A stretch of DNA of 33,433 nt, from positions 1 to 33,433 of the forward strand of contig JACPRN010000184.1 in NCBI GenBank assembly GCA_016189945.1. The letters are read 5' to 3'. Position numbers and translations under genes: made by a program. How positions within the stretch are numbered: position 1 is the stretch's first letter; each line of letters starts with the position of its first letter. The notes under the pieces were generated by a model. It saw only the letters and a program-made list of their open reading frames with translations, ran no database searches and was not told the DNA's origin. Below, piece after piece: positions 1 to 33,433 of this stretch. Source of the stretch: Betaproteobacteria bacterium. Its GTDB lineage: Bacteria; Pseudomonadota; Gammaproteobacteria; Burkholderiales; SG8-39.

Positions 1-694
1 CCGCAATACGGTACAGAACTACGGCGTCAGCCCCAACCCGAACCTCAAGCCCGAAACCAGCACCGGGCTCGAGATGGGTTTGCGCCTTGCGCAAGGCGCT
101 CTGCGCGGCCAGATCGCCGCTTTCGACAATCGCTACCAGAACTTCATCTCGAGCGTGCGCCTGGCCTGTCCCGGCGATCCGAATTGCATCGCCGGGCTCG
201 GCACCACCTTCATGTCGGTCAACCTGTCCAAGGTGCGCATCCACGGCTTGGAGGCGCGCCTTGCGTGGGACTTCTCACCGGGATGGCGCGTCGAGGGCGC
301 GCTCGCCCGCGCGCGCGGGACCGACGAGAGCGCCGGCCAACCGCTCGACACCATCGAGCCGACGCGGCTCTCGCTCGCGTTTGCGCGCGATGCGGGACCC
401 TGGGGTGCCGAAGCGCGCCTGCGCGCCGCCTCGGCCGTGAAGCGTGTCAACGACTTCAGCGGCGCGACCTTCTCTCCCTGGTTCCGCCCTCCGGGCTACG
501 GGGTCTTCGATCTGTCGGCGTGGTGGAAACCGAGCCGGCAGACCCGGGTCGCGCTGGCGCTGAACAACCTCTTCGACAAGAAATATTGGCTCTGGAGCGA
601 CATCCGGCTTGCCGATGCCCGCAACCCTGCCGGCGTCGACTTCTACTCGCAGCCCGGCCGCAACGCGGCGGTGCGGTTCGAATACGTCTTCTGA
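1..694 (+). CDS. TonB-dependent outer-membrane receptor, C-terminal part (5' truncated)
   Basis: The frame is open from the window edge (first full codon at position 2) to TGA at 692-694, giving about 230 residues of a C-terminal beta-barrel. Near the start is NPNLKPETS, a segment shared by many TonB-dependent receptors, followed by FDNRYQNFI, which resembles haem/haemoglobin-type receptors. Later come LNNLFDKKYW and a terminal strand ending FEYVF; a final aromatic residue is typical of BAM-assembled barrels. The plug domain and TonB box lie outside the window. Family role: energy-dependent import of a chelated ligand across the outer membrane. The downstream neighbour is an exported chelatase-like protein, so a metal complex or tetrapyrrole is the likely ligand; that is inference. 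The stop is followed directly by a GAGGAGA ribosome binding site, so the next gene is probably in the same operon. Confidence 0.9.
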   Translation, partial: RNTVQNYGVSPNPNLKPETSTGLEMGLRLAQGALRGQIAAFDNRYQNFISSVRLACPGDPNCIAGLGTTFMSVNLSKVRIHGLEARLAWDFSPGWRVEGALARARGTDESAGQPLDTIEPTRLSLAFARDAGPWGAEARLRAASAVKRVNDFSGATFSPWFRPPGYGVFDLSAWWKPSRQTRVALALNNLFDKKYWLWSDIRLADARNPAGVDFYSQPGRNAAVRFEYVF

Positions 695-705
695 GGAGAA
701 ACACT

Positions 706-900
706 ATGTCACCCCTACTCATCGCAGGCGTCATGGAGCACGTTGCGTGCTACCTGCAAAGCGGTTCGGCGCAAGCCGCGCACCGCGCAGTCCTTTTACT
801 TCAGCGCTTGGCACTCGACTCGGAAACCGATCAAGCCCTCCGAGCGCATGCCGAGGATCTTGCCGAGGCGATTCTTAACCAAGACAAGGCACTCACATGA
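706..900 (+). CDS. Small protein of unknown function between receptor and chelatase-like gene
   Basis: A 64-codon ORF starts at ATG 706, six nt after a GAGGAGA Shine-Dalgarno (693-699). Its TGA (898-900) overlaps the ATG (897) of the next gene as ATGA, so translational coupling is likely. The product is mostly alpha-helical by composition, with an alternating hydrophobic/charged pattern (HRAVLLLQRLALDSETDQAL). It begins with a moderately hydrophobic segment (SPLLIAGVMEHVACYLQ) and has one cysteine. I see no clear signal peptide or known domain. Its place between an outer-membrane receptor and an exported chelatase-like protein suggests a role in the same uptake process. I do not recognise the family. 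The ribosome binding site and the ATGA junction are the main evidence that it is real. Confidence 0.72.
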   Translation: MSPLLIAGVMEHVACYLQSGSAQAAHRAVLLLQRLALDSETDQALRAHAEDLAEAILNQDKALT

Positions 901-2579
901 AAATGCAACTACTACGCCGTCGCGTCTGGATCGCAACGATCGGACTCGCCGTAGGCCTTTGGGCTCCGGCGGCAAACAGCACGCGCGCAGCCGAAACCGG
1001 TTTTGTCGCCCTTGCGGCGGACCGCGGATTCCAGGGCAACGAGGAGATCCGCGATGCGTTCGACGCGTTTGCGGCCGGGCGCAACGCGGAGCTGGTATTC
1101 GTGACCGACGCGCGCACGCAGGACACGCTCGATCGCGCGCTGGGGCGGCTGTCGCAGCGCGGGGCGACACGCGCGCTGGTCCTGCCGGTATTCATGTCCG
1201 CGTCCGATCCGCAATGGCAGCGTGCAAAAGAGTACCTCGCAAAGCAGTCTCTGCCGGTCGAATTGGCTCGACCCTTCGGCGAGACCTACCTCGCGGTCGA
1301 GGCGCTCGCCGAGCGGCTGCGCGCGGTCCGCGACCCGGGGAAAACGAAGCTCGTCGTCGCCGGCTTGGGCGCCGATGGTCCAGAGGCACGAAAACTCCTC
1401 GCGCGCGATTGGCAGCGCATCGCCGATCTCGCCGCGCAATCTCTCGGGTTTTGGCGTATCCAGGCGGTGGTGTGGGACGACGGAAAAGCGCCGGATCGGG
1501 AAGCGAAGCGCGCCGAAGCGCGCCGCGCGCTTGCCCAAGCCGTGCCAGGCGGAGACCGCACCGTCGTGGTGCCGTTTCATTTCGGCCGGCGCCTGGACGG
1601 CATGATGGCCTACGAAGCGGATCTGAAGCGCGCGCTCCCCCCTGGCGCCGAGATATTGGCGCCGGGCCCAGGTCCCGAATCGTGGCTTGCGACCTGGATG
1701 GCGCGGGAGGCGAATCTGCATTCGACGCTCGATCCCCGCGAGGTCGGCGTGATCCTGCTCGCCCATGGCTCCGATTACCACTGGAACGAGACCATGCGCG
1801 AGGCTGTGCGCCCGCTCGAGGCTCGCCATCCGGTCGAGTACGTGTTTTCGATGGCCGATCAGGCGCTCCTCGAGCGCGCAGTGCGGCGCCTGGAAAAGCG
1901 AGGGGCGCGTGCGGCGATCATCGTGCGCGTGTTCGGGCTCGTCTCAACGTTCCGCGACGAGGTCGAACGCATGATCGGGGCCGATATCGAAGGAAGCAGC
2001 GCCGCGGGCGCGCGGTCCCACGCCGCGGACGGTCATGCGCCCGGTCACGACCATGCGAGTTCCGCTGCTCTGCCGAGGATTCGCTCGGCCCTCGCCATGG
2101 CGACAGCCGGCGGACTCGAGGCCGATTCCCTGTTCGCCGCCGCGCTCCTTGATCGTGCGCGAACTCTTTCGCGCGATCCGGCGCGCGAAACGGTGATTCT
2201 CACCGGGCACGGCGCTGGGACCGAGGCGAAAAACGAACAATGGCTGGGGATCCTGGATCGGCTCGGCGAGCAAATCAAGGCCGGCGGAGTGCCTTTTCGC
2301 GACGTGCGCTACGCCACCTGGCGCGAGGACTGGCCCGACAAGCGCGGTCCTTGGATTGCCAAGGTGAGGAGCATGGTGATGGAGGCCGGACGTGACGGGG
2401 GCCGCGCGCTCGTGATTCCGGCACGCACCAACGGCCGCGGCCCGGAGCAGGCCTTTCTCGAAGGGTTGACTTTCGACCTCGGCGAAGGATTTGCGCCGCA
2501 TCCGCTGTTCCTGCGCTGGGTCGAAGCGCAGGTCGAAGCCGGCACGTCGGTGCTGCGAGAAACACGCTCAGCTCGGTGA
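897..2579 (+). CDS. Exported CbiX-like (sirohydrochlorin chelatase family) protein with four modules
   Basis: 560 residues. The N-terminus (RRR, then WIATIGLAVGLWAPAA, then a likely cleavage site near TRAAETG) looks like a Sec signal peptide or anchor, so the protein probably acts in the periplasm, unlike cytoplasmic CbiX. The body reads as four chelatase half-modules at roughly residues 34-150, 150-280, 284-370 and 430-545. Module 3 has the classic opening ILLAHGSDYHWNETM (His290) and ends AAIIVRVFG. Module 4 opens ILTGHGAG (His438). Modules 1 and 2 open with ALAADRG and VAGLGADG and lack the histidine. A histidine-rich linker (H375, H380, H384, H386) sits between modules 3 and 4, as in metal-binding loops of CbiX-type proteins. 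Known CbiX enzymes insert Co2+ into sirohydrochlorin. Whether this one inserts, removes or stores metal is unknown. The TonB receptor upstream favours metal or corrinoid/porphyrin handling. Confidence 0.8.
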   Translation: MKMQLLRRRVWIATIGLAVGLWAPAANSTRAAETGFVALAADRGFQGNEEIRDAFDAFAAGRNAELVFVTDARTQDTLDRALGRLSQRGATRALVLPVFMSASDPQWQRAKEYLAKQSLPVELARPFGETYLAVEALAERLRAVRDPGKTKLVVAGLGADGPEARKLLARDWQRIADLAAQSLGFWRIQAVVWDDGKAPDREAKRAEARRALAQAVPGGDRTVVVPFHFGRRLDGMMAYEADLKRALPPGAEILAPGPGPESWLATWMAREANLHSTLDPREVGVILLAHGSDYHWNETMREAVRPLEARHPVEYVFSMADQALLERAVRRLEKRGARAAIIVRVFGLVSTFRDEVERMIGADIEGSSAAGARSHAADGHAPGHDHASSAALPRIRSALAMATAGGLEADSLFAAALLDRARTLSRDPARETVILTGHGAGTEAKNEQWLGILDRLGEQIKAGGVPFRDVRYATWREDWPDKRGPWIAKVRSMVMEAGRDGGRALVIPARTNGRGPEQAFLEGLTFDLGEGFAPHPLFLRWVEAQVEAGTSVLRETRSAR

Positions 2580-2772
2580 GGATCCTTTGAGCCTGCGAGC
2601 AGATTCCGGGTAGGAAGCCCCGATCGTCGCTCGGATCGCCGCGGCCGCGAACTGCGCGCGCCGGCGGGCCTGCCGCTTAAGCGCCAAAGTAACGCGCCGC
2701 AGGCGCAAGCCACCGCTATAATTCCTCCGCGACCGGCGCTTCGCCGGCCGCACAGCGGCGCGGGAACCGAAA
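2580..2772 (+). promoter_or_regulatory. Intergenic region with promoter-like -10 and 5' UTR hairpin before the pilSR cluster
   Basis: This 193-nt gap holds a consensus TATAAT at 2717-2722 but no convincing -35 at 16-18 nt. A GC hairpin (2733-2747, 6-bp arms, CTT loop) would lie in the leader. The start codon of the next gene is GTG at 2773. I see no gene in this stretch. Confidence 0.4.
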
Positions 2773-3003
2773 GTGGGCAAAATCATTTTTTTCCTCATCC
2801 TGGCGGCCGTCGCCTACCTGCTGTTGCGGGCGATGACCCGTCCCAAGCGGACCGATTCCCCGAGCGCAAAGACCGCCGAAGGCAGCGTCGAGACCATGCA
2901 GGCCTGCGCGCGCTGCGGCGTGAACCTGCCGAAGAGCGAAGCGCTCGAAGCCGACGGCCGATTCTTCTGCAGCGAAGAGCATCGCCGCCTGGGCGCGAAA
3001 TAG
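2773..3003 (+). CDS. PP0621-family small membrane-anchored zinc-ribbon-like protein
   Basis: 76 residues from a GTG start. An N-terminal membrane segment (IIFFLILAAVAYLLLRAM) is followed by a polar linker and a compact C-terminal motif, CARCGVNLPKSEAL then FFCSEEHRRL. The pattern CxxC...C...H suggests a small TRASH/zinc-finger-like fold facing the cytoplasm. Proteins of this type (often labelled PP0621 family) lie next to pilS and ampD in betaproteobacteria and pseudomonads, and the same order is seen here: the stop at 3003 is 9 nt before the PilS start. No biochemical function is known to me. A role in membrane-linked signalling with PilS is only inferred from position. An upstream TATAAT at 2717-2722 may drive this gene and the genes after it. 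Confidence 0.82.
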   Translation: MGKIIFFLILAAVAYLLLRAMTRPKRTDSPSAKTAEGSVETMQACARCGVNLPKSEALEADGRFFCSEEHRRLGAK

Positions 3004-3012
3004 GCCGCTAGC

Positions 3013-4611
3013 GTGCAGTTCGTCCTGAAACTCCCGCTCGCCTCTGCGCTGCCGCAGGTCGAGGCCGGCGAATCCTTCTGGGGCTCGCTGAGGTACTTCA
3101 ATCTCTACCGCATTGCGGTCGGGGGGCTGTTCCTGCTGGTCGTGCTCTTCTACGGCGACACGCTCAATCTGGGCGCGCACAACCTGCGCCTTTTCGTCTT
3201 CGCCAGCGCGATCTATCTCGGCGCGGCGCTGGTCTTTCACGTGGTGCTGAGCAAGTGGCCGGCGCATTTCAACGCCCAGCTTACGCTGCACGTGCTCGCC
3301 GACATCGCCGCGCTCACGCTGCTGATGAACGCCTCCGCGGGCGTTCGCAGCGGCCTGGGCGTGATGCTGTTCATTTCGCTCGCGGGCGCGGCGCTGGTGA
3401 GCCGGGGCACGCTGATGCTCTTCTACGCCGCGCTCGCCTCCATCGCGGTGCTGCTGGAGCAGTCCTACTGGGTGCTGGTGTACGACTTCAGCACCGCGAA
3501 TTTCGTGCAGCCGGGGCTGATGTCGATCGGCTATTTCGCCACCGCCCTCATCACCAACCGCCTGGCGCGACGCGTCATTATGAACGAGCGCGTGGCGCGC
3601 CAGCGCGGCGAGGACCTCGCCAACCAGTTGCGCGTCAACCAATTGGTGATCCAGGACGTCCAGGACGGCGTGCTGGTGGTGGATTCCAACGGCCTGGTGC
3701 ACCAGCACAACCGGCAGGTGAAAGCCCTGCTCGGGCATCCGGCGCCGGAACTGGATCAGGTCGACAAGTATTCGGAGGAACTCGCCGCGCACCTGGCCGC
3801 CTGGCGCAGCCGCGCCGGACCCGCCCAGGTGAGCCTGCGCTTTCCGGACAGCGGCAAGCTGGTGCGCGTGCGCTTCGTCGATGCAGGGATTGCGGGCGGG
3901 AGCTTCGCGCTCGTGTTTCTGGAGGACCTCTCGACGGTGCAGGAACAGGCGCAGCAGCTCAAGCTCGCCGCGCTCGGACGGCTCACCGCGAACATCGCCC
4001 ACGAAATCCGCAATCCGCTCTCCGCAGTCACCCATGCCGCGGACCTGCTGCGCGAGGAAAGCCAGGGCGCCTCGCGCGACCGGCTGGTCGCCATCATCCG
4101 CGACAATGCGCAGCGCCTGGACCTCATGGTGCGCGATGTCCTGCAGCTTTCGCGCCGCGATCGGGTGCAGACCGAAACCATCCGGCTCAGGGGTTTTCTG
4201 GCCGGATTCATCGACGAATTCGCGCAGAACGAGGGTATCGCCCGCGATGCTTTCGTGGTGGACGGGCTCGAAGATCCCGCCGTCGCCTTCGACCGGGCGC
4301 ATCTCATGCAGGTGCTCTGGAACCTGATGCGAAACGCGTGGCGGCATTGCCGCAAGCAGACGGGGAGCGTGAGAGTGCGCGTACTGGATCGCAGCAATCG
4401 GATAGAATTGCACGTGATCGACGACGGCCCGGGAGTGGCGAAGGCGCTGCAGGCGCAGTTGTTCGAGCCGTTCTTCACCACCTTCAGCGGTGGAACCGGC
4501 CTCGGACTGTATATCGCGCGGGAATTGTGTGCCGCCAACGGCACCAGCCTGGACTATTTTGACCGCAGCGGGGGCGCGGACTTCGGAATTCTATGGCAGG
4601 GAACGCTGTAA
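3013..4611 (+). CDS. pilS: PilS-type sensor histidine kinase
   Basis: 532 residues from GTG 3013. The N-terminal half carries about six membrane segments (roughly residues 25-190: IAVGGLFLLVVLFY, LFVFASAIYLGAALVF, HVLADIAALTLLM and others). A PAS-like region follows (about 210-310, starting VIQDVQDGVLVVDSNG). Next is a HisKA dimerisation/phosphoacceptor segment with His330 in NIAHEIRNPL, then an HATPase_c domain with an N-box (VLWNLMRNAWRH), G1 DDGPGVA and G2 GGTGLGLYIARE. The family autophosphorylates and passes phosphate to PilR to control sigma-54-dependent pilin transcription; in the family it senses pilin levels in the membrane. The last 19 nt overlap the PilR start, so the two are probably co-translated. 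All catalytic motifs look intact. Confidence 0.95.
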   Translation: MQFVLKLPLASALPQVEAGESFWGSLRYFNLYRIAVGGLFLLVVLFYGDTLNLGAHNLRLFVFASAIYLGAALVFHVVLSKWPAHFNAQLTLHVLADIAALTLLMNASAGVRSGLGVMLFISLAGAALVSRGTLMLFYAALASIAVLLEQSYWVLVYDFSTANFVQPGLMSIGYFATALITNRLARRVIMNERVARQRGEDLANQLRVNQLVIQDVQDGVLVVDSNGLVHQHNRQVKALLGHPAPELDQVDKYSEELAAHLAAWRSRAGPAQVSLRFPDSGKLVRVRFVDAGIAGGSFALVFLEDLSTVQEQAQQLKLAALGRLTANIAHEIRNPLSAVTHAADLLREESQGASRDRLVAIIRDNAQRLDLMVRDVLQLSRRDRVQTETIRLRGFLAGFIDEFAQNEGIARDAFVVDGLEDPAVAFDRAHLMQVLWNLMRNAWRHCRKQTGSVRVRVLDRSNRIELHVIDDGPGVAKALQAQLFEPFFTTFSGGTGLGLYIARELCAANGTSLDYFDRSGGADFGILWQGTL

Positions 4612-5957
4612 GTCGCCGTCCCGAGCGGCGCTCGCCGGCGAACGTGCGGGTGGTCGACGACGAGGCGGATATCCGCGAGTTGCTGCAGATTTCGCTGCTG
4701 CGCATGGGATTGGGCGCGGAATGCGCCGGGTCGGTCGGCGAGGCGAAGGCGATGCTGAAAGCGCACGCTTTCGACCTGTGCCTCACCGACATGCGCCTTC
4801 CCGACGGCGACGGGCTGGAACTGGTACGGTTCATCGGAAGCCAGTGCGAAGACCTGCCGGTTGCCGTAATCACCGCCTTCGGAAGCATGGAAAACGCGGT
4901 GGCCGCGCTCAAGGCCGGCGCCTTCGATTACCTCACCAAACCGCTTGCGCTCGAGCAACTGCGCACGCTCGTCAAATCGGCCCTCGCCCTGCCGCCCAGG
5001 GCGGCGGCCGCGCCCGGCCCCTACGAACTGCTCGGATCGAGCGCCGCGATCGAACAGGTGCGCGCCACGATCGACAAGCTCTCGCGCAGCCAGGCGCCGG
5101 TGTACATCACCGGCGAGTCGGGAAGCGGCAAGGAGCTCGCGGCGCGCCTCATCCACGCCAAGAGCGCGCGCGGCAGCGGGTCCTTCGTCGCGGTCAACTG
5201 CGGGGCGCTGCCGGAGAACCTCATGGAGAGCGAGTTTTTCGGCTACCGCAAGGGGGCGTTCACCGGGGCCGAGACCGATCGCGAAGGATTTTTTCACGCC
5301 GCGAACGGCGGCACGCTGTTTCTCGACGAGGTGGCCGACCTCCCGCTGCCGATGCAGGTGAAGCTGCTGCGCGCGATTCAGGAGAAGCGGGTGCGCAAGG
5401 TCGGCGACACGGCCGAAGACGCGGTGGACGTCCGTCTGGTCAGCGCCACGCACCAGAACCTTGCGGCGCTGGTCGAGTCGGGGCGATTTCGCCAGGATCT
5501 CTATTACCGGCTCGCGGTGATCGAGCTGCGCATGCCGCCGCTGCGCGAGTGCCGGGAGGATATTCCGCTGCTCTCGCAGGCGATTCTCGCGCGCTTGGCT
5601 CGCGCCGGCGGCGCCAGATCGGCGGCCTTGTCTGCGCATGCGCTGGCTGCGATCCAGGCCTACGATTTTCCCGGCAACACGCGCGAGCTGGAAAACATCC
5701 TGGAGCGGGCCACCGCGCTTGCCGCGAGCGACGAAATTCGGGCAGAAGACCTCCAGCTTGCGCCGCCGCAACTCGCGATCGAGCCCGCGGGGCCCAACGC
5801 CAAGTGGCCGCTGCAGGAATACCTCGACCGCGTCGAGCGCGAAGCGATTCTGGAAGCGCTCAACCAGACGCGCTTCAACCGCACCGCGGCGGCGCGCCTG
5901 CTCGGCATCACTTTCCGCGCGCTTCGCTACCGCATGGAGCGGCTCGAAATCCGGTGA
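4593..5957 (+). CDS. pilR: PilR-type sigma-54-dependent response regulator
   Basis: 454 residues from ATG 4593, which lies inside the end of pilS. The receiver domain has the acidic pair in VVDDEADI and the phosphoacceptor Asp66 in LTDMRLPDGDG. The central AAA+ domain has Walker A GESGSGKE, the sigma-54 contact loop GAFTGA, Walker B LFLDEVADL and a YRLAVIELRMPPLRE segment. The C-terminal Fis-type helix-turn-helix is NRTAAARLLGITFRALRYRM. This is the full NtrC-like architecture at normal length. PilR activates pilA transcription in type IV pilus systems; the pilus genes are not in this window. Its TGA (5955-5957) overlaps the GTG start of ampD. FleR/NtrC paralogues share the architecture, but the PP0621-pilS-pilR-ampD order supports PilR. 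Confidence 0.95.
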   Translation: MAGNAVSRRPERRSPANVRVVDDEADIRELLQISLLRMGLGAECAGSVGEAKAMLKAHAFDLCLTDMRLPDGDGLELVRFIGSQCEDLPVAVITAFGSMENAVAALKAGAFDYLTKPLALEQLRTLVKSALALPPRAAAAPGPYELLGSSAAIEQVRATIDKLSRSQAPVYITGESGSGKELAARLIHAKSARGSGSFVAVNCGALPENLMESEFFGYRKGAFTGAETDREGFFHAANGGTLFLDEVADLPLPMQVKLLRAIQEKRVRKVGDTAEDAVDVRLVSATHQNLAALVESGRFRQDLYYRLAVIELRMPPLRECREDIPLLSQAILARLARAGGARSAALSAHALAAIQAYDFPGNTRELENILERATALAASDEIRAEDLQLAPPQLAIEPAGPNAKWPLQEYLDRVEREAILEALNQTRFNRTAAARLLGITFRALRYRMERLEIR

Positions 5958-6508
5958 ATGTCACCGCCGAGGGCGTGGTTGTCGAGGCGCAGCAGGTTTC
6001 CTCGCCCAACTGCGATGAGCGCCCGCCGGGCGAAGCGGTTACCCTCGTTGTCCTGCACAGCATCAGCCTGCCGCCGGGTGAATTCGGGGGGAGTGAGATC
6101 GAGGGCCTCTTCACCAACGCCCTGGATTGCGGCGCCCACCCCTATTTTGCCCGCCTGAAGGGGCTCCAGGTGTCGGCGCATTTCCTGGTTCGGCGTGACG
6201 GCGAGCTGATTCAGTTCGTTCCCTGTTCCCGTCGCGCGTGGCATGCGGGGCGCTCTGCCTGGCGGGGCAGGGAGCAATGCAACGACTTCTCCATCGGAAT
6301 CGAGCTGGAAGGAGCCGACGGCGTGCCGTACACCGATGCGCAGTACGAAGCACTCGCCGCCCTGGTTCCTGCGCTCGGCGCTCGCTATCCGATAGGCGAA
6401 ATCGTCGGGCACAGCGACGTCGCGCCCGCGCGCAAGACCGATCCGGGCGCCGCGTTCGACTGGCCGAGGTTGCGCAAGATGATCGCGCCGAAATCGCCCG
6501 CGCACTGA
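5954..6508 (+). CDS. ampD: AmpD: 1,6-anhydro-N-acetylmuramyl-L-alanine amidase
   Basis: 184 residues from GTG 5954, which forms a GTGA overlap with the pilR stop; the length matches AmpD (183 residues in E. coli). The open frame extends further upstream, but that part only mirrors pilR. The amidase_2 fold is evident: the zinc ligand His35 in VVLHSISLPPGEFGG, the glutamate in GIELEG, and the second zinc histidine with the lysine/aspartate pair in IVGHSDVAPARKTDPG. AmpD is a cytoplasmic zinc amidase that removes the stem peptide from anhydromuropeptides during peptidoglycan recycling, and its loss can induce ampC beta-lactamase in some bacteria. No signal peptide is present, as expected. Placement after pilR is conserved in related genomes and need not mean a shared function. 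Confidence 0.94.
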   Translation: MNVTAEGVVVEAQQVSSPNCDERPPGEAVTLVVLHSISLPPGEFGGSEIEGLFTNALDCGAHPYFARLKGLQVSAHFLVRRDGELIQFVPCSRRAWHAGRSAWRGREQCNDFSIGIELEGADGVPYTDAQYEALAALVPALGARYPIGEIVGHSDVAPARKTDPGAAFDWPRLRKMIAPKSPAH

Positions 6509-6549
6509 AGCGATTCCACGCGCGCAGGCGTTGCAGTGAGTGGCGGCGA

Positions 6550-6582
6550 ATGCGCTCAAGTGCGCGCACGCGGCGCTTTTTT
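6550..6582 (+). terminator. Possible weak terminator after ampD
   Basis: About 40 nt after the ampD stop, a GC-rich stretch with a 10-bp palindrome (GTGCGCGCAC, 6560-6569) and a possible 4-bp stem (6564-6567 with 6573-6576) is followed directly by six T (6577-6582). The stem is short, so the call is tentative. Confidence 0.35.
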
Positions 6583-6626
6583 CTTACGCGACGGATGCTT
6601 GCGCGCGCTGAAACAGAAAAAAATGC

Positions 6627-6688
6627 TTGCATCCAAAAAAATTGCGCACTAGAATTAGTTGCAAATGGATGGCGGACTACTATATATT
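6627..6688 (+). promoter_or_regulatory. Two tandem sigma-70-like promoters
   Basis: P1 has TTGCAT (6627-6632), a 17-nt spacer and TAGAAT (6650-6655). P2 has TTGCAA (6659-6664), an 18-nt spacer and TATATT (6683-6688). Both lie in an AT-rich island, which is unusual in this GC-rich window. The first clear gene downstream in the same direction is the histone-like one at 7242, so transcripts from here would have about 550 nt before it. Confidence 0.5.
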
Positions 6689-7082
6689 GTGGTCAATGTG
6701 CAACTCAGAACATGCCGCTGCGGGCGAAGCATCAACGGCTGCATCGGCACGATTCCCGAGGAGACCGATTGAGGTGCCAATGGTCGCTGATGCGATGACC
6801 TCTCAGGCTGTGCGCATGGCGAGTTTCCGCGGTTTTCTTCTCCGGCATTCAACTTTCCTTTTCCGGCCGAGGCGGCCTGCGCCGCAACGTTGCGGGGGCG
6901 GGAAACGGATATCGCCGAGTTTCACCGGTGGACGTGAGGATGTTTCCCGCTGCAGGCATCGGACCGCCGCACCCGAGAGGGAACTTGCGGCCGCGTCGGC
7001 GCAGCGGGACTGTCAGTTGGCCACGACCCGTAAAGCAAGGGGGCGGCGCGCTCGATGCGGGTGCGCCCGATGGTAACGTGGG

Positions 7083-7181
7083 ATGCCGGCGTCGGGGAAT
7101 ATGGGCATCCCGGATCAGGGCCTGCGCTTCGAGCAGGCTTGGCAAGAGATTCAGCGCGCCGGAGTTCATCCCGGCGCCTGA
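7083..7181 (+). CDS. Candidate 32-codon small ORF or gene remnant
   Basis: The ATG at 7083 opens a 32-codon frame to TGA 7179-7181. Its codon use is like that of real genes here: most third positions are G or C. The product (opening MPASGNMGIPDQGL, then RFEQAWQEIQRAGVHPGA) is soluble and helix-prone, unlike the arginine-rich products of the other two frames. There is no good Shine-Dalgarno, and an in-frame stop lies just upstream (7074-7076). It may be a true small protein, the tail of a decayed gene, or chance. It sits 60 nt before the histone-like gene. I do not recognise it. Confidence 0.25.
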   Translation: MPASGNMGIPDQGLRFEQAWQEIQRAGVHPGA

Positions 7182-7241
7182 TTAGCCCGTGCTTGTAGCG
7201 GCGGGTTCTTGTTGTTCCTTTAACTCTTGATGGAGGTTGTT

Positions 7242-7559
7242 ATGGCTACGAAGAAAAAGGCGAAGAAAGCGGCGAAGAAACCGGCTAAAAAGAAGAAGAA
7301 GAGAGCAGCCAAAGCTGCGAAGAAGAAGTCGGTGAAGAAAACCGCCAAGAAGAAGACGGCGAAGAAGAAGCCGGCGAAGAAAAAGAAAGCGGCCAAGAAA
7401 AAGGCCGCCAAGAAGAAAAAGGCGAAACCCGCTGCAATGGGAGCTGCGCCTGCGGCACCGGCGGTTCCGGCCGCCGAGCCCGCTGTGGCAACACCCGGTT
7501 CAAGGACTGCTTTGAACCCGGTAGCAGCTTGGCCGTTTCCTACAGGCTCCAGGCCGTAG
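7242..7559 (+). CDS. Histone H1-like, lysine/alanine-rich DNA-binding protein (AlgP/HupR-like)
   Basis: 105 residues. The start is ATG 7242, five nt after GGAGG (7232-7236); an in-frame ATG at 7227 lies before this ribosome binding site and is less likely. Residues 1-65 are an almost pure run of KKxAKK-type repeats similar to the C-terminal tail of eukaryotic H1. A short alanine/proline linker follows, then a distinct end, LNPVAAWPFPTGSRP, which I recall as common among betaproteobacterial relatives. Such proteins bind DNA non-specifically and affect nucleoid structure; the relative AlgP was linked to alginate control in Pseudomonas. The lysine codons (AAG/AAA) make this DNA locally AT-richer and repeat-like, so strain-to-strain length changes are expected. 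The gene stands alone and is followed by two hairpins. Confidence 0.85.
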   Translation: MATKKKAKKAAKKPAKKKKKRAAKAAKKKSVKKTAKKKTAKKKPAKKKKAAKKKAAKKKKAKPAAMGAAPAAPAVPAAEPAVATPGSRTALNPVAAWPFPTGSRP

Positions 7560-7574
7560 GCGGGTTGCGAATGA

Positions 7575-7608
7575 GCTGCGGGCGGTCGGTCTTCGGACCG
7601 CCCGCAGC
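7575..7608 (+). terminator. Hairpin after the histone-like gene, with possible UUCG loop
   Basis: Perfect 13-bp arms (7575-7587 and 7596-7608) start 16 nt after the stop codon. An alternative fold gives a C(UUCG)G tetraloop (7591-7596) with an 8-bp outer stem. No T-run follows, so it may be a 3'-end stabiliser rather than an intrinsic terminator; a strong terminator lies 20 nt further on. Confidence 0.5.
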
Positions 7609-7628
7609 CATTCGGTTAAAGGATGACA

Positions 7629-7696
7629 TCCCGGCTTTGCTGCTGACGTACGGGCGTATTTTACCAGGTACGCCAGCGGCAAAGCCGGGATTTTTT
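7629..7696 (+). terminator. Strong intrinsic terminator with long stem
   Basis: The arms 7629-7645 and 7674-7690 pair over 17 bp with one G-U. After one mismatch the stem continues for 5 bp (7647-7651 with 7668-7672). Six T follow at once (7691-7696). This ends plus-strand transcription from the histone-like gene or from any RNA made between 7560 and 7690. Confidence 0.8.
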
Positions 7697-7765
7697 GTAT
7701 CATGGGTTCGCTCGAGCGGACCGGCCCGCTCTGACCAAGCCCTTGAAATCGCCGGAAAATTTCGC

Positions 7766-7794
7766 TTGACCAGCGGCAAGCGATTCATTAAGAT
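7766..7794 (+). promoter_or_regulatory. Sigma-70-like promoter of the transglycosylase gene
   Basis: TTGACC (7766-7771), a 17-nt spacer and TAAGAT (7789-7794) closely match the consensus. Transcription should start near 7801, about 220 nt before the ATG at 8022. The signal lies just downstream of the strong terminator, as expected for a new transcription unit. Confidence 0.7.
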
Positions 7795-7800
7795 GCGGCT

Positions 7801-8021
7801 TTCGCAGCGCGCCCATTCAGTACTCTAATCGGCTGGGGCAGCCGCTTCCAGAAGCGCGGCAAGCGGCTCGAACAGCGTCGGCAGTCGAAGGTGTCCGGTC
7901 CGCCGGAACAGGCGGAGCACCGGTAAAAGTTAGCCTAAATACAAGGTCTTATGGCCTGACGAATGTCAGGGCATGCGAGATCAGGAGGTCCGCGACAGAG
8001 GGCCTGAAACGGAGGTGTGCG
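7801..8021 (+). promoter_or_regulatory. Long structured 5' leader of the lytic transglycosylase gene
   Basis: Between the promoter and the start codon are about 220 nt with several small hairpins: CGGCT/AGCCG and CGCTT/AAGCG around 7830-7858, TCCGG/CCGGA near 7895-7912, AGGTC/GGCCT near 7942-7956, and CCTGAC-GAAT-GTCAGG near 7956-7972. The leader ends in a strong GGAGGT ribosome binding site (8011-8016). I cannot match it to a riboswitch class I know. It may be a regulatory leader or an embedded sRNA. No coding frame in it looks convincing. Confidence 0.45.
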
Positions 8022-8711
8022 ATGAACACAACTGCGTCATGGCGAGGTCTGCAGCAACGCGCGGGAATATTCCTCGCGCGCCTGTACAACGGGCTGGCAT
8101 TTCTCGGCACCGGCGCCCTGGTATTCCTGCTCGCGCAGGGAAATCTGCTCACAACGGAACCGGCGGCGCGCGGCTCTGCCGCTTTCGGCAGCATCACCTA
8201 CGAGAGCGTTGCCGGGCTGGGCGCCGGCGACGAAGCGCATGATCCGAAGTACCATGCCATCGCGAGCTACCTGTCGAAGAAATACAAGGTGGCCACCGAT
8301 GCGACGGTGCAACTGGTGGGCGCCGCGTACGACGCCGGGAACCGCGTCGGTGTCGACCCTCTGCTGATATTGGCGGTCATGGCGATCGAATCGAAGTTCA
8401 ACCCGATCGCCGAAAGCGTGGCCGGCGCGAAAGGCCTGATGCAGGTCATCCCCAGGCATCACCAGGACAAGTTCTCCGAACACGGCGGCGAGGAGGCCGT
8501 ACTCGACCCGACGACAAACATTCAGGTCGGGGCGCGCATTCTCAAGGATTACATCCGCCGCACCGGAAACCTCGAGGCGGGGCTGCAGCTCTACGGCGGC
8601 GCGCTTTCCGACGCTTCCGGACAGTACGCGCAGAAGGTGATCGCGGAGAAGGAGCGCCTGCGCCAAGCCCTCCAGCGCTTGGAGAAGCAGCCGGCGAAAA
8701 GCCCCGCGTAG
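8022..8711 (+). CDS. Lytic transglycosylase, SLT domain, membrane-anchored
   Basis: 229 residues; the start at ATG 8022 is set by GGAGGT five nt upstream. A hydrophobic segment at about residues 22-42 (LYNGLAFLGTGALVFLLAQG) acts as signal or anchor. The SLT (goose-lysozyme-like) domain spans about 95-210, with the catalytic glutamate in AVMAIESKFNPIAES, then GAKGLMQVIP, the NIQVGARILKDYI segment and the YGGALSD segment. The family cleaves peptidoglycan glycan strands to give 1,6-anhydromuropeptides, the substrates that AmpD (5954-6508) acts on after import. The C-terminus is a charged helix. The gene is probably monocistronic: it has its own promoter and leader, and a convergent gene follows 24 nt later. 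Confidence 0.9.
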   Translation: MNTTASWRGLQQRAGIFLARLYNGLAFLGTGALVFLLAQGNLLTTEPAARGSAAFGSITYESVAGLGAGDEAHDPKYHAIASYLSKKYKVATDATVQLVGAAYDAGNRVGVDPLLILAVMAIESKFNPIAESVAGAKGLMQVIPRHHQDKFSEHGGEEAVLDPTTNIQVGARILKDYIRRTGNLEAGLQLYGGALSDASGQYAQKVIAEKERLRQALQRLEKQPAKSPA

Positions 8712-8735
8712 CGCGGTGCCGAGGAAGGCCCGCGC

Positions 8736-9902
8736 TCACAGCATGCCGGCGATGCGCCGCACGCCTTCCTCCAGCTCCTCGAGCGAGCGCGTGTACGCAA
8801 AACGAACGTGAGCGCGGGCACGGTAGCTTCCGAAATCCACGCCCGGGGTGATCGCGACCCCGGCCTCCTCCAGCAGGCGCAGCGCGAATTCCTCGCTGTC
8901 GGCGGCGAATCTCTCGCATCCCGCATAGATGTAGAACGCGCCGCTCGGCGTAACCGGAATTGCGAACCCCAGATCGCGCAGCGCGGGCAGCAGGAAGTCG
9001 CGCCGCCGCTTGAATTCGAGCCGGCGCTGCTCGAGCAGCGCCAGCGTATCCGGGAGAAACGCCGCGAGTGCCGCGTACTGGGCCGGCGCCGAGGGGCAGA
9101 TGAAGGCGTTCTGGGCCAACCGCTCGACCTCGCGCATGTAGCGCGCCGGCGCGACCATCCACCCGAGACGCCAGCCGGTCATGTTGAAATACTTGGAAAA
9201 GCTGTTGACGACGAAGACATCGTCGGCCAGCGCGAGCGCCGTGGCGAGCGATCCCTCGTAGCTCAATCCGAGATAGATCTCGTCGACCAGCGTGAATCCG
9301 CCGTGCGAGCGCACGCAATCGATGATTGCGCCCAGTTCGGCCGCGGAGACGCTCGTGCCGGTCGGATTCGAGGGCGAGGCGATCATGACCCCGCGTGTGC
9401 GCGCATCCCAGTTGCGCTGCACGTCCGCCGCACAGAGCTGGTAGGACTGGCGCTCGTCGACCGGCAGCGTGCGCGCGCGGCCTTCGAACAGGCGCACGAA
9501 GTGGCGCGAACAGGGATAGCAAGGGTCGGGCATGATCCACTCGTCGCCCGGGTTGACGAGGGTTGCGAGAGCGAGCAGGAAGGCGCCCGAGGCGCCGGCG
9601 GTAACCGCTATTCGCTCCGGGGACACCTCCACGCCGTGGCGTTCGCGGTAATAGCGCGCGATTTCCCGGCGCAGTTCCGGAATTCCCAGTGCCGGCGTGT
9701 AGCCAAGGGGGCGGTGGCGCACCGCATCCACGGCCGCTTCGATGACCTGAGGCGGCGCGGAAAAATCCGGCTGCCCGATTTCCATGTGGATGATGCGGCG
9801 CCCCTGCGCCTCGAGTTCGAGCGCCCGGTCCTGCACCTCCATGACGTGAAACGGTTCGATCCCGGCCATCCGCGCGGCGGCATCGTTCGCTTGGCGATTC
9901 AT
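8736..9902 (-). CDS. PLP-dependent class I/II aminotransferase
   Basis: 388 residues, starting at ATG 9902. Fold type I features are clear: MEIGQPDFSAPP near the N-terminus, GYTPALGIPELRREIA, TAGASGAF (phosphate-binding region), PSNPTG, LVDEIYLGLSYEG, and the Schiff-base lysine in SFSKYFNMTGWRLGW, followed by the conserved arginine in ARAHVRFAYTRS. The protein is cytosolic. The sequence resembles the aspartate/aromatic aminotransferase branch often annotated simply as 'pyridoxal phosphate-dependent aminotransferase'; the amino-acid substrate cannot be decided here. It is convergent with the transglycosylase and divergent from phaM. A TATAGT -10-like hexamer reads leftward about 65 nt before the start, without a clear -35. 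Confidence 0.9.
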   Translation of the reverse strand: MNRQANDAAARMAGIEPFHVMEVQDRALELEAQGRRIIHMEIGQPDFSAPPQVIEAAVDAVRHRPLGYTPALGIPELRREIARYYRERHGVEVSPERIAVTAGASGAFLLALATLVNPGDEWIMPDPCYPCSRHFVRLFEGRARTLPVDERQSYQLCAADVQRNWDARTRGVMIASPSNPTGTSVSAAELGAIIDCVRSHGGFTLVDEIYLGLSYEGSLATALALADDVFVVNSFSKYFNMTGWRLGWMVAPARYMREVERLAQNAFICPSAPAQYAALAAFLPDTLALLEQRRLEFKRRRDFLLPALRDLGFAIPVTPSGAFYIYAGCERFAADSEEFALRLLEEAGVAITPGVDFGSYRARAHVRFAYTRSLEELEEGVRRIAGML

Positions 9903-10080
9903 GATCCGATTCTCTCCGCGCCCGCCCGCACGCCTGCGCTCCGGCGCAGCCCGGGCCGGGCTGACGAGCGAACTATACGCGCGGCGCGGGACGCGGGGAT
10001 GCCTGTCGCGTGTCGGGGCGCTGGAGTTTTTGCTTGCCGGGAACTAAACTGAAGGCGGTTGTTCTCACCTCGCCTGCGCC

Positions 10081-10443
10081 ATGTCACAGACCACCGGTCC
10101 CGATCCGTTCGAATTCCTGAAGGCGCTTTGGAGTCCCATGGGCCTGCCGATGAGCGGCATGGTCGCTCCGATACTGGACGTGTCCGAGATCGACAAGCGC
10201 ATTGCCGACCTCAAGTCGGTGGAGAACTGGCTCAGCATGAACTTGAGCGTCCTCAAAATGACCATTCAAGGCCTGGAGATGCAGCGCGCGACCCTCGCCG
10301 CGATGCAGGCATCGGCAGCCGCCGTTGCTGCGCAGGTTTCCCGGCCAAGTCCAGGGGGGGATCCGCTCGTGGACGCCTGGCGGGCGGTCCTGCAGGCGCA
10401 AGCGAAGCAGAAACCCGAGGGCCCGGACTCCTCCAAGAAATGA
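10081..10443 (+). CDS. phaM: PhaM-family polyhydroxyalkanoate granule protein
   Basis: 120 residues from ATG 10081. The N-terminal part (DPFEFLKALWSPMGLP) and the central core (LDVSEIDKRIADLKSVENWL, then MNLSVLKMTIQGLEMQRATL) match the PhaM family of betaproteobacteria. A low-complexity alanine/lysine C-terminus ends in KPEGPDSSKK. In Ralstonia, PhaM activates PHA synthase PhaC, sits on granules and binds DNA through its basic tail, so granules are shared between daughter cells. The basic tail here is shorter than in Ralstonia, so DNA binding is less certain. The stop overlaps the next start codon (ATGA), implying co-translation. No phaC or phaP is in the window. An upstream TAAACT (10045-10050) may be the -10. 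Confidence 0.88.
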   Translation: MSQTTGPDPFEFLKALWSPMGLPMSGMVAPILDVSEIDKRIADLKSVENWLSMNLSVLKMTIQGLEMQRATLAAMQASAAAVAAQVSRPSPGGDPLVDAWRAVLQAQAKQKPEGPDSSKK

Positions 10444-11573
10444 CTCCGGCTTTCCGCTTCGGCCATGCCAGCGCACGAAACTGGCGCATGGCGGCGAAGG
10501 CATCCCTTGAGGCGCTCGAGCCGTTGCCTGCCGGGGCCAATCTCGGCTTTGTCTACTTCAGCGAGCATTATTCCGGCGAGGCCGAGGCCCTCCTCGGCTG
10601 GCTCGTGGACCGGACCGGCGTGCGCGACTGGGTCGGTTCCGTGGGGATCGGCGTGATAGCGACCGGCACCGAGTATCTGGAGGAACCGGCCCTGGCGCTG
10701 ATGGTCGGCGCGTTTCCGCCGGATTCGTTCCAGGTGTTCTCCGGCGCCTCGATGCCTCCGCGCGCCGGCGCACGGACCCGAAGCGGCGCGCACGCGGCGG
10801 ATTTCGCCGTCGTGCATGGCGATCCGGGCAGCGACGACATGCCGGGTCTGATCGAGGACATGTCGCACAAGGTCGAGAGCGGTTTTCTGGTCGGCGGGCT
10901 GTCCTCCTCGCGCATGCGCACCCTGCAGATTGCCAACGGCGTGCTGCACGGCGGCCTCTCGGGCGTCGTGTTTTCCTCCGACATCCGGGTCGCGACGCGC
11001 TTGACGCAGGGCTGCGCGCCGCTGCGTGCGGGCGCGGGCGAGGCGCCGCGCGTGCACCGCGTAACCAAGTGCGAGCGGAACATCATCGTCCTGCTCGATG
11101 GCAGGCCCGCGCTCGATGTGTTTCGCGAAGACGTGGGCGATGACCTGGCGCGCGATCTCAATCGCGCCGCGCATTTGATCCTCGCGGGGCTGCCGATTCC
11201 CGCTTCCGACACCGGCGACTACCTGGTAAGGAACCTGGTCGGCATCGATACGCGCAACCGGCTGATCGCGATCGGGGCGCCGGTGGAGCCGGGCATGCCG
11301 ATCATGTTCTGCCGGCGCGGCGGCGCAGCGGCGCGCGAAGACCTGCAGCGTATGCTCAAGAGCATCGCGCTCGCGCTCGGCGGCGAGCCTGCGGCGGGAC
11401 TGTATTATTCCTGCCTCGGACGCGGGGCCAACATGTTCGGCGCCAAATCGGCGGAAATGCAGATGATCAGGGATGAGCTGGGGAACTTCCCCATGGTGGG
11501 GTTCTTCGCCAACGGCGAGATCTCCCACGACCGTCTTTACGGCTATACCGGCGTGCTGACCCTGTTTGTCTGA
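10440..11573 (+). CDS. Stand-alone FIST-domain sensory protein
   Basis: 377 residues from ATG 10440, which overlaps the phaM stop; the open frame continues upstream but that part only mirrors phaM. The N-terminal FIST_N region covers about residues 25-215 (ANLGFVYFSEHYSGEAEALL, VGSVGIGVIATGTEYLE, GLSSSRMRTLQIANGVLHGG, GVVFSSDIRV). The C-terminal FIST_C region covers about 225-375 (GDYLVRNLVGIDTRNRLI, AAGLYYSCLGRGANMFG, and FPMVGFFANGEISHD near the end). FIST domains are proposed to bind small ligands such as amino acids. They occur fused to histidine kinases or cyclases or, as here, alone; no output domain or signal peptide is present. Coupling to phaM suggests some link with carbon-storage physiology, but that is inference. 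Confidence 0.87.
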   Translation: MTPAFRFGHASARNWRMAAKASLEALEPLPAGANLGFVYFSEHYSGEAEALLGWLVDRTGVRDWVGSVGIGVIATGTEYLEEPALALMVGAFPPDSFQVFSGASMPPRAGARTRSGAHAADFAVVHGDPGSDDMPGLIEDMSHKVESGFLVGGLSSSRMRTLQIANGVLHGGLSGVVFSSDIRVATRLTQGCAPLRAGAGEAPRVHRVTKCERNIIVLLDGRPALDVFREDVGDDLARDLNRAAHLILAGLPIPASDTGDYLVRNLVGIDTRNRLIAIGAPVEPGMPIMFCRRGGAAAREDLQRMLKSIALALGGEPAAGLYYSCLGRGANMFGAKSAEMQMIRDELGNFPMVGFFANGEISHDRLYGYTGVLTLFV

Positions 11574-11593
11574 GGGAACTCCTGGAGGCAATG

Positions 11594-12565
11594 ATGCCCA
11601 AGGCAATTCGCATTCACACCAACGGCGGAGCGGAAGTGCTCAAGTGGGAGGAGGTGAGCGTCGGCGATCCGGGTCCGGGCGAGGCGCGGGTGCGCCAGCA
11701 CGCCGTCGGGCTCAACTACATCGACGTCTATCACCGCAGCGGCCAGTACCCGGCGCCGCTGCCGTCGGGAATCGGGATGGAGGGAGCGGGCGTGGTCGAG
11801 GCGCTCGGGGCGGACGTGACCGGGCTCAAGCCCGGTGACCGCGTCGCCTACGCGAGCATGCCGCTCGGGGCCTATTGCGAGGTGCGCAACATGCCCGCCG
11901 AGAGGCTTCTGCGGCTGCCCGATCGCATATCCTTCGAGCAGGCGGCGGCGATGATGCTGCAGGGAATAACCGCCCAATACCTGATCAAGCGCACCTACAA
12001 GGTCCAGCGCGGCGACGCCGTCCTGTTTCACGCCGCGGCCGGCGGCCTGGGACTGATCACCTGCCAGTGGCTGAACGCGATCGGCGCCACCGTCATCGGC
12101 ACCGCGGGCTCCGATGAAAAGGCCGCGCTCGCAAAAGCGCATGGCTGCCGCCACGCAGTCAACTACAAGAGCGAGAACTTCGTCGAGCGGGTGAAGGAGA
12201 TCACCGGCGGCGCCGGCGTTGCGGTGGTCTACGATTCAGTCGGAAAGGACACCTTCCAGGGTTCGCTCGACTGCCTGCGCCCCTTTGGCATGCTGGTCGC
12301 GGTCGGCAATTCCTCCGGAGCGGTTCCGCCGATCGATCTCGGCAAGGCGTGCCGGGGCTCTCTTTTTCTGACCCGGCCCTCGATCGTCGCCTACACGGCG
12401 AAGCGCGAGGACCTCCTCGCCTCCGCGAACGATCTGTTCGACATCGTTCTCTCCGGACAGGTGAGAATCGAGGTCAACCAGCGCTATGCGCTTCGCGATG
12501 CGGCGCAGGCGCACCGGGACCTCGAAGCGCGCAGGACAACCGGCTCGACGATTCTTCTGCCTTAG
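11594..12565 (+). CDS. qor: NADPH:quinone oxidoreductase (zinc-independent MDR family)
   Basis: 323 residues. Two ATG codons occur in tandem (11591 and 11594); GGAGG at 11584-11588 is better spaced for 11594. The medium-chain dehydrogenase/reductase fold has an N-terminal GroES-like domain (VGLNYIDVYHRSGQYP, GIGMEGAGVVEALG, GDRVAYASMPLGAYCE) and a Rossmann domain with the NADPH loop HAAAGGLGLITCQWLNAIG. The catalytic zinc cysteines of alcohol dehydrogenases are absent, as in QOR. The family reduces quinones with NADPH in the cytoplasm. The gene follows the FIST gene by 20 nt in the same direction, so it may share its transcript. The call is firm at subfamily level; the physiological quinone is unknown. 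Confidence 0.93.
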   Translation: MPKAIRIHTNGGAEVLKWEEVSVGDPGPGEARVRQHAVGLNYIDVYHRSGQYPAPLPSGIGMEGAGVVEALGADVTGLKPGDRVAYASMPLGAYCEVRNMPAERLLRLPDRISFEQAAAMMLQGITAQYLIKRTYKVQRGDAVLFHAAAGGLGLITCQWLNAIGATVIGTAGSDEKAALAKAHGCRHAVNYKSENFVERVKEITGGAGVAVVYDSVGKDTFQGSLDCLRPFGMLVAVGNSSGAVPPIDLGKACRGSLFLTRPSIVAYTAKREDLLASANDLFDIVLSGQVRIEVNQRYALRDAAQAHRDLEARRTTGSTILLP

Positions 12566-12647
12566 TGTTCTACGGAGGGCCCGCTGCGTAGAGCACGGTC
12601 GGCATCGCCCGCAGTCAATTGCGCCTGCGGCGTTTCTCGCGCCGACG

Positions 12648-12893
12648 TCACGTGCCGAGCATTTTCATCGCTTTCGCGAGCGTGTCGACTGACTCCTGAT
12701 GTTTGCCCGCCTTGTGCAGGGCTTCGCCGTCAGCGCGGTATTTCTTCACGTCGGCCATCTGCTGCGCGCTGAGCTTCGGCTTCTTGGCCAGCGCTTCGTC
12801 GATCATCTTCATGTCCTTCGGGCAGTGAAGAGCGAAGGCGCTCGCACTGGCGAGCATCAGCGCCGAAAAAAGGGTTGCGTTGCGGATCTTCAT
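12648..12893 (-). CDS. Small secreted/periplasmic protein of unknown function
   Basis: 81 residues. The start is ATG 12893, preceded on the minus strand by a near-perfect AGGAGGT ribosome binding site; an upstream extension of the frame is not needed. A typical Sec signal peptide (MKIRNATLFSALMLASASAFA) is predicted to be cleaved before LHCPKDMKMIDEAL. The mature part of about 60 residues is charged and helical, with one cysteine and an LHKAGKHQESVDTLAKAMKM segment resembling a single helical hairpin. I know similar small exported proteins from betaproteobacteria, but none with a proven role. It lies between two plus-strand genes (qor, Nudix) and is transcribed alone. A function in envelope or metal stress is possible but unsupported. 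Confidence 0.78.
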   Translation of the reverse strand: MKIRNATLFSALMLASASAFALHCPKDMKMIDEALAKKPKLSAQQMADVKKYRADGEALHKAGKHQESVDTLAKAMKMLGT

Positions 12894-13050
12894 GTGACCT
12901 CCTGTTTGAAAATGACCATCTCCGGGGGGCACGGGTTGCCCCCGTTTCACCGGGGCCCGATTTGGCCCTCGCCCCGGTAAACGCGAGCGCGCAAGCGCTT
13001 ATTCCCGGGGCCTGCCGTCGTCGGCCCGGTAATCCGGGCGCACATCCGCG

Positions 13051-13056
13051 TAAAAT
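13051..13056 (+). promoter_or_regulatory. -10-like hexamer just before the Nudix gene
   Basis: TAAAAT lies 7 nt before the ATG at 13064 and no Shine-Dalgarno follows it. A start site at the usual distance would put the mRNA 5' end at or next to the start codon, i.e. a leaderless message. The -35 is poor. Confidence 0.4.
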
Positions 13057-13063
13057 AGCGGCA

Positions 13064-13687
13064 ATGCATGGCCCCATGCCCCTTTCCAAGCCTGATTGCG
13101 CCTGCGACGAAGCGTGGCTCAGGCGTCGCTTTGCCGGCTCGCGCCGCGTGCCTCCGCTGGTCACCGGCGATGGTCGTGCGCTGCGCAGGCGCGAGGAAAT
13201 TCGTCCGGCCGCGGTTCTCGTGCCGGTGATCAGCCGCGACGGCGGATTGACGCTGCTGTTGACGCGCCGTACTGCGCACCTGTACGACCATGCCGCCCAA
13301 ATCAGTTTCCCGGGAGGAAGAGCCGAAGCCGACGAGTCTCCGCAGGCGACGGCGCTGCGCGAGACCGAAGAGGAGATCGGACTTCCGGCAAGCCAGGTGC
13401 ATGTCCTGGGCACCCTGTCCGAGTACGTTACCGTTACCGGGTATTGCGTCACGCCCGTGGTGGGATTGGTGCAGGAGCCTTTCGAACTCAGGCCCGATGA
13501 GTTCGAGGTGGCGGAGATCTTCGAGGTGCCGCTCGCGTTCTTCCTCGACCCGGCGAATCACCTGCGCAACAGCGTCAAGCAGCAGGGGATCGTGCGCCAT
13601 TATTACGCCATGCCTTATCGCCAGTACTACATCTGGGGGGCGACGGCCGGGATGCTGATGAACTTCTACGCTTTCCTTACCGCATGA
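13064..13687 (+). CDS. Nudix hydrolase, CoA-pyrophosphatase type
   Basis: 207 residues from ATG 13064. The upstream signature LLTRRTAHLYDHAAQISFPGG is the mark of the CoA diphosphatase (NudL/PCD1-like) group. It runs into a complete Nudix box starting GGRAEADESPQATALRETEE and ending EIGL, with the metal-binding glutamates of REXXEE in place. The family hydrolyses CoA and its derivatives to 3',5'-ADP and 4'-phosphopantetheine with Mg2+ or Mn2+. The C-terminus ends AGMLMNFYAFLTA, and a copy of this end recurs 122 nt downstream. The next gene (CobD/CbiB family) follows in the same direction and the pair is common in betaproteobacteria. The fold is certain; the substrate is assigned by motif. Confidence 0.92.
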   Translation: MHGPMPLSKPDCACDEAWLRRRFAGSRRVPPLVTGDGRALRRREEIRPAAVLVPVISRDGGLTLLLTRRTAHLYDHAAQISFPGGRAEADESPQATALRETEEEIGLPASQVHVLGTLSEYVTVTGYCVTPVVGLVQEPFELRPDEFEVAEIFEVPLAFFLDPANHLRNSVKQQGIVRHYYAMPYRQYYIWGATAGMLMNFYAFLTA

Positions 13688-13805
13688 GCGGGATACTAGC
13701 GCCTCCGGCTGCCGTCGCCGCGCCGTCCCCGCACCGGGGCTTCGCCTGCCGTGGGCCGGCGCGTATGGCCGGGATGCTGATGAACTTCTACGCTTTCCTT
13801 ACCGC
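13645..13805 (+). repeat. 39-bp direct repeat duplicating the 3' end of the Nudix gene
   Basis: Positions 13645-13683 and 13767-13805 are identical over 39 bp, offset by 122 bp. Copy 1 encodes the last residues of the Nudix protein. Copy 2 again reads AGMLMNFYAFLTA and stops at TGA 13807-13809, one nt before the ATG of the next gene. The 83 nt between the copies are GC-rich, with a small CCCCG/CGGGG hairpin, and contain no clear gene. This looks like an insertion or an imperfect tandem duplication that left the original gene junction at copy 2. Confidence 0.85.
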
Positions 13806-13810
13806 CTGAA

Positions 13811-14734
13811 ATGGGCCTTGTTTCCCTGATCTTCGCCCTGGTTCTCGAGCAATGGCGGCCGTTGGCTGACCGGCGTCAACTGTTTGCCCCGGTGGAGGGC
13901 TACGCCGGTTTCTTCGAGCGCCAATTCAACGCCGGCGAGATCCGGCACGGGCGCATCGCCTGGCTGTTGGCGGTGCTTCCCGCCGCAGCCGGGTCCTGGC
14001 TGCTCTACGCGCTGCTCCTGCGCGCGAGTCCGCTGCTCGCGCTCGCCTTCAACGTCGCCGTGCTCTACCTGACCATGGGCTTTCGGCAATTCAGCCATTA
14101 CTTTACCGGCATTCAATTGGCCCTCCAGCATGACGATTTGCCGCGCGCGCAGGAGCTGCTCGCGCAATGGCGCGGCCACCCTTGCACGGACCAGCCGCGC
14201 GAGGAAGTGGTGAAGCTCGCCATCGAGGAAGCACTGGTCGCTTCGCACCGGAGGGTGTTTGCGGTGATTTTCTGGTTTGTGCTGCTTCCCGGCCCGTCGG
14301 GAGCGGTGCTCTACCGCTTCGCCGATTACCTCGGCCGGCGCTGGGGCGAGTCGGATGCGGCCGAAATGTCGGGATTCGGCCGCTTTGCCAAGCAGGCCTT
14401 CGACGCGATCGAGTGGTTGCCGGCGCGCTTCACCGCCGCTTCTTTTGCCGTGGTCGGCGATTTCGAAGACGCGATCTTCTGCTGGCGCGCGCAGGCCGCC
14501 AAGTGGCCTGACCAGGCGCTGGGAATCGTCCTTGCCGCAGGTGCCGGTGCAATCGGCGTTCGCCTGGGCAATCCGCTGGCGCGCGAAGGCGTCGTACTGG
14601 ACCGACCCGAACTCGGGCTCGGCGAAGAGGCCGACGCCGGCTTTCTCGACAGCACGGTCGGGCTCGTCTGGCGGGCGCTGGTGCTCTGGCTGCTGATGCT
14701 CTTGCTGCTCGGCATCGCCTCCGCTGTCAGCTAG
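13811..14734 (+). CDS. CobD/CbiB-family membrane protein
   Basis: 307 residues from ATG 13811. Several hydrophobic segments are visible: the N-terminus, about 52-95 (WLLAVLPAAAGSWLLYALLL and SPLLALAFNVAVLYLTMGF), about 150-170 (VFAVIFWFVLLPGPSGAVLY) and the C-terminal LVLWLLMLLLLGIA. Charged loops include GFRQFSHYFTGIQLAL and AAKWPDQALGIVLAAGAGAIGV, and the order resembles CbiB and the related AmpE. CbiB proper joins adenosylcobyric acid with aminopropanol in cobalamin synthesis. Betaproteobacterial 'CobD/CbiB family' proteins like this one are more divergent and often lie outside cob operons, as here, so cobamide synthesis is not assured. An AmpE-like signalling role is an alternative. The end overlaps the convergent zinc-ribbon gene by 8 nt. 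Confidence 0.8.
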   Translation: MGLVSLIFALVLEQWRPLADRRQLFAPVEGYAGFFERQFNAGEIRHGRIAWLLAVLPAAAGSWLLYALLLRASPLLALAFNVAVLYLTMGFRQFSHYFTGIQLALQHDDLPRAQELLAQWRGHPCTDQPREEVVKLAIEEALVASHRRVFAVIFWFVLLPGPSGAVLYRFADYLGRRWGESDAAEMSGFGRFAKQAFDAIEWLPARFTAASFAVVGDFEDAIFCWRAQAAKWPDQALGIVLAAGAGAIGVRLGNPLAREGVVLDRPELGLGEEADAGFLDSTVGLVWRALVLWLLMLLLLGIASAVS

Positions 14735-15041
14735 GCTTCTCGGCGCCGCAGCGCCAGCAGGCGGTGAACTGGGCTTCGAGCTGTTCGCCGCAGCGCGAAC
14801 AGCGCCAGGAAGCCCCCCTGTTTTCGGACCACTGCGCCATCTCCCGGATAAGCGACTCGGCGCGATCGCGATCGGATTCGCGCTCCAGCTCGAGCGCCAT
14901 GGCGCATTCGGTGAAGGGCACCTCGCCGGCCAAGGTCGACAGGCGCTCGTTGCGGATGCGGCAGGGGATTCCCGCCGACAGAAGCAGATTGCGCAGATGA
15001 TGAATCTCGAGCAGGCTGAGCGAGGTGTAGACGGGCTTCAT
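14727..15041 (-). CDS. DUF2007-domain protein with C-terminal zinc ribbon
   Basis: 104 residues from ATG 15041, whose ATGA overlaps the rsgA stop, so translation is probably coupled. Residues 1-70 (MKPVYTSLSLLEIHHLRNLL, then AGIPCRIRNERL, ALELERESDRDRAESLIRE) match the DUF2007 'putative signal transducing protein' fold, a small ferredoxin-like domain. The C-terminal part holds a zinc ribbon, CSRCGEQLEAQFTACWRCG. The molecular role is unknown; related PII-like DUF2007 domains are thought to bind ligands. It is the last gene of the protease-rsgA operon. Confidence 0.82.
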   Translation of the reverse strand: MKPVYTSLSLLEIHHLRNLLLSAGIPCRIRNERLSTLAGEVPFTECAMALELERESDRDRAESLIREMAQWSENRGASWRCSRCGEQLEAQFTACWRCGAEKPS

Positions 15042-15940
15042 CGCTTCGCCGCCTCGGAGGCGATGCGGTGGAACAGGGCGAGCCGGCGCGGATGTATGGC
15101 GCCGTGCGCGCAGGCCTCGCGTATGGCGCAACCGGGCTCGGTTGCGTGGCGGCAATCCTGGAAGCGGCAAGCGCCGATCAGCGCGCGCAACTCGGGGAAG
15201 CCCCATTCGATGTCGCGAAAGGCGAGGTGGGCAAGTCCGAACTGCTGCAATCCCGGGCAATCGACGAGCGCGGTCTCGGCGTCCAGGCGGTACAGCCGAG
15301 CATGGGCCGTGGTATGGCGGCCCGAGTCGAGGAAATGCGAGATCTCCCGCGTTGCGCTGTTTGCGCCCGGCACGAGCGAGTTGATGATCGTGGTCTTGCC
15401 CATCCCCGACTGACCCGCCAGGATCGTGACCATGCCCGCGAGGTGCGGCCTGAGCGGTTCCACGTCGTGGCGGGCGGCAAGTTCCACCACCCGGTAGCCC
15501 GCCTGCTCGAAAGGCCGGATGCGTTCGCGCGCGCGCGCGAAAGGCGCGGCGAGATCGGCCTTGTTCAGAACGAGCATGGCCCTCAGCCCCTGGCGCTCCG
15601 CGGCGAGGAGCACGCGGGCGATGAATTCATCGCTGAAGCTGGGCTCAGCGGCTGCGACCACCGCAACCTGCGTTGCGTTGACCGCGATCAGCTTGGCGCG
15701 CCGGGCCGAGGCGCGGAAGAACTCCGTCTTGCGCGGCATCGCCGTTTCGATGACGCCCTCGCCGGGACCGGTCGCGCGCACGGCGACGCGATCGCCGCAG
15801 GCATAGATGCTTTTCTTGCCGCGCGGCGTCGATGCAATGAGGCCGGATTCCCCGCAGTCCACCAGATACTGGCGCCCGTAGGCGGCGACGATTTCTCCGG
15901 CGATGGCAAAGGCTTCGTCGCTCAGGCAGCGGCTCGACAT
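15038..15940 (-). CDS. rsgA: RsgA: ribosome small-subunit-dependent GTPase
   Basis: 300 residues from ATG 15940, which overlaps the protease stop by one base (TGATG). An N-terminal OB-like domain (residues 10-75) precedes a circularly permuted GTPase domain: G4 motif LNKADL first, then Walker A GQSGMGKTTIINSL, switch region with HTTAHARLYRL, and G3 as DCPGLQQFG (DTPG in most relatives). The C-terminal zinc-binding signature is CRFQDCRHATEPGCAI. RsgA acts in the last steps of 30S maturation and GTP hydrolysis releases it from the subunit. The first N-terminal residues are short, but the overlap fits this start. The DTPG to DCPG change is conservative. Confidence 0.95.
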   Translation of the reverse strand: MSSRCLSDEAFAIAGEIVAAYGRQYLVDCGESGLIASTPRGKKSIYACGDRVAVRATGPGEGVIETAMPRKTEFFRASARRAKLIAVNATQVAVVAAAEPSFSDEFIARVLLAAERQGLRAMLVLNKADLAAPFARARERIRPFEQAGYRVVELAARHDVEPLRPHLAGMVTILAGQSGMGKTTIINSLVPGANSATREISHFLDSGRHTTAHARLYRLDAETALVDCPGLQQFGLAHLAFRDIEWGFPELRALIGACRFQDCRHATEPGCAIREACAHGAIHPRRLALFHRIASEAAKR

Positions 15941-17187
15941 CAGCGCGCCAGCGCCTGCAGCCGCGCAATGCGCGCGGCCGCCGGCGGATGCGAGTCGTAG
16001 AACGCCGAGTGCACGGGGTCGGGCGTGAGCGTCGCGGCATTGTCCTGATAGAGCTTCACGAGCGCCTGCGCCAGGTCGGAGGCCTCGGCGTGCTCTGCGG
16101 CGTAGGCGTCGGCTTCGTATTCGTGACGGCGCGAGTACAGACTCGCCAGCGGCTGCAGCGCAAACGCGAACACCGGCGCGACCAGGGAAAAGAGGATGAG
16201 CGCGAGCGCGGTCGAATGGGTGCGCACGTTCAGGCCGGCGTAGAACCAGTCCTGCGAGATCAGAGCGCCGAGCAGCCACAGGAATCCGAGACTGGCCGCG
16301 AATATGAGCGCCATGCGCTTCCACACATGGCGCAGGCGATAATGGCCCAGCTCGTGCGCGAGCACCGCCTCGATCTCCGCGGCGCTGAGCCGCTCGATCA
16401 GCGTGTCGAACAGCACGATGCGCTTGGCCGCGCCGAAGCCGGTGAAATAAGCGTTGCCGTGGCTCGATCGGCGCGAACTGTCCATGACATAGAGCCCCCG
16501 CGAGCGAAATCCGCATTTGCCGAGCAGCCGTTCGATCCTCTGCCTGAGCGACGCGTCCTCGAGCGGGGTGAAGCGGTTGAAGATGGGCGCGATCAGCGTC
16601 GGGTAGATCGCCACCATCAGCACGTTGAAGCCGATCCAGGTGAGCCACACGTACAGCCACCAGGCTTCGCCCATCCAGGCCATCAGCCACAGCACGCAGA
16701 ACAGAAGCGGCAAGCCGAGCACTGCGGCAAGCGCCGCCTGCTTGGCAAGGTCGGCAGCATACAGGACGGGGGTGGTGCGGTTGAAACCGAATCGCGCTTC
16801 GATGACGAAGGTGCGGTAGAGGTCAAGCGGCAGTTCGAGCGCCGCCACGATCACCGCAACCGAAGCCGCGAGCGCCATGCCGTGCGCGTAGCCTCCCGGA
16901 TCGAATGTGCGCTCCCAGGCCTCCGAGACGGCCTGCAGGCCGCCGCCCAGCGTAAAGGCGAGCAGCACCGCGGCCTTCAGCAGCGTCTCGATCATTCCGA
17001 TGCGCGTCCTGGCCGAGGTGTAGTCGGCGGCGGTCTGGTGCGCCGAGAGCGAAATGCGGTCGCGAAACTCGGCAGGGACCGCCGACCGGTTGGCCGCGAT
17101 GTGGCGCACCTGGCGCCGCGCCAGCCAAAGGCGCGTCACGGTCGCCAGGGCGAGCGCTGCGAGGAATGCCAGGGTAAACGGATGCAT
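15940..17187 (-). CDS. M48 family metalloprotease (Ste24-type)
   Basis: 415 residues if translation starts at ATG 17187 (MHPFTLAFLAALALAT). A TTG at 17211 would add 8 residues; I prefer the ATG because it begins directly at the first membrane helix. The protein is multi-spanning, with hydrophobic stretches near residues 4-22, 65-85, 105-125, 150-200 and 290-350. The zinc site HELGH (about 278-282, in VLAHELGHYRLRH) and the downstream glutamate in RRHEYEADAYA are present, with the Ste24-like N-terminal M48_N region. Family members cleave CAAX-type or other membrane proteins; in bacteria they act in membrane-protein quality control. A leftward TAAAAT (17221-17216) lies just upstream. The M48-rsgA pair divergent from orn is a usual arrangement in this class. 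Confidence 0.93.
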   Translation of the reverse strand: MHPFTLAFLAALALATVTRLWLARRQVRHIAANRSAVPAEFRDRISLSAHQTAADYTSARTRIGMIETLLKAAVLLAFTLGGGLQAVSEAWERTFDPGGYAHGMALAASVAVIVAALELPLDLYRTFVIEARFGFNRTTPVLYAADLAKQAALAAVLGLPLLFCVLWLMAWMGEAWWLYVWLTWIGFNVLMVAIYPTLIAPIFNRFTPLEDASLRQRIERLLGKCGFRSRGLYVMDSSRRSSHGNAYFTGFGAAKRIVLFDTLIERLSAAEIEAVLAHELGHYRLRHVWKRMALIFAASLGFLWLLGALISQDWFYAGLNVRTHSTALALILFSLVAPVFAFALQPLASLYSRRHEYEADAYAAEHAEASDLAQALVKLYQDNAATLTPDPVHSAFYDSHPPAAARIARLQALAR

Positions 17188-17293
17188 GCGGGGAAAAGCG
17201 ATGTGCGACAATTCAATTTTACACGCAGCTCGGGATAAACCCCCGAGCCGAACAAGCCGGAATCAGCGATACCGTGTTTTTGCCTTTATTCAA

Positions 17294-17342
17294 TCTCAAC
17301 GATTTCGTGCAGTTGCGGAGCAACTGCACGAAATCGTTGAGA
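17294..17342. repeat. Perfect long palindrome (23-bp arms) between orn and the protease operon
   Basis: Arms 17294-17316 and 17320-17342 are exact reverse complements over 23 bp around a 3-nt GGA centre. The left arm opens TCTCAACGATTTCGTGCAGT. No T-run follows on either strand and no gene ends here, so it is not an ordinary terminator. It lies about 60 nt before orn and about 105 nt before the protease start. Confidence 0.9.
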
Positions 17343-17401
17343 CCTATTGAAAGCAAATTCTCGCCAAGCGGGTCAATACTCCTCCGATAGGCGCGCAAGC
17401 G

Positions 17402-17947
17402 ATGCCGCAAGACCAGAACAACCTCATCTGGCTCGACATGGAGATGACCGGTCTCGATCCGGATACCGACCGCATCATCGAGGTGGCGATCGTCATCACC
17501 GACTCGCAGCTCGCTACCATCGCCGAGGCGCCGGTGCTGGTGGTGCATCAGCCCGATGTGGTGCTCGATGCGATGGACCAGTGGAACAAGGGCACGCACG
17601 CCCGCTCGGGGCTGATCGACAAGGTCAAGACCTCGGCGCTGACCGAGGCCGACGTGGAGAGGATGATGCTCGCGTTTGTCGCCCAGCACGTACCGGCCAG
17701 GACTTCGCCCATGTGCGGCAATTCGATCTGCCAGGACCGGCGCTTTCTCGCCCGCTGGATGAAGCGCCTGGAGGCCTATTTCCACTATCGCAACCTGGAC
17801 GTCAGCACGGTGAAGGAGCTTGCCAGGCGCTGGAAACCGGAACTGGCCAAAGGGGTCACCAAGCAAAGCAAGCACGAAGCCCTGGCCGATATTCACGAAT
17901 CCATCGAGGAGCTGCGCTACTACAGGGAGAACTTCATCAGGATCTAG
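17402..17947 (+). CDS. orn: Oligoribonuclease
   Basis: 181 residues from ATG 17402; the length equals E. coli Orn. DEDDh exonuclease motifs are visible: Asp12 and Glu14 in [27 protein letters not shown], and [20 protein letters not shown] with the catalytic His/Asp. The enzyme degrades 2-5 nt RNAs in the cytoplasm, including pGpG from cyclic-di-GMP breakdown, and is essential in many proteobacteria. The gene appears monocistronic and its end overlaps the convergent oxidase gene by 11 nt. I found no clear -35/-10 pair; a perfect palindrome lies upstream. Confidence 0.97.
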
Positions 17948-19337
17948 GTCCCGAATCCCGCAGTTGCACCACCTTTCCCGGATTCATCAGGTTTCCCGGA
18001 TCGAGCGCGCGCTTGATGGCGCGCATCAGATCGACCGCCTCGCCCAGCTCGTTCTCGAGCGCGCCCATTTTGCCGAAGCCGATCCCGTGCTCGCCGGTAC
18101 AGGTGCCCTCCATCGCCAGCGCGCGCTCGACCAGACGGTCGTTGAACGCCTTGGCTTCGGCGAGGTCGGCTTCGTTGCCGGGACGAACGAGAATGACGCA
18201 GTGGAAATTGCCGTCGCCGACGTGGCCGAAAAGCGGAATCGGCATCGAAGCCTTGGCGATGTCGTTCGAGGTCTCGGCGATGCACTCGGCAAGCCGCGAT
18301 ATGGGCACGCAAACGTCGGTGGACACCGAGCGCGCCCCGGGGCGCAACTGCAGGCAGGCAAAATAGGCCTGATGGCGCGCGTTCCAGAGCCGGGTCCGGT
18401 CCTCCGGCCTGGTCGCCCACTCGAAATCCATTCCGCCGCGCTCGCGGGCGATGTCCTGCACCAGGCGCGCCTGCTCCTCGACCGCGCTCCTGCTGCCGTG
18501 GAATTCGAGGAACAGCGTGGGCTGCTCGCGGTAATCGCACTTGCTGTAAGCGTTGATCGCGCGCAGGGTCGTGGCGCACAGCGCTTCGCTGCGGGCGACC
18601 GGAATTCCCGACTGGAGCGTTTGGATCACCGTGCTTACCGCCCCGCCCATGTCGGCAAACGAGCACACCGCCGCCGACATCGCCTCGGGAACGGCGTACA
18701 GGCGCACGGTGACCTCGGTGATGATGCCCAGCGTGCCTTCCGAGCCGACGAACAGCCTCGTGAGGTCGTAGCCCGCGGCCGACTTGCGCGAGCGGCGCGA
18801 AGTCCTGATCACCCGGCCGTCGGCGAGCACCACGGTGAGCGCAAGCACGTTCTCGCGCATGGTGCCGTAGCGCACGGCGTTGGTTCCCGAGGCACGCGTC
18901 GCGGCCATGCCGCCCAGGGTGGCATCCGCCCCCGGATCGACTGGAAACATGAGCCCCGAATGGCGGATGTGTTCGTTCAACTGCTTGCGCGTGACGCCGG
19001 CCTGCACGGTTGCATCCAGATCCTCTTCGCGCACCTCGAGGATCCGGTTCATCTGCGAGAGGTCGATCGACACGCCGCCGCGGATGGCGAGCACATGGCC
19101 TTCGAGCGAGGTGCCGGCGCCGAAGGCGATCACGGGCGTCGCGCGGCGCCGGCAGAGCTTGACCACTTCGCGCACTTCCTCGGTCGAGTGGGGGAAGACC
19201 ACCGCGTCGGGCGGCGCGTAGGGATAATAGGATTCGTCCTTGCCGTGATGCTCGCGGATGCTCCTGGCGGCGCTCGCGCGCTCCCCGAGCAGGGCGCGCA
19301 GCTCATCGAGCAGGACGGAATCGAGTTCTCGGCTCAT
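17937..19337 (-). CDS. FAD-linked oxidase, D-lactate dehydrogenase (cytochrome)/GlcD-like
   Basis: 466 residues from ATG 19337, 20 nt after the pgi stop. The PCMH-type FAD-binding domain has [33 protein letters not shown], and [19 protein letters not shown]. The C-terminal substrate/cap domain has [27 protein letters not shown] and [11 protein letters not shown]. These are marks of the D-2-hydroxyacid dehydrogenase group that includes DLD, D-2-hydroxyglutarate dehydrogenase and GlcD. No signal peptide or Fe-S domain is present. The length and ending fit single-chain D-lactate dehydrogenase (cytochrome) better than GlcD, but the exact 2-hydroxyacid cannot be told from sequence. It is likely the last gene of the glycosyltransferase-pgi transcript. 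Confidence 0.9.
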
Positions 19338-19357
19338 GCGGGGTTCCCCGGCGGAAT

Positions 19358-20944
19358 TCAGGCGTGCGGGCGGCGCAGGCGGCGGATGCGCTCGATCAGG
19401 TCGCGCGTCGCGGAATTGACCTGGGGCGGCACCTCGCCGTCGCGCAATGCCGGCAACAGATCGACTGCGATCCGCTTGCCGAGTTCAACCCCCCATTGAT
19501 CGAAGCTGTTGATGTTCCAGATCACGCCCTGGACAAAGACCTTGTGCTCGTAGAGGGCAAGGAGCTGGCCGAGCGCCTCGGGCGAGAGCCGCTCGAGCAG
19601 CAAAATGCTGAACGGACGGTTGCCCGGAACGCGCCGGTGCGGCTCCTCGCTCGCAGTTCCCGACATCAGCGCTTCGCCCTGCGCCAGCGCGCTGGCGAGC
19701 AGCAGGTCGCGAGCGTGCTGGTCGCCTTCGCCGTCTGCGGCCAGGATGAAATCCACCGGCGCGAGGCGCGTACCCTGGTGCAGAAGCTGGTGGAATGAGT
19801 GCTGGCTCGGGGTGCCGCTCGCGCCCCAGATCACCGGAGCGGTGTCGTAATCGACCTCTTTCCCGTCGCGGTCGACGCGCTTGCCGTTGGATTCCATTTC
19901 AAGCTGCTGGAGGTAGGCTGGCAGCTCGCGCAGGTCCTCGCAGTACGGAATTGCCGCATGCGTTCCGGCGCCGAGAAAGTTGATGTTCCATATGCCCAGC
20001 AACGCCAGGATCACGGGAAGATTGCGCTCCGGCGGCGTGGTGTGAAAGTGGGCGTCCATGTCGCGCGCGCCTTCGAGCAGCTCGTCGAAGGCGTCCATGC
20101 CGATCGCGATCACGAGCGGCAGCGCGACCGCCGACCAGATCGAATAGCGTCCGCCGACCCAGTCCCACATGGGAAAAATGCGTTCGGCGTCGACCCCGAA
20201 TTCGCGCGCGCGCTCTTCGTTCGCCGTCACCGCAAGAAAATGCGGCGCGAGCGCGGCGCGCGGGCCAAGCGAGCGTTCGAGCCAGGCGCGGGCGCGCCGC
20301 GCATTGTCCAGCGTCTCCACGGTGGTGAAGGTCTTCGAGGTGACGATGAAAAGCGTCGTTGCCGGGTCGAGTCCAGCCAGCGCGGCATCCAGATCGGCGG
20401 GGTCGGCGTTGGCGACGTAGCGCACGCGTACGCCTGCGCCTGAGCAGGCGCGCAGGGCGCGCGTGGCCATGCGCGGCCCCAGGTCCGAGCCTCCGATGCC
20501 GAGATTTACGACGCTCGCGAAGGGCTTCCCGGCGGCCCCGCGGAGCGTTCCGGCGCGCACTCCAACCGCCGTTTCGCGCATGCGCTCGCGCACCGCGCGC
20601 ACCTGCGGCATGACGTCGCCCGCGGCGGGAAATGCGACCTGATCGGTGCGCAGCGCCACGTGCAGCGCGGCGCGGCCCTCGGTGTCGTTGACCGCCTCGC
20701 CGGCGAACATTCGCCGGACCCAGCCCTCGACGTCGGCCTGGCGCGCGAGCGCGAGCAGAAGCTGCATGGTTTCCTGCGTGGCGAGCTGGCGCGAATAATC
20801 GAGGTGCATCCGGCCGAAGCCGCGCGAGAAGCGCTCGGCGCGCGCCGGGTCGGCGCGGAAAAGCTCGGTGATCCGCACCCCGAGCAGGCTGCGGCGATGC
20901 GCTTCCAGCGCGCGCCACGCCGGACTATGTGTGAGGGTGCTCAT
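19358..20944 (-). CDS. pgi: Glucose-6-phosphate isomerase
   Basis: 528 residues from ATG 20944, whose ATGA overlaps the stop of the glycosyltransferase gene; the frame is open further upstream but not coding there. Conserved PGI segments are clear: VVNLGIGGSDLGPRM, IVTSKTFTTVETL, PMWDWVGGRYSIWSAVALPL, WGASGTPSQHSFHQLLHQGT with the catalytic histidine, and NINSFDQWGVELGKRI with the catalytic lysine. The enzyme interconverts glucose-6-phosphate and fructose-6-phosphate in the cytosol. The length is slightly under the E. coli enzyme (549 residues), as in other betaproteobacteria. Coupling to a membrane glycosyltransferase is unusual as a pathway link and may just reflect operon packing. Confidence 0.97.
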   Translation of the reverse strand: MSTLTHSPAWRALEAHRRSLLGVRITELFRADPARAERFSRGFGRMHLDYSRQLATQETMQLLLALARQADVEGWVRRMFAGEAVNDTEGRAALHVALRTDQVAFPAAGDVMPQVRAVRERMRETAVGVRAGTLRGAAGKPFASVVNLGIGGSDLGPRMATRALRACSGAGVRVRYVANADPADLDAALAGLDPATTLFIVTSKTFTTVETLDNARRARAWLERSLGPRAALAPHFLAVTANEERAREFGVDAERIFPMWDWVGGRYSIWSAVALPLVIAIGMDAFDELLEGARDMDAHFHTTPPERNLPVILALLGIWNINFLGAGTHAAIPYCEDLRELPAYLQQLEMESNGKRVDRDGKEVDYDTAPVIWGASGTPSQHSFHQLLHQGTRLAPVDFILAADGEGDQHARDLLLASALAQGEALMSGTASEEPHRRVPGNRPFSILLLERLSPEALGQLLALYEHKVFVQGVIWNINSFDQWGVELGKRIAVDLLPALRDGEVPPQVNSATRDLIERIRRLRRPHA

Positions 20945-22557
20945 GGTTTGCGCAAGTAGAGCCGGTAGCGTTCCTTGTCGCGCGGCCGGCTGCCTTCCCA
21001 GACGCGCTTCCATTCCGGGCCGATGCCAGGGTCGTCCTCGCCCGGTTTCCCCTGCACCAGCAGCGCGGAGCAGGCGTTTCGGGCGGAGCCCGCGCCGCGG
21101 CGGGTGACGATTCCGGCATGATAATCGAGAGCGGCGCGCTGCGAGTCGCCCAGGTTGCGGCCCTCGATGCAGCGCGTGCCCGGCGGCAAGGCGTCCCGAA
21201 GCGCTTCGGCCACCGGACGGTAGGTCTTGCCGTAGTCGATCCAGGGCAGCCACAGCGTCATCAGCAGGCCCCAGAACGCGGTGATTCCAGCCGCCCAGAC
21301 CGTGACGCTCCTCAAGGGCGAGCGCTCGGCCGCAGACAGCACTGCGATCCAGGCAAGGGTCATCGCGGCCGCGGCGAGGAAAGCGGGCCATGCAAACTGC
21401 GGTACGTGGCCCGGTTCGAGCTTGGCAAAATTGCGCGCGATGCGTTCCGGTATTCCGGTCATCATGGCGAACCAGCCAAGCCACACCAGGAAGCCAAAAA
21501 AAGTGAAGGTCATGGCACCGAACCAGGCAAGCGCGTTGGCAGCCCCGCGCCGAAGCAGGGGAACGCCGGCGGCGGCCATGAGCGCAAGGGGCAGCAGGAT
21601 TGGCAGGGCGTTCACCTCGCGCGCCTCGCGCATGAAGGCGACCACGGCTGCCGCAGCGGCGAGCGCTGCGAGCGAGACCGCGGCGCCGGCGTCCAGCGGC
21701 TTGTAGCGACGGTCCCAGAGGGCCGCCAGCGCAAGCGGCCATGCCGGCCACGCGCTCCAGGACAGAATCGTCAAGAGACCGAGCAGCGACGCTGGCGTGG
21801 GCAAGGCGAAGGTCCGGGCCTGAAACGCGAGCCACGCTTGCAGCGCGGCCGGCGCGCGCGCGGCTAGCGCGGCGAGCCACGCGCCGGCAAGCGCCGCGGC
21901 GACGGCGAACGCAACGGCGAGGGTGAGCGCGTATCGGCGCCTGCGCCAATCGGCCGCCAGCGGCACCGCGAGGAGCGCGGCGAGCGCCGGGATGAGCGCC
22001 GGGGCGATGCCCTTGGCGAGAAACGCTCCCGCGATGCCCGCTCCAAGCGCAAATCCTGCCTGCAGCGGCTGCCGCGGCGCCGCGGCGATCGCGTACAGCG
22101 CGAGCGCATGGCTGGCGAGCATCGCGTTCTCGCCCAGAGTCTCGTGCGCGTGGATCAGCAGTCCCAGGCACCCGAGGAGCGCGAGCAGTGCGCATTCGCC
22201 TTCGATTCCGCCGTACAGCTTGCGCGCCGCGCCGCGCACGAGCAACAGCGCGGCGAGCACGAAGGCACCACTCGCCAGGCGCGCGCCGTCATGCACCGCG
22301 ATAAGCGGGGAGGCGAGCCACGCGAGCGCGGCGGCGACCCAATAGTGCAGCGGCCCGTCTTCGACAAACGCTTCGCCGGCCAGATGCGGCATGAGCCACT
22401 GTCCGTGCGCGAGCATCTGGTGGACCAGCCCGGTGCCGATCGCATCCTCGCTTTTCCACGGATCGTGTCCGATCAGCCCGGGAAGGACAAAAGCGAGCAC
22501 CAGGGCGGCCAGGGGCCAGCCGCGCAGAGGAAGAGTCAGGCGGAGCCGCGCGTTCAT
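20941..22557 (-). CDS. Integral-membrane glycosyltransferase (ArnT/PMT-like, GT39/83 family)
   Basis: 538 residues from ATG 22557. About a dozen hydrophobic segments run from residue 10 to 430. The first periplasmic loop has the family signature GHDPWKSEDAIGTGLVHQML, with acidic residues where ArnT/PMT enzymes bind metal and polyprenyl-phosphate sugar. A soluble C-terminal tail (DYGKTYRPVAEALRDALPPG onward) is of the type seen in ArnT-like proteins. The family moves a sugar from undecaprenyl phosphate to lipid A, protein or another acceptor on the periplasmic face. The acceptor here is unknown, and no arn operon partners are in the window. The start overlaps a 28-codon ORF (ATGA) and the stop overlaps pgi (ATGA). 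Confidence 0.88.
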   Translation of the reverse strand: MNARLRLTLPLRGWPLAALVLAFVLPGLIGHDPWKSEDAIGTGLVHQMLAHGQWLMPHLAGEAFVEDGPLHYWVAAALAWLASPLIAVHDGARLASGAFVLAALLLVRGAARKLYGGIEGECALLALLGCLGLLIHAHETLGENAMLASHALALYAIAAAPRQPLQAGFALGAGIAGAFLAKGIAPALIPALAALLAVPLAADWRRRRYALTLAVAFAVAAALAGAWLAALAARAPAALQAWLAFQARTFALPTPASLLGLLTILSWSAWPAWPLALAALWDRRYKPLDAGAAVSLAALAAAAAVVAFMREAREVNALPILLPLALMAAAGVPLLRRGAANALAWFGAMTFTFFGFLVWLGWFAMMTGIPERIARNFAKLEPGHVPQFAWPAFLAAAAMTLAWIAVLSAAERSPLRSVTVWAAGITAFWGLLMTLWLPWIDYGKTYRPVAEALRDALPPGTRCIEGRNLGDSQRAALDYHAGIVTRRGAGSARNACSALLVQGKPGEDDPGIGPEWKRVWEGSRPRDKERYRLYLRKP

Positions 22558-22640
22558 TCGGCGGGCGCGAACTTGGCCTTGCCGGCGAGGATCAGCAGGG
22601 ATGCCAGGGTGAGGAGGACGACCCTGAGGCGCGGGCGCAT
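22554..22640 (-). CDS. 28-codon hydrophobic small ORF coupled to the glycosyltransferase
   Basis: From ATG 22640 the minus strand encodes 28 residues: MRPRLRVVLLTLASLLILAG, then KAKFAPAE. A basic start is followed by one hydrophobic helix and a short polar tail, the usual pattern of single-pass small membrane proteins (positive inside). Its TGA overlaps the glycosyltransferase ATG as ATGA. There is no Shine-Dalgarno, but a leftward TAAAAT (22652-22647) ends 6 nt before the ATG, so the message could be leaderless. It may be a partner subunit, a leader peptide that couples translation, or a chance ORF. Its length is below usual annotation limits. Confidence 0.5.
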   Translation of the reverse strand: MRPRLRVVLLTLASLLILAGKAKFAPAE

Positions 22641-22695
22641 GAGGGCATTTTATCGCGCTGCCGGCGGCAAAGCTGGAGGCCGGCGCCAGAGACGA

Positions 22696-22719
22696 CAAAG
22701 GCAGCCGAGGCTGCCTTTG
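22696..22719 (-). terminator. Hairpin terminator after rpmE
   Basis: Arms 22696-22706 and 22709-22719 are 11-bp perfect reverse complements (CAAAGGCAGCC type), 18 nt beyond the rpmE stop on the minus strand. The T content after the stem is low, so termination may be partial or Rho-assisted. Confidence 0.6.
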
Positions 22720-22737
22720 CACGCGGCTGCGCGAGCC

Positions 22738-22977
22738 TTATGCCGCCGGGGCCTTGGCGGCGGCGGTCTTGGCCGGCTTGGCGGCGTATTTCTGGCGGAA
22801 TTTCTCCACCCGGCCGGCTGTGTCCACGATCTTCTGCTTGCCGGTGTAGAACGGATGGCAGGACGAGCAGACCTCCACGTGCAGCGGCTTGCCCAGCGTC
22901 GAGCGCGTGGTGAAGGTGTTGCCGCAACTGCACTTGACTTCGATTTCCTTGTAGCTCGGGTGAATCTTCTCTTTCAT
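22738..22977 (-). CDS. rpmE: 50S ribosomal protein L31 (zinc-binding C+ form)
   Basis: 79 residues from ATG 22977; the open frame extends upstream but [20 protein letters not shown] is the standard L31 start. The four zinc cysteines are present (C16, C18, C37, C40, in KCSCGN and [13 protein letters not shown]), so this is the zinc-containing type rather than the cysteine-free YkgM type. An alanine/lysine tail ([13 protein letters not shown]) extends past the usual end. L31 bridges the two ribosomal subunits and the zinc form can serve as a zinc store. It is downstream of rho in the same direction with its own promoter. Confidence 0.97.
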
Positions 22978-23021
22978 GGCGGTGGTCCTGGCGATCGGAG
23001 CCAACAGGCGGAAGGCGCGCA

Positions 23022-23050
23022 ATTATCCCGTAAATCCAGACCCCGATCAA
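23022..23050 (-). promoter_or_regulatory. Sigma-70-like promoter of rpmE
   Basis: Reading leftward: TTGATC (23050-23045), a 17-nt spacer and GATAAT (23027-23022). Transcription would start about 38 nt before the rpmE ATG. The -35 lies in the 96-nt gap between rpmE and the rho stop (23074). Confidence 0.6.
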
Positions 23051-23073
23051 GCGCGCGCCGGCCGGCGATGCCG

Positions 23074-24333
<1,260 letters not shown>

Positions 24334-24510
24334 GGACACTCGCGTGGAATGAGAAACCTCAGACCGTCCTCTGATAGGCTTGGGGAACTGAAGCTGGAAG
24401 GATTAGCCCACCGGGCGGATGCCCGGCGATGCTGGACTCTTGCCGGCGGCGGGGCAGCAGACTACGGGTATTGATTCCGCACCGGCTCTATAAGGTGCAG
24501 GTTAACGGGT
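24334..24510 (-). promoter_or_regulatory. Leader between trxA and rho
   Basis: 177 nt without a gene. On the minus strand it holds a GCACC/GGTGC stem close to the trxA stop and a 6-bp CCGGGC/GCCCGG hairpin (24411-24426). Rho autoregulates through its leader in E. coli, and this stretch is the natural place for that here, but I see no diagnostic sequence and no clear promoter. Confidence 0.35.
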
Positions 24511-24837
24511 TCAGATGTTGCTGTCAAGAAACGCGGTCAGTTGGGACTTTGACAGGGCGCCGATCTTGGTTGCTTCGATATTGCCGTTCTTGAACAGCAT
24601 CAGGGTCGGTATGCCGCGAATGCCGTAGCGCTTGGGGATTTCCTGGTTGTCGTCCACGTTCAGCTTGGCCACCTTCAGCTTGCCGGTATAGTCCCTTGCG
24701 ACCTCCTCGAGCACCGGCGCGATGGCCTTGCAGGGGCCGCACCATTCGGCCCAGTAGTCGACCAGCACCGGCAGGTCCGATTTGAGGACCTCGGGTTCGA
24801 AGCTGGTATCGGTGACGTGTTGGATGATCTCGCTCAT
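24511..24837 (-). CDS. trxA: Thioredoxin 1
   Basis: 108 residues from ATG 24837, preceded by GAGGAATTC; the family length is 105-110. The redox site is WCGPC (Cys33 and Cys36) in [20 protein letters not shown], with [20 protein letters not shown] giving the cis-proline loop (GIPTLMLF). It is a cytoplasmic disulfide reductant for ribonucleotide reductase and other enzymes. It heads the leftward run trxA-rho-rpmE and is divergent from the ferredoxin gene. Confidence 0.98.
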
Positions 24838-24884
24838 GAATTCCTCGGTGAATGGGACGCGGCCGGCGCCGCCCGGACACAATC

Positions 24885-24914
24885 ATCGTAACAAAAAAAC
24901 CGCCGCTGCGTGAA
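24885..24914 (-). promoter_or_regulatory. Promoter candidate for trxA
   Basis: Reading leftward: TTCACG (24914-24909), an 18-nt spacer containing a T-run, and TACGAT (24890-24885). It lies about 48 nt before the trxA start. The match is moderate. Confidence 0.45.
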
Positions 24915-24958
24915 GGCTGCTCCGGGGCATTCCAAGCGGTTATTTTTAAAGCGATAAC

Positions 24959-24986
24959 TTACCGCCGGGGGGAGCCGTGATAAAAT
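24959..24986 (+). promoter_or_regulatory. Promoter candidate for the ferredoxin gene
   Basis: TTACCG (24959-24964), a 16-nt spacer and TAAAAT (24981-24986). Transcription would start near 24993, about 45 nt before the ATG at 25038. It is divergent from the trxA promoter. Confidence 0.5.
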
Positions 24987-25037
24987 GCCCCAGGGAACTC
25001 CCCGCCTTCTACCGCACCCATCAAGGTATTCCACGCC

Positions 25038-25361
25038 ATGGCCTATGTCGTCACCGAAAGCTGCATCAAGTGCAAGTACACCGATTGCGTCGATGTCTGT
25101 CCTGTGGACTGCTTTCGCGAAGGTCCGAACATGCTGGTCATCGATCCGGACGAGTGCATTGACTGCACGCTGTGCGTCGCGGAATGCCCGGTCGAGGCGA
25201 TTTTCGCCGAGGATGACGTGCCCGCCAACCAGCGCGATTTCGTCGCGCTCAACGCCGAGCTGTCCAAGAAGTGGCAGCCGATCATCGAGCGCAAGGAAGC
25301 CCCCGCCGATGCCGACGAGTGGTCGAAGGTCAAGGACAAGCGCAAGCTGATCGAGCGCTGA
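25038..25361 (+). CDS. fdxA: 7Fe ferredoxin ([3Fe-4S][4Fe-4S])
   Basis: 107 residues from ATG 25038. The cluster cysteines follow the Azotobacter FdI-type pattern: C9, C17 and C21 in the first half ([19 protein letters not shown]) and [12 protein letters not shown] in the second, with a C-terminal extension of about 50 residues ([20 protein letters not shown]). This is the common proteobacterial FdxA, a soluble low-potential electron carrier; the partner enzymes are not in the window. The start lacks a strong Shine-Dalgarno (AAGG about 12 nt upstream). A GC hairpin follows the stop, and the AddB-like gene begins 64 nt later. Confidence 0.96.
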
Positions 25362-25377
25362 ACCGCCGGCGGCGCCG

Positions 25378-25395
25378 CCCCCCGAACCGGGGGGG
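25378..25395 (+). terminator. GC hairpin after the ferredoxin gene
   Basis: Six C (25378-25383) can pair with the run of seven G (25389-25395) across a GAACC loop, 16 nt after the stop. Only a weak T-rich tail follows (ATTCCTT), so efficiency is doubtful. Confidence 0.35.
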
Positions 25396-25425
25396 ATTCC
25401 TTCAATCGGGTTAAAGTACCCGCCC

Positions 25426-28188
25426 ATGTTCCTGGGCGCCCCCGCCATTTCAAAGCCCGAGCTGTTCTCCCGGCTCGCGCAGGGGCATAGCGCCCGTCTC
25501 GCCGTAGTCACGCCCAACCAGCGGCTTGCTGCGGCGCTCAGGCGCGAGTTTGACGCGCAGCGGCGGCAAACCCTTGTTTCCTGGGAGACCGCCGACATCC
25601 TGCCGCTCTCTGCTCTGGTCGAGCGGCTCTACCAGGACGCCCTGTACTCCGAACTCGCGGCGAAACTGCCTCATCTGCTGACCGGCGCGCAGGAACAGGC
25701 GCTCTGGGAGGACGCCGTACGCGGCTCGCAAGCCGGCGCGGATCTGCTCTCGGTGCCGAGCGCAGCGGCGCTTGCGCGCGAGGCCTGGCAACTGGTGCAG
25801 GCCTGGCGCCTGCTGCCGCGGCTGAAAGGCTATCCCGCCAATGACGACGCCCGCGCGTTTGCCGACTGGGCCTGGCGCTACGAGGGCGCGACCGGGCGGG
25901 AGCGCCTGAGCGAGCAGGCGCGCCTGCCCGATGTGGTCGCTGCGCACCTTTCGCATGCGGCGCTGAGAAAGCCTGCGCTGCTCGTCGCCTACGGCTTTGA
26001 CATGCTCACGGCGCAGCAGCGCGAGTTCCTCGCCGCGCTGGAGCGCTCGGGCACCCGGATACTGGCCTGCGGGCCCGAGCCGCGCCGGTCGGAGGTGCGG
26101 CGCGTCGCCCTCGTTTCCGCGCGGGACGAAATGCGCGCCGCGGCGCGCTGGGCGCGCGCGCGGCTGGAAGCCGACCCCGAGGCGCGCATCGGCATCGTCG
26201 TTCCCGACCTGGCGCAATCGCGCCACGCGCTGCGGCGCGCGCTCGTCCAGACGATGGCGCCGGGGCGTCCTGTCCCTGGCGCAGAGCGCGGGACACCGCC
26301 CTTCAATATCTCCCTGGGCGAACCGCTGTCCTCCTATGCGCTGGTTGCGGCGGCGCTGCTCGCCCTGGAACTGGCGCGCTCGGCTACGGCGAGGGAGATC
26401 GAATTCTCGGCCGCGAGCCGCCTGCTGCGCTCGCCGTTCATCGGCGGGGCCGACGCGGAAATGGCACGCCGTGCCCGGATCGACGCCGAGCTGCGGCGTT
26501 CCGCGGGGCCGGAAATCGGCCTGGAGCGGCTGCGCCAATCGATCGCCAAGCTCACCGATCGCGAACGGCGTCGGGCGGTTCCCGCAGGCCCGATCCTTTT
26601 GCGGCGCCTGGCCGAATTCTCGAAGTTCGCGCGCGACAACCTCTCCGGGTCGAAAGGCCCGGCCGAATGGGCAAAGGCGATGTCCGCGGCCCTCAACGCG
26701 ATTGGCTTTCCGGGAGAACGCGCGCTCGACTCCGTCGAATACCAGATCCTGAAAAAATTCCACGAGGCGCTCGCAGGTTTTGCCGCGCTCGATCGCGTCG
26801 CCGGACGGATGCGCTTCGATGGCGCTTTGGCGCACTTGCAGCGCATCGCCGCGGAGGCGATCTTTCAGCCCGAGGCGCCCGAAGTGCCGATTCAGGTTCT
26901 GGGCGTGCTCGAGTCCGCGGGAATGGAATTCGACCACCTGTGGGTGATGGGGCTCACCGACGACGCCTGGCCGATTTCGGCGCGGCCCAATCCCCTGGTT
27001 CCGGTGGCACTGCAGCGCGCGGCGGGCATGCCCGAGTCCTCCGCGGCCGCCTCGCTCGAGCTCGATGCGCGCATTACGCGCGGGTGGCTCGCGGCGGCAG
27101 GCGAAATCGTGCTCTCGCACCCGTTGTACGAGGAAGATCGCGAACTCCTGCCGAGCTCCTTGATTCGCGATCTTCAAGCGGCGACGCTCGAAGAGCTGGC
27201 GTTGCCCGAATACGAAAGCCTGCGCGCTGCGATCCGGCGCTCGCGCCGCGAGGAGCGCATGCCCGACTGGCGCGCAGCGGCGCTCGCTGCAGCGTCCGCA
27301 GTTGCGGGAGGCACCGCCGTTTTCAAGGACCAGGCCGCCTGTCCTTTCCGGGCGTTCGCCATCCATCGGCTGCGCGCCGAGGGACTCGATGTCCCGGCCT
27401 CGGGGCTCGATGACGCCGAGCGCGGCACCCTGCTGCACGCCATGCTCGCGCGCGTGTGGCAGGAATTGAAATCGCAGGCGCAACTCGCCGCAACCGCCCA
27501 GGGCGATCTCGATGCGCTGCTTGAGAGGGCCGCCGAGCACGCCATGGTCCGGATCCGCTCGCGCCGGCCCGACGCGATCGGGGGGCGCTTCGCCGGGCTG
27601 GAGAAAACGCGCCTGATGAGCCTCGCGCGCGCCTGGCTCGAGGCCGAACGAGCGCGTCCGCCGTTCGAAGTCGCAGCCCTCGAAGGCAAGCGCGAGCTGC
27701 GCTTCGGCGGTGTCAGCGTGAACGCGAGGCTCGATCGCATGGACAGGTTGGAGGGCGCCGGGTACGCAATTCTCGACTACAAGACCGGTGAAGCGAATGT
27801 CCGGAGCTGGCTCGGGGAGCGCCCGGACGATCCGCAGCTTCCCCTGTATGCGCTTGCCGCCGCGGAGGCGATCGACGCGGTGGCATTCGCGCGCGTGAAG
27901 GCGGGCGAAATCGGATTTCGGGGCATTGGGCGCGAAGAAGGCTTGATCCCCGGCGTGAGCACCATTGACAAGCAGCGCGTGAGTGCAGCGAAACAGTACG
28001 GCTCATGGGAGGAACTGATTGCCGGCTGGCGCAAAGAAGCCGAAGCGCTCGGCGCCGGTTTCGCCGCAGGCGATGCGCGCGTCGATCCCAAACGCGGCGA
28101 GGAGACCTGCCGCACCTGCGAGCTGAAGCCGCTGTGCCGCATCAACGAGCGCGCGGTCTCGGTCGGCAGGGGGGAAGGGCGGGCATGA
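25426..28188 (+). CDS. AddB-like PD-(D/E)XK nuclease (probable DNA repair protein, TIGR03623-like)
   Basis: 920 residues from ATG 25426. The N-terminal half is an inactive-helicase-like region without a Walker A (it starts VVTPNQRLAAALRREFDAQR), as in AddB. A central GLTDDAWPISARPNPLVPV segment follows. The C-terminal nuclease has NARLDRMDRLEGAGYAILDY followed by KTG, with the catalytic Asp784 and Lys786. Cysteines at about 639 (AACPFRAF), 895, 898 and 904 (CRTCELKPLC) form the C-xn-C-x2-C-x5-C pattern that holds the 4Fe-4S staple in AddB and related nucleases. Its stop overlaps the next gene (ATGA), so the two subunits are made together. Role: processing of DNA double-strand ends for recombination. 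A TAAAGT hexamer sits 8 nt before the start. Confidence 0.92.
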   Translation: MFLGAPAISKPELFSRLAQGHSARLAVVTPNQRLAAALRREFDAQRRQTLVSWETADILPLSALVERLYQDALYSELAAKLPHLLTGAQEQALWEDAVRGSQAGADLLSVPSAAALAREAWQLVQAWRLLPRLKGYPANDDARAFADWAWRYEGATGRERLSEQARLPDVVAAHLSHAALRKPALLVAYGFDMLTAQQREFLAALERSGTRILACGPEPRRSEVRRVALVSARDEMRAAARWARARLEADPEARIGIVVPDLAQSRHALRRALVQTMAPGRPVPGAERGTPPFNISLGEPLSSYALVAAALLALELARSATAREIEFSAASRLLRSPFIGGADAEMARRARIDAELRRSAGPEIGLERLRQSIAKLTDRERRRAVPAGPILLRRLAEFSKFARDNLSGSKGPAEWAKAMSAALNAIGFPGERALDSVEYQILKKFHEALAGFAALDRVAGRMRFDGALAHLQRIAAEAIFQPEAPEVPIQVLGVLESAGMEFDHLWVMGLTDDAWPISARPNPLVPVALQRAAGMPESSAAASLELDARITRGWLAAAGEIVLSHPLYEEDRELLPSSLIRDLQAATLEELALPEYESLRAAIRRSRREERMPDWRAAALAAASAVAGGTAVFKDQAACPFRAFAIHRLRAEGLDVPASGLDDAERGTLLHAMLARVWQELKSQAQLAATAQGDLDALLERAAEHAMVRIRSRRPDAIGGRFAGLEKTRLMSLARAWLEAERARPPFEVAALEGKRELRFGGVSVNARLDRMDRLEGAGYAILDYKTGEANVRSWLGERPDDPQLPLYALAAAEAIDAVAFARVKAGEIGFRGIGREEGLIPGVSTIDKQRVSAAKQYGSWEELIAGWRKEAEALGAGFAAGDARVDPKRGEETCRTCELKPLCRINERAVSVGRGEGRA

Positions 28189-31100
28189 CTGCCACCGCGT
28201 CGCCAGACCTCGTGGATCTCGCCCAGCGCCGCCGCGCCTTGGATCCGGCTTGCTCCTTCATCGTCCAGGCCCCGGCCGGCTCGGGGAAGACCGAACTGCT
28301 GATCCAGCGCTATCTGGTGTTGCTTTCGCGCGTGGGCTGTCCCGAGGAGATCGCCGCGATCACCTTCACCAGGAAGGCCGCTGCGGAGATGCGCAAGCGC
28401 GTGCTCGATGCCCTCGCATCGGCGCGCGCTGACGAAAAGCCCCCTGAGCCGCACCGCGCGCTTACCTGGGAGCAGGCGCGCGCGGCGCTGGCGCGCGATC
28501 GCGAACTTGGCTGGCGCCTGGAGGAGAACACCGAGCGGCTGCGCATCCAGACCATCGATGCGCTGTGCGCGTCGCTGACGCGCCAGATGCCGGTGCTCGC
28601 CGGATTGGGCGCGCAGCCGCGCAGCATCGAGGACGCCGGGCCGCTCTATCGCGAAGCCGCCCGGGCCGCGCTCGCGTTCCTGGAAGAAAAGGGGCAGGCT
28701 GGCGCCGACGTCGCGAAGCTTCTCGCGCACCTGGACAACAACGTCGGCGTTGCCGAGGAGCTGCTTGCGGGCATGCTGCGCAGGCGCGACCACTGGATCC
28801 GGAACCTGCGCGGCGCGCACGATCGCAAGGCGCTGGAAGCGGCGCTCGCCGCGGTGCGCCGCGATGCGATGGCGCGCGCACGTGACCTGATTCTCCCCTC
28901 CTCGTCTAGGACAGATGCCGGCGCTGCGCTCGGGCTCGTCGACGAGCTTCTCGCCCTTGCCGCCTACGCCGCCGACAACCTGGCCGCCGCCGGCAGCCAA
29001 TCCGCCATTTGCGAATGCGCGGATCTCGGCGCGCTTCCCGGCGCGAGCGAGGCCGGTCTGTTCGCCTGGCTCGGTTTGGCGCAGATCCTTCTCACCGCAT
29101 CCGGAGAATGGCGCAAGAGCGCCGATGCGCGCCTCGGTTTTCCCGCCGGCACCGGCAACGCAGGCAAGGCTTGCGCAAAGCGATGGAAAGAGCGCCACGC
29201 GGCGCTCATCGCGCGCCTTGCGGAGCTTCCCGGATCCGGCGAACTGCGCGGGGCGCTCCACGATCTTCGCCGCCTGCCCCCGGAGCGCTACACCGATTCC
29301 CAGTGGGAGGCGCTCGGCGCGATCGCGCGCCTGTTGCCGCTTGCGCTCGCGCAACTGAAACTCGTGTTCGCAGCACGCGGCGAAGCCGATTTTGTCGAGG
29401 TCGCTCAGGGCGCGCTTGCCGCGCTGGGCGAGCCCGATGCGCCGACCGACCTGATGCTCTCGCTCGACTACCGCATCCACCATATCCTGGTCGACGAATT
29501 CCAGGACACCTCGTTTGCACAGTTCGAGCTGTTGGAAAAACTCACCGCGGGCTGGCAGCGCGATGACGGACGGACGCTCTTTCTCGTGGGCGATCCGATG
29601 CAGTCGATCTACCGCTTCCGCGAAGCCGAAGTCGGCTTGTTCCTGAAGGCGTGGCATGAAGCCATCGGGCAGGTGGCGCTGGAGCCGCTCACCTTGTCGG
29701 GGAACTTCCGCTCGCAGGCCGGGATCGTCTCCTGGGTGAATCGCGCTTTCGCGCAGGTGATGCCGCCGGCGGAGAACATCGCCGCGGGCGCCGTGCCGTA
29801 TTCGCCCTCGGAGCCGGTGCATCCGGCCGAAAGCGACCCGGTGCGCGTGCACGCTCTCTTTGACGGCGATGCACAAGGGGAGGCCGAGCGAGTGGCGGCG
29901 CTGATCGAGACCGCGCAACGCCAGGACCCCGAGGGCAGCGTCGCGATCCTGGTGCGAAACCGCAGCCACCTCGAGGAAATCGTCCCGCGCCTGAATGAGC
30001 GGAGCTTGAGCTTTCGCGCGATCGAAATCGAAGCACTCGGGCACCGCCAGGTGGTGCAGGACCTGCTCGCGCTCACGCGCGCGCTTGCGCACCCGGCCGA
30101 CCGCGTCGCCTGGCTCGCCCTGCTCCGCGCCCCCTGGTGCGGCCTGACTTTGGCCGACCTGCATGCCTTGGCAACACCCATTGAACCGCCCGAAGAGCCC
30201 GAGCAGTCGTGCATCTCCGGCCAATTGCGCCTTTTCGACGACTCGATCGGCGTCATTCCCGGCGCCGCCGGAGGCGGCGATCGGGAATCCAGGCGGACGC
30301 TTGAAGAGGCCCCCATTTGGGGACTGATGCACGACGCTGTGCACCTCGAAAGGCTCTGCGCAGACGGCCGCATCCGCCTTGGCCGCGTGCGCGATGTGCT
30401 GCACGAAGCGATGAAGAACCGGCTTCGCGGCACTTTCAGAGATCGCGTCGAAGGAACTTGGCTCGCCCTCGGCGGCCCGGCATGCGTTGCGAACGACACC
30501 GACCTCGAAGACGCCGAAATCTACCTCGATTATCTGGAGGACACCGAGCAGGCGGGAGAGATCGCCGACCTTGGAGCTTTCGAAGATGGCCTCGCTGAGC
30601 TCTATGCGCTCCCGGACCTGCATGCCGATCCGAAGACCGCGGTGCAGATCATGACCATTCACAAAGCCAAGGGCCTCGAGTTCGACACCGTGATCGTTCC
30701 CGGCCTCGGGCGCGCGCCGCGCAAGCGCGACCCCAGCCTGTTCCTTTGGAGCGAGCGTCCCGCCTCGTCTCTTGTTGGCGTTCACAATCTGCTCCTGGCA
30801 CCGATCAAGGAAACTGGCGCCGGTGCCGATCCCATCCACGATTACCTGGCGCGCCTTGACGAGGAAAAACAAGGCCACGAACAAGGGCGGCTTCTCTACG
30901 TCGCCGCGACGCGCGCCAAGAAACACCTGCACCTGCTCGGGAGCGCGAAACTCGGCGCAAGCCCCGATGGCGCGGAGGCGAACGCGTCGCTATCGGTGAA
31001 ATCTCCCGGCTCTGGCTCGCTTCTCGCCAAGCTCTGGCCCGCGGTCCAATCCGAATTCGCCGCCGCCGCGGCCGCTCCCCTGCCTATTGATCGCAGAGGA

Positions 31101-31784
31101 GCCGGGGGAGAGGATGTAATCGATCAATCGCTGCGCCGGCTCGCCTCCGATTGGTCTTTCCCCGCAATCCCGCCTGGCTGCCCCTGGTCACCGCCCAAGG
31201 AACCCGCCCACACCCAGGAGGCAATCGAATTCTCCTGGGCAGGGGAGACCGCGCGCCACGTCGGCAGCGTCGTTCACCGCTGGCTGCAGCGCATTGCCGA
31301 AGACCAGATGAAAGGCTGGAGCAGCGCCCGCGTCGAAAAAATGCGCGCCGCATTTCGCCACGAGCTGGCTGCACACGGCGTGGACGAAAAGGAACTGACC
31401 GCGGCGACCGAACGCGTCGCCAGGGCGCTTGCGTATTCGATCGAGGACCCGCGCGGCAAATGGCTGCTCGGGCCGCAGACGGATGCGCGCAATGAATACC
31501 GGATCACCGCCATTGTCGACGGTGAGACGCGCAGTCTGGTCATCGACCGCACATTCACGGATCGGGAAGGCAAGCGCTGGATCGTCGACTACAAGACGAG
31601 CAGCCACGAAGGCGCGGACGTCGACGCTTTTCTCGACCGCGAGCGCGAGCGCTATGCGACGCAGCTTGAGCGCTACGCTCGTGCGCTGGGCGAAGAAGAT
31701 CGGGCGGTCCTGGGTCTCTACTTTCCGCTCGTAGGCGGCTGGCGCGAGTGGCGGCGCGATTGCGGAAGAGCAACGGATGCCTAA
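28185..31784 (+). CDS. AddA-like UvrD/RecB-type helicase-nuclease
   Basis: 1199 residues from ATG 28185. Superfamily 1A helicase motifs: motif I QAPAGSGKTELL (Lys35), motif Ia AITFTRKAAAEMRKRV, motif II LVDEFQDTS, motif III LVGDPMQSIYRFREAE, motif IV near LSGNFRSQ, motif V TIHKAKGLEFDTVIVPGL and motif VI LLYVAATRAKKHLHLL. The C-terminal RecB-type nuclease has SLVIDRTFTDREGKRWIVDY followed by KTS (catalytic lysine about residue 1137) in a normal setting. With the AddB-like subunit it should unwind and resect broken DNA. Both subunits keep intact nuclease cores. No frameshift is seen. Confidence 0.95.
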   Translation: MTATASPDLVDLAQRRRALDPACSFIVQAPAGSGKTELLIQRYLVLLSRVGCPEEIAAITFTRKAAAEMRKRVLDALASARADEKPPEPHRALTWEQARAALARDRELGWRLEENTERLRIQTIDALCASLTRQMPVLAGLGAQPRSIEDAGPLYREAARAALAFLEEKGQAGADVAKLLAHLDNNVGVAEELLAGMLRRRDHWIRNLRGAHDRKALEAALAAVRRDAMARARDLILPSSSRTDAGAALGLVDELLALAAYAADNLAAAGSQSAICECADLGALPGASEAGLFAWLGLAQILLTASGEWRKSADARLGFPAGTGNAGKACAKRWKERHAALIARLAELPGSGELRGALHDLRRLPPERYTDSQWEALGAIARLLPLALAQLKLVFAARGEADFVEVAQGALAALGEPDAPTDLMLSLDYRIHHILVDEFQDTSFAQFELLEKLTAGWQRDDGRTLFLVGDPMQSIYRFREAEVGLFLKAWHEAIGQVALEPLTLSGNFRSQAGIVSWVNRAFAQVMPPAENIAAGAVPYSPSEPVHPAESDPVRVHALFDGDAQGEAERVAALIETAQRQDPEGSVAILVRNRSHLEEIVPRLNERSLSFRAIEIEALGHRQVVQDLLALTRALAHPADRVAWLALLRAPWCGLTLADLHALATPIEPPEEPEQSCISGQLRLFDDSIGVIPGAAGGGDRESRRTLEEAPIWGLMHDAVHLERLCADGRIRLGRVRDVLHEAMKNRLRGTFRDRVEGTWLALGGPACVANDTDLEDAEIYLDYLEDTEQAGEIADLGAFEDGLAELYALPDLHADPKTAVQIMTIHKAKGLEFDTVIVPGLGRAPRKRDPSLFLWSERPASSLVGVHNLLLAPIKETGAGADPIHDYLARLDEEKQGHEQGRLLYVAATRAKKHLHLLGSAKLGASPDGAEANASLSVKSPGSGSLLAKLWPAVQSEFAAAAAAPLPIDRRGAGGEDVIDQSLRRLASDWSFPAIPPGCPWSPPKEPAHTQEAIEFSWAGETARHVGSVVHRWLQRIAEDQMKGWSSARVEKMRAAFRHELAAHGVDEKELTAATERVARALAYSIEDPRGKWLLGPQTDARNEYRITAIVDGETRSLVIDRTFTDREGKRWIVDYKTSSHEGADVDAFLDRERERYATQLERYARALGEEDRAVLGLYFPLVGGWREWRRDCGRATDA

Positions 31785-31847
31785 AGGCGTCCGACACCTT
31801 CATTTCCACAGGGACGAGTTGTTCCTCGATCACCCAATTACCACAGA

Positions 31848-31881
31848 TTAGACTCCTACATGACTTTGCATTACAATGCAA
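31848..31881 (+). promoter_or_regulatory. Promoter with overlapping palindromic operator for the toxin-antitoxin pair
   Basis: TTAGAC (31848-31853), an 18-nt spacer and TACAAT (31872-31877). A perfect inverted repeat, TTGCATT-AC-AATGCAA (31866-31881), covers the -10 hexamer. This is where a ribbon-helix-helix antitoxin would repress its own operon. Confidence 0.65.
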
Positions 31882-31901
31882 GGCAAGGAGGAAGCACGTA
31901 T

Positions 31902-32150
31902 ATGGATGCTCAACTGACATTGCGATTGCCCGGAGAACTGGCCGAGAAGCTGGAACACTCAGCCAGGCGCCTGAAGCGCAAGCGCTCGGACGTAGTGCGC
32001 CTGGCGCTGGAGCAATTCCTGGAAACGGCACCGGAAATCCGCCCGATCGAGCGCGTTCGCGATCTCCTCGGCCGTGTTGAAAGCGGCGTGCCCGACCTGG
32101 GCCAGCGTCATCGGGAGCACCTGATCCGGCGCTTGCGCCGTGGCGAATGA
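31902..32150 (+). CDS. Ribbon-helix-helix antitoxin (CopG/VapB-like)
   Basis: 82 residues. The start is ATG 31902, ten nt after AAGGAGG (31885-31891); an in-frame ATG at 31860 would lie upstream of the predicted mRNA start. The N-terminal beta strand MDAQLTLRLPGELAEKLEHS and the two helices (RRLKRKRSDVVRLALEQFLE) form a typical RHH DNA-binding fold. The C-terminal part (IRPIERVRDLLGRVESGVPD) is the likely toxin-wrapping region. Expected role: bind and neutralise the PIN toxin and repress the operon through the palindrome over the -10. Its end overlaps the toxin start by 11 nt. No other mobile-element sign is nearby. Confidence 0.85.
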   Translation: MDAQLTLRLPGELAEKLEHSARRLKRKRSDVVRLALEQFLETAPEIRPIERVRDLLGRVESGVPDLGQRHREHLIRRLRRGE

Positions 32151-32553
32151 GCTTCTGCTGGATACCGGGGCGTTTGTCGCCCTGGTGGACCGCAGCGAAA
32201 GACGGCACGCTGACTGTGTGGCGGTCCTGGACCGGTGGAACGGAGCCATCGTCACGACCGAAGCGGTCCTCACCGAAACGCTGTACTTGGTCGGGCCGCG
32301 GTGGCAGGCGCAAAAGGTCTGTCTTGAGTTCCTGCTGCGGGGGGCTTTCCTGCTGGTTCCTTCGTCGCAGGCGAGCCTCAAGAGGGTTTCGGTCCTGATG
32401 GAAAAGTATCGCAACGTCCCGATGGACTATGCTGATGCGACGCTGGTCGCGCTCGGGGAGGAACTGGGCATCGATCTGGTGTTCACGCTGGACGGCCGCG
32501 GATTTTCCGCTTACCGGCTCAACCAGCGAAGGCCCTTTCGGCTGGTTCCGTGA
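32140..32553 (+). CDS. PIN-domain toxin (VapC-like ribonuclease)
   Basis: 137 residues from GTG 32140, inside the antitoxin's last codons. The PIN acidic residues are present: Asp8 in ELLLDTGAFVALVDRS, a glutamate in VTTEAVLTETLYLVG, Asp in MDYADATLVALGEELG, and Asp in VFTLDGRGFSAYR. Family members are Mg2+-dependent endoribonucleases, often against tRNA or rRNA, held inactive by the antitoxin. The target here is unknown. The ending RLNQRRPFRLVP is common in this PIN subgroup. The pair is intact and likely functional. It lies between the DNA repair pair and a phosphatase gene, a likely small acquired module. Confidence 0.87.
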   Translation: MANELLLDTGAFVALVDRSERRHADCVAVLDRWNGAIVTTEAVLTETLYLVGPRWQAQKVCLEFLLRGAFLLVPSSQASLKRVSVLMEKYRNVPMDYADATLVALGEELGIDLVFTLDGRGFSAYRLNQRRPFRLVP

Positions 32554-32637
32554 TCCGAAACCTCGCGGCGAGCGGATCGCCTTTCGGCGCGCAGTTCCAT
32601 GGCCCATTCACTCGATCACCCGGCGAATCGGCTTGAC

Positions 32638-33433
32638 ATGGCAAACCGCACTGCACTGCAGGTGACTCGGGTGGCGCCGCAGAGATGCCGATTCTCGCCG
32701 GCCTTTCTCGCGCTGGCCCTTGCAGTCCTGCTGCTCGCGCCGGGGCTCGGTCTTGCCGCCCAGGCAAGGAACATCATCCTCATGATCGGCGACGGAATGG
32801 GGCCGAGCCAGGTATGGGCGGCGCGCCTGTATGCCATGCGCGAGCTGGGCCGCGACCTGCGCATGGTGGAGCTCATGAATGCCGGGCGCACCGCCTTCCT
32901 CGCCAATGACACCGCGGACGCCGTCGTCACCGAATCGGCTGCCGCCGCGACGCAGATGGCCTGCGGCGTGAAGGTGCCCGCGCGCGCAGTCGGCATGGGC
33001 TCGGACGGCAAGACGCCGTGCAAGACGATCCTCGAGCTTGCCCGGGAGATGGGAAAAAAGACCGGGCTGGTGACCACCTCGCGCATCACCGACGCGACGC
33101 CGGCGGCTTTTTCGGCGCATGCGGAGGACCGCGACGACGAGAACGCGGTCGCCGCGCAGCAGCTTTGGCCCGGGGTGGATGTGCTCCTCGGGGGAGGGCG
33201 GCGCCACTTCCTGCCGCAATCAGCGGCTGGGGCCCGCACGGACGGGCGCAATCTCGTCGAGCAGGCCCGCGGCGCGGGATATGCGATCGTCGCCACGGCA
33301 GCGGAACTTCAGCGGGCGGGCGGCGCAAGGATTCTCGGCCTGTTCGCCATGGGGAACATGGCCTTCGACATCGACCGCTCGAGAACAGCCGAGCCGAGCC
33401 TTAGCGAGATGGCGGCCAAGGCGCTGGAGGCGC
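32638..33433 (+). CDS. Alkaline phosphatase (PhoA family), 3' truncated
   Basis: The frame is open to the window end (265 residues seen). I place the start at ATG 32638; in-frame alternatives are ATG 32599 and GTG codons near 32661-32670. A hydrophobic signal segment (FSPAFLALALAVLLLAPGLG, then LAAQA) implies export. The metal/active-site motifs are ARNIILMIGDGMGPSQ with the first zinc/magnesium aspartate, and VVTESAAAATQMACG with the nucleophile serine (Ser100). The residue before Ser is Glu rather than the Asp of E. coli PhoA. KKTGLVTTSRITDATPAAFS and DVLLGGGRRHFLP also match. The enzyme hydrolyses phosphate monoesters in the periplasm or outside. No Pho box was identified upstream. The C-terminal metal ligands are outside the window. 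Confidence 0.93.
   Translation, partial: MANRTALQVTRVAPQRCRFSPAFLALALAVLLLAPGLGLAAQARNIILMIGDGMGPSQVWAARLYAMRELGRDLRMVELMNAGRTAFLANDTADAVVTESAAAATQMACGVKVPARAVGMGSDGKTPCKTILELAREMGKKTGLVTTSRITDATPAAFSAHAEDRDDENAVAAQQLWPGVDVLLGGGRRHFLPQSAAGARTDGRNLVEQARGAGYAIVATAAELQRAGGARILGLFAMGNMAFDIDRSRTAEPSLSEMAAKALEA

Follow-up and report, generated by a model that had tools for sequence, protein, structure and literature searches.

CbiX, SirB and CfbA are cytoplasmic biosynthetic enzymes built of one or two modules, and the catalytic histidines of CfbA are H9 and H75. The names IhtB and FetB presumably denote one and the same protein of Porphyromonas gingivalis, and EfeB has a DyP-family fold which is unrelated to the chelatase fold. 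For bacteria without cytoplasmic haem-degrading enzymes, answers to the question of how iron is obtained from haem are only emerging, with HmuS in Bacteroidota. HmuS, a class I CobN-like protein with more than 1400 aa and six domains, is encoded in an HmuY/TonB-receptor operon. It takes the metal out of haem, yielding porphyrin and Fe(II), and binds haem between two class-II-like lobes through Met-79 and His-254 (PMC12583661). IhtB is exported, belongs to a TonB-receptor system, is thought able to take iron from haem and works with its own ABC-type partners IhtC-E (PMC10913741). In the EfeB-EfeU system, an extracytoplasmic haem enzyme, a DyP peroxidase, acts with an Ftr1-like permease in the use of haem iron (PMC3577903).

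The window, i.e. the whole stretch of 33,433 nucleotides analysed here, begins with the following features, all on the forward strand:

2..694, +, TonB-dependent receptor, C-terminal 230 aa, truncated by the contig start
706..900, +, 64-aa ORF running into the first bases of the chelatase gene; probably not conserved as a component of the locus
897..2579, +, four-module class II chelatase-fold protein of 560 aa, probably exported (PF01903, AF2 model, PDB matches)
897..980, +, signal-peptide-like N-terminus, residues ~1-28 (sequence)
993..1334, +, module 1, residues ~33-146, DRGFxGN motif, without leading His (AF2 model, alignment)
1335..1730, +, module 2, residues ~147-278, M237 invariant, without leading His (AF2 model, alignment)
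1731..2177, +, module 3, residues ~279-427, with H290 (1764-1766) and M319 (1851-1853) (AF2 model, alignment)
2001..2060, +, His-rich low-confidence loop within module 3, residues 369-388 (pLDDT <50; aligned with CfbA)
2178..2576, +, module 4, residues ~428-560, with H438 (2208-2210), TWREDWPDK (474-482) and GFAPHP (AF2 model, alignment)

The original prediction was given for 706-2579, of which 897-2579 encodes the chelatase-fold protein; 706 is the start of the 64-aa ORF. The noted order of receptor, 64-residue protein and chelatase gene is present; the receptor is a contig-cut fragment and the small ORF is probably unconserved. For this ORF, tblastn (E <= 10) found no homologue in the fetched loci beyond the window's own copies, which ruled it out as a conserved partner of the chelatase gene, and no Pfam/NCBIfam-type family scored above cut-off. 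A search of the assembly did not recover the N-terminal half of the receptor elsewhere, nor a HemP or Fur box ahead of it; all of these would lie beyond the contig end.

CbiX (PF01903) matched the whole protein with 40.9 bits against a Pfam cut-off of 22; taken singly, modules 1 and 3 matched the family and modules 2 and 4 gave no match. The AlphaFold (AF2) model of the 560-aa protein (pLDDT 86.1, pTM 0.85) repeated a beta-alpha unit four times, bearing out the four chelatase-type modules that had been predicted. Residues 28-279 (modules 1+2) of the predicted structure matched ferrochelatases with Z ~15 and FetB with Z 14.8, and residues 276-557 (modules 3+4) matched SirB (5zt8_B, Z 15.3). Among the matches listed, the best SirB match of the whole model had Z 16.4 and spanned 33-560, while modules 3+4 of the model alone reached Z 19.0 with SirB over 231 residues (rmsd 3.2), Z 16.4 with CbiK-P (2xvz) and Z 15.8 with FetB (9b86). 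HmuS was not among the structure matches listed, the top 50 of each comparison. The N-half and C-half profiles aligned with each other (hhalign 98.2 %, E 4.7e-14). A PDB search with the single sequence gave no match at E <= 1, and one with a profile found chelatases. Among the C-halves compared, 12/21 matched CbiX at E <= 0.01, 7/21 weakly matched ferrochelatase (PF00762) and 5/21 weakly matched CbiK (PF06180), a family without a match in the window protein. On the model, the window protein has a class II chelatase fold, and its four modules form a tandem pair of two-module units.

By analogy, the protein would correspond to HmuS of Bacteroidota and to IhtB/FetB of Porphyromonas, with differences from each. 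Unlike HmuS, it has 560 aa, a class II fold and no CobN domain, CbiX being its only match besides a sub-threshold RraB, and unlike Bacteroidota HmuS, its homologues are mostly proteobacterial. A homologue lies near HmuY in one locus (L041), as in the HmuS operon, and M319 and H438 may stand at places comparable to the HmuS ligands in the order of structural elements, a topological parallel drawn from the text of the HmuS paper. IhtB/FetB is a CbiK-like lipoprotein made of a single two-module CbiK-type unit, whereas two CbiX-type units stand here in tandem; IhtB/FetB has IhtC-E, whereas FTR1 is the recurring permease here. With an adjoining receptor gene and an N-terminus that is signal-like by sequence inspection, the window protein may resemble IhtB/FetB in being exported within a TonB-receptor system. 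CbiK-P of Desulfovibrio vulgaris is likewise a periplasmic class II chelatase and matched modules 3+4, but it has two modules and was deposited as a cobalt chelatase. The likeness to CbiX, SirB and CfbA lies in the Pfam family, in a module 3 with the His-rich stretch and H9 equivalent of CfbA, and in SirB being the best fold match among those listed; four modules, a signal-like N-terminus and a Phe at the second catalytic His set the window protein apart. In combining a haem enzyme outside the cytoplasm with an FTR1 permease, the system would resemble EfeB-EfeU.

Conservation was read from a 27-row alignment, which included the window protein, a pair of copies belonging to a single Nitrospirota genome and two Manganitrophus copies that hardly differ from each other, and excluded broken or partial copies (L018, L026, L033, L034, L036, L042), half-size relatives (L031, L032, L048) and the divergent L043-L045. 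All counts exclude L001-L009, L046, L047 and L049, which duplicate either the window or loci retrieved at greater length. The leading histidine was kept solely in modules 3 and 4, as had been noticed earlier: H290 and H438 were His in 27/27, while the matching position was A41 in module 1 (A, P, S or R in homologues, preceding the invariant D42) and L157 in module 2 (Tyr in 19/27). M319, like H438, was invariant (27/27). Modules 1-2 had been called degenerate; in a 20-row alignment, however, eight of their residues were invariant (D42, R43, G44, F45, G47, N48, S101 and M237), and by this alignment they are conserved, not decayed. The histidines H375, H380, H384 and H386 are real, but the linker between modules 3 and 4 to which they had been assigned is, in the AF2 model, a loop inside module 3 (369-388, pLDDT <50) ahead of strand 400-405. 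They were found in 10/27, 6/27, 7/27 and 17/27 sequences, respectively, and the loop aligns with the His-rich stretch of archaeal CfbA. H9 of CfbA corresponds to the invariant H290 and H75 to F352 (Phe in 25/27), so the second catalytic His of CfbA is not kept. The N-terminus (MKMQLLRRRVWIATIGLAVGLW...) has a basic stretch and then a hydrophobic one by inspection, in agreement with the predicted signal peptide. The most hydrophobic 13-mer fell within the N-terminal segment in 22/25 aligned sequences having such a segment; that of the window protein lay outside it (1.95 there vs 2.03 elsewhere), and the Manganitrophus copies were without the segment. Export of the window protein is likely, judged from these features.

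The chelatase gene has neighbours that serve iron and haem rather than cobalt or B12, and in many environmental bacteria a protein of four chelatase-fold modules is encoded next to genes for haem uptake and iron transport. At least one haem/iron marker was found in 21/32 genomes (TonB receptor 17, Fur box 12, HemP 5, PepSY_TM 3). This tally counted a marker anywhere in the examined stretch (3.5 to 33 kb per locus), merged L029/L034, L031/L032, L035-L037 and L043-L045, and had the HmuY of L041 entered by hand. In a set of 21 genomes, 16 of them behind homologous loci and five others, used for the TonB, FTR1, HemS, PF01126 and FecCD counts, a TonB receptor lay within 8 kb of the chelatase gene in 13/21 vs 1.9 expected (P ~1e-10), and FTR1 was near it in 4/21 vs 0.12 expected. 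L012 was left out of the FTR1 test because its protein is truncated and, as far as it is visible, has a cytochrome c domain alone; it is still marked FTR1 by model in the 32-genome tally. Predicted Fur boxes (>=15/19) occurred in 15/37 loci, at 28 positions vs 1.0 expected, in a scan that covered 14 kb of the window from its start; the 32-genome tally scan covered the entire window, which had no Fur box, the region upstream of the receptor being off the contig. On another contig, the window's own genome carries a run of hemP, an Fe2+ transport protein, a porin, a cupredoxin, FTR1 and Fer4. In L031/L032 a half-size relative with modules 3+4 only stands in divergent orientation beside cytochrome c-FTR1.

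Co-occurrence with TonB receptors holds in the 13/21 genomes, but the examined stretch had no receptor in 15/32, some of them on short contigs. Homologues regularly without receptors had been named as a refutation of the prediction, and this is partly the case, though a strong Fur box occurs in three of these 15 genomes and FTR1 adjoins the gene in one. No haem/iron marker was found in 11/32 genomes. Among them, the Thermomonas/Xanthomonas-type loci (L024-L027) had ManC or IspD and FabA-FabB as neighbours, and those of Nitrosomonas (L018/L030/L033) adjoined an alcohol dehydrogenase and an esterase, with two of the three copies broken; G368 and L048, which are divergent or half-size, were also markerless. 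HemS was not found in 20/21 genomes (1/21 had it) and haem oxygenase PF01126 in none of the 21. HemS is rare class-wide (6/143), so its absence supports nothing and the missing haem-degrading enzymes were dropped as an argument; the background for PF01126 and PF01032 was 14 control genomes only.

It is very probable in our view that the chelatase-fold protein belongs to haem-iron uptake, and the balance tips slightly towards its removing iron from haem. We hold with the same mild preference that the protein is a class II chelatase of the periplasm which, as part of haem uptake under Fur control, strips haem iron for FTR1. A TonB-dependent haem receptor would bring haem into the periplasm, where the cleft of the second unit (modules 3+4) would bind it. 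The protein would then run the reaction of class II chelatases in reverse, with H290, H438, M319 and the REDWPDK loop as candidate residues for iron removal. PepSY_TM or cytochrome partners may supply the reduction, the released iron may be buffered by the His-rich loop, and it would then be imported via an FTR1-type permease while porphyrin remains outside the cytoplasm. The earlier proposal of an operon that imports a metal complex or porphyrin and loads, strips or buffers metal in the periplasm is supported as to a receptor-linked envelope role with metal or tetrapyrrole; stripping is the favoured one of its options, and the metal is most likely haem iron.

The broadest form of this reading is a new four-module class II chelatase family working in reverse in the proteobacterial periplasm, in a route from haem receptor to chelatase to (cytochrome c-)FTR1 that keeps haem from ever passing the inner membrane and needs neither haem ABC importers nor haem oxygenases of the cytoplasm; we consider it evenly poised. 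If true, Proteobacteria, among them ammonia oxidisers with their large haem demand, would have a de-chelatase of the envelope that differs in structure from HmuS and forms a second class; iron extraction outside the cytoplasm would have evolved more than once; and a small soluble protein would be at hand on which to study what drives a chelatase in reverse. We recognised no description of a four-module chelatase family in the literature, with limited coverage of subscription papers, and 'chelatase' does not occur in the main text of the N. europaea Fur study (PMC3050691).

The alternative that survives best is a non-catalytic protein of the periplasm that binds or carries haem. It would hold haem in the duplicated bilobal fold by Met/His ligation and hand it on, either to an importer in the inner membrane or to the cytochrome c machinery. 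The receptor, HemP and Fur context fits it equally, the second catalytic His of CfbA is missing, and periplasmic binding proteins are among the fold matches listed, ranking under the chelatases. HmuS itself holds a non-substrate haem via Met-79/His-254 (PMC12583661). However, no haem ABC permease was found among the neighbours scanned (part of all neighbours), FecCD ABC permeases were not found in 8/21 genomes, the FTR1 iron permease recurs instead, and both module-leading histidines are strictly kept. We consider a carrier unlikely.

The receptors bear on another possibility, that the periplasmic chelatase serves a different iron complex, a siderophore or other metallophore. The receptor fragment of the window (PF00593, E 1.6e-29) was best matched by haem/haemoglobin receptor models (best NCBIfam models TIGR01786, 5e-43, and TIGR01785, 7e-41, under the whole-protein cut-offs). 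It shares 55 % identity with the C-terminal part of the receptor in L038, a protein scoring above the haem-receptor cut-offs. It carries SPNPNLKPE, an NPNL-like motif; the FRAP-NPNL motif was not used as proof because strict matches to both parts occurred in only 4/23 sequences. Haem-receptor cut-offs were passed by 7/14 full-length nearby receptors, and these seven are the very ones with no called gene between receptor and chelatase gene. A siderophore cut-off was passed by the nearby receptors of L014 and L017 and by the first of two in L020, and those of L035 and L039 were nearest to siderophore models. PepSY_TM proteins, which are partners of siderophore iron release, occur in L020, L035-L037 and L039, i.e. 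three genomes. With haem-type receptors directly beside the gene, HemP in five loci, HmuY in L041 and a fold of the tetrapyrrole chelatase type, a siderophore substrate seems improbable.

Least probable of all is a periplasmic chelatase that inserts Co, Ni or Mn into porphyrin, as CbiK-P or FetB, a reading with which the fold match to both and the formation of Mn-PPIX by FetB (per the review PMC13402209) agree, but against which stand the Fur boxes and FTR1, pointing to iron, and the outcome of the proposed search for cobalt, nickel or B12 riboswitches, with no match at the Rfam gathering score either in the window or across eight homologous loci (141 kb), so that this link was rejected. If the de-chelatase reading is true, the CbiX match of the protein should not be taken as the sign of a cobalt or sirohydrochlorin chelatase. 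The sole Rfam match in the eight homologous loci was an unrelated anti-hemB RNA in L010.

The evidence supports a conserved family of four-module, chelatase-fold proteins, probably exported and encoded largely in iron/haem uptake loci. The most likely reading, which we favour by a modest measure, is that the four-module protein removes iron from haem. The product of the window's gene (897-2579, + strand; 560 aa) matched Pfam CbiX at 40.9 bits against a curated cut-off of 22; taken singly, modules 1 and 3 matched and modules 2 and 4 did not. The AlphaFold2 model (pLDDT 86, pTM 0.85), computed from an alignment of 21 sequences (window and homologues), displayed the beta-alpha chelatase unit four times and both halves matched class II chelatase structures, in agreement with the four modules of the original prediction. 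In comparisons using this predicted model, modules 1+2 (residues 28-279) matched ferrochelatases (Z about 15), P. gingivalis FetB 9b86 (Z 14.8) and periplasmic CbiK-P (Z 14.2), modules 3+4 (276-557, within the whole protein) matched SirB 5zt8_B (Z 15.3), and the best row, SirB 5zt7_A (Z 16.4), covered residues 33-560. Folded alone, modules 3+4 matched SirB (Z 19.0), CbiX 4ccs (16.9), CbiK-P (16.4) and FetB (15.8). Profile-profile comparison (98.2 %, E 4.7e-14) aligned modules 1+2 with 3+4 over almost their whole length, and given the fold matches of each half the protein thus resembles a two-module unit duplicated in tandem.

H290, H438, M237 and M319 were invariant in 27/27 aligned sequences, window included, as were T474-W-R-E-D-W-P480 and K482 in the 21-row alignment, which takes in one half-size relative. 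In a more divergent set (n=16), H290, G291, M319, H438, G439 and D478 were still invariant. The leading histidine is kept in modules 3 and 4 only, as had been noted: opposite H290, module 1 has A41 (A/P/S/R across homologues), and opposite H438, module 2 has L157 (homologues mostly Tyr). However, modules 1-2 show their own set of invariant residues (DRGFxGN, S101 and M237), so that, judging from conservation, they are not decayed, which speaks against the earlier view of them as degenerate. In a profile alignment with CfbA, H290 was opposite H9 and M319 opposite E42 (CfbA numbers counted off the printed alignment), whilst the position of CfbA H75 was occupied by F352, with Phe in 25/27. The His-rich stretch 369-388, previously taken for a linker, aligned with the His-rich stretch of CfbA, which makes it a loop belonging to module 3.

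Clustering of neighbouring ORFs and Pfam scans of chosen neighbours revealed a recurrent gene set around the chelatase gene. The proposed association with TonB receptors was supported: one lay within 8 kb in 13/21 genomes vs 1.9 expected from each genome's own receptor number (P ~1e-10, an indicative figure, since some of the genomes are relatives of one another and the receptor model itself derives from the neighbours). Half of the full-length nearby receptors tested (7/14) passed NCBIfam haem/haemoglobin receptor cut-offs (loci L010, L011, L016, L019, L020 at 5582, L022 and L038); what sets these seven apart is that no called gene separates receptor and chelatase gene. A siderophore cut-off was passed by L014, L017 and the first L020 receptor, all farther from the chelatase gene; the L034, L035, L039 and L041 receptors passed neither kind of cut-off. 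HemP (PF10636) was found in L011, L017, L022, L038 and L041, HmuY in L041, PepSY_TM in L020, L035-L037 and L039, and ExbB/ExbD or similar genes in L011, L012, L020 and L038. FTR1 was near the chelatase gene in 4/21 genomes (L011, L020, L031/L032, L038) vs 0.12 expected. In L011 the order was FTR1, HemP, haem receptor and chelatase, with ExbB and ExbD ~3-4 kb beyond. At least one marker occurred in 21/32 genomes: receptor in 17, Fur box in 12, HemP in 5, PepSY_TM in 3, HmuY in 1 and the FTR1 model in 5, the last including L012, a cut protein of the cytochrome c-FTR1 model whose visible part is cytochrome only. In L010, a DUF3501 domain shared one open frame with a TonB receptor (4884-7922; a fusion or an over-long ORF), and an Rfam anti-hemB RNA (RF02837; 9720-9812) lay directly 3' of the chelatase gene. 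A ~440-aa protein, in which scans of two members (L022, L038) showed DUF2325, repeatedly adjoined the chelatase gene:

L022, 6470-7912
L023, 6451-7785
L021, 306-1622
L017, 6015-7364
L038, 7792-9090

Fur-like sites, defined as at least 15 positions matching the 19-base Fur consensus, were present in 15/37 loci, at 28 positions vs 1.0 expected by first-order resampling in the same 554 kb, many of the 28 overlapping or falling in near-identical loci. Their places were as follows:

upstream of hemP: L017, L022, L038
upstream of runs with a receptor: L016, L020, L035-L037
upstream of the DUF2325-chelatase pair: L021, L023
close to the called start of the DUF2325 ORF: L022
upstream of the chelatase gene itself: L015, L028, L029, L034, L035-L037

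L028, one of several receptor-less Thermomonas loci, carries such a site; some receptor-bearing loci have none at 15/19 or better.

No marker was found in 11/32 genomes (L018, L024-L027, L030, L033, L040, L042, G368 and the L048 genome), L040 and L042 being contigs of <5 kb; the chelatase gene was broken in L018, L026 and L033. L024-L028 shared another context, with ManC-like or IspD genes preceding the chelatase gene and FabA/ketosynthase genes following it, as far as contigs extend. In L018, L030 and L033 an alcohol dehydrogenase followed, in L030 also an esterase. FecCD permeases were not found in 8/21 genomes, several of them drafts, which speaks against a FecCD route of haem import in those eight. 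Missing HemS and haem oxygenase were set aside as support, because HemS occurred class-wide in only 6/143 and its absence means little.

Envelope de-chelatases are an already known kind, of which the four-module family would be a new form. HmuS removes haem iron in Bacteroides in a reaction dependent on membranes and NADH, its haem being held by Met-79 and His-254 between a class-II-like head and neck (PMC12583661); the CbiK homologue IhtB is thought able to take haem iron for receptor IhtA (PMC10913741); and FetB reportedly inserts Mn into the porphyrin and may also remove the iron (PMC13402209). For CbiX, IhtB/FetB and HmuS alike, the four-module family misses a feature that defines the group, and was therefore assigned to none. 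In the predicted model M319 comes after strand 2 in module 3 and H438 after strand 1 in module 4, a placement which, judged by strand order, may resemble that of Met-79/His-254. In the route we propose, modules 3+4 would bind haem and demetallate it, and the freed iron would be taken up by FTR1.

The window begins at a contig end, beyond which lie the receptor's first part and the upstream region; this missing part was not found elsewhere in the assembly (80 % complete). Another contig of the same genome, C280 (locus L050), carried an iron-import cluster headed by hemP:

C280, ~6420-11637, - strand: hemP, Fe2+ transport protein (PF10634), OprB porin, cupredoxin, FTR1 and Fer4 protein, in one direction

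Just before hemP lay a weak Fur-like site (13/19, a consensus match without background rate). With the receptor and chelatase on the window and the hemP to FTR1 run on C280, both halves of the proposed route are present in this genome, at separate places. The window also encodes a 76-aa protein (2773-3003, + strand), which is hydrophobic at its N-terminus, has paired cysteines and gave only sub-threshold matches to families; its gene is flanked by the chelatase gene and one for a PilS-like sensor kinase.

Of 25 aligned sequences having an N-terminal segment, 22 carried within it the 13-mer that is most hydrophobic across the full protein, the exceptions being the window copy, L013 (a tie) and L015. 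The segment was absent in two Manganitrophus copies (L035, L037), and lipobox-like cysteines occurred in L040 and the half-size L048. On its sequence, the window copy is likely exported.

The gene was rare, with 7/369 genomes of the class and 2/398 of the phylum (different cut-offs, both including the window's own genome). The contig search gave 25 loci plus three Manganitrophus plasmids; carriers named in the records include Methylibium, Nitrosospira, Nitrosovibrio, Nitrosomonas (among them one N. europaea strain), Stagnimonas, Thermomonas, Nitrospirota and others. Split or partial genes in L018, L026, L033, L034 and L036 suggest that the gene has been lost repeatedly, or else reflect assembly errors. 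Half-size relatives, carrying only modules 3+4, were seen in L031/L032 and L048, more distant ones in L043-L045. The L031/L032 relative is divergent from a cytochrome c-FTR1 fusion (5826-8822), and this block is present twice on one contig, inverted. On the Candidatus Manganitrophus plasmids (L035-L037), the copies had as neighbours a receptor, PepSY_TM, a ferritin-like protein and PRTRC genes.
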